DNA of 64,000 nt from an uncultured Pontibacter sp. (GTDB lineage Bacteria; Bacteroidota; Bacteroidia; Cytophagales; Hymenobacteraceae): assembly GCF_947495565.1 (NCBI RefSeq), contig NZ_CANLZM010000007.1, positions 124,001 through 188,000 of the forward strand. Reading direction: 5' to 3'. Below are positions 1-64,000 of the stretch, piece after piece; position 1 is the stretch's first letter; every line of letters begins with the position of its first letter. Position numbers and translations under genes: made by a program. The notes under the pieces are model-generated. The model was not told where the DNA came from and ran no database searches. It saw nothing but the letters and a program-made list of their open reading frames with translations.

Positions 1-84
1 TATACTTTGGGTAGGCGTAAGTATGGGTGCTCCGGCCAGCAGAAACAGCGCCAGCAGGGCTTTAAGGTTAGGTTTGATGGTCAT
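1..84 (-). CDS. N-terminus of a secreted protein (partial, runs off the window)
   Basis: Twenty-eight codons of an open frame run from an ATG at 84 to the window edge. They read MTIKPNLKALLALFLLAG followed by APILTPTQ, which is a typical signal peptide: two lysines, a Leu/Ala-rich hydrophobic stretch and a small-residue region. It is too short for the ORF track. Nothing of the mature protein is visible, so no function can be assigned. Another start cannot be excluded, but the signal-peptide shape supports this one. Confidence 0.6.
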   Translation of the reverse strand, partial: MTIKPNLKALLALFLLAGAPILTPTQSI

Positions 85-693
85 AAGTATGTTTAAGGTA
101 TAAAAACGATGTTACAAGTTACAAAGGAAATGGCGGAAATGGGAATTGCGGGTTTCCATAATGCTTCTTTAGCCTCTGCTTTCTTTAGTTGACACAGGCG
201 ATACTTTCTAGCTCCAGTTCATCCCTCGCCTTACATTCAGCTTGTTTCATTTCTGGCTTTGGCTCCCTCAAGGCGGGGGTAGGGGCCCTCTTTAAGGGAG
301 GCCTCGTCTTCCCGCATCGCGCTGGGAGCTTTTCCTGCAGGGGTAGGGGCCCTCTCCTCGTGCCTCGGGTTGCCTCACTGCGTTTGTCACCGGAAAAACT
401 CCATAGGCGCTCAACGGAAAGACTGAAAATTATTTTGATAGCTTCCGCTGACGGAGCTTCAACAGAATTCCCCGCCTTGGACTAGTGAGAACGAGAGTTC
501 GAAACTAGCGAGCGTAGCTCTAAGGGGTGGTTGGATGATACAGTTGACAAAGCTTGAACCGAATTTCCTCCCCTGTTTTGGGAATAGGGCCTTGGATAAA
601 AGGGGAGGGCCGGGGTAAATCAGGGGCAGTTAGACCCGGCACTGCAGAAAATCCTGTACATCCACTAATCCTGCAAATCCTGATTCAGGCAAT
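85..693. other. Intergenic stretch without a credible gene; holds a dispersed repeat
   Basis: About 600 bases separate the secreted-protein start from the thioesterase stop. The only ORF (189-485) is low in coding character and is mostly repeat. The left half is a diverged copy of the repeat seen inverted near 58.4-58.6 kb. The right end (about 650-690) carries AATCCTG-type 10-base periodic sequence of a kind also seen at 18.65 and 58.88 kb. No tRNA or clear terminator is visible. Confidence 0.6.
204..445. repeat. Dispersed intergenic repeat, copy A
   Basis: This stretch shares collinear blocks with the reverse complement of 58410-58605: TTTCTAGCT, a 27-base block (GTTTCATTTCTGGCTTTGGC then TCCCTCA) with one mismatch, CTCGTCTTC-x3-GCATCGCGCTG, GGCGCTCAAC and TTTGATAGCT-like sequence. 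Spacers between blocks vary in length and sequence, so the two copies are old or under selection only at the blocks. It also has an internal duplication of GGGGTAGGGGCCCTCT (about 277 and 340). No open frame is conserved between the copies. Confidence 0.65.
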
Positions 694-1257
694 TTAAAAA
701 GCCACCTTGCAACGCTCCTGCTGCAACTGATGGAGTTCCTGCTCTACCTGAAGTATGGTTTTGGAATTGGCGAGTTCGGTTTCGTAACGGCGTGAGAGCT
801 CCCGGCGCCTGATGGCCTCCAGAAAGCGTCGTCCGTCTTCGCGGGTTTCCAGTATTAGGCCTGGCACTTGGGCGGGTTTGTCGTCATCGCCTTTGGCAAC
901 CATCGTGATGTAAGAGGTGTTGGTATGCTTTACAAGGCCGGTTTTCACATTTTCGGCAATAACCCGGATGCCCACCATTAAGGAAGTGTTACCCACATAG
1001 TTTATCGAAGCCTTCAGGGATACCAGATCGCCCACATCCACGGGTTGCAAAAAGTGAACGCCCTCCACCGAAACCGTCACGCAGTAATTTCCTGCATGCT
1101 TGGAGGCGCAGGCATAGGCCACCTTATCCATCAAGGAAAGAAGTATGCCGCCGTGTATTTTACCCCCAAAGTTGGCGTAACTCGGGATCATGAGTTCTGT
1201 GAGGGTGGTGCGGGAGTAGGAAACGGGGCGGAAGTTCTGATTATCGGTCATGAGCAA
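694..1257 (-). CDS. Acyl-CoA thioesterase, hotdog fold (YciA/BFIT-like)
   Basis: This 187-residue protein is a single hotdog domain that should hydrolyse acyl-CoA to free acid and CoA in the cytosol. The hallmark region is N29-FGGKIHGGILLSLMD44, with the conserved Asn, HGG and Asp of acyl-CoA thioesterases, followed by a strand-rich half (VTVSVEGVHFLQPV, GDLVSLKASINYVG) and a charged helical tail after residue 150. Chain-length preference cannot be read from sequence. ATG codons at 1257 and 1251 (MLM) are both possible starts. It lies 50 bases downstream of the DUF721 gene on the same strand and may be the last gene of that run. Confidence 0.85.
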   Translation of the reverse strand: MLMTDNQNFRPVSYSRTTLTELMIPSYANFGGKIHGGILLSLMDKVAYACASKHAGNYCVTVSVEGVHFLQPVDVGDLVSLKASINYVGNTSLMVGIRVIAENVKTGLVKHTNTSYITMVAKGDDDKPAQVPGLILETREDGRRFLEAIRRRELSRRYETELANSKTILQVEQELHQLQQERCKVAF

Positions 1258-1307
1258 ATATAGCTATTCAAGAAAAACTATACTTGTTTTCGGGCCATGC
1301 CGTTGCT

Positions 1308-1631
1308 TTACAGGAAAATGATGTCCTTCACCACATCGGTGCCAGCCTCGGTGTTCAGGATCTCAACCACCTTGCTTTTAGACATGTTAAGCTCATGCTT
1401 GAGCGGGGCTGAGGTCAGTTTCACAAACAGTTTTCCGTCCTTAAAGTATAACTGCTGCGTTTTCAGGGCGATGGGTTTGCCCATGATTTTCTCCCAGTTC
1501 TGTACTAGTTGCACCTCGCTCAGCTTGCCGTCCAGGCGGTAAGCCTGCATCAGCGCCTTCAGGCTCTCCCCAATGGGTTGAATGTCTGCCTTGCGTTTAT
1601 CAATCGCCTCTTTCTTCTTGTAATAGCGCAT
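1308..1631 (-). CDS. DUF721 (DciA-like) domain protein
   Basis: This 107-residue protein is a single DUF721 domain: a basic start (RYYKKKEAIDKRK), the helical core IGESLKALMQAYRLDGKL, the typical VQNWEKIMGKPIA segment and the strand pair LYFKDGKLFVKLTSAPLKHEL. The family includes DciA, which loads or supports the replicative helicase DnaB in many bacteria. Assignment to that role here is inference. In Bacteroidota the gene usually sits directly after recF. Here the HARE-HTH gene separates the two. Confidence 0.8.
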   Translation of the reverse strand: MRYYKKKEAIDKRKADIQPIGESLKALMQAYRLDGKLSEVQLVQNWEKIMGKPIALKTQQLYFKDGKLFVKLTSAPLKHELNMSKSKVVEILNTEAGTDVVKDIIFL

Positions 1632-1694
1632 GGGATTTTTTTTGGGTGAGTGGGTGGATTAGTCCGCGTAATAAATAGTACTTAAGCTATCCTA

Positions 1695-2618
1695 TTAGCT
1701 ACGCTTTATTCTTTTTAATAAGTCTTCAGATTCAAATATTTTATCATATTTTTCCTTTCGTACTTCTTGGCTTGTAATATCAACTCTGATTCTTTTTAGG
1801 AAATCCTCAAAGTCCTTATTCATTGCCAACTTATTAATAGTTTCCCAATCTAAACTTTCTTTAAACTTGGCAGGAAGAATTATTTGAGTTGAATTCGGAT
1901 CATCTAAATTCAAATGAATAACTCCAATACCAAAAGCTGATGATAGCCTTGTTAACTCATTTATGAAATCTTCATCTTTAGAGATTTCTGCAGCAACTAA
2001 ATAGCCTTCGTTAGCCCATGAGGAATTTGAAACTGTTTGAAAAAAGCTTTCTCTCAAATTTGAAAAGTTTAGTTGCCTTTTAAGCTCAAACGAAAGTATT
2101 CTAATGGAAATGTTGCCAATTGCGGAGCTAAGCTCTAAAACGTTGCTCTTCCATTCATCTATTGGGAAATAACATCCAACAATGTCCGGGTGTACCCATT
2201 CTCCAAACTCTTTCTTCCCTGATTTTGAATGATTAATAGTCGTAGTATAGCACCTTAAAAAGAAAAAAGCATAATAAGTCAGAAAAGCATGAAGGTCTTT
2301 TTCTAAATATTCTTTCTTTTTAGATTGGATGTTTTCTGTATCCTCTGATCCGTCTTCATATTGTTTTAAATCAATAGCTTTCTTGAGCTTCTTTAAGTAG
2401 AACCGTTTAGGTCTAGCACCAACCACACCAAAAGGTGTTTTGTTATTATCTCTTGCATTTACATAAATTTGGGCACCTAAAGTAGCCCATGGTGTTTTAC
2501 CTTCACTATTAAGAAGCTTATCTAAACCCTTATCCGTTGCGAATTTCCAAATTTCATTGGCAGTTAAGGGTGATTTTTGCTCATTAAGAACTTGTTCAGC
2601 TAGCTCAAGAAACGTCAT
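1695..2618 (-). CDS. HARE-HTH protein with a putative PD-(D/E)XK nuclease domain
   Basis: The first 75 residues match a HARE-HTH domain: TFLELAEQVLNEQKSPLTANEIWKFA, then the G-x-TPWATLGAQIYVNA core and RFYL. HARE-HTH domains bind DNA and are often fused to restriction or modification enzymes. The C-terminal part (about 100-245) shows E106-KDLHAFL, HPD145-IVG, E178-L-K180 and SFFQTVSNSSWANEGYLVA. Together these fit the E...D...ExK layout of PD-(D/E)XK nucleases; this is my reading, not a search result. Base composition is strongly AT-rich (18 of 60 G/C at 1741-1800, against 44 of 60 in recF at 3001-3060). It sits between recF (44 bases upstream) and DUF721, which suggests insertion. A defence or DNA-repair role is inferred. 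Confidence 0.65.
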   Translation of the reverse strand: MTFLELAEQVLNEQKSPLTANEIWKFATDKGLDKLLNSEGKTPWATLGAQIYVNARDNNKTPFGVVGARPKRFYLKKLKKAIDLKQYEDGSEDTENIQSKKKEYLEKDLHAFLTYYAFFFLRCYTTTINHSKSGKKEFGEWVHPDIVGCYFPIDEWKSNVLELSSAIGNISIRILSFELKRQLNFSNLRESFFQTVSNSSWANEGYLVAAEISKDEDFINELTRLSSAFGIGVIHLNLDDPNSTQIILPAKFKESLDWETINKLAMNKDFEDFLKRIRVDITSQEVRKEKYDKIFESEDLLKRIKRS

Positions 2619-2662
2619 AAGGCCTTCGTGTCAAAAGGATTAATATTTAAGTGTTAGAGTAC

Positions 2663-3775
2663 CTACAACTCCCCAATCACCTTCACCTCCCCCTCCCTCA
2701 CTTCAAATCTACGGATACTTTCTGAGAGGCCTTCGAGTATTTTGTCGGTGCGCTCCAGGTGGGTGTCGGTCAGGAAGATCTGGCCAAACGTATGGGCGGC
2801 TACCATTTGCATGAGCTTGGTGATGCGCTTCTCGTCAAGGCGATCGAAAATATCGTCGAGCAGGAGCAGGGGCTTGTGGTGCTGCCGCTGGTCCATTACC
2901 TCAAAGTGCGCCAGCTTCAGGGCGATGACGTAGCTTTTCTGCTGCCCCTGCGAGCCGAAACTTTTCACGGGGTTGCCATCCATCAGAAACACAAAATCAT
3001 CCTTGTGCGGGCCCACGGTGGTGCGCTGCAGGGCCAGGTCCTTGCGCTCGGCCTGCTGCAGTTTGTAGGAAAAGTCGCTGCCCTCCAGCTGGCTTTTGTA
3101 GGTAAGCGATACTTCTTCGTGGCTGTCGGAGATGTGGTGGTAGTGCTTCTGGAAGATCGGCACGAAATCCTGCAGGAAACGCTGCCGCGCCTGCACCAAC
3201 TCCTCACCGAAAGGCACCAGCTGCTCGTTCAGGATCTGCAGGTAATCGCGGTCGTAGTAATGGCGTTCGGCAAACTGCTTTAGCAGGGAGTTGCGCTGCT
3301 TTAGCAGGTAGTTATACTGTATAAGCTGCTCCAGGTACACGTGGTCGAGCTGCGACATCAGGCTGTCGAAGTACTTGCGGCGCTCCTCGCTGCCCTCGCG
3401 TATCAGGTCGGTGTCGTAAGGCGAGATAAGCACCACCGGGAAGCGGCCGATGTGGTCGCTGATTTTCTCGTAAGGCGCCTTGTTGTGCGTCACGGTCTTT
3501 TTCTGGCCGGGCTTCAGGCTTACCTGCACCGTGTGGTTATTGGCGGCCACGTCAAAGCGGCCCTTCACCATGAAAAAATCCTCGCCCTGTTTTATACTTT
3601 GCACATCGGTGCCCGGAAAGGCGCTTTTGGTCATGGAGAGGTAATGGATGGCATCCAGCAGGTTTGTCTTTCCGCTGCCGTTATCGCCTATAAAGCAGTT
3701 GATATGCTCCGAAAAGCTAAGCGCGGCTTCTTCGTAGTTTTTGAAAAACAACAAACTGAGATTTTCGAGGAGCAT
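2663..3775 (-). CDS. recF: DNA replication and repair protein RecF
   Basis: RecF is an SMC-like ATPase that binds gapped DNA and helps RecO/RecR load RecA. This 370-residue protein has the full layout: an N-terminal strand with F-K-N-Y, the Walker A GDNGSGKT at residues 30-37, ISPYDTDLIREGSEERRKYFDS in the middle, the ABC-type signature SFGSQGQQKSYVIALKLA and the Walker B LLLLDDIFDRLDEKR. The length is normal for the family. The ATG at 3775 begins MLLENLSLLFFKNYE, as expected. It is divergent from pdhA with 141 bases between, and is first in a minus-strand run followed by the HARE-HTH gene and DUF721. Confidence 0.95.
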   Translation of the reverse strand: MLLENLSLLFFKNYEEAALSFSEHINCFIGDNGSGKTNLLDAIHYLSMTKSAFPGTDVQSIKQGEDFFMVKGRFDVAANNHTVQVSLKPGQKKTVTHNKAPYEKISDHIGRFPVVLISPYDTDLIREGSEERRKYFDSLMSQLDHVYLEQLIQYNYLLKQRNSLLKQFAERHYYDRDYLQILNEQLVPFGEELVQARQRFLQDFVPIFQKHYHHISDSHEEVSLTYKSQLEGSDFSYKLQQAERKDLALQRTTVGPHKDDFVFLMDGNPVKSFGSQGQQKSYVIALKLAHFEVMDQRQHHKPLLLLDDIFDRLDEKRITKLMQMVAAHTFGQIFLTDTHLERTDKILEGLSESIRRFEVREGEVKVIGEL

Positions 3776-3916
3776 TTAATTTCTACTTTGATATCTTTTT
3801 CCTTAATTTCGCATGCTAAACCGTTTGTGGCTTATATATTTGCCGCAGCGCTAAGTGGTTAAAGCCGCTAAGTATAAAAAACGGACATCTAAACAAACGC
3901 ACATAGACTATTACTC

Positions 3917-4963
3917 ATGGCTGATACGAAAGATAAGGCAAAAGCGAAGTCGGCGACAGCAAAGGTACAGGCTGAACCAAAGTTTTCAAAGGAAACATAC
4001 ATGTGGTGGTATGAGTCGATGAAACTCATGCGCCGCTTCGAAGAGAAGTCTGGCCAGTTATATGGCCAGCAGAAAATCAAAGGCTTCTGCCACCTTTACA
4101 TCGGCCAGGAGGCTTGTGCTGCCGGTGCTGCCTCTGCCCTTGAAAAAGGAGATAAGTGGATCACCGCTTACCGCGACCACGCACACCCGCTGGCATTGGG
4201 TACTAGCCCGAACGCTATTATGGCCGAGCTTTTTGCTAAAGCAACAGGTTGCTCTAAAGGCAAGGGCGGCTCTATGCACATTTTCGATAAGGAAGTGGGC
4301 TTTATGGGTGGCCACGGCATTGTGGGTGCGCAGGTGCCAATGGGCGCAGGTATTGCCTTTGCCGAGAAGTATAACAAGACCGGCAAAGTATGTATTTGCT
4401 ACATGGGCGATGGTGCGGTGCGCCAGGGTGCTTTCCACGAGGCCCTGAACATGGCCATGACCTGGAAGCTACCAGTAATTTTTGTGATCGAGAACAACGG
4501 CTACGCTATGGGTACCTCAGTACAGCGTACTTCTAACGTGGTGGAGCTTTATACATTGGGCGAGAGCTACGATATTCCTTCTGAGCCGGTTGACGCGATG
4601 GAAGTAGAAAGCGTGCACGAAGCTGTGGCAAGAGCCGCTGAGCGCGCCCGTGCAGGTGAGGGACCAACTTTGCTTGAGTTCAGAACTTACCGCTACAAAG
4701 GCCACTCCATGTCGGACCCTGCCAAGTATAGAACTAAAGAGGAGCTGGAAGATTACAAGGGCCGCGATTCTATTGAGTCTGTAAAAGCAACTATCCTCAA
4801 AAATGGCTGGGCAACAGAAGAAGAACTCGACCAGATAGACGATAAGATTAAGCAGCAGGTAGCAGAGTCGGTGAAATTTGCCGAAGAATCTCCGTATCCG
4901 GAGCCGGAAGAGCTGTACACAGACATTTATATTGAGCAGGACTATCCATTTATAATGGACTAA
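3917..4963 (+). CDS. pdhA: Pyruvate dehydrogenase E1 component, alpha subunit
   Basis: The E1 alpha subunit binds thiamine diphosphate and, with the beta subunit, decarboxylates pyruvate and acetylates the E2 lipoyl group. The 348 residues show ARDHAHPLALG-like YRDHAHP, the ThDP motif GDGAVRQGAFHEALNMAMTWKLPVIFVIENN, and the loop YRYKGHSMSDPAKYR. A lysine/alanine-rich tail of about 20 residues precedes the catalytic fold. No beta subunit or E2 gene is next to it: a TPR membrane protein follows, so the complex is encoded at split loci. A branched-chain 2-oxo acid E1 alpha is the alternative, but the motif spelling favours PDH. Confidence 0.92.
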   Translation: MADTKDKAKAKSATAKVQAEPKFSKETYMWWYESMKLMRRFEEKSGQLYGQQKIKGFCHLYIGQEACAAGAASALEKGDKWITAYRDHAHPLALGTSPNAIMAELFAKATGCSKGKGGSMHIFDKEVGFMGGHGIVGAQVPMGAGIAFAEKYNKTGKVCICYMGDGAVRQGAFHEALNMAMTWKLPVIFVIENNGYAMGTSVQRTSNVVELYTLGESYDIPSEPVDAMEVESVHEAVARAAERARAGEGPTLLEFRTYRYKGHSMSDPAKYRTKEELEDYKGRDSIESVKATILKNGWATEEELDQIDDKIKQQVAESVKFAEESPYPEPEELYTDIYIEQDYPFIMD

Positions 4964-5025
4964 GTCGCATTTTATCAGCAAATTAGGAATTAAAACCGCT
5001 AAATTTGATGTTCAGCATCTAGAAG

Positions 5026-5059
5026 TATTGATTCTAATTGCTTTTAATTCCTACTTTTG
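5026..5059 (+). promoter_or_regulatory. Candidate Bacteroidota promoter for the TPR membrane gene
   Basis: TATTG at 5026-5030 and TACTTTTG at 5052-5059 fit the Bacteroidota -33 (TTTG) and -7 (TAnnTTTG) elements with 21 bases between. The ATG lies 25 bases further on at 5084. This suggests that the TPR gene is transcribed independently of pdhA. Confidence 0.55.
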
Positions 5060-5083
5060 AGATTATAATTTATTAACACACTG

Positions 5084-5797
5084 ATGGCAAAAGAAACAGT
5101 TAAGAACCACAGCGAGTTTGAAGAGCTGGTTGAGAACCCTGATGCACTGGCAGACCGCCTGTACGGATCAGAGGACTTTGTGAAGAAAAACAAATCAAAG
5201 CTGCTGGGAGTATTTATTGCCATCGCTGCTGTTATTGTGGGTGGTTTCCTGTACTATAACTACCGCAGCACACAAAACGTGGAGGCGCAAAACGCCATGT
5301 TCCAGGCTGTGTATTACTTTGAGGCTGATTCTCTTGGTAAAGCCCTTAACGGCGACGGCCAGAGCCTTGGCTTGTTAGAGATAGCGGATGATTACAGCGG
5401 TACAGATGCCGGAAATCTGGCCAACTTCTATGCTGGCGTAGCTTTACTGAAGCAGGGCCAGTTTGCAGAAGCTGCAGATCGCCTGGAAAATTTTGAGTCT
5501 GAGGATTACCTGTTGCAGGCCCGCGCTCATAGCCTTACCGGCGATGCGCTGCTGGAGCAGGGCAAGCACAGCGAGGCTGCCGATATGTATAAGCAAGCTG
5601 CTAACCACAACGCAAATCCGTTTTTCTCTCCGCAGTACCTCATGAAGGCAGGCATTGCTTACGAGGCCGAAAACAATTACAGCGCTGCGGCTGAAGTATA
5701 CGATCAGATCATCAAGGATTATGTGGCTTCTGCGGAGGTTACAGATGCCAAGAAGTTTAAGGCGCGTGCCGAGTTACTGGCAGGTGCTGCTAACTAA
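5084..5797 (+). CDS. Membrane-anchored tetratricopeptide-repeat protein (YfgM-like)
   Basis: This 237-residue protein has a charged cytoplasmic stretch of about 40 residues, one membrane helix (LLGVFIAIAAVIVGGFLYYNY, about 42-62), then TPR-type helices in the periplasm, for example FAEAADRLENFESEDYLLQARAHSLTGDALLEQGKHSEAADMYKQAA. This resembles the YfgM/ancillary SecYEG layout (N-terminal anchor plus TPR), but the resemblance is architectural only. A candidate promoter lies just upstream and a strong terminator follows at 5825, so it is probably monocistronic. Confidence 0.75.
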   Translation: MAKETVKNHSEFEELVENPDALADRLYGSEDFVKKNKSKLLGVFIAIAAVIVGGFLYYNYRSTQNVEAQNAMFQAVYYFEADSLGKALNGDGQSLGLLEIADDYSGTDAGNLANFYAGVALLKQGQFAEAADRLENFESEDYLLQARAHSLTGDALLEQGKHSEAADMYKQAANHNANPFFSPQYLMKAGIAYEAENNYSAAAEVYDQIIKDYVASAEVTDAKKFKARAELLAGAAN

Positions 5798-5824
5798 AGT
5801 ATAAAGAGGCTATGCCTAAAGTAT

Positions 5825-5861
5825 AAAAAAGCGCTTTTGCCTATGGCAGGAGCGCTTTTTT
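5825..5861 (+). terminator. Rho-independent terminator after the TPR gene
   Basis: AAAAAAGCGCT and AGCGCTTTTTT form an 11-base stem around an inner GCC/GGC hairpin, ending in a T-run on the plus strand. It overlaps an AAGTATAA motif on its left side. Confidence 0.8.
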
Positions 5862-5960
5862 GTTGATATTGTATAACAATCGTGAGGCTAGAGTTGGCAG
5901 CCTGAAGCAGCTGCTGTCGCCAGAGTATCACGTATAAAAATGAAGAGCAGAAATTAAAGT

Positions 5961-6437
5961 ATGGCTACAGCATTAAAGAACCTGAGCGAGTACAGCCAGG
6001 AAAAATTTACAGATATTTCCGAGAAGACATTTGGCATAGTGGTGGCAGAGTGGCACGATGATATTACCAGTGTGCTATGCCAGGGAGCTATAGATACGCT
6101 TCTGAAGCACGGTGCTAAAAAAGAGAACATCTACATCAATACAGTGCCCGGCAGCTTTGAGCTGACACTGGGGGCGCAGTTTTTGGCCCTGCAGGAGGAG
6201 ATAGATGCAGTGATTTGCATTGGAGTAGTCATAAAAGGTGATACAAAGCATGACGACTACATTAACAATGCCGTTGCAAACGGTCTTACAAACGTGGCTC
6301 TGAAGTTCAACAAACCTGTGTCGTTTGGGCTGGTAACTACTAACACGTTAGAGCAGGCACTGGACAGAGCAGGAGGCAAACACGGCAATAAAGGCGTAGA
6401 GGCCGCCGCAGCTGCTATCGGCATGTTAAGTTTCTAA
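5961..6437 (+). CDS. ribH: 6,7-dimethyl-8-ribityllumazine synthase
   Basis: RibH condenses 5-amino-6-ribitylaminouracil with dihydroxybutanone phosphate, the penultimate step of riboflavin synthesis. The 158 residues carry VVAEWHDDIT (substrate-binding Trp), VPGSFELTLGAQ, ICIGVVIKGDTKHDDYI with the catalytic-region His, and FGLVTTNTLEQALDRAGGKHGNKGVEAA. Length and motif order are normal. The first strand, EKTFGIVVAEW, follows a short N-terminal arm. It stands between two strong hairpins (5825 and 6452), so it is likely a single-gene unit. Confidence 0.95.
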   Translation: MATALKNLSEYSQEKFTDISEKTFGIVVAEWHDDITSVLCQGAIDTLLKHGAKKENIYINTVPGSFELTLGAQFLALQEEIDAVICIGVVIKGDTKHDDYINNAVANGLTNVALKFNKPVSFGLVTTNTLEQALDRAGGKHGNKGVEAAAAAIGMLSF

Positions 6438-6451
6438 AGTATAAACTGTAT

Positions 6452-6499
6452 AAAACACAAGCCCCGTGCTATACTTAAATAGCACGGGGCTTGTGTTTT
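6452..6499. terminator. Bidirectional terminator between ribH and a convergent barrel gene
   Basis: A perfect 21-base inverted repeat (AAAACACAAGCCCCGTGCTA then T and its complement) surrounds a 6-base loop, ACTTAA. A-rich and T-rich ends serve both strands. The loop region contains the TATACTT motif. Confidence 0.85.
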
Positions 6500-6510
6500 A
6501 TATGGGAGGA

Positions 6511-7104
6511 TTAAAAACTATAACCAACCGTAATGCCCGGCCTAAAACGCACGCCACTCCCAACCAGGTTCAGGAAACCAAGGTCAAAATCCTCTTCAGA
6601 GCCGGAGTTTACTTTCAGGCTGCCCCCGTTCACGCCAAGACCCATAAACAGGTCCAGTGAAATACCGCTGTTAAAGATCCATTGGTTACCGGCGGCCAGA
6701 CCTGCTCCAATTGGAGCGTAGGTGGCCTCATAAGTTTTGCCTTCTTCTTTATCTTCTACGGTCAGTTTGTAATTCAGTATGCGGCCGTAACCGGCTACAT
6801 ACACACCCCTTGGCGCCTCTTTGGTGTCAGAGAGATAATAGCGTACTTCGGGCGTAAAGCCATAGCCGCTGAACTCCACATCTTTATAAGAAGCCCCTGT
6901 CGTGAACGCGCCAAACTGAGCGCTCATGTGCGGTGCAAGCGCAAATTCAACAAAGCCGGAAGCCGTTAAAACAAAGGGACTCAGTACATTGGCCTTTAGC
7001 ACAACACTAGGGGAATTTTCAGTCTGGCGACGCACCTGCGCAGAGGCCGTAGATGCTGCAGCTACTAAAAGTATAGCAGAGAGTAACAAGGTAAATTTCT
7101 TCAT
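6511..7104 (-). CDS. Outer-membrane beta-barrel protein
   Basis: The track start at 7161 adds 19 non-matching residues. The ATG at 7104 gives MKKFTLLLSAILLVAAASTASAQ, a clean signal peptide, so I use it (197 residues). The mature part alternates in barrel style (FVEFALAPHMSAQFGAF, EVRYYLSD, GVYVAGYGRILNYKLTV, SLDLFMGLGVNGGS) and ends in aromatic GYSF, as outer-membrane barrels do. The ligand or role is unknown. It converges on ribH and shares its terminator. Confidence 0.75.
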   Translation of the reverse strand: MKKFTLLLSAILLVAAASTASAQVRRQTENSPSVVLKANVLSPFVLTASGFVEFALAPHMSAQFGAFTTGASYKDVEFSGYGFTPEVRYYLSDTKEAPRGVYVAGYGRILNYKLTVEDKEEGKTYEATYAPIGAGLAAGNQWIFNSGISLDLFMGLGVNGGSLKVNSGSEEDFDLGFLNLVGSGVRFRPGITVGYSF

Positions 7105-7451
7105 AAGTAAATATATAGGCTCATTATAGTATAGCCAACCGGCTGTAGCTGCGAACTGCAACTATTGTTCCAATTGCGGACCGCTAAAATGAAAGTGGTT
7201 ACGGTTGAGAAAAAAAGGTTAAATAATAGTCATCAATAGTAAAGTATAAAGAATACTCTTATTTTTGCAGCAATTTTAGCAGCTTACTTAATTGAAACAA
7301 AGGTTTTTGGCTAAGATTTTGTAAGAACAAACAAAGTTAAACTATATATGTGCATCTGATGTTATGACACAAATGACGTATTTAGTCTTTAACACAAAGA
7401 TACTCCTGAAACTAAGAGGTTAAAACTATATCACAGTTCTAAAACAGCGTA
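7105..7451. other. Intergenic region between divergent barrel and DksA-like genes
   Basis: This 347-base AT-rich stretch holds the divergent upstream regions of two genes. TATTTTTG at 7260-7267 matches the -7 consensus on the plus strand, but no good -33 element precedes it. One AAGTATAA lies at about 7242. I see no coding frame, tRNA or strong hairpin. Confidence 0.5.
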
Positions 7452-7841
7452 ATGAATACAAACGAAGAGAGACAGCGTTATTCCAAAGAGGATCTGGCTG
7501 AGTTTGAAGAGATCATCCAGGAAAAGCTGACAAATGCACGTAAGGAGGTAACTTTTATCAAGGAGACCCTGAGCCGCCGTAACGATTCCGGAACGGATAA
7601 CACTGCTTCGCAATCCAAAATGCTGGAAGACGGTGCTGACACAGCCGAAAAGGAAAGCCTGAACCAGTTAGCCTCACGGCAGATGAAGTTTATCCAGCAG
7701 TTAGAAAATGCTCTGATCCGGATCAAAAACGGTACTTACGGTGTTTGCATCGTAACAGGCAAGCTGATACCTAAAGAAAGACTGCGTGCGGTACCGCACA
7801 CACAGCACTCTATCGAAGCAAAACTTCAGCGTAACGATTAG
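7452..7841 (+). CDS. TraR/DksA-family protein lacking the zinc-finger cysteines
   Basis: This 129-residue protein has a charged coiled-coil N-terminal half (FEEIIQEKLTNARKEVTFIKETLSRRN), an acidic DGADTAEKE segment like the DksA tip region, and the C-terminal module YGVCIVTGKLIPKERLRAVPHTQHSIEAK. The module keeps the TGK and IPxxRL pattern of DksA/TraR, but of the four zinc cysteines only C99 remains, so it probably folds without zinc. DksA-type proteins act on RNA polymerase in the stringent response; that role here is family inference. scpB follows 11 bases after the stop, so the two are probably co-transcribed. Confidence 0.8.
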   Translation: MNTNEERQRYSKEDLAEFEEIIQEKLTNARKEVTFIKETLSRRNDSGTDNTASQSKMLEDGADTAEKESLNQLASRQMKFIQQLENALIRIKNGTYGVCIVTGKLIPKERLRAVPHTQHSIEAKLQRND

Positions 7842-7852
7842 TACTTTTACTT

Positions 7853-8416
7853 TTGGATATACTTCAAAACCATATTCAGGCACTGGTTTTCTGTGCCCAG
7901 TCACCTATTAGTATAGAAGAGGTCCAGCGTTGCCTTCAGGAATCGCTCGGTATGGAAGAGATACTGGTAAGCGACGTGCTGGAGGCCGTGGAGGCTATTA
8001 ACGAACGGTTGCAGGAGCAGAGCTTCGCTTTCCAGATCTACGCGATCGGAGGCGGCTACCAGTTCCTGACCAAGCCCGAGTACCAGGATACGGTAAGCAC
8101 TTATCTGAAACACAAATCAAAGAAAAAACTGTCGGCGTCTGCACTGGAGACGCTGGCAATAATTGCCTATAAGCAACCTGTTACCAGAAGCCAGATGGAG
8201 CAGATTCGTGGTGTTGGCTGCGATTATGCCGTGCATAAGCTTCTGGAGAAAGAACTCATCGAGATAAAAGGCAAAGCCGAAACCATTGGGCGGCCGGTGC
8301 TTTACGGCACGTCGCAAAAGTTTATGGACTACTTCGGTATCAACCACATCAAAGACCTTCCGCAGCTTAAAGATTTCGCCATCGAAGAAAACACCATTGG
8401 CGAAGCCGCCGATTAG
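7853..8416 (+). CDS. scpB: Segregation and condensation protein ScpB
   Basis: ScpB joins ScpA and SMC in the bacterial condensin complex. The 187 residues are two winged-helix domains: IQALVFCAQSPISIEEVQRCLQ and, after LSASALETLAIIAYKQPVTRSQMEQIRGVGCDYAVHKLLEKELIEIKGKAETIGRPVLYGTS, the strongly conserved second domain. The start is a TTG at 7853, since no in-frame ATG precedes the conserved first helix. That TTG lies inside a TACTTTTG sequence. scpA is not in the window. Confidence 0.92.
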   Translation: MDILQNHIQALVFCAQSPISIEEVQRCLQESLGMEEILVSDVLEAVEAINERLQEQSFAFQIYAIGGGYQFLTKPEYQDTVSTYLKHKSKKKLSASALETLAIIAYKQPVTRSQMEQIRGVGCDYAVHKLLEKELIEIKGKAETIGRPVLYGTSQKFMDYFGINHIKDLPQLKDFAIEENTIGEAAD

Positions 8417-8518
8417 CCCGCTGGGCATCAGCATTACATTGAACTATAGTTTTAGCAATTCCATTATTACTGCACAACCAAGGTACAGTAGCGATACTGC
8501 ATCGATAAATATTTAGCA

Positions 8519-10174
8519 ATGGCAAAATTTAACGAAAGGCCTGACCGCGATGACGCTGGCGCAGGCAGAAGAGGTGCTGACAGAGACCGCTCTGACAGAC
8601 CAAGTAATGACCGCGAAGGCAAAAAAATCTTTAACAGAAGAGATAAATACGACAAATCTGACGAAAGAGGAGAAGGACGCGGAGAGGGCCGCTCGTTCGG
8701 AGACAGACAAGATAGAAGAGATAACGACCGCAAACCGTTTAACAACGACCGTCGCGATGATCGCCGTGGAGGAGAAAGACGCGAGGACGGAGAAAGGCGC
8801 TCGTTTGGTGGCGATAGAAGAGAAGGCGGAGAGCGCCGCTCTTTCAACTCTGACAGAAGAGAAGGCGGCGAACGCCGTAGCTTTGGCGACAGACGCGAAG
8901 GCGGTGAAAGACGCAGCTTCAACAGCGACCGATCAAACCGTGAAGGTGGGGAGCGCAAGCCTTTTGGCGACAGAAGAGAGGGCGGAGAAGGCCGCTCGTT
9001 TAACTCAGACAGGCCAGAAAGACGCGATAGCGACAGAAGAAGCTTTAATACTGACAGACGTGACGACCGCCGTGGAGGTGATCGCCGCGAAGGTGGAGAA
9101 AGACGCACGTTCGGTGGCGATAGAAGAGAAGGCGGAGAGCGCCGTTCTTTCAACACTGACCGTCCGAGCCGTGAAGGTGACGAGCGCCGCAGCTTTAACC
9201 CGGATCGCCGTGATGACCGCAGAGGCGGAGAAGGTAGAGACAATGACCGTCGCTTCAGCCGGGACGCTAAGCCAGCGTTTGGCGACAAGCGTGGCCCACG
9301 CGAGGACAGAGGCGCCGGAAGAGGTAAAGACTTTAGCCCAAGAGGCCGTTCCAACGACCGCTTTCGAGGCAACGAGGAAGAGCCGAAAACACCAGATTAC
9401 AACCTGAGCCGCTACAAGAACAACCCGCGTGTCAAGAAAAGCAACCGTGAAGAAGAGGAAAACGACGGCACAGTTCGTTTGAACCGCTACATCGCGAATG
9501 CAGGCGTATGCTCACGCCGAGAGGCTGATGTGCTGATCGAATCAGGGGAGATAAAGGTAAACGGCGAGGTTGTAACAGAAATGGGCTACAAAGTGCAGCC
9601 TACTGACAATGTATACTACGGCAAGAAACTACTTAGCCGCGAAAAGATGGTGTACGTGTTGCTAAACAAGCCGAAGGACTTCCTGACGACAACGGATGAC
9701 CCGGAAGGACGCAAAACGGTAATGAGCCTAGTAGCTAATGCCTCGAAAGAGCGTATTTTTCCGGTAGGCCGCCTGGACCGCAACACAACTGGCCTGCTGC
9801 TGTTCACTAACGATGGCGAGCTGGCGCAGAAGCTGACGCACCCATCAAACAACATCAAAAAAATCTACCAGGTAGAGCTGGATAAGCCAATCACCAAAGC
9901 GGACTATGTAAAGGTTGCAGAAGGTGTGGAGTTAGAAGATGGCAAAGCCGTAGTGGATGATGTAGCTATACTTGGTGAGTCTAATAAGTTCCTGGGGCTG
10001 GAGATCCATATTGGCCGTAACCGTATTGTGCGCCGGATTTTCGAGCACCTAGGCTATGATGTGGTATCGCTGGACCGCGTGCAGTATGCCGGCCTTACCA
10101 AGAAGGACGTGCCGCGTAGCGAGTGGCGCTACCTGACCGAAAAAGAAGTGATCCAGCTGAAATACTTCATGTAA
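8519..10174 (+). CDS. rRNA pseudouridine synthase (RsuA/RluB type) with a long repetitive arm
   Basis: The catalytic half is a standard RsuA/RluB-family enzyme that converts uridine to pseudouridine in rRNA: an S4 domain from about residue 319 (VRLNRYIANAGVCSRREADVLIESG) and the catalytic GRLDRNTTGLLLFTNDG with D420. The first 300 or so residues are low complexity, built of degenerate units such as GGERRSFNSDRRE and GGERRSFGDRRE, extremely rich in Arg, Asp, Gly, Glu and Ser. This arm is presumably disordered and RNA-binding. Bacteroidota homologues often have such arms, but this one is long. The repeats also produce false ORFs in two other frames. coaX follows after 3 bases. Confidence 0.9.
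   Translation: MAKFNERPDRDDAGAGRRGADRDRSDRPSNDREGKKIFNRRDKYDKSDERGEGRGEGRSFGDRQDRRDNDRKPFNNDRRDDRRGGERREDGERRSFGGDRREGGERRSFNSDRREGGERRSFGDRREGGERRSFNSDRSNREGGERKPFGDRREGGEGRSFNSDRPERRDSDRRSFNTDRRDDRRGGDRREGGERRTFGGDRREGGERRSFNTDRPSREGDERRSFNPDRRDDRRGGEGRDNDRRFSRDAKPAFGDKRGPREDRGAGRGKDFSPRGRSNDRFRGNEEEPKTPDYNLSRYKNNPRVKKSNREEEENDGTVRLNRYIANAGVCSRREADVLIESGEIKVNGEVVTEMGYKVQPTDNVYYGKKLLSREKMVYVLLNKPKDFLTTTDDPEGRKTVMSLVANASKERIFPVGRLDRNTTGLLLFTNDGELAQKLTHPSNNIKKIYQVELDKPITKADYVKVAEGVELEDGKAVVDDVAILGESNKFLGLEIHIGRNRIVRRIFEHLGYDVVSLDRVQYAGLTKKDVPRSEWRYLTEKEVIQLKYFM
8640..9290 (+). repeat. Degenerate tandem coding repeat (GERRSF-type units)
   Basis: Within the pseudouridine synthase gene, imperfect units of roughly 30-50 bases, spelled like GGCGGAGAGCGCCGCTCTTT, recur a dozen or so times and encode GGERRSF followed by NSDRRE or GDRRE. 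The unit boundaries are my estimate. Copy number is likely variable between strains. Confidence 0.75.
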
Positions 10175-10177
10175 AAA

Positions 10178-10897
10178 ATGCGCAACGTCGCCATCGACAT
10201 CGGTAATACCGGCACAAAGTATGGCATCTTCGAGGAAGGTGCTTTAGTAGAGCATCGTTATTTTGAAGGGCAGGACAAACTGCCGCCAACGCTGCTAAAC
10301 CATACTTTTGACAATGCCATAGTTGCCTCGGTAGGCGTAAGTGCACAAAGTATAAAGGAGAGGCTGTCTGTGACAGGTAAGCTAATGGAGCTTACCCCGC
10401 AGGCAGCCTTGCCTGTTATTAACCTTTACAAGACCCCACACACCCTTGGGGCCGACCGGATAGCCGCAGCCGTGGGAGCCAATTACCTGTTTTCAGGCAG
10501 GAGTTGCCTCATATTTGATGCCGGCACCTGCATTACGCACGATTTTGTGGATGCGCAGGGGCAGTACCATGGGGGAGGCATAGCGCCTGGGCTACAGATG
10601 AAATTCAAGGCCTTGCATACTTTTACAAAGCGACTACCGTTAGTACAGCAAACTGAAGTAAATTTTCCGCTGACGGGGCAAAGTACGCAGGAGTCTATAC
10701 TGAGCGGCGTATTGGCTGGCAGTGTAGCCGAGCTCAACGGTTTTATCCAGTCTTACACAGAAAAAGCAGCAGATTTAGTGGTTATACTTTGCGGGGGCGA
10801 TGCAGGATTTTTTGAAAGTAAGTTAAAAGGACGCATCTTTGTAATTCCTGAATTGGTCTTGATCGGGCTTCACAGAATATTGACACATAATGTATAA
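10178..10897 (+). CDS. coaX: Type III pantothenate kinase
   Basis: CoaX phosphorylates pantothenate in the first committed step of CoA synthesis. The 239 residues have the ASKHA phosphate-binding start AIDIGNTGTKYG, then TPHTLGADRIAAAVGANYLF and FDAGTCITHDFVD, which are the type III signature blocks, and LCGGDAGFFE near the end. Length is normal. It follows the pseudouridine synthase gene after 3 bases and overlaps the next gene by 8 bases, so translation is probably coupled. panC and panD of the same pathway lie about 24 kb away. Confidence 0.93.
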   Translation: MRNVAIDIGNTGTKYGIFEEGALVEHRYFEGQDKLPPTLLNHTFDNAIVASVGVSAQSIKERLSVTGKLMELTPQAALPVINLYKTPHTLGADRIAAAVGANYLFSGRSCLIFDAGTCITHDFVDAQGQYHGGGIAPGLQMKFKALHTFTKRLPLVQQTEVNFPLTGQSTQESILSGVLAGSVAELNGFIQSYTEKAADLVVILCGGDAGFFESKLKGRIFVIPELVLIGLHRILTHNV

Positions 10898-12185
10898 GAC
10901 ACTCCAAGTACTGATAGGCTTCGCAGCGCTATGCCTGGCGCATACTGCTCAGGCGCAGCTTATTGGCAATACACCCTATTCCCGCTACGGTATGGGAGAG
11001 ATCAACGAGAATTACGGCAGCATCCGTGGGGCTGGTATGGCAGGTGCAGGCATCAGTGCCGGCAACAGCTTTCAGCCAAACACGGCTAACCCTGCGCTGC
11101 TATACTATAATAGCATCACCAACTTCGATTTCAGCGGAGCGGGGCAGTTTAAAAACGTAAAGAGCCAGCAGGCATCGCAGCTGGATGGCAACGCTAACCT
11201 GTACAACCTGTCGCTGGCGCTGCCAATTTCTAAGCGCTGGAGTACTGCTGTGGGGCTACGGCCATTTTCAACAGTAAGCTACGAAATCAATGCTTCTTCT
11301 GAGGTAGAAGGCAATCCGCAGGCAAACATCCTGCGCCGCTATACTGGCGAGGGAGGGCTTTCAGAAGCTTACTTTGCACACGGCATCAGGCTGTTTGGCG
11401 GGCTTACCATAGGTGGTAGTGCCTCCTACGTGTTCGGTAATACCATTACCGAAACGAGCAGCACTGTGCAAGATCCGGAGCAGGCGAGTGCTAGCCTGGT
11501 AAGCGTAACGCAGATTAACCGCACTACTTACAGAGACTTTATGTACCGTGCGGGCATCAACTACAGGCAGCAGCTAAAGGAGAAACTTCACGTGAGTGTA
11601 GGAGGTGTTTACAGCTTTGCCACAGACCTGGACGCCGAGCGCGATATTTCGTTTGAGCGCCGTAGCCTGGATGGCAGCCTGCTGGCAGCGCCAATGAATG
11701 AAGACACTGTTAGTAGCTCAATTCATCTGCCGGCTAACTGGCGTGCTGGCATTAGCATAGACAATGGCAGCAACCTGACGGTTTCAGCCGATATTATCAC
11801 GCATGAGTGGTCTAAATACAGAGGCTTTGACGGAGAAAGCGACAACCTGAAAGATAGCTATAAAATGGCCGTGGGAGCAGAGTATACGCCAAACGCCAAC
11901 GCTATCGACAGTTACTTTAAACGCATTACCTACCGCGGCGGCCTGTATTACAACGACACTCAGTTTCAGCTCAACGGAGAAGATATAAAAGACATGGGTG
12001 TAACAACCGGCTTCACATTCCCGCTGGGCCGTGGCACTATGTATGATCTTTATTTGTTAAACCTATCGTTAGGCTATGGCCAGCGCGGCACCACCGACAA
12101 CGGCCTGATTCAGGAAAATTACTTCCAATTTGGCTTAGGCTTTACGGTAAACAGCCGCTGGTTCCTGAAACGACGAATAGAGTAG
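10890..12185 (+). CDS. Outer-membrane beta-barrel protein (FadL/OmpP1-like)
   Basis: This 431-residue protein has a signal peptide (MYKTLQVLIGFAALCLAHTAQAQ) and then a long series of amphipathic strands with Gly and aromatic residues. The start YSRYGMGEINENYGSIRGAGMAGAGISAGNSFQPNTANPALL is typical of FadL/OmpP1-type transporters and related Bacteroidota barrels. Substrate is unknown. It overlaps coaX by 8 bases and sits just ahead of lptC, an arrangement that recurs in this phylum. A terminator at 12208 ends the unit. Confidence 0.8.
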   Translation: MYKTLQVLIGFAALCLAHTAQAQLIGNTPYSRYGMGEINENYGSIRGAGMAGAGISAGNSFQPNTANPALLYYNSITNFDFSGAGQFKNVKSQQASQLDGNANLYNLSLALPISKRWSTAVGLRPFSTVSYEINASSEVEGNPQANILRRYTGEGGLSEAYFAHGIRLFGGLTIGGSASYVFGNTITETSSTVQDPEQASASLVSVTQINRTTYRDFMYRAGINYRQQLKEKLHVSVGGVYSFATDLDAERDISFERRSLDGSLLAAPMNEDTVSSSIHLPANWRAGISIDNGSNLTVSADIITHEWSKYRGFDGESDNLKDSYKMAVGAEYTPNANAIDSYFKRITYRGGLYYNDTQFQLNGEDIKDMGVTTGFTFPLGRGTMYDLYLLNLSLGYGQRGTTDNGLIQENYFQFGLGFTVNSRWFLKRRIE

Positions 12186-12207
12186 AAAACAAGTATAGCT
12201 AAAGTAT

Positions 12208-12236
12208 AAAGGCCGTTCTTGGAGCGGCCTTTTTTA
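12208..12236 (+). terminator. Terminator after the FadL-like barrel gene
   Basis: AAAGGCCG and CGGCCTTT form a stem around TTCTTGGAG, followed by a T-run on the plus strand. Two AAGTATA motifs lie just upstream. Confidence 0.75.
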
Positions 12237-12308
12237 TGATAGGTGCCTGCTGAATTTTAAAGCACTTAAAATTTGCTAACTTCACAGAAACCGAAGTATA
12301 AAAAACAG

Positions 12309-12848
12309 ATGCGAAACGCATATATAACCACACTGGTACTGGTGCTTGCTATTGCCAGCTTTGGCTGCGAACGAGAAATCAAGAACCCGGATGAAGAGGA
12401 GCGTTACACCGGCCCAACCATAGAGAACCACGATATAACCACGCTGTACAGCGACTCTGCACAGCTGCTGATTAAGCTGCAGGCACCGGTGCAGCAGGAG
12501 TTTGAGAGCGGAGATGGGGTGTTTCCGGAAGGGTTTTATATTGAGTTTTACGATAAAGACGGTAAGCTGGAGTCTACGCTAAAGGGCAACTATGGCAAAC
12601 AGGACCCCAAAAAGAGCCTCTACTATGCAAGGGGAAACGTGGTAGTGGATAACCTGAAGAAGCAGGAGAAGCTGGAGACAGAGGAGCTGTACTGGGACCG
12701 TAACAAAGCCAAAATTTACACAGATAAATTCGTGAAAATCACCTCGCCAGAGGAAATCCTGACTGGTAAAGGTCTTACGGCTAATCAGGATTTGTCGCGC
12801 TACTCCATCAAAAAAGTTACTGGCAAGTTTAATTTTAGTGAAGAATGA
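12309..12848 (+). CDS. lptC: LPS export ABC transporter periplasmic protein LptC
   Basis: LptC links the inner-membrane LptBFG transporter to the periplasmic LPS bridge. From the ATG at 12309 the protein is 179 residues and begins MRNAYITTLVLVLAIASFGC, a lipoprotein signal with the lipobox Cys; the track TTG start 12 codons earlier would spoil this signal. The body is the LptC beta-jellyroll type: IEFYDKDGKLESTLKGNYGKQ, YYARGNVVVDN, ETEELYWDRNKAKIYTDKFVKIT and LTGKGLTANQDLSRYSIKKVTGKF. The stop overlaps the next ATG (ATGA). Confidence 0.88.
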   Translation: MRNAYITTLVLVLAIASFGCEREIKNPDEEERYTGPTIENHDITTLYSDSAQLLIKLQAPVQQEFESGDGVFPEGFYIEFYDKDGKLESTLKGNYGKQDPKKSLYYARGNVVVDNLKKQEKLETEELYWDRNKAKIYTDKFVKITSPEEILTGKGLTANQDLSRYSIKKVTGKFNFSEE

Positions 12849-13018
12849 ACCGACGGCTTCTTTATATAATTCTGTTATCCCTGGCCTTTGTAGCCATGGT
12901 GATAGGTGTGCACCGCAGTATAGTGGAAGATGACATCGCGGGCAATTACTGGATCTTCATGATCGGGTTTGTCTTTTACATTGTCTACAGTTATGCTAAA
13001 AAGAAAGACCGTGCCTAA
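12845..13018 (+). CDS. Small two-helix membrane protein (57 residues)
   Basis: This ORF is too short for the track. Its ATG overlaps the lptC stop (ATGA), which argues for coupled translation. It reads MNRRLLYIILLSLAFVAMVIG, then HRSIVEDDIAGN, then YWIFMIGFVFYIVYSYAKKKDRA. That is a positive start, a helix, a short acidic loop, a second helix and a basic end, so both termini should be cytoplasmic. The position between lptC and the CNNM-like gene suggests an envelope role, but no function is known to me. Confidence 0.75.
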   Translation: MNRRLLYIILLSLAFVAMVIGVHRSIVEDDIAGNYWIFMIGFVFYIVYSYAKKKDRA

Positions 13019-13040
13019 GTTAATTTGTGTCTGTTAAACG

Positions 13041-14342
13041 ATGATAGACCCCAGTCAGATCATACTCTTAAGCATAGCACTGCTGTTTTCTGCCTTCTTC
13101 TCTGGCATTGAGATGGCGTTTATGGCTGCCAACAAAATCCAGATAGAGCTAAGCGATAAAAACGGAGTGCTCTCCGGGCGTATATTGTGGCGCCTGCTGC
13201 AGCATCCGGCCCGCCTGATGGGCACCACGCTAATCGGCAACACCCTGGCGCTGGTGCTGTATGGTTTCGGAATTGCCGGTGTGCTGCACCAACTGCTGTA
13301 CACTTACCTGCCCGACCCGCTGCAGAGCAGCTTGCTCATACTTGTACTTCAGGTGTTCATTGCGTCTGTAGTGGTGCTGTTCACGGCTGAGTTTCTGCCG
13401 CGCAGCCTGGCTGCTATCAACCCAAACAAGCTGCTGCAGGTATTGGCTTTGCCTATTCTGCTGATGTACTACCTGTTGTGGCCAGTGGTTTTCTTTATAG
13501 TAGGCCTGAGCAAGTGGGTGGCTGAGAAAGTGTTCAAGATCGGGTTTTCGGAGGAGAAGCCTGTGTTTGGATTTACAGACCTTAACGCTTTCATCAAGAA
13601 CCGCCTTTATCACCCGGAGCAGGAGCATGCCCCCGAGGTAGACCCCCAGATTTTCCATAATGCCCTGGAGTTTAAAACCGTAAAAGTGCGCGAGTGCATG
13701 GTGCCCCGCACCGAGATTGAGGCAGTGGAGGCAGGGGAGCCGCTTGAGGCGCTGCGGCAGGCCTTTATCAGCACCGGTCATTCCAAAATTTTGGTGTACG
13801 AGGATAGCATCGATAATATTATAGGCTACTGCCACCAGCTGGATATGTTTCGGCAGCCGCAAAGTATAAAAGAGGTGTTGGCGCCGGTAAGTATGGTGCC
13901 GGAAAGTATGCTGGCCAGTGAGCTGTTTGTGAAGTTTGTGTCAGAGCATCGTAGCGTGGCTGTGGTGGTGGATGAGTTTGGCGGCACCTCTGGCATAGTT
14001 ACTGTGGAAGACGTGATAGAAGAAATACTCGGCGAAATACAGGATGAGTACGATGTGCGCAACGAGCTGATGGAGCAGGCTATTCCGGATAAGGGGATGT
14101 ATATCCTGAGCGCACGCCACGAGATAGATTACCTGAACGAGAAGTATGAGCTGGGCCTGCCGGAGGGAGACTACGAAACGCTTGGAGGGCTGATCTTTTC
14201 AGTGTTTGGAGAAATACCAATGCCGGGCGACAAAGTAGAAGTAGTGCCTTTTACTATTACGGTACTAACCATGGACGAGAACCGCATCGATGCCGTGAAG
14301 CTGCTAAAAAACACAGATTTTCAGGCAGATGCCGCAAGTTAA
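13041..14342 (+). CDS. CNNM/CorC-family membrane protein (DUF21, CBS pair, CorC_HlyC)
   Basis: The 433 residues have a DUF21 membrane domain with about four helices (IILLSIALLFSAFFSGIEMAFMAANKI first), then paired CBS domains (VRECMVPRTEIEAVEAGEP, SKILVYEDSIDNIIGYCHQLD, VVVDEFGGTSGIVTVEDVIEEILGEIQDEYD) and a C-terminal CorC_HlyC domain (LGLPEGDYETLGGLIFSVFGEIPMPGD). Family members are linked to Mg/Co transport. In gliding Bacteroidota a similar layout is called GldE, and I cannot separate the two from sequence alone. It lies 22 bases after the small membrane protein. Confidence 0.85.
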   Translation: MIDPSQIILLSIALLFSAFFSGIEMAFMAANKIQIELSDKNGVLSGRILWRLLQHPARLMGTTLIGNTLALVLYGFGIAGVLHQLLYTYLPDPLQSSLLILVLQVFIASVVVLFTAEFLPRSLAAINPNKLLQVLALPILLMYYLLWPVVFFIVGLSKWVAEKVFKIGFSEEKPVFGFTDLNAFIKNRLYHPEQEHAPEVDPQIFHNALEFKTVKVRECMVPRTEIEAVEAGEPLEALRQAFISTGHSKILVYEDSIDNIIGYCHQLDMFRQPQSIKEVLAPVSMVPESMLASELFVKFVSEHRSVAVVVDEFGGTSGIVTVEDVIEEILGEIQDEYDVRNELMEQAIPDKGMYILSARHEIDYLNEKYELGLPEGDYETLGGLIFSVFGEIPMPGDKVEVVPFTITVLTMDENRIDAVKLLKNTDFQADAAS

Positions 14343-14417
14343 ACAGCGAGATAAAAATTTTGAATTTTAGCTTGATTAACCTTATTTTGCACAATCCTTT
14401 TATAAGTTACATAAAGA

Positions 14418-16523
14418 ATGGCATTAATTAACAAGATTAGAGAGAAGTCTGGTTGGGCTGTAGGCGCCATTGCCATAGGGCTTGGTGTATTTGTGGTAGG
14501 CGGTGACCTGCTAGGGCCAAACTCAAGGCTGCTGGGCAACAATGCAAACACTGTAGGCGAAATAGCCGGTGAGGAGATTGACTACCAGGAGTTTGATAAC
14601 GTTCTGCAGCAAGTAAAGGCTGACTATGAGAACCGTGTAGGTCGTGCTGCTTCAGAAGCAGAACTGGCGATGCTGCGGGAGCAAGCCTGGAACCAGCTAA
14701 TCTTTAAGATTGCTTTGGAAAAGGAGTATGAGCGCCTGGGCCTTGAGGTAACAGACGACGAGTTGGTTGACATGGTACGGGGCAATAACATCCATCCTGC
14801 CGTAATGCAGGCTTTTGCCAACCCGCAAACCGGCGAGTTTGACCCTAACCAAGTGCAGCAGTACCTGCAGAACTTGGATGCAACAGGTACCCGCGACATG
14901 TGGATGGGCTTTGAGCAGAGCATCGCTGAAGACCGTCTGCAGAGCAAGTATGCAAACCTGATCAGCAAGACAGTATACGTAACAAGTGCTGAAGCAAAGA
15001 GCTTTTATCAGGCGCAGAACTCAGCCGCCAGCCTAAAGGTGCTGTTTGTGCCTTACGATGCTATCTCTGACTCTGCTGTATCTGTAACAGATGCTCAACT
15101 GAAGGATTACTACGAGCGCAACAAAGATCTTTACAAGGTAGAAGACGGTCGCACTGTTGAGTTTGTAACCATTCCGGTAACAGCCTCTCAGGAGGACAGC
15201 TCATACTATAAACAAGAGATTGCCACTATTACAAAGCAGTTTGCAAGCACGTCTAACGACTCGGCTTTTGTAAACGCTAACTCTGATGTGCCTTTCAACG
15301 GAACATACGTAACGCCAGGCGACCTGCCGGAAGAGCTGCGCAAGCAACTGCCGTTGCAGGAAGGCAAAGTATACGGCCCGTTCACCAACAACAACACAGT
15401 AGCGCTGTTTAAAGTAACTGACGCTAAAACTGCTGATAAGAGCGCTGCCAGAGCAAGCCATATCCTAATCCGTCCGGAGAGCGATACGCCAGAAGCTAAG
15501 GCTGCCGCAAAAGCGAAAGCGCAGGATGTACTGACTCAGATAAAGAACGGCGCTGACTTCGCTCAGATGGCCGTACAGCATGGCTCAGACGGAACTGCCT
15601 CTCGTGGCGGTGACTTGGGTTGGTTCCCGGAAGGGCAAATGGTAGGAGATTTCGACAAAGCGATTTTTAGCTTTAACGGTACTGGTTTGCTGCCTAACCT
15701 GGTAGAAACAGAGTATGGCTACCACATTGTAAAGGTAACAGAGCCTAAGACAAACGAATCTTACAAGATAGCCGCCGTTGAGCGTACTATCGAGCCAAGC
15801 GAATCCACCCGCGATGCTGCGTATGCCGTTGCCGACGAACTGGCCGGTACAAGCGGTAGCACAGATGAGTTCCAGGAGAACATAGGTAAAAACAAATCGC
15901 TGGTAAAAGAGACATCTGCCAACATCGGTAAAAACCAGGTGCTGGTAAACAACCTGGCTAACGCCCGTGAGCTGGTACGCTGGACTTACGCCAAAGACAC
16001 AGAGGTAGGTGATGTATCGCCAGTGTTTGAAATCAATGATCAGTTTGTAGTGGCAACTCTTACCGGCAAGCGTGAGAAAGGCTATGCATCTGTAGATGAT
16101 GTGCGTGAAGAACTGACAGCCGCTGTGCGCGATGAGCTAAAAGCAAAGCAGATCATGGAGAAACTGCAGAGCCAGAAAGGTTCTTTAGATCAGATTGCTG
16201 CAGCTTACGGTTCAGATGCTATGATAAGAACTGCTGATAACGTAACATTCGCCTCTGCTTCCATCCCAGGTGTGGGTGTAGAGCCAGTGGCAGTAGGCAA
16301 AGCCTTCGGTTTAAAGCCGGGTGCTCGTACAGCTCCATTTGAGGGCCAGGCCGGTGTTATGATGGTAGAGCTTACAAGCCTTAACCCAGCACCTGAAATT
16401 GACGACCTCTCTAACGTGAAGCAGCAAATCCTGGCTACGCGCGCAAGCCGTGCAGAGACAAAAGCTTTTGAAGCCATCAAAGAGAAATCCGAAATCAAAG
16501 ACAACCGCGTACGCTTCTTCTAA
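14418..16523 (+). CDS. ppiD: PpiD-like periplasmic chaperone / peptidyl-prolyl isomerase
   Basis: This 701-residue protein has one N-terminal membrane helix (WAVGAIAIGLGVFVVGGDLLG), a SurA_N-like helical segment (EIAGEEIDYQEFDNVLQQVK onward) and a parvulin rotamase domain at about 344-450 (ASHILIRPESDTPEAKAAAKAKAQ, FAQMAVQHGSDGTASRGGDLGWFPEGQMV, ETEYGYHIVKV). PpiD proteins fold or escort outer-membrane proteins at the Sec exit. A second, degenerate parvulin-like segment follows. The length is slightly above the E. coli form. It ends at a strong terminator at 16545. Confidence 0.9.
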   Translation: MALINKIREKSGWAVGAIAIGLGVFVVGGDLLGPNSRLLGNNANTVGEIAGEEIDYQEFDNVLQQVKADYENRVGRAASEAELAMLREQAWNQLIFKIALEKEYERLGLEVTDDELVDMVRGNNIHPAVMQAFANPQTGEFDPNQVQQYLQNLDATGTRDMWMGFEQSIAEDRLQSKYANLISKTVYVTSAEAKSFYQAQNSAASLKVLFVPYDAISDSAVSVTDAQLKDYYERNKDLYKVEDGRTVEFVTIPVTASQEDSSYYKQEIATITKQFASTSNDSAFVNANSDVPFNGTYVTPGDLPEELRKQLPLQEGKVYGPFTNNNTVALFKVTDAKTADKSAARASHILIRPESDTPEAKAAAKAKAQDVLTQIKNGADFAQMAVQHGSDGTASRGGDLGWFPEGQMVGDFDKAIFSFNGTGLLPNLVETEYGYHIVKVTEPKTNESYKIAAVERTIEPSESTRDAAYAVADELAGTSGSTDEFQENIGKNKSLVKETSANIGKNQVLVNNLANARELVRWTYAKDTEVGDVSPVFEINDQFVVATLTGKREKGYASVDDVREELTAAVRDELKAKQIMEKLQSQKGSLDQIAAAYGSDAMIRTADNVTFASASIPGVGVEPVAVGKAFGLKPGARTAPFEGQAGVMMVELTSLNPAPEIDDLSNVKQQILATRASRAETKAFEAIKEKSEIKDNRVRFF

Positions 16524-16544
16524 GCCACCCGGTATACTTTATAC

Positions 16545-16577
16545 AAGAGCCGCTCCCATAAAGAGCGGCTCTTTTTT
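16545..16577 (+). terminator. Terminator after ppiD
   Basis: AAGAGCCGCT and AGCGGCTCTT form a 10-base stem with a 9-base loop, followed by a T-run on the plus strand. Confidence 0.85.
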
Positions 16578-16703
16578 ATGCTCTAACGTGCAGCCATACT
16601 TCTCATTTGGAAATCAGCCCGCCAAAACCAAACTGATTCTGTATATTCATAGTTAAGAAAGAAGACATACAAAGAGTTGCAGGCTTTTCGTTTTACAAGA
16701 ACT

Positions 16704-18524
16704 ATGCGCAGGATTATACTTTATACTTTACTGCTCTCGCTGTTGGTGCTTATGGTGGCCCCGGCGGCTAAGGCGCAGCAGCAGCAAGATCTTGAGCTGG
16801 CGCGGCAGTACTTTAGCCAGGGAGACTATAACAAGGCGGAGGAACTGTACGGCAGGCTGATCGATAACGAGCGGCTGTTCCATGCCGTGTACCCTGATTA
16901 CCTGAAAACGCTGTTGGCCCAACGCAACTACAAAGAGGCTGAGAAGCTGGTAAAGAGAACAGTCAAACGCTTTCCGGATAACCCAAACTATGAAGTAGAC
17001 CTGGGGCGCGTGTACCAGGCTTCCGGTAATAAATCAGATGCCGAAAAGCAGTTTGATAAACTCCTGGGAAGTATGAGTGCGGAGGCTGTGATTATAGTGG
17101 CCAATGCCTTTATGCAGCACGAGATGTTCGACTATGCCGAAAAGACCTATCTGCGCGGCCGCCAGCTCAGCAACGACCCCACATCCTACACCCGTCCCCT
17201 GATCGCGCTGTATGCTTACCGGCAGAAGAACGATAAACTGATACCCGAGGTGCTAAACCTGCTACAGGAGAACGAGAGCGAGCTGGGCTATGTGCAGAGC
17301 CGGCTGCAGAACAGCCTGAAGGAGGAGGAGAACTTCGACCTGTTGGAGAAAGAGCTTATACTGCGGGTGCAGCAGAATCCTGATAAGCTGGCCTACAACG
17401 AAATGCTGATCTGGCTCTACATCCAGCGGAAAGACTTCTACAGCGCCCTGATGCAGGCCCGCGCTGTGGATAAACGCACCCGCACCGGCGGCACTCGCGT
17501 GATGGAACTGGGTGCCATCAGCCTGAAGAACAACGATTACGAGGGAGCCATAGAGGCATTCCAGTACATTGTGGAGGAGTACCCGGAGGGGCCTTATTAC
17601 CTGGTGGCGCGGCAGCGGCTGATAAATGCCCGCGAGGAGCAGGTGGAGAATACCTTTCCGGTAGATAAAGAGAAAATACAGGCGCTGATAACGGACTACG
17701 AAGCCCTGCTGAGCGAAGTAGGCCGGCGCCCGGAGACGGTGGAAGTGCTGCAGCATATGGCGGGGCTTTACGCGTTTCATCTGGATGATAAGGAAAAGGC
17801 CATTGAGTTATTGCAGGAGGCTATTAATATGCCGCGCGCTAACCCAAGTATGGTAGCGGACAGCAAGCTGACGTTAGGCGATATTTACCTGCTGAAAGGG
17901 GAGCCGTGGGAAAGCACTTTGCTATACTCACAAGTAGAGAAATCGCATAAGGAAACTCCGATAGGCCATGAAGCCAAGCTGCGCAATGCCCGCCTGAATT
18001 ATTATAAAGGCGATTTTGAGCTGGCGCAGGCGCACCTGGATATTCTGAAGATGGCCACCAGCCGCGAGATCGCCAACGATGCCATGGACTTGAGCCTGCT
18101 TATCACCGATAACACAGGCCTCGATACCTCCACCGTGGCTATGGAAGCGTACGCCGCTATCGACCTGCTCATTTTTCAGAACAAGCTGCAAGACGCTTTA
18201 ACGGCGTTGGATGGTATGTTGCAGAAGTACCCCGGCCATAGCCTGACGGATGAAATATACTTTCAGAAAGCCAACATTTATGAACGAATGGGCGATTTTG
18301 ACCAAGCGGTGGAGAGCCTGCAGAAGATTGCGGGTAACCCGCAGTATGATATCCTGAGCGATGACGCGCTGTATCGGATGGCCTTTATTTTAGAGGAAAG
18401 CCTGAATGATAAAGAGAGGGCGCAGCAGCTGTACAACGAGTTGCTGGTAAAGCACCAGGGCAGTATTTACGCAGCCGAGGCACGCAAGCGCTTCCGCAAC
18501 CTGCGTGGCGATAAGCTGAATTAA
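16704..18524 (+). CDS. Secreted tetratricopeptide-repeat protein
   Basis: The track begins at a TTG, but the ATG at 16704 gives MRRIILYTLLLSLLVLMVAPAAKAQ, a clear signal peptide, so I start there (606 residues). The rest is a solenoid of TPR units, for example ELARQYFSQGDYNKAEELYGRLID, NYKEAEKLVKRTVKRFPDNPNYEVDLGRVYQASGNKSDAEKQF, GDFDQAVESLQKIAGNPQYDILSDDALYRMAFI and ERAQQLYNELLVKHQGSIYAAEARKRFR. Such proteins usually scaffold periplasmic or outer-membrane complexes. No partner can be named. Nothing in the spacer before recJ looks coding. Confidence 0.8.
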   Translation: MRRIILYTLLLSLLVLMVAPAAKAQQQQDLELARQYFSQGDYNKAEELYGRLIDNERLFHAVYPDYLKTLLAQRNYKEAEKLVKRTVKRFPDNPNYEVDLGRVYQASGNKSDAEKQFDKLLGSMSAEAVIIVANAFMQHEMFDYAEKTYLRGRQLSNDPTSYTRPLIALYAYRQKNDKLIPEVLNLLQENESELGYVQSRLQNSLKEEENFDLLEKELILRVQQNPDKLAYNEMLIWLYIQRKDFYSALMQARAVDKRTRTGGTRVMELGAISLKNNDYEGAIEAFQYIVEEYPEGPYYLVARQRLINAREEQVENTFPVDKEKIQALITDYEALLSEVGRRPETVEVLQHMAGLYAFHLDDKEKAIELLQEAINMPRANPSMVADSKLTLGDIYLLKGEPWESTLLYSQVEKSHKETPIGHEAKLRNARLNYYKGDFELAQAHLDILKMATSREIANDAMDLSLLITDNTGLDTSTVAMEAYAAIDLLIFQNKLQDALTALDGMLQKYPGHSLTDEIYFQKANIYERMGDFDQAVESLQKIAGNPQYDILSDDALYRMAFILEESLNDKERAQQLYNELLVKHQGSIYAAEARKRFRNLRGDKLN

Positions 18525-18726
18525 CGGTGCTGTGCTAAGCGAAGAAGATAAAGAGGATAAGTATAAAAAGTATAAAGAACCCATACATGATCAGGTCCAG
18601 GGAGTAATTTTTATACTTTTTGAAAAGGTCTCTGAATCGTTTCACCACTAATCCTGTTAATCATGGCAAAAGTACGAAAATAACCGCGAAGGTGCACAGG
18701 CCTCTGCAGGTGCAGGTTAAATTAGC

Positions 18727-18734
18727 TACCTTTG
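18727..18734 (+). promoter_or_regulatory. Candidate -7 element for recJ
   Basis: TACCTTTG matches the Bacteroidota -7 consensus TAnnTTTG and lies 35 bases ahead of the recJ ATG. No clean -33 TTTG is seen at the expected distance. Confidence 0.4.
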
Positions 18735-18769
18735 CGGCAGAACAAGTATAGCGGCACAGTTAAGAATTT

Positions 18770-20476
18770 ATGGAGAAAAGGTGGGTAATTAGTCCGGAGG
18801 CACCGGCAGAGATAGTACAGCAACTTACAGATGAGTTGAAAATCAGTTCTACGTTAGCTTCTATACTTTGCCAGCGCGGTATCTGCACTTTTTCCGAAGC
18901 AAAACATTTTTTCCGACCTTCGCTGCAGGACCTCCATGACCCCTTTCTGATGAAAGACATGGATCTTGCCGTGAATCGCCTGAACGAAGCCCTGCACCGC
19001 AATGAGAAGATTCTGGTGTACGGAGACTATGACGTAGACGGCACCACCTCTGTCGCGTTGATGTATGGCTTCCTGCGCAACTATACTTCTAATATCGACT
19101 TCTACATTCCGGATAGGTACAGAGAGGGCTACGGCGTGTCGAGCCAGGGTATAGAGTGGGCCGCAGAGCATAGTTTTTCGCTTATCATCAGCCTCGACTG
19201 CGGTATAAAATCTGCGGATAAAGTGGCGCTAGCCTCTGAAAAAGGCATCGATTTTATCATCTGTGATCACCATTTACCCGACGAAGATATTCCGAAGGCG
19301 GTGGCGGTACTGGACCCGAAGCAAATAAATTGCCCGTATCCTTATAAAGAGCTTTCGGGCTGTGGTGTGGGCTTTAAGCTGCTGCAGGCTTTCTGCATGC
19401 AGAACGATATAGAGCAGGAAGAAGTGTACAAATTGCTGGACCTGCTGGTAGTAAGTATAGCCGCCGACATTGTGCCTATCACCGGCGAAAACCGCATACT
19501 AGCATACTTTGGGCTGCAGCACCTGAATAGTCCGCAGCCAATGCGCCCAGGTTTAGAAGCCTTGCGGGAGCTGGCAGACATCCGCAACGAGATGGATATC
19601 ACCAGCATTGTGTTTGGGTTTGCGCCGCGTATCAACGCTGCCGGGCGTATGGGCGATGCCAAGAATTCTGTGCGGATGCTGCTGGCCCAGACGAAGGAAG
19701 AAGCCTTTAAAATGGCCGATATCATTAATGAGTCTAACAAGGCACGCCGCGACAAGGACAGCAACATTACCAAAGAGGCGCTGCAGATGATAGCCCAGGA
19801 TGATTTTCTGCGCACGGCCAATTCTACTGTTCTCTTCAAAGAAACCTGGCACAAAGGCGTGATCGGGATTGTGGCTTCGCGCTGCATCGAGCATTATTAC
19901 CGCCCTACTATCATACTTACGCAGTCCAACGGCAAGGCATCAGGCTCGGCCAGATCGGTACATGGCTTTAATGTGCACAATGCCATCGAGAGCTGTTCGG
20001 ACCTTTTAGAGCAGTTTGGCGGGCACATGTATGCAGCAGGCTTAACCTTGCCAGTTGAGAATGTGCAGGCGTTTCGGGAGCGCTTTGAGGAAGTGGTGGC
20101 CAGCACCATTACCGAGGACCAGAAAATACCGCAGATAGAAATTGACGCACCGTTAAACCTGAAGCAGATCACCCGTAACTTCTACAACATTGTGCGGCAG
20201 ATGGAGCCGTTTGGCCCAGGCAACATGCGCCCGGTGTTCGTATCGGAGTGCGTGTATGATACCGGCAGTGTGCGCGTGGTTGGCGACTCCCACCTGAAGC
20301 TGCGCCTCACCCAAGACGGCTTTACCAGCATCGACGCCATCGGCTTCGGGCTCAGCGATTACTACGACAGAATCAGCAAAGGAATTCCGTTTGACGTGTG
20401 CTATACTATCGAGGAGAACATTTATCGGGGTGTTATCACGCTGCAGCTCCGCATCAAAGACATCCGCATAAAATAA
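18770..20476 (+). CDS. recJ: Single-stranded-DNA-specific exonuclease RecJ
   Basis: RecJ degrades single-stranded DNA 5' to 3' in recombination and mismatch repair. The 568 residues carry the DHH phosphoesterase motifs: YGDYDVDGTTSVALM at about 82-96, SLDCGIKSADK, CDHHLPDED at about 164 and FGFAPRINAAGRMGDA. The DHHA1 region has GIVASRCIEHYYRPTIILTQSNGKASGSARSVHGFNVHNAI, with FGGHMYAAGLTL after it, and an OB-fold end follows. Length and order are normal. It faces a small minus-strand ORF across a weak hairpin near 20480-20503. Confidence 0.95.
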   Translation: MEKRWVISPEAPAEIVQQLTDELKISSTLASILCQRGICTFSEAKHFFRPSLQDLHDPFLMKDMDLAVNRLNEALHRNEKILVYGDYDVDGTTSVALMYGFLRNYTSNIDFYIPDRYREGYGVSSQGIEWAAEHSFSLIISLDCGIKSADKVALASEKGIDFIICDHHLPDEDIPKAVAVLDPKQINCPYPYKELSGCGVGFKLLQAFCMQNDIEQEEVYKLLDLLVVSIAADIVPITGENRILAYFGLQHLNSPQPMRPGLEALRELADIRNEMDITSIVFGFAPRINAAGRMGDAKNSVRMLLAQTKEEAFKMADIINESNKARRDKDSNITKEALQMIAQDDFLRTANSTVLFKETWHKGVIGIVASRCIEHYYRPTIILTQSNGKASGSARSVHGFNVHNAIESCSDLLEQFGGHMYAAGLTLPVENVQAFRERFEEVVASTITEDQKIPQIEIDAPLNLKQITRNFYNIVRQMEPFGPGNMRPVFVSECVYDTGSVRVVGDSHLKLRLTQDGFTSIDAIGFGLSDYYDRISKGIPFDVCYTIEENIYRGVITLQLRIKDIRIK

Positions 20477-20539
20477 CAAAAGGATCCCGGTAAAGGAGCC
20501 TTTTATACTTACAGAAGCAGTTTACAACTTGGTTTATCT

Positions 20540-20656
20540 TTAGGAGAGGTAATTGTAGGCCATAATGGCGAAGCTACAAATAACATACACGGCAAGTATA
20601 AAGTTGTTCCTTTTCAGCTTCCGGTTCTGCTGTTTTAGCTTTTTAAGTGTTTCCAT
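20540..20656 (-). CDS. Possible 38-residue single-helix membrane protein
   Basis: A short frame absent from the track reads METLKKLKQQNRKLKRNN, then FILAVYVICSFAIMAYNYLS. That is a strongly basic amphipathic start and one hydrophobic helix near the C-terminus, a layout common in real small membrane proteins. Coding status is uncertain: there is no recognisable family, and the upstream AAGTATAACTTATATCATATAA is AT-rich but not a clean promoter. It lies between recJ and the GH25 gene. Confidence 0.4.
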   Translation of the reverse strand: METLKKLKQQNRKLKRNNFILAVYVICSFAIMAYNYLS

Positions 20657-20727
20657 AGATCTCTTATATGATATAAGTTATACTTTGAAAAAAGCTATGA
20701 CTTAATAAGCAGCAACAAACACTAATA

Positions 20728-21543
20728 CTATGGCAGCGGCTGCAGGTGCTTTAGCTGCGACAGTGGGCTTTCGCGGTCGTAACGGCTGTTGGCCATAAAC
20801 TCTGGCACACATAGCTGGCCCAACTGCTCAAAGCTTCCTGCAAAAAAGTTGATGTCTACAGCGGAGTTGATGCCGGCAATAGAGCCGCGGTCGGTGAACT
20901 GCCAGAACATCCAGCTGTCGGTATGGTGAATCTCTGGTTTTACGTCGCTGTAGCGGGCAATCCAGAAATGGTACTCCGGAAAATGGCCTTTCAGGTAGCG
21001 GCGATAGTAATTCTGGCCAGTATAGATGATGGGGCGCACGCCATAGTGGGCCGTAACCGCCTCCAGCCACGTACGCACATCCTTCCGCAGTTGCTCAGGG
21101 CTCACGGTTCTGTCCGTCACCTCCAGGTCCAGTACAGGCGGCAGGTCGCCGGCCTCCAGCGTTACGGTGCTCGTAAAAAGCTTAATCTGCTCCTGCACCG
21201 GCGACTCCGGCTTATAAAAATGATACGCGCCGCGCTTTATGCCATGGCGCTTAGTCTCTTCCCAGTTGCGGGCAAAAAACGGGTCCAGCCTGTAATTGCC
21301 CTCAGTAGCTTTTATAAATGAGAAGGATACTTCAGATTGGCTCACCATTGTCCAGTTTATCTCACTTTGCCATCTCGAAACATCAATGCCTTTTACAAGT
21401 ATTGTAGTGTTACTGCTGGTAGAAGTAGCTTTAGGATTGTTGTTATCGGTGCCAGAGGCTGTTGCTACAGCTATACTGCTGCAAACTAACAGGCCGGAAA
21501 AGGCAAGCCTCCGGCAGGCTGAAAAGAGTAAACGTAACATCAT
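20728..21543 (-). CDS. Glycoside hydrolase family 25 lysozyme
   Basis: GH25 enzymes cut the beta-1,4 bond between N-acetylmuramic acid and N-acetylglucosamine in peptidoglycan. The 271 residues start with an export signal (FSGLLVCSSIAVATASG) and a Ser/Thr/Asn linker, then the GH25 barrel: GIDVSRWQ with D54, FSFIKATEG, GAYHFY, the catalytic VLDLE with D139 and E141, RPIIYTG, FWIARYSD and MFWQFTDRGSIAGINSAVDINFF. It should act in the periplasm or outside. Cell-wall remodelling or attack on other cells are both possible. The two adjacent ATGs (MM) leave the start ambiguous by one codon. Confidence 0.92.
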   Translation of the reverse strand: MMLRLLFSACRRLAFSGLLVCSSIAVATASGTDNNNPKATSTSSNTTILVKGIDVSRWQSEINWTMVSQSEVSFSFIKATEGNYRLDPFFARNWEETKRHGIKRGAYHFYKPESPVQEQIKLFTSTVTLEAGDLPPVLDLEVTDRTVSPEQLRKDVRTWLEAVTAHYGVRPIIYTGQNYYRRYLKGHFPEYHFWIARYSDVKPEIHHTDSWMFWQFTDRGSIAGINSAVDINFFAGSFEQLGQLCVPEFMANSRYDRESPLSQLKHLQPLP

Positions 21544-21733
21544 AAAGCAAGTAAGGTTGTAGATTGTAAGCGTGTATCAAATTAAATATTAATATGTCAC
21601 CATGCAATACCTGATTATAAGGATTATATAGTTTGTTAAATTTATTTTAATAGGAATCTTCTAATATTGCAGAAAAGCTGCGCAACCGGCAGGCACGTTG
21701 CAGGATGCAGCCTTTATGTGTAATTTAGCCACG

Positions 21734-22465
21734 ATGATACTGAGAGCAGAACACCTGATAAAAAAGTATAAATCACGCACAGTTGTAAATGATGTGAGCG
21801 TGGAGGTAAACCAAGGCGAGATTGTTGGTTTGCTGGGCCCCAACGGAGCCGGTAAAACCACTTCTTTCTACATGATTGTAGGTTTGGTGAAGCCCAACAC
21901 AGGCAAAATATTTTTAGACAGCGAGGACATAACAGACCTGCCGATGTACAAGCGGGCCAAGCGCGGCGTAGGTTATTTGGCGCAAGAGGCCTCTGTTTTT
22001 CGGCAGCTGACGGTGGAGGAGAACATCCTATCGGTGCTGGAGATGACCAACTTGCCCAAAAAGGCGCAGCATGAGAAGGTGGAGGAACTGCTGGAGGAGT
22101 TTTCGCTGACGCATGTGCGTAAAAACAAAGGCATTGTACTGAGTGGTGGCGAGCGCCGCCGCACCGAGATTGCCCGAGCCCTGGCCGTAGACCCAAAGTT
22201 TGTGCTGCTCGATGAGCCTTTTGCCGGTGTAGACCCAATCGCTGTGGAGGAGATCCAGAGTATTGTGGCCAAGCTCAAGAATAAGAATATTGGTATCCTC
22301 ATTACTGACCACAACGTAAACGAAACGCTTTCTATCACTGACCGCGCTTACCTGCTGTTCGAAGGCAAAATACTGAAAGCCGGCACCGCTGAAGAACTAG
22401 CTGCCGACGAGCAGGTGCGTCGCGTATACCTTGGCAAACACTTCGAGTTAAAAAGAAAGATATAA
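21734..22465 (+). CDS. lptB: LPS export ABC transporter ATP-binding protein LptB
   Basis: LptB drives LPS extraction from the inner membrane with LptF and LptG. I start at the ATG at 21734 ([18 protein letters not shown]), giving 243 residues, the usual size; the track start adds 12 unmatched residues. Visible motifs are the Walker [12 protein letters not shown], the Q-loop [17 protein letters not shown], the signature [15 protein letters not shown], the Walker [14 protein letters not shown] and the switch His in [10 protein letters not shown]. The signature spelling is typical of LptB. lptC lies 9 kb upstream in another unit. Confidence 0.94.
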
Positions 22466-22512
22466 AATGTTGAATTGATAATTGCTGGTTGCTTTTTCTC
22501 GTATGCGGTCCT

Positions 22513-22893
22513 ATGCAAGAGAGAAAGCATTTGCAGTTAGATGACTTGGAGGCATATAAAGTAGCATTTGCCTTAAGCAATTTTGTTTGGGCTAGGGTAG
22601 AGCAGTGGGACTATTTCGCAAAGAAAAGTATAGGGATACAATTTGTTACAGCTATAGATAGTGTCTCAGCGAACATTGCTGAAGGATTTGGCAGGTAAGG
22701 TAAAAAAGATAAGATTAAGTTTTACCGATATGCCAGGGGTTCTGTTTACGAATGCTTGGATTGGAATGAGAAAAGCCGTGTCAGAAAGTTGCTAGTGCAG
22801 CAGGACTATGACCATATCTTTGTTGCTTTACAAAAATTGCATAAGCTAATAAATGGTTTGATAAAAGTAACCAACGACAATCTTAGCAATTAG
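22513..22893 (+). pseudogene. Four-helix-bundle protein (S23/Avd-like fold), interrupted by an in-frame stop
   Basis: From the ATG at 22513 the frame reads MQERKHLQLDDLEAYKVAFALSNFVW through SANIAEGFGR, meets TAA at 22696-22698, and then continues in the same frame with GKKDKIKFYRYARGSVYECLDW to a normal stop at 22893. Intact family members read GFGRY or GFGRF followed by x-KKDKIKFYRYARGS, so one base change of a Tyr codon to TAA explains the break. The frame otherwise has no damage, so the mutation is recent, or the stop is read through, or it is a sequencing error. Standalone members are common in Bacteroidota; function is unknown. Confidence 0.8.
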
Positions 22894-22923
22894 CTTAAAA
22901 ACAATTAACAATCAGCAATCACC

Positions 22924-24450
22924 TTGGAAATAATAAACTCAATAGTAACGTGGGTGATGAAGAAGCGGATCCATGACATTGATCTGTTTCGGAAATATCC
23001 GCATGAAGTGCAGCTGGAGCTGTTTCAGGACTTAATCAGCACGGCCAAGGGCTCCGAATGGGGTAAGAAGTACGGCTACGGCGATAGCCTGAGCGTACGA
23101 GAGTTTCAGGAGCGGGTGCCCATAAGCACCTATGAAGACCTGTACCCACACATTGAACGCATAATGAAAGGGGAGCAGAACCTGCTGTGGCCAAGCAAGA
23201 TAGAGTGGTTCGCCAAGTCATCGGGTACCACCAACGCCCGCAGCAAGTTTATACCTGTTAGCCCGGAGTCTTTGGAAGACTGCCACTACAAGGGCGGCAA
23301 AGACATGCTCTCTATCTACGTTAACTTATATCCGGAAACCAAACTTTTCACCGGCAAAGGACTCTCTATTGGCGGCAGTCACCATCCTAGCGAGCTAAAT
23401 GCCAACGTAAACTGCGGCGATGTGTCGGCGGTGATTATGCAGAACCTGCCTATTTGGGCCGAAGCAATGCGTACTCCTCCACTAAAAGTGGCTTTGATGG
23501 ATAAGTGGGAAGAGAAGATTGAGAAAATGGTGGAGCTGACGGTGAAGGAGAACGTAACCAGCCTGAGCGGTGTGCCCACCTGGACCTACGTACTGTTAAA
23601 ACGCATACTAGCAGAAACAGGCAAAAAGAACATTCTGGAAGTATGGCCTAACCTGGAGCTGTTCACGCATGGAGCTGTGGCCTTTGGCCCGTACCGCCAG
23701 CTGTTCCGGGATATTATCCCATCTGACCAGATGAACTACTTGGAGGTGTACAATGCCTCGGAAGGATTTTTCGGGATTCAGGACCAGATTGATACGGAAG
23801 ACGAGATGCTGCTGATGCTGGATTACGGCGTATACTATGAGTTTATCCCGATGGACCAGTTCGACGAGGAGCAACCTAAAACATTGACGCTGGACCAGGT
23901 GGAGGTGGGTAAAAACTACGCCCTCGTTATCTCGACCAACGCCGGCTTGTGGCGCTATAAAATCGGGGATACCATCCGGTTTACAAGTATAGATCCTTAC
24001 CGCATTAAGATTTCCGGGCGCACCAAGCATTTTATTAACGCATTTGGCGAGGAGGTAATCGTGGAGAATGCCGAAGAGGCGATTACCGCTGCCTGCAATG
24101 CAACTGATGCCGTTATCTCTAACTTTACGGCAGCTCCCATTTACCTAGAAAGCGACAAGCGCGGCGGCCACGAGTGGCTGATCGAGTTTGAGAAGGAGCC
24201 AAATGATTTAAAGCGCTTCACGCAGGTGCTGGACGAAAGGCTGCGCGAGGTGAACTCCGATTACGACGCCAAACGCCAGAACAACATTGCCTTGCAAGAG
24301 CCGCTGGTACATGCCGCCCCAAAAGGAACCTTCCTGAACTGGCTCAGCCACAAAGGCAAACTGGGCGGCCAGAATAAAGTGCCCCGCCTCAGCAACACCC
24401 GCGAATACCTGGAAGAAATTATGCAGGTAAACGGAATGCTGGAAAGTTAG
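22924..24450 (+). CDS. GH3-family acyl-acid ligase-like protein
   Basis: This 508-residue protein belongs to the GH3 (auxin-responsive promoter) superfamily, ANL-type enzymes that adenylate carboxylates and, in plants, join them to amino acids. The region KIEWFAKSSGTTNARSKFIPVS is the ATP-binding P-loop-like motif. EVYNASEGFFGIQD is the acyl/AMP-binding block. WRYKIGDTIRFTSIDPYRIKISGRTKHFINAFGEEVIVEN holds the hinge and C-terminal domain. The bacterial substrate is unknown. The start is TTG at 22924. The stop lies in a run of tandem octamers. Confidence 0.85.
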   Translation: MEIINSIVTWVMKKRIHDIDLFRKYPHEVQLELFQDLISTAKGSEWGKKYGYGDSLSVREFQERVPISTYEDLYPHIERIMKGEQNLLWPSKIEWFAKSSGTTNARSKFIPVSPESLEDCHYKGGKDMLSIYVNLYPETKLFTGKGLSIGGSHHPSELNANVNCGDVSAVIMQNLPIWAEAMRTPPLKVALMDKWEEKIEKMVELTVKENVTSLSGVPTWTYVLLKRILAETGKKNILEVWPNLELFTHGAVAFGPYRQLFRDIIPSDQMNYLEVYNASEGFFGIQDQIDTEDEMLLMLDYGVYYEFIPMDQFDEEQPKTLTLDQVEVGKNYALVISTNAGLWRYKIGDTIRFTSIDPYRIKISGRTKHFINAFGEEVIVENAEEAITAACNATDAVISNFTAAPIYLESDKRGGHEWLIEFEKEPNDLKRFTQVLDERLREVNSDYDAKRQNNIALQEPLVHAAPKGTFLNWLSHKGKLGGQNKVPRLSNTREYLEEIMQVNGMLES

Positions 24451-24481
24451 AAAGTTAGAAAGTTAAAAGGTTAGAGAGTTA
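24442..24481 (+). repeat. Five tandem octamers GAAAGTTA at the end of the GH3 gene
   Basis: GAAAGTTA occurs three times in a row, followed by AAAGGTTA and GAGAGTTA. The stop codon TAG (24448-24450) is made from the first and second copies. Confidence 0.85.
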
Positions 24482-24587
24482 TACTTCTAATATTGCAAGT
24501 TTAGCGCGAGCGTAACTTGTGGTTTTGAGTGGCTGCAAGTTGACTCTACTGGAGAATCTTTGGTTTACTAATAGTAGGCTTATTGTT

Positions 24588-24631
24588 TATACCTCACCAA
24601 TCATACTTCAAAGTATGATTGGTGAGGTATA
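24588..24631. terminator. Long perfect palindrome, probable bidirectional terminator
   Basis: TATACCTCACCAATCATACT plus T pairs perfectly with its complement 21 bases long, across a 2-base CA spacer. It lies between the convergent GH3 and TIGR00266 genes. Termination is likely, but the tiny loop makes it almost a perfect palindrome. Confidence 0.65.
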
Positions 24632-24715
24632 TCTTTTGCGAATTAAGATAACAATTTTGTAGGAGCATCCGCATAACTCCCATTTCTAATTCCTAACTTA
24701 AACTGTAGCAAACCG

Positions 24716-25483
24716 CTACTCCAGGAAACTACTCATAAAGCCACCTTCCTTGTTGGCATTTTCGCCGCGTGGCATCAGTGCCTCAATCAGCTTCTTAACT
24801 GGCATAGACTGCAGCCATACTTTGCCTGTGCCTCGGAGCGTAGCTAGAAATATACCTTCACCGCCAAAAATCATCGACTTTAAACCTCCGGCGCGCTGCA
24901 CGCTAAAATCAATACCTTCCTCAAACGCAACCACACAGCCGGTATCTACGCGCAAGGTTTCATTGTTCAGTTGCTTCTCTACAATGGTGCCACCGGCGTG
25001 CACAAAAGCCAAACCATCGCCCTGCATCTTCTGAAGTATAAATCCTTCGCCGCCGAAAAGTCCGGAGCCGAATTTTTGGTTAAAGTGGATGCTGAGCTTT
25101 GTGCCCAAAGCCGCTGCCAGAAAAGCATCTTTCTGCGCAATCAGGCTGCTATTACGCATGGTGCTTAGGTCTATGGGTAGGATTGTGCCCGGGTAAGGAG
25201 CCGAGAAAGCCACGTGGCTCTTGCTGTGCCCACGGTGGGTAAAGTGCGTCATAAACAGCGATTCGCCCGTAATCAAACGGCTACCTGCTGATACCAGCTT
25301 GCCGAAAAAGCCTTGGCTGGGGTTAGAGCCGTCGCCCATTTTAGTTTCAAAGTCGATGCCCTCCTCCATGTATACCATGGCGCCAGCCTCGGCAATTACC
25401 GTTTCATTAGGATCCAGCTCAATCTCCAGCACCTGAATATCATTTCCGAAAACCTTGTAATCAATCTCGTGAGAGTTTCTCAT
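24716..25483 (-). CDS. TIGR00266/AIM24-family protein
   Basis: From the ATG at 25483 ([39 protein letters not shown]) the protein is 255 residues; the track start adds 20 residues not found in the family. It is built of beta repeats typical of TIGR00266: [25 protein letters not shown], the PGTILPIDL block, [32 protein letters not shown] and [27 protein letters not shown]. The family includes mitochondrial AIM24. Its biochemical role is not established. It seems to be a single-gene unit. Confidence 0.85.
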
Positions 25484-25540
25484 AGTTGTAATAGGGGGTT
25501 TAGTGATAGTAGAAAGATAGTTGAAATATAGTATAAACGA

Positions 25541-25581
25541 CAAAGAAGCCGTGGTTTATACTTTCTAGCCAGGCTTCTTTG
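25541..25581 (-). terminator. Hairpin downstream of the acidic protein gene
   Basis: CAAAGAAGCC and GGCTTCTTTG are perfect 10-base arms around 21 bases that include TATACTTT. It lies between two minus-strand genes. The T-run is poor, so termination is probable rather than certain. Confidence 0.5.
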
Positions 25582-25615
25582 TTGCTTATTTTATGCTTCT
25601 TTGCTAGGAGATCAG

Positions 25616-25981
25616 TTAATCCTCCTCCTCATCGTCTTCTTCACCTTTCTTGCGGCGTTTGGCTTTAGGCAGGTTTTTATCGTCTTCCTCGTCAGAAGTG
25701 GCATTGGTGTTGCGCACAAAATCCTCGTCAGTCTCCTCGGCTTCTTCATTTTCCTCTACATGAAAAGCCTCTTCCTCTTCGCGTTTTGCTTTCTCGGCGG
25801 CATCGCGCTTCATCAGCTTTTTGTCATCCACGTTTTGGTTCAGAAAGTCATTAATCTTATCGATGCTGTAGTTGGATATGATCTCGCCGTGCTCATTCAC
25901 TTTAATCTCAAAGCCCTCTAGGTCCTTGTGCACCCGCGACTTTTTCTTCTCGCTTTTACTTTCTTTTTTATTTTTAGCCAT
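25616..25981 (-). CDS. Small highly charged protein of unknown function
   Basis: The 121 residues are dominated by Lys, Glu and Asp. There is a basic start (MAKNKKESKSEKKKSRVHKDLEG), a short ordered-looking core (FEIKVNEHGEIISNYSIDKINDFLNQNVDDKKL) and a long acidic tail with basic patches ending GEEDDEEED. The core looks conserved and foldable; the rest should be disordered. I recognise no named domain. It has its own upstream region and is separated from gltX by a terminator. Confidence 0.7.
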   Translation of the reverse strand: MAKNKKESKSEKKKSRVHKDLEGFEIKVNEHGEIISNYSIDKINDFLNQNVDDKKLMKRDAAEKAKREEEEAFHVEENEEAEETDEDFVRNTNATSDEEDDKNLPKAKRRKKGEEDDEEED

Positions 25982-26060
25982 GATGTTGCTCGTCTAGTTA
26001 TACTATAGTTGTATAAGCAAGGCAAGGGTAATTTGTTGCAGCGGCTAGGCAAAGGGCAAT

Positions 26061-26092
26061 AAAAAAGGCCAGCCACGGGGCCAGCCTTTTTT
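26061..26092 (-). terminator. Terminator after gltX
   Basis: AAAAAAGGC and GCCTTTTTT flank an imperfectly paired centre with AGCC and GGCC. The run of six T on the minus strand suits gltX, and the symmetric ends could also work on the plus strand. Confidence 0.75.
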
Positions 26093-26112
26093 ATACTTCA
26101 GTGATTTATGTG

Positions 26113-27654
26113 TTATTCTGAAACGTAGCTGCTCAGCTTGCTGATAGCGGTTTCGATGCGCTGCATGGTTTCTTTGCGGCCAATAACCTCGATGATATGC
26201 ATCAGGTCCGGGCCAGCCTCGGCGCCGGTTACAGCCAGCCTAAGCGCCTGCATAACCTGCCCAATCTTCATGCCGTGGCGCTCCAGTACGTTTATCAGCA
26301 GCTCTTTTACAGTGTCAGCGTTGAAATTTTCCAGTGATGGTAGCTCGTTCTTGAAATCCTCGAAAACGGCAACCGACTGGCTGTTCCACTTCTTAGAAGC
26401 CACTTTCTCGCTATACTCCTCCGGCGCTACAAAGAAGTACTCAGCCTCTTTCCAGAAATCCTGCGGAAACGACACGCGCTCTTTCATCAGGCCGGCAATT
26501 TTCTCGGCTTTTTCCGGAGTAGTGCTCATGTTATGCTCCTCCAAGGCCTTGAGTAAGTAGCCTGCCAACTCGCTGTCTGGCTTGGCGCGCAGGTACTGCT
26601 CGTTAAACCAACGGGCTTTTTGTATATCGAAACGTGTACCGGACTTACCGATGCGCTCTACGGTAAACTCCTGAATCAACTCATCCATTGAGAACAACTC
26701 CTGCTGTGTGCCTGGGTTCCAACCTAAAAAGGCCAGGAAGTTGGTAAAGGCTTCCGGCAGGTAGCCGCTCTCACGGTAACCCGACGATACCTCGCCGGTG
26801 TTCGGGTCTTGCCAACGCAGTGGGAACACCGGGAAGCCCAGTTTGTCGCCATCGCGTTTGCTTAGCTTGCCGTTTCCGTCTGGTTTTAAAAGCAGTGGCA
26901 GGTGCGCAAACTCAGGCATGGTGTCTTCCCAGCCTAGGTAGCGGTACAACAGCACGTGCAGCGGCGCAGACGGTAACCACTCTTCACCACGGATTACGTG
27001 CGTTATCTTCATCAGGTGGTCATCAACGATGTTGGCCAGGTGGTAGGTCGGCATGCCATCAGACTTCATCAATACTTTATCGTCTATGGCAGAAGAGTGT
27101 ACCATTACCCAGCCACGGATCATATCTTTCAGGCGTACTTCCTCTTTGCGGGGCACCTTCAGGCGGATCACATACGGGTCGCCGGACTCCAGGCGCTTGG
27201 TTACCTCATCCTCAGGCAGCGTGAGCGAGTTTTTCATCGTCATGCGCGTGATGGCGTTGTATTGCGGCGTGGCAACTTTGGCAGCCTTCAGGCGCTCGCG
27301 CATTTCCTCCAGCTCCTCAGCCGTGTCGAATGCGTAATAGGCATGGCCGTCGTTTACCAGCTGCAGGGCATACTGCATGTACATGGGCTTGCGCTCCGAC
27401 TGGCGGTAAGGGGCGTAAGGGCCGCCTTTCCAGGGGCTTTCGTCCAGCTCAATGCCGCACCACTCCAACGACTCGCGGATGTAATCTTCGGCGCCGGGCA
27501 CAAAGCGGTTCTGGTCCGTATCCTCGATGCGCAGGATCATTTTGCCGCCTGTTTTCTTGGCTAGCAAAAAGTTATAAAGGGCAGTGCGCACACCACCGAT
27601 ATGGAGAGGCCCGGTTGGGCTTGGGGCAAAGCGTACTCTAACTTCTCTTTCCAT
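26113..27654 (-). CDS. gltX: Glutamate-tRNA ligase
   Basis: GltX charges tRNA-Glu (and in some bacteria tRNA-Gln). The 513 residues show the class I start RFAPSPTGPLHIGGVRTALYNFLLAKK with the HIGH-type HIGG, RIEDTDQNRFVPGAED, the KMSKS-type KLSKRDGDKLG and a normal helical anticodon-binding C-terminus (SLENFNADTVKELLINVLERHGMKIGQVMQALRLAVTG). The start MEREVRVRFAPSPTGP is as expected. Whether it also charges tRNA-Gln depends on a separate glnS elsewhere. Confidence 0.96.
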   Translation of the reverse strand: MEREVRVRFAPSPTGPLHIGGVRTALYNFLLAKKTGGKMILRIEDTDQNRFVPGAEDYIRESLEWCGIELDESPWKGGPYAPYRQSERKPMYMQYALQLVNDGHAYYAFDTAEELEEMRERLKAAKVATPQYNAITRMTMKNSLTLPEDEVTKRLESGDPYVIRLKVPRKEEVRLKDMIRGWVMVHSSAIDDKVLMKSDGMPTYHLANIVDDHLMKITHVIRGEEWLPSAPLHVLLYRYLGWEDTMPEFAHLPLLLKPDGNGKLSKRDGDKLGFPVFPLRWQDPNTGEVSSGYRESGYLPEAFTNFLAFLGWNPGTQQELFSMDELIQEFTVERIGKSGTRFDIQKARWFNEQYLRAKPDSELAGYLLKALEEHNMSTTPEKAEKIAGLMKERVSFPQDFWKEAEYFFVAPEEYSEKVASKKWNSQSVAVFEDFKNELPSLENFNADTVKELLINVLERHGMKIGQVMQALRLAVTGAEAGPDLMHIIEVIGRKETMQRIETAISKLSSYVSE

Positions 27655-27690
27655 GTATAGTTGTCTGATTCAGATCGTTCAAATTCGGTG

Positions 27691-27698
27691 CAAAGGTA
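27691..27698 (-). promoter_or_regulatory. Candidate -7 element for gltX
   Basis: On the minus strand this reads TACCTTTG, a match to TAnnTTTG, 36 bases ahead of the gltX ATG. Confidence 0.45.
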
Positions 27699-27843
27699 CA
27701 AAATAAAGTATCGTTTCGGTAACGGTAAAATACTGCGTGCGTTGCAAAAGGCTAATTGCACGTATGCAGGCAGGGGCGTGGCTATAGATAGTATAAACAT
27801 AGTGGCCCGATTGCGTATCAGCAAGTAACAAAAGCCGCAAAAA

Positions 27844-28863
27844 ATGGTTAAGAAGCGTGCATGGTTAATCTGGGGCCTGTTAAAAGAAGCCGGGCTTGAG
27901 TTTGTCGACAACAACTCCTTTCAGAAGGGAGCGGCGCTGGCCTACTACACTATTTTTGCGCTGCCGCCCATGCTCATCATCATTATCAGCGCGGCAGGTT
28001 ATTTTTTTGGAGAGCAGGCTGTGTCTGGCGAGATTTACTACCGCATTAAAGAGCTGATTGGTACGGAAGGAGCCTACTCGGTGCAGAAGATGGTAGAGAA
28101 CGTGAACGAGTTTGGGGCCTTTAACTTGGCGGCGTTGGTAGGAGCCTTTGCCCTTTTTATAGCCGCCACGGGTGTTTTTATCTCCCTGCAAGACTCCCTG
28201 AATGAGATCTGGCATGTAAAGCCGGTGCCCAAGCGCGGCTATGTAAAGCTGGTACTAGATCGTGTTCTTTCTTTCGGGATGATCCTGACCATTGCTATTG
28301 TGCTGCTGCTCTCGCTGCTGGCCAATACCATCCTGGTGGCTATCGGCGATTTCCTGACGGCGCGCTTTTCGGGTTGGGTGGTGTATATAATTCACTTTGC
28401 AAACTTTGCCTCGGCTTTTCTGCTGATGTCGTTTCTGTTTGCCTGCATCTATAAGTTTTTGCCGGATGCCAAGATAAAGTGGCGCGACGTGGGGGTAGGG
28501 GCATTAGTCACTTCGCTGCTGTTCGTACTGTTTCGTGGCCTGATCGGGTTTTACCTCGGCAAAAATGATATGGCCTCGGTGTACGGCGCGGCCGGTTCGG
28601 TGGTGATCATACTTACATGGGTGTTCTTTACCTCACAGATCATCTTTTTTGGGGCGGTATTTACGTTTGTGTACTCACGCAAGTATGGCCATAACATTTA
28701 TCCGGCAGAGTATGCCGTGCGGGTAATACGGCAGGAGGTGGAAGTAGGCAATTCGGCAGTGAACGCAGAGCCCGGTAAGCACGAGCGCGAAGTATACGGT
28801 GAGCCGGAGGAGGAGGAAGAACCAACCAGCGAAAGTGATGCCGCCAAGGGAGCGAATATTTAG
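27844..28863 (+). CDS. YihY/BrkB-family inner-membrane protein
   Basis: This 339-residue protein has six hydrophobic segments of the YihY (formerly RNase BN) family. The first conserved block is DNNSFQKGAALAYYTIFALPPMLIIIISAAGYFFG. It is followed by FALFIAATGVFISLQDSLNEIW, the G-Y-V-K-LVLDRVLSFGMILTIAIVLLLSLL segment, KFLPDAKIKWRDVGVGALVTSLLFVLFRGLIGFYLG and ASVYGAAGSVVIILTWVFFTSQIIFFGAVFTFVYS. The tail is acidic and disordered (GEPEEEEEPTSESD). Despite the old name, the family is not an RNase; transport is suspected. It is divergent from gltX. Confidence 0.87.
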   Translation: MVKKRAWLIWGLLKEAGLEFVDNNSFQKGAALAYYTIFALPPMLIIIISAAGYFFGEQAVSGEIYYRIKELIGTEGAYSVQKMVENVNEFGAFNLAALVGAFALFIAATGVFISLQDSLNEIWHVKPVPKRGYVKLVLDRVLSFGMILTIAIVLLLSLLANTILVAIGDFLTARFSGWVVYIIHFANFASAFLLMSFLFACIYKFLPDAKIKWRDVGVGALVTSLLFVLFRGLIGFYLGKNDMASVYGAAGSVVIILTWVFFTSQIIFFGAVFTFVYSRKYGHNIYPAEYAVRVIRQEVEVGNSAVNAEPGKHEREVYGEPEEEEEPTSESDAAKGANI

Positions 28864-29060
28864 GGGTTAAGGTTGTGCTTTAATCTATATTGATGAGCCT
28901 CATTTGGCGTAAGCGTCCGCTTATGTCTTTGCTGCTTCGGCTAATGCAACTTAAACCAAGTCCCCCTTGGAAAGGGGCAGGTCGATGACTCCGGATAGCT
29001 CAAGCTACAGAGCTTATACTTGCAGAGCAGTACTTACAAACTCCCCTCCTGAGTAGCAAA

Positions 29061-29132
29061 GGATAAATACTTTATGCAAAAGACAGAGAAGCTATACTTT
29101 CCTCCCTGTCTTTTGCGTAAAAGTATTTATCC
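29061..29132 (-). terminator. Large inverted repeat downstream of ridA
   Basis: GGATAAATACTTTATGCAAA then AGACAG pairs with CTGTCTTTTGCGTAAAAGTA then TTTATCC. The arms are about 26 bases with one bulge and one mismatch, and the 19-base centre contains TATACTTT. It is larger than a normal terminator but is correctly placed to end ridA transcription. Confidence 0.55.
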
Positions 29133-29138
29133 TGAAAA

Positions 29139-29519
29139 CTACTTCGTAGCGATACAGGAAATCTCCACGTTTACATCCTTTGGCAGGCGGCTAACCTCCA
29201 CGGTTTCACGGGCAGGCGGGTTGCTGGTAAAGTAGCTGCCGTAAGTCTCATTGATCTTTCCGAAGTTGTTCAGGTCTTTCACGAAAATGGTGCACTTAAG
29301 CACGTTGCTGAAGTCCATGCCGGCCTCGGTAAGTATGGCCTGAAGGTTCTGCATCACCTTGTGCGTTTCATCTTCGATGCTGTCGTTTACCAGGTTGCCG
29401 CTCTCCGCATCCAGCGCAATCTGGCCTGAAACGTATAATGTTCCGTTTGCTAAAGTAGCCTGGCTGTATGGCCCGATAGGAGCCGGTGCTTTGGAAGAGT
29501 TGATGATGGTATGTGCCAT
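29139..29519 (-). CDS. ridA: RidA-family enamine/imine deaminase
   Basis: RidA hydrolyses reactive 2-aminoacrylate and similar imines made by PLP enzymes. The 126 residues match the trimeric family throughout: SKAPAPIGPYSQATLANGTLYVSGQIALDAESGNLV, QNLQAILTEAGMDFSNVLKCTIFVKDLNNFGKINETYGSYF and the end block PPARETVEVSRLPKDVNVEISCIA with the catalytic-site Arg and Glu-type residues. It is divergent from the 3HCDH-like gene, with 48 bases between the start codons. Confidence 0.94.
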   Translation of the reverse strand: MAHTIINSSKAPAPIGPYSQATLANGTLYVSGQIALDAESGNLVNDSIEDETHKVMQNLQAILTEAGMDFSNVLKCTIFVKDLNNFGKINETYGSYFTSNPPARETVEVSRLPKDVNVEISCIATK

Positions 29520-29567
29520 AGAGGTTTGGTTTTAGTTTGTATCTTTACCATCAAAAGTACAGAAAAT

Positions 29568-30245
29568 ATGCACATTGTTGTTTTGTCTGGCCCGGAAATG
29601 GCCGCCGAGTTCGAGCAAAAGTTTCAGGAGGAAAGAGAAGGCGTAAGCTATACTTTCCTGAAAAGCCATAACCTGCTGGATGAGCAGCTGAAACCCTCTG
29701 ACGTGGTATTTGACTTCCTGTTGCACGAGCATCCGGAGCGACTGAGCCTGTATGCGCCGGGGCAGGTGGTTTTCTGCAATGCCGTTACCATCCAACTGGC
29801 TGCGCTGGTGAAGCAAGCTTATATGGAGCAGCCCTGTACTTTGATTGGCTTTAACGGCCTGCCAACACTCTTTAACCGCCCGGTGCTGGAGGTGAGCCTG
29901 CTGCACCAGGAGAGCGAGGCTAGGCTACAGGAAGTATGCCAGGCACTGGGAGCAGAGTATCTGCTGGTGGATGACCGCGTAGGTATGGTAACGCCCCGCA
30001 TGATCTGCATGATCATCAACGAAGCCTGTTACACATTGCAGGAGGAAACAGCCGGCATAAATGATATAAACCTAGGCATGAAGCTCGGCACCAACTATCC
30101 GAAAGGCCCTTTTGAGTGGGCTAACCAGATCGGCGTAAAGAACGTGTACGAGGTGCTGCAGGCGTTGTATGAAGATACCAAAGAAGAGCGCTACAAAATC
30201 TGCCCGCTGCTAAAGACAAAATACCTGAAAAGGGAGAGCTTCTAA
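29568..30245 (+). CDS. 3-hydroxyacyl-CoA dehydrogenase-like protein, probably not a dehydrogenase
   Basis: I use the ATG at 29568 (MHIVVLSGPEM; 225 residues). The C-terminal 90 residues are a good 3HCDH C-domain: PRMICMIINEACYTLQEETAGINDINLGMKLGTNYPKGPFEWANQIG. The N-terminal half is reduced. It has no GxGxxG NAD-binding loop, and the segment that should carry the catalytic GMHFFNP reads IGFNGLPTLFNRP, without the His. NAD binding and dehydrogenation therefore look lost. It may bind acyl-CoA or act as a partner or regulator, which is inference. Confidence 0.75.
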   Translation: MHIVVLSGPEMAAEFEQKFQEEREGVSYTFLKSHNLLDEQLKPSDVVFDFLLHEHPERLSLYAPGQVVFCNAVTIQLAALVKQAYMEQPCTLIGFNGLPTLFNRPVLEVSLLHQESEARLQEVCQALGAEYLLVDDRVGMVTPRMICMIINEACYTLQEETAGINDINLGMKLGTNYPKGPFEWANQIGVKNVYEVLQALYEDTKEERYKICPLLKTKYLKRESF

Positions 30246-30604
30246 AGTATAAAATCATACTTTAAAACCATCTGGCGCAGGCAAATGCCTGCGCCTTTTA
30301 TACTTTACTTAAGTATAAATCTGCTCCTGCCCCTCCCCAAAAATCACTAAAGTATAAAACGGCACCTTCAGCTTTGTTATGAAGCCGTTTAGAGTTTTTA
30401 GTTATAGGGCCTACACCCGCCATTGTTGGTGTTTCTCACCAACAATCAAAATGCAGATGCTGTTAATCTTGCTGGTGAAAACACGCAGCAAGTCCAGGCA
30501 ATGTAGTATTAATAAATTCTAAACAGGCTCAATTTAAACAACTCTATACTTCTATATTCCTGCTGCATTCTCTATCTTGAGCGTTTGTACTCTACCTTAA
30601 CTCA
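30246..30604. other. Intergenic region with two hairpins, no gene seen
   Basis: This 359-base stretch has a terminator at 30274, a second hairpin (ATTGTTGGTG-TTTCT-CACCAACAAT) at 30422-30446, and four or more AAGTATA/TATACTT motifs. No open frame or RNA gene is recognisable. The hairpin at 30422 lacks a T-run, so it is not an obvious terminator. Confidence 0.55.
30274..30300 (+). terminator. Terminator after the 3HCDH-like gene
   Basis: GGCGCAGGCA-AA-TGCCTGCGCC is a perfect 10-base stem followed by TTTTATAC. Confidence 0.75.
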
Positions 30605-31231
30605 ATGAGAACAGCTTTACTCGTATTATTACTGAGCCTTGCAGGTGCCGGAGCCACGGCACAAACCAGCGAAGCAGCCAACTACCAGATCATCGTAAAT
30701 GGTAAACTACAGGATGTGGCTTTAGGTGAAGAGTACAAAATAAGGCTTGCCAGCGGCGAAGAGGTTACGGTAGCTGTAAAGCAGAAAGATGTTCTCACGT
30801 ACCAAGACGATTGGATTTCACTACAATACCCGAAAGGTCTGCATCCAGCGCTTTCCACCCCCGATCCAGATTTGGAGCAGATTGCATTGGTAACAGCAAA
30901 CGGTAACGGCTTTCTGGTGCAGAAGTATAAAACAGTTAACCCTGCCGAGCTGGTGGACCTGGTGCTGAAGGAAATGACAAACGAGGAGGTAAGCTTCGGC
31001 TACAGTATAACCGAGCAGCCTTTTGAGCGGAAGCTGAAGTCGGGGCAGCAGGTAAAAGGCAAATTGGTGCAGCTGAAGTACGGAAGTGATGTGCAGCAAT
31101 ACACGGTGGCAGCCCTTGGGGGCGATAACGGAGGAATTATGTTTGTCACGATGCTGAACACCGAGTATAACCACGACGATAATAAAGTAATTCAGCTGTT
31201 CCTGGATTCGCTGGCTTATAGCCGCAATTAA
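30605..31231 (+). CDS. Secreted protein of unknown function
   Basis: The 208 residues begin with a signal peptide (MRTALLVLLLSLAGAGATAQ). The mature part is beta-rich: YQIIVNGKLQDVALGEEYKIRLASGEEVTVAVKQKDVLTY, DDWISLQYPKGLHPALSTP, QQYTVAALGGDNGGIMFVTMLN, and an end helix KVIQLFLDSLAYS. It has no Cys and no lipobox, so it should be soluble in the periplasm or exported. I do not recognise the family. It converges on glmS with a shared terminator. Confidence 0.75.
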   Translation: MRTALLVLLLSLAGAGATAQTSEAANYQIIVNGKLQDVALGEEYKIRLASGEEVTVAVKQKDVLTYQDDWISLQYPKGLHPALSTPDPDLEQIALVTANGNGFLVQKYKTVNPAELVDLVLKEMTNEEVSFGYSITEQPFERKLKSGQQVKGKLVQLKYGSDVQQYTVAALGGDNGGIMFVTMLNTEYNHDDNKVIQLFLDSLAYSRN

Positions 31232-31240
31232 TAGGCAATA

Positions 31241-31269
31241 AAAAAGGGAACCGAACTGGCTCCCTTTTT
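31241..31269. terminator. Bidirectional terminator between the secreted protein and glmS
   Basis: AAAAAGGGAACC pairs with GGCTCCCTTTTT with one mismatch. Poly-A and poly-T sides serve both convergent genes. Confidence 0.8.
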
Positions 31270-31291
31270 CTGTAATCAATTTCTGTTGATA

Positions 31292-33127
31292 TTATTCTAC
31301 CGTAACAGACTTAGCCAGGTTACGTGGCTGGTCTACGTTACAGCCGCGCATTACCGCAATGTGGTAAGACAGCAACTGCAGCGGAATAACGGACAGCAGC
31401 GGCATCAGGTGCTCGCTTGTCTCCGGAATCTCAATCACGTGGTCGGCCATGGCTGGGATGGTAGTGTCGCCTTCGGTTACAATGGCAATAATCTTACCCT
31501 TACGGGCTTTCACCTCCTGCACGTTCGATACGATTTTCTCATAAGAGCTATCTTTGGTAGCGATAACTACCACAGGCATTTGCTCATCAATCAGCGCAAT
31601 CGGGCCATGCTTCATCTCTGCAGCTGGGTAACCTTCAGCGTGGATATAAGAAATTTCCTTCAGCTTAAGCGCGCCTTCCAAGGCAACCGGGAAGTTATAA
31701 CCACGGCCAAGGTACAGGAAGTTAGTGGCATCTTTGTACTGCTCAGAAATACGAACAATTTGGTCGTTCAGCTTCAGCGCCTCTTCTACCTTGCTCGGGA
31801 TCGTTTCCAGCTCCACCATCAGCTCATGCAGCTTGGTAGTCTCCAGGGTGCCGCGCTTGCTACCGATGATCATGGCGATCAGCGTCAGCACGGTCACCTG
31901 TGCTGTAAAGGCCTTGGTACTGGCTACACCAATCTCTGGGCCGGCGTGCGTATAAGCTCCTGCGTCTGTTGCTCTTGCAATAGAAGAACCCACTACGTTA
32001 CAGATGCCAAATATTGTAGCACCTTTCGATTTTGCCAGTTCAAGCGCCGCTAGCGTATCCGCTGTTTCGCCAGACTGTGATATGGCAACTACAATATCTC
32101 TCTCGTTTAAGATCGGGTTACGATAACGGAATTCAGAAGCATACTCTACTTCTACAGGTATGCGCGCCAAGTCCTCGATTAAGTACTCCGCTACCAAGCC
32201 TGCATGCCACGACGTGCCGCAAGCTACAATAATGATTCTGTTTGCGTTCGCGAACTTGTTCTCAAACTCGCGGATGCCGGCCATCATCAGGTGGTTGCTC
32301 TCGGCAATCATACGGCCGCGCATGCTGTCAAGTATAGAGCGTGGCTGCTCAAAGATCTCCTTCAGCATGAAGTGCTCATAACCGCCTTTCTCAATAGACT
32401 CCAGCTCCATTTCCAGCGTCTGCACATACGGTGTCTGCTTCACATCTTCTTTCGTGCGGATGTCAAGTTCCCCGTTGTTGATGATCGCCAGCTCGTAATC
32501 GTTCAGGTATACAACTTCATTGGTATACTCGATGATTGGCGTAGCATCAGAGGCCAGGAAATACTCGCCCTCGCCTACACCTACTACCAGCGGGCTGCCT
32601 TTACGTGCCGCAATCAGCTGGTTCGGGCTATCTTTGGCCAACACAACAATGGCGTAAGCTCCAACTACTTCGTGCATAGCTAGGCGTACTGCCTCTGGTA
32701 GCGTGCAGTTGTTGTTCGCGCGTATATCTTCAATCAGGTTAATAAAAACCTCAGAGTCAGTGTCAGACTGGAAAGTATGGCCTTTCTCTACCAGAAGCTT
32801 TTTCAGAGAAGCATAGTTCTCAATAATGCCGTTATGGATGATGGCGATGTTGCGCGAAGTAGAGTAGTGCGGGTGTGCGTTCACATCGTTCGGCTCACCG
32901 TGGGTTGCCCAGCGGGTGTGGCCCATGCCAATAGAGCCGTGCGTATCCTGCTCAGCAATAAAAGCTTCCAGTTCGGCTACCTTGCCTTTTCTTTTATAAA
33001 CGTTGAGGTCACCATTCATTAGCGCGATGCCTGCGCTGTCATATCCTCGGTATTCAAGCCTTTTAAGGCCTTTAATAATGATTGGGCTGGCCTCTCTGTG
33101 CCCAACGTAAGCTACAATTCCACACAT
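31292..33127 (-). CDS. glmS: Glutamine-fructose-6-phosphate aminotransferase
   Basis: GlmS makes glucosamine-6-phosphate, the entry step to peptidoglycan and LPS amino sugars. The 611 residues have the N-terminal glutaminase with catalytic C2 (MCGIVAYVGHREAS, GHTRWATHG, HNGIIENY) and two SIS isomerase domains (ACGTSWHAGLVAEYLIE, ISQSGETADTLAAL, LGRGYNFPVALEGALKLKEISYIHAEGYPAAEMKHGPIALID), ending DQPRNLAKSVTVE. This is full-length and normal. No glmS riboswitch-like structure is evident in the short leader, as expected outside Firmicutes. Confidence 0.97.
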   Translation of the reverse strand: MCGIVAYVGHREASPIIIKGLKRLEYRGYDSAGIALMNGDLNVYKRKGKVAELEAFIAEQDTHGSIGMGHTRWATHGEPNDVNAHPHYSTSRNIAIIHNGIIENYASLKKLLVEKGHTFQSDTDSEVFINLIEDIRANNNCTLPEAVRLAMHEVVGAYAIVVLAKDSPNQLIAARKGSPLVVGVGEGEYFLASDATPIIEYTNEVVYLNDYELAIINNGELDIRTKEDVKQTPYVQTLEMELESIEKGGYEHFMLKEIFEQPRSILDSMRGRMIAESNHLMMAGIREFENKFANANRIIIVACGTSWHAGLVAEYLIEDLARIPVEVEYASEFRYRNPILNERDIVVAISQSGETADTLAALELAKSKGATIFGICNVVGSSIARATDAGAYTHAGPEIGVASTKAFTAQVTVLTLIAMIIGSKRGTLETTKLHELMVELETIPSKVEEALKLNDQIVRISEQYKDATNFLYLGRGYNFPVALEGALKLKEISYIHAEGYPAAEMKHGPIALIDEQMPVVVIATKDSSYEKIVSNVQEVKARKGKIIAIVTEGDTTIPAMADHVIEIPETSEHLMPLLSVIPLQLLSYHIAVMRGCNVDQPRNLAKSVTVE

Positions 33128-33169
33128 AAAATTTCTTTATTTTCTCTTATAGAAACACATAGGTAACCG

Positions 33170-33177
33170 CAAATGTA
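33170..33177 (-). promoter_or_regulatory. Candidate -7 element for glmS
   Basis: On the minus strand this reads TACATTTG, matching TAnnTTTG, 42 bases ahead of the glmS start. Confidence 0.4.
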
Positions 33178-33284
33178 CCCAATTCTTAAATATCTCTATA
33201 ATTTCTTCGCTGTAGTGTTGTGTTTTGAAGAGCGATGATAAGCTTAAGCGATTGGGCGACAGTTTTTTATACGTAAATAAAAAA

Positions 33285-33327
33285 AGGCTGCCGTTTATTT
33301 ACAAAAATGTAATCTAAACGGCAGCCT
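33285..33327 (-). terminator. Terminator after the GT5-domain gene
   Basis: AGGCTGCCGTTTA and TAAACGGCAGCCT are perfect 13-base arms around a 17-base loop, followed on the minus strand by seven T. Confidence 0.85.
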
Positions 33328-33421
33328 CTTGTAATATTATAGTATACACAAACTGATAAATATACTTCTGGTGCTTTTTGCTTTGAATAAAGTGCAAAAA
33401 ACGCAGGAAAAGGGGTCAGCT

Positions 33422-34234
33422 TTATTTGCTCAGTTGGTTATACAAGTTGTAATAATTGTCCAACAGAGTGTCGTCGGCGCATACGGTGCTGATGCTCTTC
33501 TTTTTCATGAAATCGTTGAACAAGGCGTTGATGTTATCGCTAAAGTCCTCGTTGGTTTTGATGACAGCATCGGCATACTCCATTCCGCACTTAATAAATG
33601 CGTTGGTGTCGGCAGACTCTAGGTGTGTCAGCATGCTGTCGTCAATATCCAGCATCTTAACTTTTTCCAGCAGGTCTTCGCTAAATTTGTGCGCAAAGCT
33701 GTTGTTATACACCGTAAACATCGATTTAGAGTCTTTAAAGATAGGATCCTTTTTGTAAGTCGTCTTCAGGTACATCGGAATCAGACCTGTCATCCAGTCG
33801 TTGCAATGCACAATGTCCGGGGCCCATCCTAATTTCTTAACAGTCTCCAGTACGCCTTTGCAGAAGAAGATGGCACGCTCATCGTTATCCTGGTGAAACT
33901 TGTTGTTTTTATCTACAAAAACTGACTTTCTGTGGAAGTAGTCTTCGTTATCAATAAAATAAACCTGTAGCTTCGCGTTCGGAATAGAGGCTACTTTAAT
34001 AACCAATGGCTTCTCGTCGTCGCCTACGGCAATGTTGATACCGGACAGGCGAACCACCTCATGCAAACGGTTTTTGCGCTCGTTTATCAGGCCGAACCGC
34101 GGAACAAAGATGCGGATCTCCATCCCTCGTTCCTGCATACCCTGCGGCAGCGTCTGTAAAAACTCGGCTACTTTTGTGGTCTGTAAGAAGGGATTGATCT
34201 CGGTGGCGGCGTATAGGATTCGCAATTTTGACAT
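33422..34234 (-). CDS. Lone GT5 N-terminal domain protein (glycogen/starch synthase-like)
   Basis: This 270-residue protein matches only the N-terminal Rossmann half of family 5 glycogen/starch synthases: SKLRILYAATEINPFLQTTKVAEFLQTLPQGMQERGMEIRIFVPRFG, YFIDNEDYFHRKSVF, APDIVHCNDWMTGLIPMYLKTTY and MFTVYNNSFAHKF. The usual KTGGL is TTKVAEF, and the C-terminal GT-B domain with the ADP-glucose site is absent. Such short proteins beside panC recur in Bacteroidota. It is annotated as glycogen synthase by homology, but alone it should not be catalytic. It is divergent from panC. Confidence 0.78.
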   Translation of the reverse strand: MSKLRILYAATEINPFLQTTKVAEFLQTLPQGMQERGMEIRIFVPRFGLINERKNRLHEVVRLSGINIAVGDDEKPLVIKVASIPNAKLQVYFIDNEDYFHRKSVFVDKNNKFHQDNDERAIFFCKGVLETVKKLGWAPDIVHCNDWMTGLIPMYLKTTYKKDPIFKDSKSMFTVYNNSFAHKFSEDLLEKVKMLDIDDSMLTHLESADTNAFIKCGMEYADAVIKTNEDFSDNINALFNDFMKKKSISTVCADDTLLDNYYNLYNQLSK

Positions 34235-34277
34235 GGGTATGAAGTTAAAAATTAATTAGCAACAGTAATGGGACGTG

Positions 34278-34285
34278 CAAAATTA
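34278..34285 (-). promoter_or_regulatory. Candidate -7 element for the GT5-domain gene
   Basis: On the minus strand this reads TAATTTTG, matching TAnnTTTG, 43 bases ahead of the start codon. Confidence 0.4.
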
Positions 34286-34372
34286 GTATTTTTTATTCTG
34301 ATTTTCAATTTAAAACGTTATAACTTACTTTTACCGGCTTTTCAGAGGCGTTAATACAGACACACCACCGAC

Positions 34373-35227
34373 ATGGAAGTTATAGAGCAGGTTAGTATCA
34401 TCCGGGATCGTATTAAAGCGTTGCGTTGCGACGGCAAAAGCATTGGCTTTGTGCCGACAATGGGCGCTCTGCACGAGGGGCACCTACAGCTGCTGCGCGC
34501 CTCGGCGCAGGAGAACGACGTAACTGTTTGCAGTATCTTCGTAAATCCTACTCAATTCAATAACCCGGACGATTATAAGCACTACCCCCGCACAATGGAG
34601 CAAGATGCCGCGCTGCTGAAAACAGTTGGCTGCGACATTCTGTTTGCCCCACACGCAGAGGAGGTATATGTACAACAGCCGCTCTTGCAGTTTAGTTTCG
34701 GGCCACTAGAGACGGTAATGGAAGGGGAGCACCGTCCGGGGCACTTTAACGGGGTGGCGACTATTGTAAGTAAGCTGTTTCATTTTGTGCAGCCGCACCG
34801 CGCCTACTTTGGCCAGAAAGACCTGCAGCAGGTGGCTATTGTAAAGCAACTGGTGCAGGCGCTGAGCTTTGATGTGGAGGTGGTGCGCTACCCAACTATA
34901 CGCGAGGCTAACGGACTGGCAATGTCATCCAGAAACAGGCGCCTTGACGCAGCGCAGCAGCATACGGCCACTATACTTTACAGTGCTTTGCAACTAGCCA
35001 AAGAGCAACTGGGCAAGAAGCCAGTCTACACTATAAAAGCCACTGTAGAGGCTTATCTTGCCAATGTAGACCAGGTGCAGCTGGAGTACTTTGAGATTGT
35101 GCACCCTGATACCCTGCAGCCGCTCACCGACGTGCAGCCGGGGCAGGAGGTGGCGCTGTGCATTGCTGCCTTTGTAGGCCCTGTGCGCCTGATTGATAAC
35201 ATACTGGTGAATTTTAACAAAGTATAG
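34373..35227 (+). CDS. panC: Pantothenate synthetase
   Basis: PanC joins pantoate and beta-alanine with ATP. The 284 residues carry the HIGH-like PTMGALHEGHLQLL, NPTQFNNPDDYKHYPR, EGEHRPGHFNGVATIVSKLFHFVQPHRAYFGQKDLQQ and the KMSKS-like EANGLAMSSRNRRL. It is normal length. panD follows after 96 bases with its own candidate promoter, so both pantothenate-branch genes are adjacent but perhaps separately transcribed. Confidence 0.96.
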   Translation: MEVIEQVSIIRDRIKALRCDGKSIGFVPTMGALHEGHLQLLRASAQENDVTVCSIFVNPTQFNNPDDYKHYPRTMEQDAALLKTVGCDILFAPHAEEVYVQQPLLQFSFGPLETVMEGEHRPGHFNGVATIVSKLFHFVQPHRAYFGQKDLQQVAIVKQLVQALSFDVEVVRYPTIREANGLAMSSRNRRLDAAQQHTATILYSALQLAKEQLGKKPVYTIKATVEAYLANVDQVQLEYFEIVHPDTLQPLTDVQPGQEVALCIAAFVGPVRLIDNILVNFNKV

Positions 35228-35267
35228 ATTGTTGGGAAGGCAGATAAGCTAAAGCTGCTATAGCGCG

Positions 35268-35302
35268 TTGGTAGTTATTATGCGGCCAATTGTCTAACTT
35301 TG
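35268..35302 (+). promoter_or_regulatory. Candidate promoter for panD
   Basis: TTG at 35268-35270 and TAACTTTG at 35295-35302 fit the -33 and -7 elements, with 24 bases between. The panD ATG at 35324 is 21 bases further. Confidence 0.45.
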
Positions 35303-35323
35303 CGCTCCAATACAAATTACACC

Positions 35324-35671
35324 ATGTATATTGAGGTTTTAAAATCAAAAATCCACCGTTGTAAGGTAACCCAGGCCGAGCTGCACTATGTTGGCAGCAT
35401 CACTGTTGACGAGGACCTGATGGACGCCGCTAACATTGTGGAGAATGAGAAAGTACAGATCGTGAACATCAACAACGGTGAGCGCTTTGAAACTTACGTG
35501 ATTAAGGGAGAACGCGGAACCGGTACTATTTGTCTGAACGGCCCTGCGGCCCGTAAGGTGCAGGTAGGGGATGTGGTGATCCTTATCTCGTACTGCAGCA
35601 TCAAGTTCGAAGAAGCTAAAAACCATACGCCTACGCTTGTATTCCCTGATCAGCACAACCGGCTGGTATAA
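35324..35671 (+). CDS. panD: Aspartate 1-decarboxylase (proenzyme)
   Basis: PanD makes beta-alanine for pantothenate and matures by self-cleavage to a pyruvoyl enzyme. From the ATG at 35324 ([20 protein letters not shown]) the protein is 115 residues and the cleavage site falls at G24-S25 in HYVGSITVD, exactly as in the family; the track start adds 8 residues. [48 protein letters not shown] is the conserved barrel. It is the partner of panC directly upstream. Confidence 0.96.
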
Positions 35672-35680
35672 TTCCGTTGC

Positions 35681-36724
35681 ATGAATAAACTGCTCTCGTT
35701 CCTGAAGTATGTCCTGCTGCTGGGTGTATCTGCATTTCTGATGTGGTACGCGCTGAAGGAGCTGGACTTTCAGAAAATGTGGGCAGAGTTTCTGGGTGCC
35801 AATTACGGTTGGGTAATGGTATCTGTGCTGATGGGCGTGCTTGCTTACCTGAGCCGGGCTATGCGCTGGCAGATGCAGATAAAGCCTACCGGGTACAACC
35901 CGCCGCTCCGCAACACCTACAACGCCATGATGCTGGGTTACCTGGCCAACCTGGTGCTGCCCCGCATGGGCGAGGTGGTGCGCTGCACAATGCTGCGCCG
36001 CTCCGATAATCTGCCGCTCAACACAGGCTTCGGCACCGTAATAGCAGAACGCATTATCGATATGGTTATGCTATTGCTGGTGGTGGGGCTTACTTTTCTA
36101 ATTGAGTTCGGCCGAATCCGTGATTTCTTTCTGAGTCTGATAACAGATAAGTATACAAACCTGGAGCAAAGTATAAGTTCGCTGTACTGGGTGTTTTGGG
36201 TAATGCTTCTCTCGGTAGCGGTGCTGCTGTTTATGGGGCTGCGTTACCTGAGCCTTTTGCGCAGAAATGTTTACTTCCGGAAGGCGGTACGTTTTGCAAA
36301 GGGGATGTTGAAGGGCGTGTTCAGCATCACCAAGCTCGAGAATCAATTAGCCTTCTGGGGACATACCATCTTTGTGTGGCTGATGTACTACGGCATGAGT
36401 TTTTCTGTATTTTACGCTTTGCCGGCCACTGCCGATTTAGGATGGGGCGCTGCGCTATCGGTGCTTCTGGCGGGCACGCTGGGCATGGCGGCGCCGGTGC
36501 AAGGCGGTATTGGCGTGTACCACCTGATGGTGCAGGCCACCCTGCTGCTTTACGGCGTGCCGAAAGAGGCTGGTATGGCTTATGCACTACTGGCGCATAC
36601 ATCTCAAACTCTTTTGGTAGTTGTAATGGGAGTGATTAGCTTTATGGCAAGCATGCTGCGCCGCGCAAAGCCGGTAACACAGCAAAGCCATGCTTCTGCT
36701 AACACCCATGAACTCAAAAGATAA
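35681..36724 (+). CDS. Flippase-like membrane protein (UPF0104/LPG synthase TM domain)
   Basis: The 347 residues form about eight membrane helices, as in the membrane half of lysylphosphatidylglycerol synthase (UPF0104/YbhN-like). The typical block is AYLSRAMRWQMQIKPTGYNPPLRNTYNAMMLGYLANLVLPRMGEVVRC, followed by ERIIDMVMLLLVVGL and TLGMAAPVQGGIGVYHLMVQATLLLYGV. The aminoacyl-transfer domain is absent, so it does not by itself modify lipids; lipid transport is a family guess. It starts 9 bases after panD and overlaps rfaE2. Confidence 0.85.
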   Translation: MNKLLSFLKYVLLLGVSAFLMWYALKELDFQKMWAEFLGANYGWVMVSVLMGVLAYLSRAMRWQMQIKPTGYNPPLRNTYNAMMLGYLANLVLPRMGEVVRCTMLRRSDNLPLNTGFGTVIAERIIDMVMLLLVVGLTFLIEFGRIRDFFLSLITDKYTNLEQSISSLYWVFWVMLLSVAVLLFMGLRYLSLLRRNVYFRKAVRFAKGMLKGVFSITKLENQLAFWGHTIFVWLMYYGMSFSVFYALPATADLGWGAALSVLLAGTLGMAAPVQGGIGVYHLMVQATLLLYGVPKEAGMAYALLAHTSQTLLVVVMGVISFMASMLRRAKPVTQQSHASANTHELKR

Positions 36725-37199
36725 AATTTACACACTTCCGCAACTGCAGAAACAGGTGCAAAACTGGCGCAACCAAGGCCAGAAAATTGTCTTCACCAAC
36801 GGCTGCTTCGACCTGCTGCACCTTGGCCACGTCGACTATTTAGAGAAAGCCAAACAACTAGGCGATAAGCTTGTTCTAGGGCTGAATACTGACGCCTCCA
36901 TTAGCCGTTTAAAAGGACCCAGTCGTCCTCTACAGGACGAAATGTCACGTGCACGCGTTATGGCATCTCTTTTGTTCATAGATGCCGTAGTGCTCTTTGA
37001 TGAAGACACACCTCTAAAGCTGATCGAAGCTGTGCAACCGGATATACTGGTTAAAGGCGATGATTATGCTGTGGAGCAGATCGTGGGGCACGAGGTGGTG
37101 CAGGCGCGTGGCGGATCGGTTAAGACCGTGCCGCTCGTAAAAGGCTATTCTACCACTAACATCGTAAAGAAAATAGAGAACAGTAATAACCCTAAATAA
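36708..37199 (+). CDS. rfaE2: D-glycero-beta-D-manno-heptose 1-phosphate adenylyltransferase
   Basis: This is the standalone nucleotidyltransferase half of HldE/RfaE, making ADP-heptose for the LPS core. The 163 residues from ATG 36708 (MNSKDKIYTLPQLQKQVQNW) contain the HxGH motif VFTNGCFDLLHLGHVDYLEKAKQLGDKLVLGLNTDASI and end VKGYSTTNIVKKIE with the second nucleotide-binding motif. An ATG at 36690 is the alternative start. The frame overlaps the flippase-like gene by 17 bases, consistent with one operon. The matching kinase RfaE1 is not in the window. Confidence 0.93.
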   Translation: MNSKDKIYTLPQLQKQVQNWRNQGQKIVFTNGCFDLLHLGHVDYLEKAKQLGDKLVLGLNTDASISRLKGPSRPLQDEMSRARVMASLLFIDAVVLFDEDTPLKLIEAVQPDILVKGDDYAVEQIVGHEVVQARGGSVKTVPLVKGYSTTNIVKKIENSNNPK

Positions 37200-37214
37200 A
37201 GCTAACAAAAGACA

Positions 37215-37895
37215 ATGCTCGGAATATATTTTATTGGTATCGTATTCATGCTGATCAGTATGGGAGTAAGTGCCCGCCTGAAAAGCAAGTTTAAGAAATA
37301 CTCCCAGACACCATTGAGCTCTGGCCTTTCGGGCCGTGAGGTAGCGGAGATGATGCTGCGCGACAATGGTATAACTGATGTGAAAGTCATGTCGGTGGCA
37401 GGCCGCCTGACAGACCATTACAACCCGGCTGACAAAACGGTGAACCTGAGCGAGTACGTGTACGAGGCCCGCAGTGCCGCCGCCGCCGCCGTAGCTGCTC
37501 ACGAATGTGGCCACGCCGTGCAGCATGCTAAAGCTTACAGCTTCCTGAAGTTCAGGTCAGCTATGGTGCCTGCGCTAAGTATAGCCTCACGTTACATGCA
37601 GTGGATTATCCTGATTGGTATACTTCTGTTACAGACTACGCCAGTGCCGCTGGCCATTGGCGTGGCGCTGTTTGGCCTTACCACCTTGTTCAGTTTTATA
37701 ACACTGCCGGTGGAGTTTGATGCAAGTAAGCGTGCGCTCGCCTGGATAGACCGCCGTGGCATCGTAACAACGCAGGAGCATGATATGGCAAAAGACGCTC
37801 TGAAATGGGCTGCCTTAACTTACGTAGTGGCTGCGTTAGGCTCTTTGGCTACGCTGCTATACTATGTGTCGCTGCTGATGGGGCGCCGCGACTAA
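37215..37895 (+). CDS. Membrane zinc metallopeptidase, YugP type
   Basis: The 226 residues have a leading membrane helix (MLGIYFIGIVFMLISMGVSA), the conserved block YSQTPLSSGLSGREVAEMMLRDNGITDVKVMSVAGRLTDHYNPADKTVNLSE, and the zinc motif AAHECGHAVQH followed by two or three more helices (MQWIILIGILLLQ; LAIGVALFGLTTLFSFITLPVEFDASKRA). All family hallmarks are present. The substrate is unknown. It is 15 bases after rfaE2 and ends the run at the terminator at 37921. Confidence 0.9.
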   Translation: MLGIYFIGIVFMLISMGVSARLKSKFKKYSQTPLSSGLSGREVAEMMLRDNGITDVKVMSVAGRLTDHYNPADKTVNLSEYVYEARSAAAAAVAAHECGHAVQHAKAYSFLKFRSAMVPALSIASRYMQWIILIGILLLQTTPVPLAIGVALFGLTTLFSFITLPVEFDASKRALAWIDRRGIVTTQEHDMAKDALKWAALTYVVAALGSLATLLYYVSLLMGRRD

Positions 37896-37920
37896 AGAAG
37901 TATAAACTGCCTGATTATGA

Positions 37921-37955
37921 AAGCGCCGCCTGTTGCACACGCACGGGCGGCGCTT
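37921..37955 (+). terminator. Terminator after the YugP-type gene
   Basis: AAGCGCCGCC and GGCGGCGCTT are perfect 10-base arms around a 15-base loop, followed by TTATTTTT. Confidence 0.85.
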
Positions 37956-38036
37956 TATTTTTGCGTTAGATAGCAACATCTAGCAGGCAAAAAAGTACAA
38001 AACCACGGTTTATCACAACAATTAATAGAATATCAG

Positions 38037-38069
38037 GTTGAATTAATGCAACTGAATTTCATAGTTTTG
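38037..38069 (+). promoter_or_regulatory. Candidate promoter for the acyl-CoA dehydrogenase
   Basis: GTTG at 38037-38040 and TAGTTTTG at 38062-38069 fit the -33/-7 pattern with 21 bases between. The ATG is 45 bases further on. Confidence 0.6.
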
Positions 38070-38114
38070 CACTGGAATTAAAATTAATCAAATATCGTCC
38101 TTTAGATAACGCAT

Positions 38115-39254
38115 ATGAATTTTCAATTAACAGAGGAACATTTGGCAGTACAGGCTGCCGCCCGCGATTTTGCCCAGACAGAACTTTTACCAGGCGTTAT
38201 TGAGCGCGATGAGCACCAGAAATTCCCTGCTGAGCAGATCAAGAAAATGGGTGAGCTAGGCTTTATGGGTATGATGGTAGACCCGAAGTACGGCGGCGGC
38301 GGTATGGATAGTGTCTCTTATGTGCTGGCCATGGAGGAAATCTCCAAAGTGGATGCATCTGCGTCTGTGGTAATGTCGGTAAACAACTCGCTTGTATGCT
38401 GGGGGCTGGAGCATTTCGGTACGGAAGAGCAGAAGCAGAAGTACTTGACTAAGCTGGCAACCGGTGAAATTATCGGTGCATTTTGTCTTTCTGAGCCTGA
38501 GGCAGGGTCTGATGCTACATCGCAGCGCACAACCGCCGAAGACAAAGGCGATTATTATTTGTTGAACGGTACAAAAAACTGGATTACCAATGGTAGCACA
38601 GCTTCCGTTTACATAATAATTGCACAAACTTACCCTGAAAAAGGCCACCGCGGCATTAATGCGCTTATTGTAGAGCGCGGTATGGAAGGATTTGAAGTTG
38701 GACTAAAAGAAAATAAATTAGGAATTCGTGGCTCAGATACTCACTCTTTAATGTTTTCTGACGTAAAAGTACCAAAAGAGAATAGAATCGGGGAAGATGG
38801 CTTCGGATTTAAGTTTGCGATGCAAACACTAGCTGGAGGGCGTATCGGTATCGCTTCTCAGGCTTTAGGTATCGCATCAGGAGCTATGGAGCTAGCTTTG
38901 AAATACTCTAAGGAGCGCAAGGCCTTTGGCGTAGAGATCGCCAAGCACCAGGCTATACAGTTTAAATTGGCCGATATGGCAACAAACATTGAGGCTGCCC
39001 GCCTTTTATGCCTTCAGGCCGCTTACGACAAAGACGAGCACCGTGATTACGGTATGTCAGGTGCTATGGCAAAGCTGTTTGCCTCTAAGGTGGCTATGGA
39101 AACAACCGTGGAAGCAGTGCAAATACATGGTGGCTACGGATTCGTGAAAGAATACCATGTAGAGCGTTTGATGCGTGATGCAAAGATTACACAAATTTAC
39201 GAGGGCACTTCCGAGATACAGAAAATAGTAATTTCGAGAGAACTGCTTAAGTAA
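38115..39254 (+). CDS. Acyl-CoA dehydrogenase (short-chain type)
   Basis: This FAD enzyme makes the alpha,beta double bond of acyl-CoA in beta-oxidation and passes electrons to ETF. The 379 residues show [41 protein letters not shown] (flavin and substrate site), [76 protein letters not shown] with the catalytic-region Glu in YEGTSE. It is close to butyryl-CoA dehydrogenases. An AraC-type gene follows after its own promoter. Confidence 0.93.
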
Positions 39255-39305
39255 GATCAGGCCTAAAATGCTGTTTCCATGTGAATTGAGCGATAGATAG
39301 TCTTT

Positions 39306-39338
39306 ATTGAATTAAAATAAATTTTAATATTAGTTTTG
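39306..39338 (+). promoter_or_regulatory. Candidate promoter for the AraC-family gene
   Basis: ATTG at 39306-39309 and TAGTTTTG at 39331-39338 have 21 bases between. This is the same -7 octamer and spacing as upstream of the acyl-CoA dehydrogenase 1.27 kb before. Confidence 0.6.
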
Positions 39339-39413
39339 AAGTTTATAAAGATTAGTCTTAGCTTTAGGCCAAAATTAAAGGGTTTATAGTATAAAAGTTA
39401 GTTGGTAACACAC

Positions 39414-40340
39414 ATGGAAGATTACAATAAGATTATTGAATCGCTTGGGGTGCGGTTCATTAAGGCTAAAAATCTAGTGTTGCAACAGCCGTTTACGGTG
39501 CGCAATTACTACGATGTAGGAAACAATTTGATCCTGCTACATAAGGGCAGTATCTTTTTTGGTGACGAGGAGCAGGCAGTAGAAGAAGGGGAACTTCTAT
39601 TTATACCTGGTGGCCGAAGCACCAAAGTGACCTATGGCCCGTCTGGTGAAGGGAAAGCCATTACAAATGATGACCTGATCACCAACAGAGAGAAATTCTT
39701 TAAAAGCAACAACGACCTAGATCTGATCGGTGATGCTGAGGAAAGCCATACTTATGTTAGCTTTGAGGCGAAAGTTTTTGACTCGGTTAACTTTTTTGCT
39801 TCATTAGATCTGCCGGCATTCCTGATCTCTAACAATTCTAAGCTCGCCAACCTGGTAATCAAAGTGGTAGAAGAGAGCATGCAGGAGCTGCCAGGAAAAG
39901 AGCGCCTGATTAACCTGTACACGGAGCAGATTGTAGTGGAGATTGTGCGCCATATCCTGAAGAACAGAATGTTCGTGGAGCAGCTGGCAACAAACAGCAC
40001 CTACTTCAAGGACCCTCGCCTCATAGACCTGTTCAACTACATTAAGGAGAACCTGGGTGGCGATCTGTCAAACAAAGTGCTTTCTAACGTAGCCAATGTG
40101 TCTGAGGATTATGTAGGCCAGTATTTCAAGATGCTGACTGGCATTAACCCACAGGACTATATTGAATATCAGCGTATGGAGCGTGCAGTATTCTTGCTGC
40201 GCACTACCAAGAAGAGCATCCGTGAGATCGGTAAAGAAGTTGGGTACAAAGACACGGCTTACTTCTGCCGCCGCTTCAAGATGATGTTTGGTATACCTGC
40301 CGGTAAGATGCGTCGCCGCGAATCAGCGATGAACACCTAA
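39414..40340 (+). CDS. AraC-family transcriptional regulator
   Basis: From the ATG at 39414 the protein is 308 residues; the track TTG adds four residues. An N-terminal cupin-like sensor region (VRNYYDVGNNLILLHKGSIFFGDEEQAVEEGELLFIPGG) precedes a linker and the C-terminal double HTH: LGGDLSNKVLSNVANVSEDYVGQYFKMLTGINPQDYIEYQRMERAVFLLRTTKKSIREIGKEVGYKDTAYFCRRFKMMFGIPAGKMRR. The effector and targets are unknown. The last 18 bases overlap the convergent GGGPS gene, and its terminator sits inside that gene. Confidence 0.9.
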   Translation: MEDYNKIIESLGVRFIKAKNLVLQQPFTVRNYYDVGNNLILLHKGSIFFGDEEQAVEEGELLFIPGGRSTKVTYGPSGEGKAITNDDLITNREKFFKSNNDLDLIGDAEESHTYVSFEAKVFDSVNFFASLDLPAFLISNNSKLANLVIKVVEESMQELPGKERLINLYTEQIVVEIVRHILKNRMFVEQLATNSTYFKDPRLIDLFNYIKENLGGDLSNKVLSNVANVSEDYVGQYFKMLTGINPQDYIEYQRMERAVFLLRTTKKSIREIGKEVGYKDTAYFCRRFKMMFGIPAGKMRRRESAMNT

Positions 40341-41087
40341 GGAAACGTTGTACGATGCAACAATAGAAGAAACCTCGGCCAAAAAGCCGGGGTTTTTTTC
40401 TATGTGGTTGCCAATAACAATTATATCTGCGCCTGCCTCAAGCGCTGCCGTGGCTTTTTCTGTTGTGTCGATGCCGCCGCCTATTATAAGGGGTAACTCC
40501 ACGGCCTCGCGCACAGCCGCAATCATGTCGGCAGATATCGGCTGCATAGCTCCGCTGCCACCATCCATATAAATGTACTGTAGCCCCAAAAGCTCACCGG
40601 CCATGGCTGTGCAGGCGGCAATAGCGGGTTTATCAAAAGGTATAGGCGTGGTACCGCTCATATAAGAAGCAGTAGTTTGCCTGCCGGTGTCTATCAGCAT
40701 ATAGCCGGTAGGGTATACCTGTAGTTGGCTGGCCTTAAGTACGGGTGCCGATATAACATGCTGCCCGATTAAAAAGTCCGGGTTGCGGCCCGAAATAAGG
40801 GAAAGGAGCAAAATGCCGTCGGCCTGTGTGTCGATATGCTGGCTGCTGCTCGGGAAAAGTATAACCGGTATGTTGCTGTGCTGCTTCAGGAGGCTGATGA
40901 TACCTGCCTGGTTCTGGGAGGTGATGAGACTGCCGCCAACAAAGAAAAAATCCACTAGGTGGGCTTCGGTGAGGGCGATGAGGTTCAGGCAGGAGGCATC
41001 CGTCAGGTTGTCGGGGTCGAGCAGCACGGCGAAATGCTTCCTGCCTGCGTGAAACTGTGGTTTGGGTGGTTTTGTATTAAATGGCAT
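40323..41087 (-). CDS. Geranylgeranylglyceryl phosphate synthase-family protein
   Basis: This 254-residue TIM barrel is of the GGGPS/PcrB family, which joins a polyprenyl chain to sn-glycerol-1-phosphate. The blocks are FAVLLDPDNLTDASCLNLIAL, VDFFFVGGSLIT, VILFPSSSQHI, GYMLIDTG, YIYMDGGSGAMQPISADMIAAVREA and LIIGGGIDTTEKATAALEAGADIIVIGNHIEKNP, covering the phosphate and prenyl sites. Bacteroidota have a distinct bacterial GGGPS group; the lipid made in vivo is not settled to my knowledge. The start overlaps the next upstream gene by 11 bases. Confidence 0.88.
   Translation of the reverse strand: MPFNTKPPKPQFHAGRKHFAVLLDPDNLTDASCLNLIALTEAHLVDFFFVGGSLITSQNQAGIISLLKQHSNIPVILFPSSSQHIDTQADGILLLSLISGRNPDFLIGQHVISAPVLKASQLQVYPTGYMLIDTGRQTTASYMSGTTPIPFDKPAIAACTAMAGELLGLQYIYMDGGSGAMQPISADMIAAVREAVELPLIIGGGIDTTEKATAALEAGADIIVIGNHIEKNPGFLAEVSSIVASYNVSLGVHR
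40371..40399 (+). terminator. Terminator for the AraC gene embedded in GGGPS coding sequence
   Basis: AACCTCGGC-CAAAAA-GCCGGGGTT is a 9-base stem with one G-T pair, followed by seven T on the plus strand. It lies 30 bases past the AraC stop and inside the antisense gene, where it encodes a Lys-Asn-Pro-Gly-Phe-Leu-Ala-Glu segment. Confidence 0.75.
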
Positions 41088-41697
41088 CCTTCTCCGGAAC
41101 GATATACTCGGTTGTCTCTATCTCAGTAACCGCTACTACAGGCTCAGCCGCAGTGGGTTTAACCGCAATATCGTTATTTTCAGAGACACTGTTTAAGTAT
41201 TCTTCCAGCTTTTTGGTGCCATACATTACCAGCAGCGCTAATACCTGCTGCTGCAAGGCCTTGCCTAGCTTGGATGTGAGAAACGGCTCAGGCTTTTTTT
41301 TTACGTCCTCCGACTGGTTGGCGTGGGGCATACGCTCCGAAGAGATAGTATAAGCATCCTCCTGCTCATGCACGTAAGAGTCGTAATCTATAAGCGGCGT
41401 TGAAGTATAGGCCGGTGAGGCTGTGGCTACAAACGTGCCTTGAGATTCACTTTTGCCTCTTCTTCTTTTCTTTGTTTTGGCTGCTTTTTCTTTTTTCTTG
41501 CTTCCGCCAGAGAACAAGCGCTTCACCAGCAAGCCGGCCAGCAGCACGCCGCCAGCTATGGCTGCTTTCTTGCCTATTTCCTGCCCCTGCGACTTAAGTT
41601 GATCAACATCGCCCATCAGCGCTCTTTTATACTCCTCCTTCTGCCGCTCCAGGAAGTCGCGCTCATTATTAAAAAGTGGGTTGTTTAATTCGCTCAT
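41077..41697 (-). CDS. Membrane-associated protein of unknown function
   Basis: The 206 residues begin with a charged helix (NERDFLERQKEEYKRALMGDVDQLKSQGQEIG), a short membrane helix (KKAAIAGGVLLAGLLVKRLF), a very basic patch (GGSKKKEKAAKTKKRRRGKS), a low-complexity middle and a second hydrophobic segment (QQQVLALLVMYGTKKL). The end is acidic. I know no named domain. The ATG overlaps the stop of the holin-like gene by 4 bases and the gene overlaps GGGPS by 11, so all three are likely one operon. Confidence 0.7.
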   Translation of the reverse strand: MSELNNPLFNNERDFLERQKEEYKRALMGDVDQLKSQGQEIGKKAAIAGGVLLAGLLVKRLFSGGSKKKEKAAKTKKRRRGKSESQGTFVATASPAYTSTPLIDYDSYVHEQEDAYTISSERMPHANQSEDVKKKPEPFLTSKLGKALQQQVLALLVMYGTKKLEEYLNSVSENNDIAVKPTAAEPVVAVTEIETTEYIVPEKDAI

Positions 41698-42080
41698 ATG
41701 TGTTTTTCTCGTTTGTCTGATTTATAGATGGTATTATCGAAAGCCTTGTCGGCCACGCCTTGAAAAATCTTTTTATCCAAGCCTATTACAAGTATAACCA
41801 AGAGTATGATGTAAAACAGCGCCACAATGCCAAACCCCCAAAAAGAGCTGTCGAGGAGGTGGTTGAGCAGCAGGCCCAGAAAGATGTTGACGAAGATAAG
41901 GACCATGAAGGCAATCACCCCTAGCAGCACGCCGTGTATGGTGCCTACAAAAGCAGCCTTCAGCTTTTCCTGTATCTCCAGACGTATAATGTCTATGCGG
42001 GTGTCAATATACCCCATCAGGTTCTCCATCAGGTGGGGGTTCTTTTCACGGGTTCCGTTATCTTCTTGTTGTAGCGCCAT
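41694..42080 (-). CDS. Phage-holin-family membrane protein (YqjE-like)
   Basis: The 128 residues have an amphipathic start (LMENLMGYIDTRIDIIRLEIQEKLK) and two membrane helices (FVGTIHGVLLGVIAFMVLIFVNIFLGLLLNHLL and WGFGIVALFYIILLVILVIGLDKKIF), as in the holin 3_6/YqjE superfamily. Despite the name these are chromosomal proteins without a proven lytic role. There are no phage genes nearby. It is first in a three-gene run with the basic membrane protein and GGGPS. Confidence 0.78.
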   Translation of the reverse strand: MALQQEDNGTREKNPHLMENLMGYIDTRIDIIRLEIQEKLKAAFVGTIHGVLLGVIAFMVLIFVNIFLGLLLNHLLDSSFWGFGIVALFYIILLVILVIGLDKKIFQGVADKAFDNTIYKSDKREKHI

Positions 42081-42239
42081 GTTTCTTTTTCAGCTTTTAT
42101 AAAACTTGTTTTATATACGAGGGTAGATTAAAAAATTTACGTAAAGTATAACTTGTTAAAACTGTAGTACGGATTTTGAGGTTAATTGTATAGGTTTAGT
42201 TAAATTTAAGAAAGATCTAACCCATAGATTTAAATATAC

Positions 42240-43343
42240 TTGAATCACAACCACTACCAGGTATTAGGTATAAGCCCAACGGCCTCTGCTCAGGAAGTGA
42301 AAGCGGCATATAAGCGGCTTGCCATAAAGTATCACCCGGACAAGAACCCTGGTAACTTGCTTGCCGAGGAGCTGTTTAAGCAGGCGAACTCTGCTTACCA
42401 GATACTGTCTAACCCGAGTAAGCGTGCCCTCTACGACCTTCGGCTGCAGTACCAGCGCGAGCAGCAGCAGCGTGCCGTTATGCAGCACCAGCCGCGGCGT
42501 TACGAACCGCGCCACTATACCACCCGCGAGCCTGCCGGCGTGTCGGAGCGGGGCTATAAAAAGCGGCAGTCCAAAAGCAGCAGCTTCTCACGCAAAGACT
42601 GGTACATTACCTTAGCCTTCGCTGGCGGACTCATACTTTTTAGCCTGTTGCTCAAAACCGTGATGGACCATATTGCCGGCGAAGACAAGTATAAAACTGC
42701 TTTAACATACATTGCTGATGGCAAATACACCAACGCTCACCGCCTGCTGACAGACGCCATCCACTTTAAACCAGACAAGGCCGCAGCGTATGAGGCCCGC
42801 GCCATGATTGAGCTGGATGTGTACGAGAACTACTCTGGGGCGTTACAAGATCTCAATAAGACTATCTCACTGCAGGAGCGGCCTTCGGCACAAGTATACT
42901 ACATGCGTGGGCGAAGTTTGCAGCAGCTGGCCCAGTACCGCCAGGCTGAGCAAGACCTGACAAAAGCGTTGGAACTGAACGACCGGCTATGGCATGCTCA
43001 CCTGAAGCGAGGGGAGATTCGTCTTTTTTACTTGAAGGAGTATAAGCCAGCCATTGAGGATCTTAATATTTTCCTGCGCTACAGTACTACCGGGCCAGAG
43101 CAGGTGGAGGCGCTTACCTTCCGGGGGTTTGCCTACTTTAAGCAGGGGCAGCTAGAGGAGTCAGAGCAGGATTACCGCGCCGGCTTAATTGCCGACCGTG
43201 AGAATGGCCGCCTGTACTACCTGCTGGGCCGCACGGAGATGGAGCAGCAGCAGCCAGACTCTGCCTGCGTGCATTTTTCTAAAGCCTATGAGCTAGGGTA
43301 TAGTGCAGCGCTGCTGGAGCTGCGTGCTAAATGCCAGCCTTAG
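42240..43343 (+). CDS. J-domain protein with a membrane helix and TPR repeats
   Basis: The first 65 residues are a J-domain (NHYQVLGISPTASAQEVKAAYKRLAIKYHPDKNPGN) with the HPD motif needed to stimulate DnaK. After a Gln/Arg-rich linker comes one membrane helix (WYITLAFAGGLILFSLLLKTVM, about 122-143) and then TPR units (YTNAHRLLTDAIHFKPDKAAAYEARAMIEL; QYRQAEQDLTKALELNDRLWHAHLKRGEI). The TTG start at 42240 is needed for the first J-domain helix and lies within TATACTTG. It may recruit DnaK to the membrane, which is inference. Confidence 0.88.
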   Translation: MNHNHYQVLGISPTASAQEVKAAYKRLAIKYHPDKNPGNLLAEELFKQANSAYQILSNPSKRALYDLRLQYQREQQQRAVMQHQPRRYEPRHYTTREPAGVSERGYKKRQSKSSSFSRKDWYITLAFAGGLILFSLLLKTVMDHIAGEDKYKTALTYIADGKYTNAHRLLTDAIHFKPDKAAAYEARAMIELDVYENYSGALQDLNKTISLQERPSAQVYYMRGRSLQQLAQYRQAEQDLTKALELNDRLWHAHLKRGEIRLFYLKEYKPAIEDLNIFLRYSTTGPEQVEALTFRGFAYFKQGQLEESEQDYRAGLIADRENGRLYYLLGRTEMEQQQPDSACVHFSKAYELGYSAALLELRAKCQP

Positions 43344-43423
43344 CCTAACTGCAGCATCTTCTCTATAGTTTATCGCTGTATCAGTTCTTGGTGCCAATAT
43401 GGGGGCTATGCTGTCAAACTATA

Positions 43424-43564
43424 GCGCTTCCTATACTTTCATTTTTGATGGTGAGGCAGGGGCAGGTTTTGGTTCTCAGGCTAAAGTATGATACCTAAGC
43501 TAAGATTGCGGCTAATCACCCTGCCTGCAAAACTGTGGAGGCATAAACAAAGTATAGGAAGTGC
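43424..43564. repeat. Possible 141-bp element with 16-base terminal inverted repeats
   Basis: GCGCTTCCTATACTTT at the left end and AAAGTATAGGAAGTGC at the right end are inverted repeats with one mismatch. The interior is non-coding. No target-site duplication is visible, so this may be a MITE-like element or merely two AAGTATA motifs with matching flanks. Confidence 0.4.
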
Positions 43565-43587
43565 TGGTTAGAAAGACATAAAACAAA

Positions 43588-43615
43588 AAACCCTTACCTG
43601 TTAGGGTAAGGGTTT
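43588..43615 (-). terminator. Terminator of tRNA-Phe
   Basis: AAACCCTTACC and GGTAAGGGTTT are perfect 11-base arms around TGTTAG, followed on the minus strand by a T-run. It begins 5 bases past the tRNA CCA end. Confidence 0.85.
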
Positions 43616-43619
43616 AAGC

Positions 43620-43695
43620 TGGTGGTGATGATTGGAATCGAACCAACGACACAAGGATTTTCAGTCCTTTGCTCTACCAACTGAGCTACATCACC
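43620..43695 (-). tRNA. tRNA-Phe (GAA)
   Basis: The minus strand reads GGTGATGTAGCTCAGTTGGT and so on, ending CATCACCACCA. The acceptor GGTGATG/CATCACC pairs perfectly. The D-arm is GCTC/GAGC, the anticodon stem-loop is GGACTGAAAATCC with anticodon GAA, and the T-arm is GTTGGTTCGATTCCAAT. CCA is encoded. The 76-base length is standard. Confidence 0.97.
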
Positions 43696-43863
43696 AGCTC
43701 TTGTTGTGCCCCTTGTTTCTAAAGGGTATGCAAAAGTAGCAACCATTTTTGAAGTAGCAAACATTCAGCAGAAAAATATTTTAAAAAAGTGCGCCAGCGT
43801 ACATCTTTCTTAATATTCTGCTATCTTTATCTACTAATTAGTATGTATAACGAATAATTTGCC

Positions 43864-45237
43864 GTGATAGGAATAGAGAACATCATCTTTTTAATTGTGG
43901 CTGCCGTTGGCATCGGGCTGTTTATATGGCAGATCCGCAAGATCCGCAAGAACGTGCTGATGGGCCGCGACACAGAGCTCGCTGACAACCCATCTGAGCG
44001 TATCAACAAAACTTTACTGGTGGCGTTTGGGCAGCAGAAAATGTTTAAACGCATGCTGCCGGCTGTGCTGCACCTGTTTGTGTACGTGGGCTTCATCGTA
44101 ATCAACATTGAGGTGCTGGAGATACTGATCGATGGTATTTTCGGAACACACCGTGTATTGGGCTTTGTAGGTCCTTTGTACAGTGGCTTGATGGCAGTTA
44201 ACGAAATACTGGCGGCTCTGGTAATTGTTGCCTGCGCCATGTTCCTGTGGAGGCGTAACGTAACCAAAGTGCCGCGTTTGGCAACCGGTGTGGAGATGCG
44301 CGCCTGGCCAAAAGTAGATGCCAATATCATTCTGGTGGTAGAGATCGTGCTGATGCTGGCGCTGTTCGTGTTCAATATCGCTGACATGAAACGCGTGCTG
44401 CTGGCAGGCGAGGAGGTTGTGGGTGCTTACCCGGTTAGCCAGCTCTTTGTAGATATTTTCGGCGAAGACCCTGAGCAGCTGTACATCATTGCTAAAGTAG
44501 GCTGGTGGTTTCACATCCTGGGTATACTTGCCTTCATGAATTACCTGCCAAGCTCTAAGCACTTCCATATCATCATGGCTTTCCCGAATGTATACTACTC
44601 TAAGCTGCTGCCAAAGGGGAAGTTTACCACTAACCCGGCCATTACGCACGAGATTAAAGCCATGCTGGACCCTAGCTACCAGCCGCCTGCCCCTGAGGTA
44701 GACGCCGAGGGTAACCCGATTATGCAGCGTTTCGGTGCTAAAGACGTGGAAGACCTGACCTGGAAGCAGCTGATGGACTCCTATACTTGTACAGAGTGCG
44801 GCCGCTGTACTTCTGTTTGCCCAGCCAATTTAACCGGTAAATTGCTGTCGCCGCGCAAGATCATTATGGATACCCGCGACAGGATGGAGGAGAAAGGTGA
44901 GAACCCAGCCATCTTTGCGCCAAACCACTACAAGGAAATGGGCGTGGAGCGCGTGGAGACTACAGAGGAGAAAGAATTGCTGCGCGGCTACATCACACCG
45001 GAAGAACTTTGGGCCTGCACCACCTGTAACGCCTGCGTAGAGTCTTGCCCGGTAAACATTGACCAGGTGTCTACTATTATGGACCTGCGCCGCTACCTGG
45101 TGCTGGAGGAGTCAGCAGCGCCGGCCTCGTTAAATGCCATGTTCACCAACATCGAAAACAATGGCGCACCGTGGGCTTTTCCGGCTTCCGACCGCTTTAA
45201 CTGGGCCGACGAGCTGTATGTGCCTTCTAAAAATTAA
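43864..45237 (+). CDS. Membrane FeS oxidoreductase (heterodisulfide-reductase-like, subunit 1)
   Basis: The 457 residues have about five membrane helices in the first 240 residues (FLIVAAVGIGLFIWQI, AVLHLFVYVGFIVINIEVLEILI, AVNEILAALVIVACAMFLW, IILVVEIVLMLALFVFNI, WWFHILGILAFMNYL), then two 4Fe-4S motifs (CTECGRCTSVCPANLTGK and CTTCNACVESCPVN). This is the layout of HdrE/HdrD-like electron-transfer proteins that couple a quinone-facing membrane part to a soluble FeS part. GTG at 43864 is the start. It pairs with the CCG-domain protein 95 bases downstream. The physiological donor and acceptor are unknown. Confidence 0.85.
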   Translation: MIGIENIIFLIVAAVGIGLFIWQIRKIRKNVLMGRDTELADNPSERINKTLLVAFGQQKMFKRMLPAVLHLFVYVGFIVINIEVLEILIDGIFGTHRVLGFVGPLYSGLMAVNEILAALVIVACAMFLWRRNVTKVPRLATGVEMRAWPKVDANIILVVEIVLMLALFVFNIADMKRVLLAGEEVVGAYPVSQLFVDIFGEDPEQLYIIAKVGWWFHILGILAFMNYLPSSKHFHIIMAFPNVYYSKLLPKGKFTTNPAITHEIKAMLDPSYQPPAPEVDAEGNPIMQRFGAKDVEDLTWKQLMDSYTCTECGRCTSVCPANLTGKLLSPRKIIMDTRDRMEEKGENPAIFAPNHYKEMGVERVETTEEKELLRGYITPEELWACTTCNACVESCPVNIDQVSTIMDLRRYLVLEESAAPASLNAMFTNIENNGAPWAFPASDRFNWADELYVPSKN

Positions 45238-45332
45238 TTGTTGATTGCTTATTATTAGTTGCGCGTTGACGGAGATTGCCTGAATAGCAGGAACAACAAT
45301 CATTCATCAACAACCACCAATTCAAATATCAG

Positions 45333-46151
45333 ATGGAAGAGAATAAAAGATTAGTAAAAGTGCCGACTATGGCCGAGATGGCTGCGAATGGCGAGGAGCC
45401 TGAAGTGTTGTTTTGGGTAGGCTGCGCCGGCGCTTTTGACGACCGTTATAAAAGAGTAACCCGCGCCTTTGTGCAGATTCTGGAGCACGTAGGCGTAAAG
45501 TATGCCGTACTAGGCACCGAAGAAAGCTGTACCGGCGACCCAGCAAAGCGTGCAGGCAACGAGTTTTTGTTTCAGATGCAGGCAATTACCAACATTGAGG
45601 TTCTCAATGCTTACAACGTCAAAAAGATCGTAACAGCCTGTCCGCACTGTTTCAACACCATCAAAAACGAATATCCGGATCTGGGCGGCAACTATGAAGT
45701 AATTCACCACTCCACGTTCCTGCAGCAGCTGATAAACGAAGGCAGAGTGAAAGTACAGGGAGGCGAGGCTTTTAAAGGCAAGCGCATCACGTTCCATGAC
45801 TCTTGCTACCTGGGCCGGGCCAACGATATTTATGAAGCGCCACGCGATGTGCTAGCTGCCCTGGATGCCGATCTGGTGGAGATGAAGCGTAGCCGCGCCA
45901 ACGGCCTTTGCTGCGGTGCCGGTGGTGCCCAGATGTTTAAAGAGCCGGAACCGGGCACAAAAGACGTTAACGTCGAAAGAACAGAGGAAGCACTGGCTAC
46001 TTTGGGAGCTGGCAACGGTGTGATCGCCACAGCTTGCCCGTTCTGCATGGTAATGATGAACGACGGCGTAAAGAACAAGGAGCAAGAGGAAAGCGTAAAA
46101 GTCTTCGATATTGCGGAACTGATCGCCCAGGCAGAAGGACTTACTAAATAG
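45333..46151 (+). CDS. CCG-domain FeS protein (HdrB/GlpC-like, subunit 2)
   Basis: This 272-residue protein carries two cysteine-rich CCG-type domains: CPHCFNTIKNEYPDLGG, HDSCYLGRANDIYEAPRDVL, CCGAGGAQMF and CPFCMVMMNDG, plus an earlier CAGAFD and ESCTGDP. CCG domains bind noncubane or 4Fe-4S clusters and act at the disulfide or quinone end of Hdr-like enzymes. It follows the membrane FeS subunit and almost certainly forms a complex with it. A quinone-linked (Fe-S) oxidoreductase of fatty-acid or lactate metabolism is one possibility. Confidence 0.87.
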   Translation: MEENKRLVKVPTMAEMAANGEEPEVLFWVGCAGAFDDRYKRVTRAFVQILEHVGVKYAVLGTEESCTGDPAKRAGNEFLFQMQAITNIEVLNAYNVKKIVTACPHCFNTIKNEYPDLGGNYEVIHHSTFLQQLINEGRVKVQGGEAFKGKRITFHDSCYLGRANDIYEAPRDVLAALDADLVEMKRSRANGLCCGAGGAQMFKEPEPGTKDVNVERTEEALATLGAGNGVIATACPFCMVMMNDGVKNKEQEESVKVFDIAELIAQAEGLTK

Positions 46152-46293
46152 ATTGCTATATTTTTGAATTGCTGTTTTCGGAAAGTATACTTGTTCTCTT
46201 TTGATCAGGTATAAAGCCTTATTACTAATAGAATAAACGGTTAAATCTCTTTCTGAGTCAACAAATTAACAATCAACAAGTAAACCATTAACT

Positions 46294-46776
46294 ATGTATA
46301 TTCCGTTTGACCAATTGCCCCCACAGGCGCGTATTTGGATTTACCAGGCCAATAGATCCCTGTCGGAGGCGGAGCAGACTGAAATAAAGCCACTTCTGGA
46401 GCGTTTTGCTACGGAGTGGAGCAGCCACGGAAAAGGTTTGCAGTCCTCGGCGGCGCTGCTGCACGGGCGCTTTCTGGTGCTGGCAAACAACGAGGAAGCC
46501 GCTGCTGCCAGCGGGTGCTCCATAGATGCCTCCGTACGGTTTGTGCGGGAGTTGGAGCAGCAGTTCGGGCTGTCTTTGATGGACCGTACGCAGCTGGCTT
46601 TCCTGAACGGCGGGGAGATGGAGCTGGTAAGCATGCCGGAGCTGAAAAGCAAAGTGGCAACCGGCGACATCGACAAGAACACGTTATACTTTGATACGCT
46701 TATAACTAATTACGGAGAGCTGAAAAAGGCATGGCCACGGCAGGCCGGCAACAGCTGGCTCTCCCGCTATTTCTGA
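46294..46776 (+). CDS. Conserved Bacteroidota protein, often labelled ABC transporter ATPase
   Basis: The 160 residues (PFDQLPPQARIWIYQANRSLSEAEQTEIKPLLERFATEWSSHGKGLQSSAALLHGRFLVLAN, then ASGCSIDASVRFVRELEQQFGLSLMDRTQLAFL) have no Walker A, signature or Walker B, so the database label ABC transporter ATPase seems wrong. The SIDASVRF and ARIW blocks look family-specific. Function is unknown. The 142-base spacer suggests separate transcription from the FeS genes. Confidence 0.75.
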   Translation: MYIPFDQLPPQARIWIYQANRSLSEAEQTEIKPLLERFATEWSSHGKGLQSSAALLHGRFLVLANNEEAAAASGCSIDASVRFVRELEQQFGLSLMDRTQLAFLNGGEMELVSMPELKSKVATGDIDKNTLYFDTLITNYGELKKAWPRQAGNSWLSRYF

Positions 46777-46804
46777 TCCGGCATAACTTTAACCATACTT
46801 GTTC

Positions 46805-48754
46805 ATGCACAACATGCTTCCACTAAAGCCCTTGGCGAAACAACTGCAACAAACCGGTTTGATAGTGCTGCTCCTGCTGCTGCTCAGCGGCTGCGGTGCC
46901 AGCCAGTACCTTAGCAAAGGAGATAAACGTTTCGGGGAGGAGGAGTACGAGCGCGCTCTGGAGTTTTACAAGCAGGCGTTGGGCAAAGCCGGTAACCCGG
47001 GAGAGGTTAACTATAAAATAGCTGAAGCTTACCGACTTTCTAACCGTTTAGCCGAGGCCGAACCATACTATAAAGCTGCTCTGGATGCCAACTACCGCAA
47101 AGAGGATGCATACTTCTATTACCCGCTGGCCCTAAAGGCTAACGGCAAGTATGAGGAGGCGCTGCGCCGTATGGGCGAGTACGTTAAAGTGGCTACCAGC
47201 CCCCAGCTTCGCTCTATGGCAGTGCGTGAACTGGAAAACCTGCAGCAGCTAGACGAGATTATGGGTTTAGGAGAGCGATATAAGGTGCAGAACCTGGAGG
47301 CGCTCAATACAGAAGGCTCTGAATTTGCGCCTTACGTGCTCAACAACGAGCTGGTATTTTCCTCTACACGTGGGCCTGGCAAAGAGTATTTAGGCAACGG
47401 AGAAGGCTTCCTAGACTTATTCTCTACCACCCTGACAGACTCTGCCGCCGAAATGGGAGGTGCCGTGCACAAGTATGAAAGCATTAATAACGAAGAGCTG
47501 CATGAGGCTTTTGCAACATTTGCCAACGATGGCGCTACTATGGTGTTCGCCCGAGGTAACGAAGGCACCAAGAAAGGCCGCCGTAACGTAGATTTGTTTG
47601 TGTCTCAGCGCCGCGCCAACGGCTGGACTGAGCCGAAGCTGCTAAGTATAAACGATCCAGAAGCCTGGGACTCTTCCCCAGCTTTTACTCCAGATGGCAA
47701 AACTTTATACTTCTCATCTAGCCGCAGAGGTGGTTTGGGAGGTACGGATATCTACAAATCGACTTTAGACGATAACGGTCGCTTTACTGCCCCTGAAAAC
47801 CTTGGCCCCAATATTAACACACCCGGTAACGAGAGCTTTGTGTCAGTTGGGCCGGATGGAACGGTATACATTGCTTCTGATGGTTTGCCAGGGCTAGGTA
47901 ACCTCGACCTGTTTCGCATCGAGAACGGGAAGCCGGTGAACATGGGCAGGCCAGTAAACTCGCCGGGCGATGATTTTGGGATGTACTTCGTGAACGAGCA
48001 GTTCGGCTTCTTCTCGTCTAACCGCGAAGGAGGCAAAGGGGGAGACGATTTATACCGCTTCGTGCGCAGCGACCGTAAGCTGGTGAAGTTCTTCGTGGAT
48101 GGCACCTTGTACCAGCTGCGTGAGGGCGCTAAGCAGCGAACCCCGGTGCCAAACAACACTGTAAGGCTGCAGGATGAAGCAGGCAAACAGGTTGCCATGG
48201 CCAGCACTGACGCCGAAGGTAAATTCTCCTTTCCGCTAGATTCTGCCTCTACTTACTCTTTGGTTGCCGAAAAACCAAATTTCTTTACGGCGCGCCAGCG
48301 AATTACGACAGTAGGTAAAATGCCAGCCCAAAGCGAGCTGAAAGACCCGATAAATGAGGTGCGCTTGTCATCTACGCTGGTGCTGAACGAGATCGTGAAG
48401 GAGAAAGCTATCGTGCTGGAGAACATCTTCTACGACTTTGACAAGGCTAACATTAGACTGGACGCTGCTGAGGAACTAGACAAGCTGGTGCAGATACTGG
48501 AAGATAATCCGGGTATTTCCATTGAGCTTAGCTCCCACACCGACGCACGTGGTTCCGATATATATAACCAAGACCTGTCGCAGCGCCGTGCCGAGTCTGC
48601 CGTAGAGTACATCATCTCGAAAGGCATAGACCGCTCACGCATAACAGCCAAAGGCTATGGCGAGAGCCGCCTGGTAGTGAGAAATGCCAAAACCGAAGAG
48701 CAGCATCAGCGCAACCGCCGCACCGAATTTAAAGTGGTACGTATACAGGAGTAA
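46805..48754 (+). CDS. PorE-like lipoprotein: TPR, PD40 propeller, carboxypeptidase-like and OmpA domains
   Basis: From the ATG at 46805 the protein is 649 residues and starts with a lipoprotein signal (TGLIVLLLLLLSGC). TPR units follow (GDKRFGEEEYERALEFYKQAL), then a PD40/WD40-like propeller (EFAPYVLNNELVFSSTRG, WDSSPAFTPDGKTLYFSSSRRGGLGGTDIYKS, ESFVSVGPDGTVYIASDGLPGLGNLDLF), a CarboxypepD_reg-like segment (NNTVRLQDEAGKQVAMASTDAEGKFSF) and a C-terminal OmpA domain (NIFYDFDKANIRLDAAEELDKL, SSHTDARGSDIYNQDLSQRRAESAV). This order matches PorE, which anchors type IX secretion parts to peptidoglycan. T9SS function is inferred. Confidence 0.85.
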   Translation: MHNMLPLKPLAKQLQQTGLIVLLLLLLSGCGASQYLSKGDKRFGEEEYERALEFYKQALGKAGNPGEVNYKIAEAYRLSNRLAEAEPYYKAALDANYRKEDAYFYYPLALKANGKYEEALRRMGEYVKVATSPQLRSMAVRELENLQQLDEIMGLGERYKVQNLEALNTEGSEFAPYVLNNELVFSSTRGPGKEYLGNGEGFLDLFSTTLTDSAAEMGGAVHKYESINNEELHEAFATFANDGATMVFARGNEGTKKGRRNVDLFVSQRRANGWTEPKLLSINDPEAWDSSPAFTPDGKTLYFSSSRRGGLGGTDIYKSTLDDNGRFTAPENLGPNINTPGNESFVSVGPDGTVYIASDGLPGLGNLDLFRIENGKPVNMGRPVNSPGDDFGMYFVNEQFGFFSSNREGGKGGDDLYRFVRSDRKLVKFFVDGTLYQLREGAKQRTPVPNNTVRLQDEAGKQVAMASTDAEGKFSFPLDSASTYSLVAEKPNFFTARQRITTVGKMPAQSELKDPINEVRLSSTLVLNEIVKEKAIVLENIFYDFDKANIRLDAAEELDKLVQILEDNPGISIELSSHTDARGSDIYNQDLSQRRAESAVEYIISKGIDRSRITAKGYGESRLVVRNAKTEEQHQRNRRTEFKVVRIQE

Positions 48755-48776
48755 TCAGTGTAGCGCTACTACAGCG

Positions 48777-48816
48777 AGAGCCGCATAAGTGTTATACTTG
48801 TGCGGCTCTTTTTTTC
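48777..48816 (+). terminator. Terminator after the PorE-like gene
   Basis: AGAGCCGCA and TGCGGCTCT form a 9-base stem around a 15-base loop that contains TTATACTT, followed by a T-run. Confidence 0.85.
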
Positions 48817-48890
48817 TGAATCAGATTTAAAGATAGGTAAGGGTAAACAGGACCTGCTCCAACAATACCGGCATCAGCCTAAAGTATAAA

Positions 48891-49445
48891 TTATCTCCCA
48901 AAAGTATACTTCAGGCCGATGCCCAGCGTGCCCATGTTTGATTTGTTAAAGGCATCAAATGTGTGCGTGTTGAGGCGGACCAACGTATGGCGGTAGTCTA
49001 CAGAAACAGCTAGTGGCAACTTCGGGAAAGTATACTCGATGCCGATGGAGGTTAGGAGGGCAGCTTGTATCTCCATGTCTTGTTTCTCATTAAAACTGGT
49101 GCTGCCTACTGCGCCAACACCAAAACCAGCGTAAGGCCTAAAGCGGCTGGAGGTGAGTAGCTGCGGTTGCCACAGGTAATGCAGCGAGGCTTGGTACACC
49201 CCGCGGTTCTGCCACTGCCCCAGCCCCGCCTGCAGTTCCAGCGCCGACTGCGAACCCACGAAGTGCTTCAGGCGGAGCTCAGAAGAAATGCCTGATGGTC
49301 CGCCCCACGTGGCATGGAGGCCAAGGGAGGTTTTGTAAGGTGCAACGGCCTGCGGTTTAGAGGTTGGAACATCTGTTTGGGCCAGCGCAGGAGAGGAAAA
49401 GTAAGAGAGGGCACTCAGCAATGGGAGCAGCAGTTTTGTTTTCAT
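48891..49445 (-). CDS. Small outer-membrane beta-barrel protein
   Basis: The 184 residues have a signal peptide (MKTKLLLPLLSALSYFSSPALAQ) and an OmpX/OmpW-sized barrel: TSLGLHATWGGPSGISSELRLKHF, SALELQAGLGQWQNRGVYQASLHYLWQ, RFRPYAGFGVGAVGS, GIEYTFPKLPLAVSVDYRHTLV and the end GLKYTFGR. No enzyme motif is present. It is convergent with the PorE-like gene and divergent from purM. Confidence 0.78.
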   Translation of the reverse strand: MKTKLLLPLLSALSYFSSPALAQTDVPTSKPQAVAPYKTSLGLHATWGGPSGISSELRLKHFVGSQSALELQAGLGQWQNRGVYQASLHYLWQPQLLTSSRFRPYAGFGVGAVGSTSFNEKQDMEIQAALLTSIGIEYTFPKLPLAVSVDYRHTLVRLNTHTFDAFNKSNMGTLGIGLKYTFGR

Positions 49446-49565
49446 AGTTATGTTATTTTATAGTGATACATCTATATAAATGACCCATGCTGCTGCAGAA
49501 CGGTTGCAAATCATCTTTTAAAGTATAAAAATGGCCGCTGCTGTCGCTAATGCCGTTCCCTTTGT

Positions 49566-49573
49566 TAAATTTG
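49566..49573 (+). promoter_or_regulatory. Candidate -7 element for purM
   Basis: TAAATTTG matches TAnnTTTG and lies 21 bases ahead of the purM ATG. No clear -33 TTTG is seen. Confidence 0.4.
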
Positions 49574-49594
49574 TAGGCAAATCATCCTGAAACT

Positions 49595-50764
49595 ATGGAA
49601 AACAGATATTTGCGTCGCGGCGTATCCGCCTCTAAGGAGGATGTGCACAACGCCATCAAGAACATCGACAAAGGACTATTCCCAAAAGCTTTCTGCAAGA
49701 TCATCCCTGATATTCTGACGGGAGATGAAGACTACTGCGCCATTATGCACGCCGACGGAGCCGGCACCAAATCCTCGCTGGCTTACATGTACTGGAAAGA
49801 GACCGGCGACCTTAGTGTGTGGAAGGGCATTGCCCAGGATGCCGTGGTGATGAACACCGACGACCTGCTGTGCGTGGGCGCCACTGATAAAATCCTGCTT
49901 TCCTCTACCATCGGGCGTAACAAAAACCTGATACCGGGTGAGGTGATTGCGGCCATCATAAACGGTACCGAAGAGGTGCTGCAGATGCTGCGCGACAATG
50001 GTGTAGGTATTTACAGCACCGGCGGCGAAACCGCTGACGTGGGCGACTTGGTACGTACCATAATCGTGGACAGCACCGTAACCGCACGCATGCGCCGCGA
50101 TGATGTCATTTCGAACCACACCATACAGCCCGGCGACGTAATTGTAGGTTTTGCTTCCTATGGGCAGGCCACTTACGAAACAGAGTATAACGGAGGCATG
50201 GGCAGCAATGGCCTTACTTCGGCTCGTCACGATGTGTTCCATAAATACCTGGCGGCATCTTACCCGGAAAGTTATGATCCGGAATTGCCTGCTGACCTAG
50301 TGTACTCTGGGCATAAGCGGCTAACCGATATAGACAAGGAGACAGGCATAGAGGTAGGCAAACTGGTACTTTCGCCAACACGTACTTATGCCCCAATTGT
50401 AATGGAGATTTTAAAACAGCACCGCCCGCACATCCACGGAATGGTGCATTGCAGCGGCGGCGCGCAAACTAAAGTGCTTCATTTCACGGAGAAGGTGCAC
50501 ATTATCAAAGACAACCTGCTGCCGGTGCCACCGCTGTTCCGCATTATTCAGGAGCAGAGCCACACTGATTGGAAGGAGATGTACAAGGTATTCAACATGG
50601 GGCACCGCCTTGAGATCTATCTGCCGGAGGAGCACGCGCAGGGCTTGATTGACATTTCGAATAGCTTTGGCGTGGAGGCCCAAATCATCGGCCGTGTGGA
50701 GAAAAGCAAAACCAATGAGCTGACCATCAAGAGTAAGTATGGAGAGTTTTATTACGAGGGATAA
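49595..50764 (+). CDS. purM: Phosphoribosylformylglycinamidine cyclo-ligase (AIR synthase)
   Basis: PurM closes FGAM to AIR with ATP in purine synthesis. The 389 residues show DYCAIMHADGAGTKSSLAYMYWKETGD, the conserved DAVVMNTDDLLCVGAT, GIYSTGGETADVGDLVRTIIVDSTV, GDVIVGFASYGQATYETEYNGGMGSNGLTSARHDVF and the MGHRLEIYLP end domain. It is about 40 residues longer than E. coli PurM, which fits the Bacteroidota form. It is a single-gene unit, not in a pur operon. Confidence 0.93.
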   Translation: MENRYLRRGVSASKEDVHNAIKNIDKGLFPKAFCKIIPDILTGDEDYCAIMHADGAGTKSSLAYMYWKETGDLSVWKGIAQDAVVMNTDDLLCVGATDKILLSSTIGRNKNLIPGEVIAAIINGTEEVLQMLRDNGVGIYSTGGETADVGDLVRTIIVDSTVTARMRRDDVISNHTIQPGDVIVGFASYGQATYETEYNGGMGSNGLTSARHDVFHKYLAASYPESYDPELPADLVYSGHKRLTDIDKETGIEVGKLVLSPTRTYAPIVMEILKQHRPHIHGMVHCSGGAQTKVLHFTEKVHIIKDNLLPVPPLFRIIQEQSHTDWKEMYKVFNMGHRLEIYLPEEHAQGLIDISNSFGVEAQIIGRVEKSKTNELTIKSKYGEFYYEG

Positions 50765-50782
50765 TTATACATTATACTTTAG

Positions 50783-50820
50783 AAAGCGCCACAGGTACAG
50801 CACCTGTGGCGCTTTTTTTT
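50783..50820 (+). terminator. Terminator after purM
   Basis: AAAGCGCCACAGGT and ACCTGTGGCGCTTT are perfect 14-base arms, followed by eight T. Confidence 0.9.
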
Positions 50821-51026
50821 TGCGGGGCTTTATTTTACAAAAGGCTGAGGAAATGCCATCGGGGAAATGTTTATGATGGTAGTAATGGCACTTTATAAAG
50901 TATGGCAGGATGAAAAATCGACTAAAGCTGATGTGACAAACGGGGTTGAAATTACCTTGTTGTTATACTTTAATATAGGTATGTTTATAAGCGTTAAGTA
51001 TTTATGCTCCTCTCACCATACCTTAA

Positions 51027-51692
51027 ATGAAAACAATTTTTTTGTCTCTTCTTTTGTCTGTTGCCACTCTTGCTGCAATAGCGCAAGTTCAACCTGATTC
51101 GGCTATGATGTCCGCGAAGCGATTTTACGCAGGCTTAGAGTTGAGTAGCATTTCCTATAATATGTGGGACAATATTAAAAAGGTAGGAGGAGGTTTTACC
51201 CCTATTGCTCACGTGCATTTAGGCTACAGGTTAACCAAAATAATGAATATACAGGCTGGGCTGACTTATGGTAGAGAAAAGGAAGACGTACTTTCCGGAA
51301 TTTATTACGGGCAAAATGATACGATCATCAACTACTACAGAAGCAAGAATATTTACGGTGTAGCTATGCCGCTCACAGTGCAGTTTACGCCATTTAACCC
51401 CAACCGGAAGCTTCAACTATATGCCACTGCTTCATTTATACCTGTGATAGGTTCTGTTTGGCACCAATATTCTGAGGAATATGAAGGAAACAGAGTCATA
51501 ACATTTGAAGTTGAAGATTCTGGTATATCTGCTATTGCCACAGCAGGCTTACAGCTGAATTACAGAATCAGCAGCAGGTTAGAAGGCTACGGTAAAGCGA
51601 ACCTGCTTTATAGGAATGTTGGGCAAGAAAGCGCATATGCCCGAACTGCTAAGTCTGTTGCAGTAGGCCTCAACTACAGCTTTAACCTATAA
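51027..51692 (+). CDS. Outer-membrane beta-barrel protein, tandem family member 1
   Basis: The 221 residues begin with a signal peptide (MKTIFLSLLLSVATLAAIAQ) and continue as a barrel with the blocks FYAGLELSSISYNMWD, AHVHLGYRLTKIMNIQAGLTYG, LTVQFTPFNPNRKLQLYATASFIPVIG, AIATAGLQLNYRISSRLEGYGKANLLYRN and SVAVGLNYSFNL. The same blocks recur in the next two genes, so this is the first of three tandem duplicates. Function is unknown; porin-like or adhesive roles are both possible. Confidence 0.8.
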   Translation: MKTIFLSLLLSVATLAAIAQVQPDSAMMSAKRFYAGLELSSISYNMWDNIKKVGGGFTPIAHVHLGYRLTKIMNIQAGLTYGREKEDVLSGIYYGQNDTIINYYRSKNIYGVAMPLTVQFTPFNPNRKLQLYATASFIPVIGSVWHQYSEEYEGNRVITFEVEDSGISAIATAGLQLNYRISSRLEGYGKANLLYRNVGQESAYARTAKSVAVGLNYSFNL

Positions 51693-51704
51693 AATAGATT
51701 TAAT

Positions 51705-52379
51705 ATGAAAATAAACTTACTCGCCCTTTTTCTGCTGCTTTCCCCGTTTGCTGTTGTGGCGCAGCAAACTTCTAACCCAGATTCTACAGAAAATAAATTC
51801 TACATCGGGATAGAGTTAAGCAACACACCATACCCGATCATGGGAGAGCTCAAGCATGAGTCCTTCAGCTCTATCATGCCAATTGTACAGGCTAATTTCG
51901 GGTATAGACTAAACAAAAGAACAATCGTACAAGTCGGACTTGGCTATGGTGCCAATGAAATAAACGGACACGGGACAGGCTCTTTACGAGATGGTAAATT
52001 AAGTATGATCCAAGATCATCAACGTATCCGTGGAGTAGTTACTCCCTTAACCTTGAAATGGACACCCTTTAACCCATACAAGAGGCTGCAGTTATATGCG
52101 AACGCCTCGCTTGCTCCTGTATTTGGCCACATGAAGGCAAGAGCTACAGAAACCTATGATGAGGATGTAACTGTTCTGTATGATGACAAATTCTATACGT
52201 TTGATTTGGTCGCCACAGCAGGCTTAACTCTTAACTATAGGCTCAGTAAGCGGATAGACCTTTATGCTGATGGAATCCTGTTTTACAAGAACTTTTTCTT
52301 CGAACCGCGATCAAGCAGTCTTTATGAGAGTAAATCAGTGGGGGTAGGTCTTAACTATAACCTTAACCTGAAGCGGTAA
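51705..52379 (+). CDS. Outer-membrane beta-barrel protein, tandem family member 2
   Basis: The 224 residues follow member 1 after 12 bases. A signal peptide (MKINLLALFLLLSPFAVVAQQ) precedes FYIGIELSNTPYPIMGE, ANFGYRLNKRTIVQVGLGYGANE, LTLKWTPFNPYKRLQLYANASLAPVFGH, LVATAGLTLNYRLSKRIDLYADGILFYKN and SVGVGLNYNLNLKR. It is closer to member 3 than to member 1: GYGANE and NYNLNLKR are shared only by 2 and 3. Confidence 0.82.
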   Translation: MKINLLALFLLLSPFAVVAQQTSNPDSTENKFYIGIELSNTPYPIMGELKHESFSSIMPIVQANFGYRLNKRTIVQVGLGYGANEINGHGTGSLRDGKLSMIQDHQRIRGVVTPLTLKWTPFNPYKRLQLYANASLAPVFGHMKARATETYDEDVTVLYDDKFYTFDLVATAGLTLNYRLSKRIDLYADGILFYKNFFFEPRSSSLYESKSVGVGLNYNLNLKR

Positions 52380-52389
52380 GCCAAGCAAC

Positions 52390-53075
52390 ATGAAAACACT
52401 ATTATTGTCTATCGTCTTTTCTTTATCAGCTTTAGCTGCTGTGGCACAACAGGCTCCCAACCCTGACTCCAACTCCACTAAAGGAAAAACCTTCGTAGGG
52501 GCAAGCATAAGCACCACCGGTTACTATGTTGCGGGAAAAGCTAAGTATAAAGTGATGGCGGGTGTTATGCCGTACTTAAACATACATTATGGATACAGGC
52601 TAAGCAAAAGAGCAACTATACAAGCCGGTTTAGGATACGGTGCCAACGAGGTTACTTCATACGGCACGAGGTTTGTTTTGGCAGATAGCAGTCATTATGA
52701 AACAAGGCAAACTCAAAACATCCGGGCTTAGTAGTACCTTTCACGTTGAAGTTCAACCCATTTAATCCTTATAAAAGGCTTCAGGTATACGCTAACGCTA
52801 CATTGGCTCCTGTGATTGGCCACATCAAAGCAACAGGCACAGAAAGCCTGGAGGGTGAAACGTCAGAAATATATAATGAAGAGCACGCCTCTGTTAATGT
52901 AGTGGCTACAGCAGGCCTTACAGCAAACTATAAGATGAGTGAGTGTTTGGATATTTTTGCGGATGGCATGTTCCTGTACAGAAGCCTGCATAATCGAGGC
53001 GCTCTCCTTCATCACAAGCCAATGTCTGTTGGTGTTGGCCTCAACTACAACCTTAACCTAAAGCGGGAGAAGTAA
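52390..53075 (+). pseudogene. Outer-membrane beta-barrel protein, tandem family member 3, frameshifted
   Basis: The first frame (52390-52731) reads a signal peptide (MKTLLLSIVFSLSALAAVAQQ), then FVGASISTTGYYVAGK, LNIHYGYRLSKRATIQAGLGYGANE and ends QNIRA-stop. The second (to 53075) resumes with KFNPFNPYKRLQVYANATLAPVIGH, VVATAGLTANYKMSECLDIFADGMFLYRS and SVGVGLNYNLNLKREK. Adding one G to the GGG at 52724-52726 restores QNIRGLVVPFTLKFNPFNPYKR, matching member 2. It is therefore a one-base deletion in a G run. It could be a fresh pseudogene, slippage-based on/off variation, or a sequencing error. Confidence 0.85.
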
Positions 53076-53145
53076 ATCAGCAGCTAAAATCACTCTGGCA
53101 CAATAATTGGCTTCACGCAAGTATAAGCAAAAACCTATGCTTGCC

Positions 53146-53859
53146 ATGAAGAAGTTTTTATTACCGTTTCTGCTTGTGCTGCTGGCACTGCCGGTTTGGG
53201 CGCAAAGCTCTATACTTACTTTCACCGCTGAGCGCGGTGAGTATTTCCAGGTTAGGGTAAATGGGCGCACCATTAATCGCTCGTTTACCAACTATGTGCG
53301 CCTGAACGATGTGCGGCCCGGCGAGCATTACGTTGAGTTGCGAGTAAAGAGTCGCCACGGTATATATAAAATGGGGCAGAAGATGTTTGTGGCGCACGGG
53401 GTGGAGGCAAATTATGGCGTGCGCACCCTAGGGCGGAGCGGCAAAGCCTACCTGAAGCTTCTAAGCGAGGTGCCGCTGCGGCCGGTGGTGCCTGCCCCTC
53501 CGATGCCACGCTACCCGGACCACCGCCGCGATAGAGATTACGATGAGTACCAGGACGGAAGCTGTCGTAATCTGCTTTCGGCCCGTGAGCTGGACCGTGC
53601 CGTGGAGGCCATCCGTAGCCGCGACTTCGAGAGCACAAAGCTAAGTATAGCCCGCGACGCGCTGCGTGGCGGAAGTATTATGGCTGATGACCTGAAGCGC
53701 CTGCTGCTGGAGTTGGAGTATGAAAGTAACCGTGTAGAGTTTGCTAAATACGCTTACGATTACCTCTGCGACCAAGAGCACTTCTACTACATCTACGACC
53801 TGTTCAGGTTCGACAGCAGTGTGCGGGAACTGGAAGAGTATGCCGCGCGGCGGAGATAG
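53146..53859 (+). CDS. Secreted DUF4476-type protein
   Basis: The ATG at 53146 gives MKKFLLPFLLVLLALPVWAQ, a clean signal peptide (an ATG at 53137 adds MLA). The N-terminal half is a beta domain (SILTFTAERGEYFQVRVNGRTINRSFTNYVRLNDVRPGEHYVELRVKS), followed by a Pro/Arg/Asp-rich linker and a C-terminal helical DUF4476-like domain (LLSARELDRAVEAIRSRDFESTKLSIARDALRGGSIMADDLKRLLLELEYESNRVEFAKYAYDYLCD). Function is unknown. It may be co-transcribed with the barrel family, 70 bases after member 3. Confidence 0.78.
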   Translation: MKKFLLPFLLVLLALPVWAQSSILTFTAERGEYFQVRVNGRTINRSFTNYVRLNDVRPGEHYVELRVKSRHGIYKMGQKMFVAHGVEANYGVRTLGRSGKAYLKLLSEVPLRPVVPAPPMPRYPDHRRDRDYDEYQDGSCRNLLSARELDRAVEAIRSRDFESTKLSIARDALRGGSIMADDLKRLLLELEYESNRVEFAKYAYDYLCDQEHFYYIYDLFRFDSSVRELEEYAARRR

Positions 53860-53907
53860 AAATCAGAGATTAGAATTTAAAGATATTAAAGTTAGACATC
53901 TTAAGAA

Positions 53908-53939
53908 CGGCGCAGGTTATGCTTGCGCCGAGCTTTTTT
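53908..53939 (+). terminator. Terminator after the DUF4476 gene
   Basis: CGGCGCA and TGCGCCG flank a 9-base loop, followed by AGCTTTTTT. Confidence 0.75.
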
Positions 53940-54111
53940 AGTCTGTTTTAGCTTCCGCTTATTTTATACTTGCACAAACTGGTTGCTGTAGCAAAAAATC
54001 TCTTCGCTAGCTACGATGAAAGTATTTAGCTGTAAATAAGCTCCTGGCTCTCATAAATAATTGTCTACCTCGGCACTGATTTAGGCTTAAACTCATCTGC
54101 AAAGTATAAAA

Positions 54112-54151
54112 CAAAAAGGCGGGTGCTACCGAAGCAGCACCCGCCTTTTTG
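54112..54151. terminator. Terminator after the DUF4293 gene, bidirectional form
   Basis: CAAAAAGGCGGGTGCT and AGCACCCGCCTTTTTG are perfect 16-base arms around 8 bases. The poly-A/poly-T edges suit both strands; the minus-strand gene ends 17 bases away. Confidence 0.85.
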
Positions 54152-54167
54152 TTAAATCTACGGTCTG

Positions 54168-54668
54168 CTATCGCAGTCTGTCCACAGATCTCACCAGGTT
54201 CTCATCTCGTCTGATAAAGCGGTTGGCCAGAGAGTTAAGCACCAGCGCCAGCAGCGGCATAAAGAAGCCAGCCTCGTAAGTCCCTTTTTCACCGGCTACA
54301 ATTAAGTCGCTGCCCACAAAATAAGCGTAGTACAGCATGGCTCCCAGAGTTCCCATCAGGATCAGTGTGTTCAGGAGGCCGAGCTTCATCTGGTTCAGGC
54401 GGCTCTTGTACTGAAAGATCTCGTAAACAGCAATAACAGCGGCAGCAATGGCCAACATGCCAATGGCAATAGCGCCCTGCTGCGGAATAGAGCCAGCCGA
54501 GCCAGGCTCACCCTGCTCGTTCAGAAAGTGCGATTTTAAGTTCCAGGCAGTCAGCACTAGTTCCTCTCCTGTAACCGGGTCTGTTTTAGACCAGAGCGGC
54601 AGAAACAACATGGCAATCATGGCGATGGCCAACAAGGCCAGAAATACGGTTTGAATTCTTTGTATCAT
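54168..54668 (-). CDS. DUF4293-family membrane protein
   Basis: The 166 residues start MIQRIQTVFLALLAIAMIAMLFLPLW, the typical DUF4293 opening, and have four membrane helices (the others are GAIAIGMLAIAAAVIAVYEIF, LGLLNTLILMGTLGAMLYYAYFV and AGFFMPLLALVLNSLANRFI). It ends RRDENLVRSVDRLR, the basic tail common in the family. Function is unknown. It is restricted, as far as I know, to Bacteroidota. It is divergent from the thiolase gene. Confidence 0.87.
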   Translation of the reverse strand: MIQRIQTVFLALLAIAMIAMLFLPLWSKTDPVTGEELVLTAWNLKSHFLNEQGEPGSAGSIPQQGAIAIGMLAIAAAVIAVYEIFQYKSRLNQMKLGLLNTLILMGTLGAMLYYAYFVGSDLIVAGEKGTYEAGFFMPLLALVLNSLANRFIRRDENLVRSVDRLR

Positions 54669-54734
54669 GTGATGGTTAAATTATCTTGCAAAGAGATGCA
54701 AAATTAGACAAAGACCTGTAAAACTAAAATTAAG

Positions 54735-55934
54735 ATGCACACTGCTTATATAGTTGATATACTTAGAACACCTGTGGGTAAGTTTGGCGGCACCCTCAGC
54801 TCCGTGCGCCCAGACGATATGGCAGCACTGGTGATGAAGGAAATCGTGGCCCGTAACCCTAACCTGGACCCAAGCCTGATAGAAGACGTGGTAATGGGCG
54901 CTGCTAACCAAGCCGGCGAAGATAACCGCAACGTGGCCCGCATGGCGCTGCTGCTGGCGGGGCTTCCGCAGGAGATAGGGGGCGTTACCGTAAACCGCCT
55001 CTGTGCCTCCGGCCTGCAAGCTATTATGGATGCCAGCCGCGCCATTACCTGCGGCGACGGAGAAGTTTACCTGGCCGGCGGCGTGGAAAGTATGACCCGC
55101 GCACCATTTGTGATGGCCAAAGCCGAGACTGCCTTCTCACGCACTCCGGAAATATACGATACCACCATTGGCTGGCGCTTTACCAACCCGGCCCTTGCTA
55201 AGCTGCATTACCCGTTTGGCATGGGCGAGACGGCAGAGAATGTGGCCGAGCGCTACGGCATTTCACGTGAAACGCAGGACGAATTTGCGCACCAGTCGCA
55301 GGTAAAGTATAAAGCTGCCGCAGAGGCCGGTAAGTTTAAGGACGAGATCGTGCCGGTGCACATCCCGCAGCGAAAGGGAGATGCTATTGTTTTTGACACC
55401 GATGAGCACCCACGCCTCTCGTCAGTGGAGAAGCTAAACTCACTTAGCCCGGCTTTTAAAAAAGACGGTTCGGTAACGGCAGGTAATTCTTCCGGTATAA
55501 ATGATGGCGCGGCCGTATCTATTATCGTGAGTGGGGAGATGCTGAAGCGCTACAACCTCACGCCGATGGCACGTGTGGTGTCGGCAGCCGTGGCCGGTGT
55601 TGATCCGGCGCACATGGGTATGGGGCCTGTTCCGGCCACCCAAAAAGCCCTGAAGCGCGCTGGCTTAAGTATAAATGATATTGGTTTGGCAGAGATAAAC
55701 GAGGCTTTTGCGGCACAGGCAGTGCCTTGTATGCAGCAGCTGGAAATAAATCCGGATATCGTGAATGTTAATGGTGGCTCCATTGCCATTGGCCATCCGC
55801 TGGGGGCTAGCGGCACCCGTATCTCCGCCACACTGCTGCACGAAATGAAGCGCCGCGACAACGTAAAGTATGGATTGGCTACTATGTGCGTGGGTGTAGG
55901 CCAAGGCGCAGCCATCATCTACGAGAAAGTATAA
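54735..55934 (+). CDS. Acetyl-CoA acyltransferase / 3-oxoadipyl-CoA thiolase-like
   Basis: This thiolase cleaves or makes 3-oxoacyl-CoA. The 399 residues have the nucleophile C90 in VNRLCASGLQAIMDASRAI, GGVESMTRAPFVMAKAE, the His loop GGSIAIGHPLGASGTRI and the second Cys in TMCVGVGQGAAI. The spelling (AFSRTPEIYDTTIGWRF, NRLCASGL) is closest to PcaF/PaaJ-type thiolases of aromatic degradation, but no such pathway genes are adjacent, so beta-oxidation is equally likely. I leave the symbol empty for that reason. Confidence 0.9.
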   Translation: MHTAYIVDILRTPVGKFGGTLSSVRPDDMAALVMKEIVARNPNLDPSLIEDVVMGAANQAGEDNRNVARMALLLAGLPQEIGGVTVNRLCASGLQAIMDASRAITCGDGEVYLAGGVESMTRAPFVMAKAETAFSRTPEIYDTTIGWRFTNPALAKLHYPFGMGETAENVAERYGISRETQDEFAHQSQVKYKAAAEAGKFKDEIVPVHIPQRKGDAIVFDTDEHPRLSSVEKLNSLSPAFKKDGSVTAGNSSGINDGAAVSIIVSGEMLKRYNLTPMARVVSAAVAGVDPAHMGMGPVPATQKALKRAGLSINDIGLAEINEAFAAQAVPCMQQLEINPDIVNVNGGSIAIGHPLGASGTRISATLLHEMKRRDNVKYGLATMCVGVGQGAAIIYEKV

Positions 55935-56070
55935 GCTTAGGCCTCGCAACTCCTGCGGGTGTCTGCTGCAAATAGCAAGATCGGCTGCTCATACTTTTGG
56001 GCGGCCGATTTGTTTTAAGATTAGCAAGCGGTCTTCCATTATTTGCTGTATGTCTTTTGTCTCAAAATCA

Positions 56071-56078
56071 TACCTTTG
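56071..56078 (+). promoter_or_regulatory. Candidate -7 element very close to the truA start
   Basis: TACCTTTG matches TAnnTTTG and lies only 4 bases ahead of the truA ATG at 56083, with TTTG at 56042-56045. If used, transcription would start near the ATG itself. Confidence 0.4.
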
Positions 56079-56082
56079 CCTT

Positions 56083-56829
56083 ATGCGGTATTTTTTAGAG
56101 ATAGCTTACGACGGAACCCGATTTCATGGGTGGCAGGTGCAGCCCAACGCCTTGTCGGTGCAGGAGGTGCTGGAAGATAGTTTAAGTAAAGTGCTGCGCG
56201 AGCCAATTAGCAGCACAGGCAGTGGCCGCACCGATACAGGCGTGCACGCCAGCCAGCAGTTTGTGCACTTTAATGCGCAGCAGCCCCTAGACCCGCAGCA
56301 CGTGGTTTACCGCCTCAACCGCCTACTTCCGGAGGATATCTCTGCCATAAATCTATACCCGGTGCAGCCCGATGCGCATGCCCGCTACCATGCCTTTGCC
56401 CGCACGTATCACTACCACATTACGCTCCGCAAAAACCCTTTTAAGCGCTACCATGCCTGGTACCACAGCCGCCCGCTAAATGTGGAAAAAATGAACGAGG
56501 CCGCCGACACCTTGTTAAAGTATGAGGATTTTACGACCTTCAGCAAAGTGAAGGGAGACACCAAGCACTACCGCTGCAACATGTATGAAGCCGCCTGGAA
56601 GCAGGAGGGGGAGGAGCTGCAGTTTACTATTCGGGCCAACCGCTTTTTGCGCGGTATGGTGCGCTTGGTGGTAGGTACGCTGGTAGACGTGGGCCGCGGT
56701 AAGCTAACCGTGCAGGAGTTTGAGCAAGTTATAGCCAGCCAGGATAGGCGCAAGTCCAGCGGGGCGGCGCCATCTGAAGGGCTATACCTGGCTAAAGTAG
56801 AATATCCACCTGAACTATTTATACCTTAA
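56083..56829 (+). CDS. truA: tRNA pseudouridine(38-40) synthase
   Basis: TruA modifies uridines 38-40 of the tRNA anticodon arm. From the ATG at 56083 (MRYFLEIAYDGTRFHGWQVQPN) the protein is 248 residues; the track start adds 11 unmatched residues. The catalytic motif is STGSGRTDTGVHASQQ with D51, followed by YHYHI, DFTTFSK and the end block IRANRFLRGMVRLVVGTLVDVGRGKL. Length is normal. The next gene begins 35 bases downstream. Confidence 0.95.
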   Translation: MRYFLEIAYDGTRFHGWQVQPNALSVQEVLEDSLSKVLREPISSTGSGRTDTGVHASQQFVHFNAQQPLDPQHVVYRLNRLLPEDISAINLYPVQPDAHARYHAFARTYHYHITLRKNPFKRYHAWYHSRPLNVEKMNEAADTLLKYEDFTTFSKVKGDTKHYRCNMYEAAWKQEGEELQFTIRANRFLRGMVRLVVGTLVDVGRGKLTVQEFEQVIASQDRRKSSGAAPSEGLYLAKVEYPPELFIP

Positions 56830-56864
56830 AACTAATCAACCTTTAACCCATAACATCTAACCTT

Positions 56865-58172
56865 ATGCAGCTAGAAGAGGACCATAATGGCCCGCATTTA
56901 AACGGAAAACATGTGCGGCCGGAAAGCTTAATGATGAGCTACGGGTATAACCCGGAGTGGTCGGAGATGGCCGTAAAAGCCCCGATTTACCAAACATCCA
57001 CTTTTGTTTTTAAGAGTGCCGAAGAAGGCAAGGCGTTTTTTGAGCTGGCCTACGGCTTGCGCGAGAAAAACGACGAAGAGCAGCTGGGCCTGATTTATAG
57101 CCGCCTCAACAACCCCGACCTGGAGATACTGGAAAACCGCCTCCGCTTCTGGGACGGTGCCGAAGAAGCGGCAGTGTTTGCCAGCGGTATGGCCGCCATC
57201 AGTACCACACTGCTGGCCCTGCTAAAGCCCGGCGATGTGATTCTGCACAGCGAGCCCATCTACGGCGGCTCTGATTACTACATAAAAAATATCCTGCCGA
57301 AGTTCGGTATCCAAAGTATAGGTTTCCAGGCCTGTGCCACCGGAGAGGAGATTGCGCAGCAGTTGGAGGAGTCTGGCGTGGCCGATAAATTGGCAATGGT
57401 GTATGTGGAGACGCCTGCCAACCCAACCAATCATCTGGTGGATATAGAAGAATGCGTAGCGCTGGCCAGAAAACACTCTACAGAAGACAAAAAAGTGGTA
57501 GTAGCCGTAGACAATACGTTTCTGGGGCCGGTGTTCTCGCACCCGCTCAAGCATGGCGCTGACTTGGTGCTATACTCGGCCACCAAGTATATTGGCGGCC
57601 ACTCAGACCTGATTGCCGGTGCCTGTGCCGGTTCTGCCGCGCTGATGAAGCAGGTAAAAGGCATGCGCACTTTTGCAGGCTCTATGGCTAGCCCCTGGAC
57701 CGGCTGGATGCTGATGCGAAGCCTGGAAACCCTGAAGATTCGTATGGAGGCGCAGGCGCGTGGCGCAGAGGTGGTAGCCGAGTACCTGAAGCAGCACCCA
57801 AAAGTAGAGAAAATCTATTACCTCGGCGACCTGCAGGACAACCCGCGCCAGCAGGCTATTTACAACAAACAGTGCACCGCAGCCGGCTCCATGATCGCAT
57901 TCGACCTGAAAGGCGGCGAAAAAGAGGCCTTTAAGTTCCTGAATAGCCTGAGGCTGATAAAACTGGCGGTAAGCCTGGGCGGAACCGAGTCGCTGGCCGA
58001 GCACCCTGCCTCCATGACCCACTCTGACATTTGCCTTGCCGACCGCGCCAAAATGGGCATTGGCGAGGGGATGGTGCGTATCTCGGTAGGGGTGGAGCAC
58101 CCGGAGGATATTATTTCAGACATTGAGCAGGCGCTGGCCAAAGTAGAAGTAACAGTAGAAGCCGAAGCGTAA
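56865..58172 (+). CDS. PLP-dependent trans-sulfuration enzyme (cystathionine gamma-synthase / methionine gamma-lyase type)
   Basis: The 435 residues are a Cys/Met-metabolism PLP fold: PIYQTSTFVFKSAEEG, YSRLNNPDLEILENRLRFWDGAEEAAVFASGMAAIS, HSEPIYGGSDYYIKNILPKFGI, ETPANPTNHLVDIE, VDNTFLGPVFSHPLKHGADLVLYSATKYIGGHSDLIAG with the PLP lysine in SATK, and SLGGTESLAEHPASMTH. It has a 30-residue N-terminal arm. The subgroup (synthase or lyase) cannot be fixed by eye. It probably shares transcription with truA. Confidence 0.9.
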   Translation: MQLEEDHNGPHLNGKHVRPESLMMSYGYNPEWSEMAVKAPIYQTSTFVFKSAEEGKAFFELAYGLREKNDEEQLGLIYSRLNNPDLEILENRLRFWDGAEEAAVFASGMAAISTTLLALLKPGDVILHSEPIYGGSDYYIKNILPKFGIQSIGFQACATGEEIAQQLEESGVADKLAMVYVETPANPTNHLVDIEECVALARKHSTEDKKVVVAVDNTFLGPVFSHPLKHGADLVLYSATKYIGGHSDLIAGACAGSAALMKQVKGMRTFAGSMASPWTGWMLMRSLETLKIRMEAQARGAEVVAEYLKQHPKVEKIYYLGDLQDNPRQQAIYNKQCTAAGSMIAFDLKGGEKEAFKFLNSLRLIKLAVSLGGTESLAEHPASMTHSDICLADRAKMGIGEGMVRISVGVEHPEDIISDIEQALAKVEVTVEAEA

Positions 58173-58196
58173 AGTATAGATTTTAGAAGTATATAA

Positions 58197-58228
58197 AAGG
58201 CTGGGGCTGTAGTGGCTCTGGCCTTTTT
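58197..58228 (+). terminator. Weak terminator after the trans-sulfuration gene
   Basis: AAAAGGC and GCCTTTT flank an 18-base unpaired centre, ending in a T-run. Confidence 0.5.
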
Positions 58229-58409
58229 TGTTTTATCGGGTCTAACCGCCCCTGCCCCTCTCCCGAAACAAGTCCGGGATCTGAGACTTGTCAAAGGAGG
58301 GGAGTTTCACCTCACCCCAACCCTCTCCTAAGAACAGGAGAGGGAGCTTCTGCCAACGATTTTCATCCCCCTGCCCCCTTCAAAGGGGGACTTGGTTCCA
58401 TAGCGAAGG

Positions 58410-58605
58410 CAGCAGCTATCGAAATGATCCCAGCCTTTGGGTTGAGCGCCTTGTGAGATCCGGTGCCCGTTAAGGGCATGCTGAGCGAGAGCGAAGCAAG
58501 GAGGGAACACAGCGCGATGCCCGAAGACGAGCCCTCCCGGGCTGAGGGAGCCAAAGTCAGAAATGAAACGGTAGGTATGCAGGACTGAGGATCAGCGGCA
58601 GCTAG
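58410..58605. repeat. Dispersed intergenic repeat, copy B (inverted)
   Basis: The reverse complement shares ordered blocks with 204-445, the best being TGAGGGAGCCAAAGTCAGAA then ATGAAAC at 58543-58569, which matches 26 of 27 bases. CAGCGCGATG-x3-GAAGACGAG (58510-58531) and GTTGAGCGCC (58441-58450) also match. Confidence 0.65.
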
Positions 58606-58673
58606 AAAGGATAGCTTGTCTCAAATAACGGGAAGCAGCGGCTATGAAAGTATAAACTTGCAAGCATAAATAT

Positions 58674-58830
58674 GCGGATTAGGAAATCCGCGTCAGAAAG
58701 GTTCCGGACAAGGATGTCCGGAACAGCAGGGTAGACAAGTATAAAGTATAGCCAAAGGATAAAATATGGCTTTGCAAGCCAGTTGAGTTACAAACTCAAC
58801 ACCATTGTAAGACACAAATCTGAAGACTTG
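58674..58830. repeat. Array of five short perfect or near-perfect hairpins
   Basis: In order: GCGGATT-AGGA-AATCCGC (58674-58691), GTTCCGGACA-AGGA-TGTCCGGAAC (58701-58724), TGGCTT-TGC-AAGCCA (58767-58781), GTTGAGTT-ACA-AACTCAAC (58782-58800) and CAAATCT-GA-AGACTTG (58815-58830, one mismatch). The stems are unrelated in sequence, but the first two share the AGGA loop. None has a T-run, so they are not terminators. Confidence 0.7.
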
Positions 58831-58986
58831 CGCCAGAAAAGGAAAAGGATGAAAGTATAATCCGGTTCATCCCAAAATCCTGAAAATCCTGATCTGAAAC
58901 CATTAACTTTACAGCCGGTTAAACAGTAGCGCTCGTACAGAGGAGACGGCGCATCGTTTAAACTATACTTAAGCAGAAGCATACTT

Positions 58987-60756
58987 TTGGAAGATAAATC
59001 AAAACAAAGCGGTAAAGTATTCGACTCTGACGTGCTGAAGCGGCTTTTCACCTTTGTGAAGCCCTATGTCAAGACATTTTACTTTATTGTGTTCTTAACC
59101 TTTGCCTCGGCTATACTTGCCGCGCTGCGCCCCTTCCTTATTCAGTGGACCGTGGATAACGAGATTCTGAACAACGATTGGGAAGGCCTGAACCGGATGT
59201 TCGTGATACTGGGCGTGCTGCTGGTGGTGCATGCCATTGTGCAGTACCTGCATACCTACTTTGCCGGCTGGCTGGGGCAGCACGTAGTCCGTGACATCCG
59301 CATCAAACTGTACCGCCACATCCTGGACCTGCGCCTCAAGTTCTTCGACCGCACACCGATTGGCACGCTCGTAACCCGAAACGTATCGGACGTGGAGACG
59401 CTGTCAGATGTGTTTAGCGAAGGGCTGGCCGCCATGATCGGCGATATACTGCAGCTGGTGTTCATCCTGGGCTTCATGTTTTACATTGATTGGGAGCTGG
59501 CGCTGGTAAGCCTTTCCACGTTCCCGCTCATGATCATCAGCACCTATATTTTTAAAGAGAAGATAAAGAACACTTTTCAGGAGGTGCGTACGGCTGTGGC
59601 GCAGCTGAACTCCTTTGTGCAAGAGCATATTACAGGTATGAGCATTGTGCAGATCTTCACGAACGAGAAGCGGGAGATGGATAAGTTCCAGGAGATTAAC
59701 AAAGAGCACACGCGTGCCAACATCCGGTCAGTGCTATACTACTCCGTTTACTTTCCGGTGGCCGAGATTATCGGTGCGGCTGGCCTGGGCCTGCTGGTGT
59801 GGTATGGCGCTTACGGGGTGATAGAGGATGATATTACTTTGGGTACGCTGATGGCCTTTATACTTTATATCCAGATGTTTTTCCGCCCGATCCGGATGAT
59901 CGCCGACCGTTTTAACACGCTGCAGTTGGGGGTGGTAAGCACCGAGCGCCTCATGCGCCTGCTCGATAGTAATGAGATGATTCCGGACAACGGCAGTTAT
60001 GCCCCTGAAAGGATAAAAGGCAATGTGCGCTTCGAGAAAGTGTGGTTTGCCTACAAAGACGAAGACTGGGTGCTGCGCGATATTTCCTTTGATGTAAAAG
60101 CAGGCGAAACCGTGGCTTTTGTAGGGGCTACCGGCGCCGGCAAGACTTCGGTTATCAACCTGCTCAACCGCTTCTACGAGATTAACAAAGGGCATATTGT
60201 GGTAGACGGCCACGACCTGCAGGAGTATGACTTGAGCGTATTGCGCCACCACATTGGCGTGGTGCTGCAGGACGTGTTCCTGTTCTCCGGAAGTATAGCC
60301 GACAACATCAGCCTGGGCAACAAAGCTATTACCGAAGAGCAGATGTGGCAGGCTGCCGATTTGGTGGGTGCACGCAAATTTATAGAGCGCTTGCCGGGCG
60401 GGTTGCACTACCAGGTAATGGAGCGCGGTGCCACGCTATCGGTAGGCCAGCGGCAGCTTATCTCCTTTGTGCGGGCCATGGTATACAACCCCGAGGTAAT
60501 TATTCTAGATGAGGCCACCTCCAGCGTAGACTCCGAAACCGAAGAACTGATACAGTACGCGATAGACCAACTTATGCACGGGCGTACCTCTATTGTAATT
60601 GCGCACCGCCTCAGCACCATCCAAAAAGCCGATAAAATAATTGTGCTGGACCGTGGCGAGCTGAAGGAAATGGGCAACCACGAAGAATTGCTGGAGAAAA
60701 ACGGCTACTACGCACAGCTGTACCAGATGCAGTACAAGAACATGATCGACCAATGA
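58987..60756 (+). CDS. ABC exporter half-transporter with canonical LDE and altered signature LSVGQ
   Basis: The 589 residues are a full half-exporter. Six membrane helices (first VKTFYFIVFLTFASAILAAL) lead to an ATPase with Walker A GATGAGKTS, Q-loop VVLQDVFLFSGSI, signature LSVGQRQ instead of LSGGQ, Walker B VIILDEATSSVD with the catalytic Glu, and switch His IVIAHRL. The TTG start at 58987 is needed because no ATG precedes the first helix. The signature change matches heterodimeric exporters, and the gene at 62544 has the complementary defect. Lipid or drug export is a family guess. Its stop overlaps the next ATG. Confidence 0.92.
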   Translation: MEDKSKQSGKVFDSDVLKRLFTFVKPYVKTFYFIVFLTFASAILAALRPFLIQWTVDNEILNNDWEGLNRMFVILGVLLVVHAIVQYLHTYFAGWLGQHVVRDIRIKLYRHILDLRLKFFDRTPIGTLVTRNVSDVETLSDVFSEGLAAMIGDILQLVFILGFMFYIDWELALVSLSTFPLMIISTYIFKEKIKNTFQEVRTAVAQLNSFVQEHITGMSIVQIFTNEKREMDKFQEINKEHTRANIRSVLYYSVYFPVAEIIGAAGLGLLVWYGAYGVIEDDITLGTLMAFILYIQMFFRPIRMIADRFNTLQLGVVSTERLMRLLDSNEMIPDNGSYAPERIKGNVRFEKVWFAYKDEDWVLRDISFDVKAGETVAFVGATGAGKTSVINLLNRFYEINKGHIVVDGHDLQEYDLSVLRHHIGVVLQDVFLFSGSIADNISLGNKAITEEQMWQAADLVGARKFIERLPGGLHYQVMERGATLSVGQRQLISFVRAMVYNPEVIILDEATSSVDSETEELIQYAIDQLMHGRTSIVIAHRLSTIQKADKIIVLDRGELKEMGNHEELLEKNGYYAQLYQMQYKNMIDQ

Positions 60757-61271
60757 AAAAACTTTTTTACGTAGTGGCAGGCATTGCCATTGTTCTGCTG
60801 GTGTTTTATACTTACCTGGGAGGTTTTACAGCCCCGAACGTCACGCTTGCTACTTCCCAAACCATGTATGTAGCCGGCCAGCCTTTTGAAGGATCTGTGG
60901 AGGACGAGGCCATGGGACAGGCTTTCCAGCGTGTATCGCAGGTGCTGCAGGAGCAGGAGCTGCAAGGGCATCCCGGCAACATCTATTACAACGACCCTGA
61001 TAAGAGCGGCGACAGCATCCGTGCGTTTATCGGCATCATTATTCCGGATTCCGCGGCACAGCTACCCGAGGGTTATACGTTGCGCATGGTGCCGGGCGGC
61101 CGCAAAGTGGTGCGCGCCGAGGCAACCGCAAGTATAGCCCTGCTGCCCAAGAAGCTCTACGCGGCCGTGTTTGAATATGCGCAGGAAGAAGAGCTGAAGC
61201 TGGAAGACTTCTATGTGGAATGGTTTCCGGAGGATGACAAAGGCGTGCTGGAGGTGCCCGTAAAGCAGTAA
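60753..61271 (+). CDS. Membrane-anchored GyrI-like domain protein
   Basis: The ATG overlaps the exporter stop (ATGA), so translation is coupled. The 172 residues have an N-terminal membrane helix (MKKLFYVVAGIAIVLLVFYTYLGGF) and a soluble domain (YVAGQPFEGSVEDEAMGQAFQRVSQVLQEQELQGHPGNIYYND, ADSIRAFIGIII-like DSIRAFIGIIIPD, EATASIALLPKKLYAAVFEYAQ) that fits a GyrI-like small-molecule-binding fold. Coupling to an exporter suggests it senses or binds the exported compound, which is inference. Confidence 0.75.
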   Translation: MKKLFYVVAGIAIVLLVFYTYLGGFTAPNVTLATSQTMYVAGQPFEGSVEDEAMGQAFQRVSQVLQEQELQGHPGNIYYNDPDKSGDSIRAFIGIIIPDSAAQLPEGYTLRMVPGGRKVVRAEATASIALLPKKLYAAVFEYAQEEELKLEDFYVEWFPEDDKGVLEVPVKQ

Positions 61272-61280
61272 CCTATACTT

Positions 61281-61311
61281 GTTGCAAGTATAGATTTATA
61301 CTATATCTTTG
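61281..61311 (+). promoter_or_regulatory. Candidate promoter for the TetR-family gene
   Basis: GTTG at 61281-61284 and TATCTTTG at 61304-61311 have 19 bases between, fitting the -33 and -7 elements. The TTG start is 47 bases further. Confidence 0.55.
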
Positions 61312-61358
61312 GGAAGGAGACAGATGGTTAGCTCCACATAACCACAGCAAAGTATACT

Positions 61359-61970
61359 TTGGGCAAGAAAGCAGAGGCTAAGAAAGAGCTGATTTTAGAG
61401 GCAGCAAAAAACGTGTTCGGCAGGTTAGGCTACAGCAAAGCCACTCTCGACGACATAGCGGCCGCTATTGGCATGAAAAAACCTTCGCTGTACTACTACT
61501 ACAAAAGCAAGGAGCTGCTTTACATCGAGGCGTTCTCGCAGGAGTGGAAGGCCCGCCTCTCGCACATTAAGCAGCTTGCCGAGCACGAGCCAAACCCGCA
61601 CAAGCGTCTGTTGTTATACATCCAGTCCTCGCTGCGCTACTATCAGGAAATAGTGTCGGAGCATACTATCTCCATTAGAGTGCTGATCGAAACGCGTGCC
61701 ATGTTTCAGGAACTGTTCCGAGAGTCCAGGGGTAAAGAGGCAAATTATTACGCCACTGTCATCAAAGAAGGTATCGCGAAAGGCGTTTTTATACCTTGCG
61801 AGGCTGAGCGGGTGGGTTACTCTATGATGGTGGTGAAGGACTTGATCCAGTTCGAGGAGTTTCAGCGGACAGATTTTCACAAGCTGCCTTCCATCGACTT
61901 CGAGAAGATTGAGCGGGATGTGCTGTATACCATCAACCTTATACTTAACGGTATTGAAGTAAGGGCATGA
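61359..61970 (+). CDS. TetR-family transcriptional regulator
   Basis: The 203 residues carry an N-terminal HTH (AKNVFGRLGYSKATLDDIAAAIGMKKPSLYYYYKSKELLYIEAF) and a helical ligand domain. The start is TTG at 61359, within TATACTTTG; there is no earlier in-frame ATG, and the HTH begins at residue 10. Its place between the two exporter halves makes it the likely regulator of one or both. The effector is unknown. Confidence 0.88.
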   Translation: MGKKAEAKKELILEAAKNVFGRLGYSKATLDDIAAAIGMKKPSLYYYYKSKELLYIEAFSQEWKARLSHIKQLAEHEPNPHKRLLLYIQSSLRYYQEIVSEHTISIRVLIETRAMFQELFRESRGKEANYYATVIKEGIAKGVFIPCEAERVGYSMMVVKDLIQFEEFQRTDFHKLPSIDFEKIERDVLYTINLILNGIEVRA

Positions 61971-61974
61971 AAAA

Positions 61975-61995
61975 AGCGGCACCTACTGTGCCGCT
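61975..61995 (-). terminator. Terminator of the HTH gene, with the stop codon in its loop
   Basis: AGCGGCAC-CTACT-GTGCCGCT has 8-base arms. The minus strand continues with a T-run. The stop codon of the minus-strand HTH gene (61983-61985) sits in the loop. Confidence 0.7.
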
Positions 61996-62396
61996 CTCAA
62001 TTCGTCTAGTTTCGCTTTCAGCGCGTCTACGTCTGGTTTATGGCCTTTGGCTACCTCGGCGGCGTCCAGCTCAATCAACATGTTCTTCATCTGCTGCAGG
62101 TAAGCAGCCTTGTCTTTTTTCAGGCATCCCTTATGGTGGCCGTCCTGGCAGTGGCCATCCTCATCCATGGGTTTAAACATGCTGCCCTCACCGTAAATAA
62201 GCCACTGCGGGTTCAGGTCGCTGAAGTTCTTCACAATAGCCACCAGCTCATCCATTACAATGTTGCGCCCGTGAATAATGTTGCTGAGAGTTTCTTCGTC
62301 GCTGCCGGTCATGGATTTCAGGTCTTCCATTTCCAGTTCTTTCAGGTTTGTGTAAAACCTGAACCTTTTACCGATTTGCTGTAAGTCGATGGCCAT
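61983..62396 (-). CDS. HTH protein resembling phage CI-type repressor N-domains, with a His/Cys cluster
   Basis: From the ATG at 62396 (MAIDLQQIGKRFRFYTNLKELEMEDLKSMTG) the protein is 137 residues; the track start adds 23. The helical first half resembles XRE/CI-type HTH domains, and DLNPQWLIYGEGSMF is the usual end motif of such domains. After it comes DGHCQDGHHKGC, a His/Cys cluster that could bind a metal, then an amphipathic C-terminal helix. Target genes are unknown. It converges on the TetR gene. Confidence 0.72.
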   Translation of the reverse strand: MAIDLQQIGKRFRFYTNLKELEMEDLKSMTGSDEETLSNIIHGRNIVMDELVAIVKNFSDLNPQWLIYGEGSMFKPMDEDGHCQDGHHKGCLKKDKAAYLQQMKNMLIELDAAEVAKGHKPDVDALKAKLDELRAAQ

Positions 62397-62543
62397 ATGC
62401 AGTGCGTTTAGTGAGTATAAAAGTGATCGTAAATTTGCTATACGTAAGCATAACAGTTTCCGCACTAAAAAAATCCCACAAGCAGCTTCCAGGAAGTATG
62501 GTGGCTGCTAGAAATGGCCGCTATCGCCCAAAAACCAACAAAT

Positions 62544-64000
62544 TTAAACAGAATCTTCCTGCTGCAACTGCCGCTCGTAGAGCTGTTTGTAAAGGCCGTC
62601 TTGGTTAATTAGCTCCTCATGGCTACCGTGCTGCACAATCTCTCCGTCGTCCAGCACCAGTATGCGGTCAGCCAGTTTCACCGATGATACCCTATGGGAA
62701 ATGATGATGCTGGTGCGGTTCTGCATGATACGGCGCAGACTGTTCAGGATGGCATTTTCGGTCTTGGTGTCTACGGCAGAGAGCGAGTCGTCGAGGATAA
62801 GTATACTTGGCTCCCGCACCAGTGCCCGCGCAATGGACACGCGCTGCTTCTGCCCACCCGACAGCGTAATGCCGCGCTCGCCCAGTTTGGTGTTAAATCC
62901 TTCGGGGAAGCGCTCGATATTCTCATACACGTCGGCATCTTTGGCAGCCTGCACCATCTGCTCCTCAGTTATACTTGGCAAACCAAAACCGATGTTGTTG
63001 CGGATGGAGTCGGAGAATAGGAACACGTCCTGCGGCACGTATCCAATCTGGCTGCGCAGGCTGTCTACGTTATAGTCGCGCACATCTGTGCCGTCAATAA
63101 GTATACGCCCGCCAGTGGCGTCGTACATGCGCGGCAGCAAGTTGGCGATAGTACTTTTGCCTGAGCCGGTGTTGCCGATCACGGCTAGCGTTTCGCCATG
63201 CTTGATGTCAAACGACACGCCCCTGAGTGCATGGATGCCTGTATCAGGGTAAACAAAATCCACATTCTCAAACTGGATGTCGCCTACAATATCTTTCGTA
63301 ATATTTTCACGGGAAACAATGTCGTTCTTAGTGTGCAGGAATTCGTTGATGCGCTCCTGAGAGGCGGCGGCGCGCTGCACCAAACTGGCCGTCCAGCCCA
63401 GGGAGGTAACTGGCCAGGTCAGCATGTTCACGTAAATGATAAACTCGGCAATGTTACCAGTGGTTATACTTCCGTTGATAACCTCCTGCCCACCAATATA
63501 AATCGTGATAATCGTGCTCAGGCCTACCAGGAACAGCACCAGCGGGAAAAACAGCGAATTCACGAAGTTCAGCTCCAGCGATTTGTCCTTGTACGTGTTG
63601 CTGGCCGTGGTAAACTTGCTGTGCGAGTCATCCTCCCGCACAAAGGACTTAAGTACCCGGATGCCGGAGAAAGCCTCCTGCACAAAGGTGTTTATACCCG
63701 AAAGGCTGCGCTGTATCTCATCGGATTTGCGCTGTATAATGTTGTTGACGTAGTAAATGCTGATGGCAAGTATAGGCAGCGGTATCAGCGTGTACATAGT
63801 CAGCTTCACGTTTACCGACAGCATGTACGGGATCACCATCAGGAAAAGTATGACCAGGTTAATGCCGTACATAATGGCTGGGCCGACATACATGCGCACG
63901 CGGCTTACGTCTTCTGAGATGCGGGCCATCAGGTCTCCGGTGTTATTGCGGCGGTAAAAGCTTAGCGGCAGGCTCTGGTAATGCGTATAAATCTCGTTCT
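62544..64000 (-). CDS. ABC exporter half-transporter with degenerate LDD Walker B (partial)
   Basis: The frame continues past the track start at 63929 to the window edge: NEIYTHYQSLPLSFYRRNNTGDLMARISEDVSRVRM is in frame, so the N-terminus lies outside. The visible 485 codons include the last membrane helices and a complete ATPase: Walker A GNTGSGKST, VPQDVFLFSDSI, normal signature LSGGQKQ, Walker B ILILDDSLSAVD and switch His IISHRV. The catalytic Glu is replaced by Asp (LDD), as in the degenerate subunit of heterodimeric exporters. It converges on the HTH gene. Confidence 0.9.
   Translation of the reverse strand, partial: NEIYTHYQSLPLSFYRRNNTGDLMARISEDVSRVRMYVGPAIMYGINLVILFLMVIPYMLSVNVKLTMYTLIPLPILAISIYYVNNIIQRKSDEIQRSLSGINTFVQEAFSGIRVLKSFVREDDSHSKFTTASNTYKDKSLELNFVNSLFFPLVLFLVGLSTIITIYIGGQEVINGSITTGNIAEFIIYVNMLTWPVTSLGWTASLVQRAAASQERINEFLHTKNDIVSRENITKDIVGDIQFENVDFVYPDTGIHALRGVSFDIKHGETLAVIGNTGSGKSTIANLLPRMYDATGGRILIDGTDVRDYNVDSLRSQIGYVPQDVFLFSDSIRNNIGFGLPSITEEQMVQAAKDADVYENIERFPEGFNTKLGERGITLSGGQKQRVSIARALVREPSILILDDSLSAVDTKTENAILNSLRRIMQNRTSIIISHRVSSVKLADRILVLDDGEIVQHGSHEELINQDGLYKQLYERQLQQEDSV

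Follow-up and report, generated by a model that had tools for sequence, protein, structure and literature searches.

The low-G+C gene lying between recF and dciA in the window, as we call the whole 64,000-nucleotide stretch of Pontibacter DNA analysed here, is a member of a known family, HrgA, and sits in an interval that serves as a cargo slot across the genus, holding other genes or nothing in other genomes. Our preferred reading, to which we give a probability of roughly 0.6, is that its product is a solitary nuclease acting in one-protein modification-dependent restriction and that it is the current occupant of this genus-wide slot. The original prediction, made from the letters of the window, proposed an open reading frame wedged into the normally adjacent recF–DUF721 pair; both the frame (on the minus strand) and the insertion are borne out, and the neighbour labelled DUF721 is the helicase loader DciA (Pfam PF05258). 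What escaped that prediction is that the slot is a cargo hotspot of the whole genus.

Table 1. Features of the recF–dciA region, in coordinates of the window
Feature	Position	Strand	Remarks
recF, upstream constant border of the slot	2663..3775	-	PF02463; conserved in relatives
recF–dciA interval (cargo slot)	1632..2662	.	1031 bp here; other genes or nothing elsewhere in Pontibacter
HrgA-family gene (HARE-HTH + PD-(D/E)XK-like nuclease)	1695..2618	-	307 aa, 33% G+C
HARE-HTH domain, residues 1-61	2436..2618	-	Pfam PF05066, E 2.4e-13
Predicted PD-(D/E)XK core, residues ~104-285	1764..2309	-	Invariant columns, AlphaFold, Foldseek
Motif residues of the predicted nuclease core			E106, H143-P-D145, E178-L-K180, Q194
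Short low-complexity tract directly upstream of dciA	1632..1655	-	ACCCACTCACCCAAAAAAAATCCC
dciA ('DUF721'), downstream constant border of the slot	1308..1631	-	PF05258, E 1.4e-17

The gene is foreign in composition. Its G+C content is 33.4%, against 54.8% in recF and 49.7% in dciA, and its GC3 is 26.9%, against 77.4% and 70.4%, respectively; the low G+C originally read from a 60-base sample stands, but the values given for the flanks (73% for recF and 60% for DUF721) were overstated. It is codirectional with recF, from which 44 bp separate it, and may be transcribed by read-through from it. With recF and dciA as its neighbours, no methylase or restriction gene adjoins it, in agreement with the solitary character first ascribed to it, and the adjacent cognate methylase gene that marks a type II R-M system is missing at this locus.

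The HARE-HTH domain is confirmed by a Pfam score of 50.7 bits, above the gathering cut-off of 25.9. The C-terminal domain is predicted to be a PD-(D/E)XK-type nuclease, a prediction supported by conservation and modelling. The four residues first put forward as its core (E106, D145, E178 and K180) are invariant, along with Q194, in an alignment of 22 relatives, which also share a conserved QxVSNSSWA stretch; in a wider set the equivalent D, E, K and Q are invariant in all 68 rows. The full-length AlphaFold model is fair (pLDDT 79.6), and the domain modelled alone with 68 relatives reaches a pLDDT of 91 and a pTM of 0.88. Its elements follow the order helix (E106)–strand–strand (D145)–strand (E178-x-K180)–helix (Q194)–strand, which is the topology of the PD-(D/E)XK core, with D145 and E178-x-K180 on adjacent core strands and the glutamate on the preceding helix. 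The structure-prediction check proposed at the outset thus gave a model with this topology. Its best-supported Foldseek matches among solved structures are restriction enzymes and nucleases, though weak by E-value (best 0.006): PaqCI at probability 0.98 (TM 0.42–0.46, E 0.007–0.02), NucC at 0.69 and Ecl18kI at 0.60, with SgrAI and EndoMS lower, the remainder including spurious matches to APOBEC. A profile search of PDB sequences yielded nothing above noise, and other PDB sequence searches were unconvincing. Given the weak Foldseek E-values, it is the combination of motif, topology and structural matches that carries the fold assignment.

Interest in HrgA proteins has come mainly from H. pylori epidemiology, where they serve as markers, and we know of no biochemical activity or function for any of them. 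The protein of the window has no model in PADLOC or NCBIfam; it is homologous across both domains to annotated HrgA proteins, aligning in tblastn with the HrgA of H. heilmannii at 31% identity over 99% of the query (E 8e-38). Plasmid searches with tblastn match entries named 'HrgA protein' in Helicobacter, Vibrio, Alteromonas, Proteus and Shewanella, and 'HTH domain-containing protein' in Leptospira and Persicobacter; matches annotated as HrgA, or listed next to such matches, have 31–43% identity at 61–99% query coverage. At least 564 stretches of bacterial and archaeal GTDB genomes encode a relative. Phage and viral-contig searches returned none, which leaves a phage origin of the gene unsupported. 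A fixed operon partner was sought and not found among the 127 immediate neighbours of 78 relative genes: no family appears more than three times, the most recurrent (at most 3 of 127 each) include YhcG/DUF1016, type I R and Shedu, and RecF is absent from the recurring families. Association with an R-M locus is variable, lacking for the present gene, seen in some relatives and lacking in others, and so is no strict criterion. On Vibrio and Proteus plasmids (L257, 3758-4693, and L259, 3758-4687) the HrgA gene is placed directly behind hsdS and just before hsdR, an operon arrangement that hints at HrgA and type I restriction being functionally connected.

The comparison of the recF–dciA interval covered 50 Pontibacter genomes plus 30 genomes from elsewhere in the family; counts refer to 49 Pontibacter, one of the 50 having no recF within 4.5 kb. 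One or two genes occupy the gap in 39 of the 49, while the other 10 have gaps of 30–296 bp (30–56 bp in six of them) with no gene of at least 80 aa. Three sister genera (23 genomes) have gaps of 50–250 bp with no recognisable gene, and a fourth has occasional short genes there. The comparison of recF loci for which the original prediction had called found the HrgA gene at this site in only two of the 50 Pontibacter genomes, that of the window and P. roseus DSM 17521 (G003), whose copy has 85% protein identity; the genomes closest to the window genome carry other cargo or none. The cargo, nearly all codirectional with recF and dciA and mostly AT-rich, sorts into about 21 kinds that differ between most sister species. 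Besides HrgA these include MntA-HepT-type NTase/HEPN pairs (four genomes), AbiJ_NTD4 (a PADLOC PDC-S32 match at 7e-87), a 241-aa PD-(D/E)XK-like protein (four genomes, recognised from its motif by eye and a weak PADLOC match), a HEPN-like 192-aa protein (motif by eye), SLFN_AlbA_2, DUF488, DUF1643, an LRR protein, a sigma factor, lipoproteins and membrane proteins. Since roughly every second cargo family lacks an annotation related to defence (the last four kinds belong here), defence is not the sole business of the slot.

Some of these occupants deserve mention in their own right. The PD-(D/E)XK-like gene, 241-255 aa in length, occurs in the gaps L152, L167, L169 and L195 (genomes G021, G032, G464 and G011); it bears a PPDF...AVEITQ motif, belongs to no Pfam family, has its weak PADLOC match to PD-T7-1 (E 0.004) and is a candidate new defence nuclease. 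The 192-aa gene (L151 and L154, in G014 and G035) has an RNAFAH motif of the HEPN RxxxxH type and no Pfam family. A conserved gene of ~210 aa and no known family, containing LIRLHLDNLLRF, fills the gaps L155, L159 and L160 (G023, G020 and G001) and is under purifying selection (dN/dS ~0.07-0.1). About 20 small accessory genes share this position with defence and toxin-antitoxin genes, which makes the unannotated ones candidates for new single-gene defences.

Ordinary intergenic variability is rejected as an explanation of the slot. As a control covering this one region of the genome, ~35 neighbouring gene pairs were compared across 40 kb that are syntenic in 12 Pontibacter genomes. The length of most gaps differs by no more than a few bases, and the few that vary in length, mostly between convergent genes, contain mostly non-coding DNA, usually near 50% G+C; recF–dciA is the only interval in which each of the 12 genomes has a full-length, AT-rich gene codirectional with its neighbours. 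Of the variable convergent gaps, those at 6438-6510, 20477-20727, 24451-24715 and 28864-29138 range from ~60 to 1800 bp among Pontibacter, and their filling possibly consists of dispersed repeats; in G455 one such gap contains a 328-aa HTH/transposase-like ORF. Elsewhere, where the window has 22466-22923, relatives hold a 126-aa ORF (MQERKHLQLNDLEAYKVAF...) that looks like a four-helix-bundle family, and the 61-aa ORF remaining in the window looks broken by comparison.

The turnover of the cargo is rapid. On a tree of recF and dciA from the 49 Pontibacter genomes the cargo type changes 31 times among 22 states (counting 'empty'), against 37.5 +/- 1.1 changes with shuffled labels, which indicates that cargo is inherited to some extent but exchanged very fast. 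RecF and DciA are 98% identical between the window genome and its sister G036, yet the former carries HrgA where the latter carries an unrelated membrane-type protein. In G021 and G464 the 241-aa gene has 90.4% DNA identity, compared with 78.1% for recF and 73.8% for dciA, and a dS of 0.36 compared with 1.99 for recF; it moved between species at recF–dciA, a clear case of transfer for at least one occupant of the site. As for HrgA, the copies of the window and P. roseus differ by a dN of 0.108 with synonymous sites saturated, which shows the gene to be under purifying selection. Their pS of 0.84 exceeds that of both recF (0.55) and dciA (0.48), making vertical inheritance from a common ancestor of the two genomes unlikely and suggesting that each may have gained HrgA separately.

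These data pose the question of how genes can be exchanged between fixed borders when no recombinase is in sight. Between sister genomes homology stops at the recF stop codon and resumes ~18–26 bp before the dciA start. Many relatives possess a CACTCATTCA-rich tract before dciA similar to that of the window, which is itself common to the sister genome for only ~18 bp. Tracts of the ACTCATTCA type are enriched in the same place (18 of 49) and are absent from the window, which has CACTCATTCA instead; as they are also variable, the flanking tracts do not qualify as a dispersed insertion target site. Searches around the slot for a recombinase, an att-like site or an integron signature found none, and attC-type consensus core pairs occur in only 4 of 49 gaps, at unrelated positions. 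Without consistent pairing in the 49 gaps, integron-like core sites around the cargo are rejected, and the occupants do not qualify as mobile integron cassettes. Single genes or small pairs, many of them defence-related, would be swapped in and out of the slot, the breakpoints falling at the stop codon of recF and shortly before dciA, and the simplest account is that this would proceed through homologous recombination in the conserved recF and dciA. It is conceivable, though we put it forward tentatively and think it less probable than not, that the interval is a dedicated, integrase-free cassette-exchange site with clean border swaps of single, mostly AT-rich genes between species, perhaps via the low-complexity tracts, forming a one-slot rotating defence locus read from recF.

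As to the function of the present occupant, we infer that it is most likely a solitary modification-sensing, type IV-like restriction nuclease. The N-terminal HARE-HTH domain would bind DNA and probably read a modified base, the C-terminal PD-(D/E)XK domain would cut the DNA so bound, and the target would be incoming DNA, presumably of phages, restricted by a single protein. The reading of modified bases is a prediction taken from the literature: HARE-HTH domains fused to REases have been proposed to discriminate modified DNA (PMC10853773), and a 2024 paper considers them more likely to sense cytosine than adenine modification (PMC11037411). Methylases were sought elsewhere in the genome, as suggested originally. 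N6/N4 methylases are present on contigs other than that of the HrgA-family gene, including a type I-like N6 methylase gene (PF02384, C14), and a single weak N6 match falls ~90 kb away on the contig of the gene itself; a C5 cytosine methylase was not found in the genome. The latter result fits a 5mC-dependent cutter, which would need such absence. It is the literature proposals together with this methylase content that make a modification-dependent nuclease the most likely function, and the fold, catalytic residues and contexts make the restriction activity of HrgA directly testable.

The M-S-HrgA-R operons of the Vibrio and Proteus plasmids, along with the type I-like methylase gene of the genome itself, would suit an accessory role instead, the protein being a restriction subunit that partners type I R-M enzymes encoded elsewhere and has been orphaned here. 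We think this unlikely, however, as most relatives have no recurring neighbour and the Pontibacter copies are solitary, on a different contig from that methylase gene. The toxin-antitoxin and abortive-infection families among the slot-mates bring to mind a growth-blocking or abortive-infection nuclease, toxin-like in the manner of MntA-HepT and AbiJ, but no antitoxin gene adjoins the HrgA gene, and 307 aa of sensor and nuclease better fit direct restriction; we regard such a role as distinctly improbable.

A repair nuclease recruited to the RecF pathway or to the transcript of recF, the specific link entertained by the original prediction, has in its favour the codirectional position 44 bp behind recF and the presence of the mismatch nuclease EndoMS/NucS among the weak structural matches. 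Because ~20 unrelated families fill the same slot in other species, however, the position is uninformative on recF function, and RecF does not recur beside the relatives of the gene, so that we consider this link very improbable. The patchy presence of the gene (2 of 50 Pontibacter) might even suggest a degenerate or meaningless low-G+C insertion, but the frame is intact, the catalytic residues are kept, and the low dN with saturated synonymous sites and 85% protein identity to P. roseus refute this notion and leave it next to no credence.

The preferred reading, that of a lone modification-dependent nuclease in an exchangeable slot, can be set against several known systems. The same fusion of HARE-HTH with a PD-(D/E)XK REase, likewise proposed to discriminate modified DNA, is found in Dnd and BREX neighbourhoods (PMC10853773, PMC12839542), but no Dnd or BREX genes adjoin the Pontibacter gene. 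Winged-helix type IV endonucleases of the DpnI and HhiV4I type also combine sensor and nuclease in one protein and need no partner methylase, the likeness being one of architecture; HARE-HTH differs by an extra helix and is thought likelier to sense cytosine modification (PMC11037411). The slot itself resembles accessory and defence hotspots flanked by core genes in its conserved flanks, fast-changing content and defence genes among the cargo, and differs from them in usually holding one small gene or pair, with no integrase and with breakpoints at gene ends. As far as the open-licence literature searched extends, we found no earlier description of a hotspot at recF–dciA, and the genus-wide slot is to that extent unreported.

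The protein, by contrast, is a known family member, and the new small defence or repair arrangement first envisaged is not supported: a lone hrgA was described earlier in A. baumannii AB031, also between unrelated genes with no modification gene nearby (PMC6563999). In H. pylori, according to what is cited in PMC4687069, PMC4615327 and PMC6563999, hrgA is the gene that replaces hpyIIIR. The HrgA genes of Helicobacter, Campylobacter and Vibrio are likewise single genes that replace, or are placed between, other genes. Unlike H. pylori hrgA, which has the methylase gene hpyIIIM downstream of it (PMC6563999), the Pontibacter copy has no methylase beside it and occupies the multi-occupant slot between recF and dciA.
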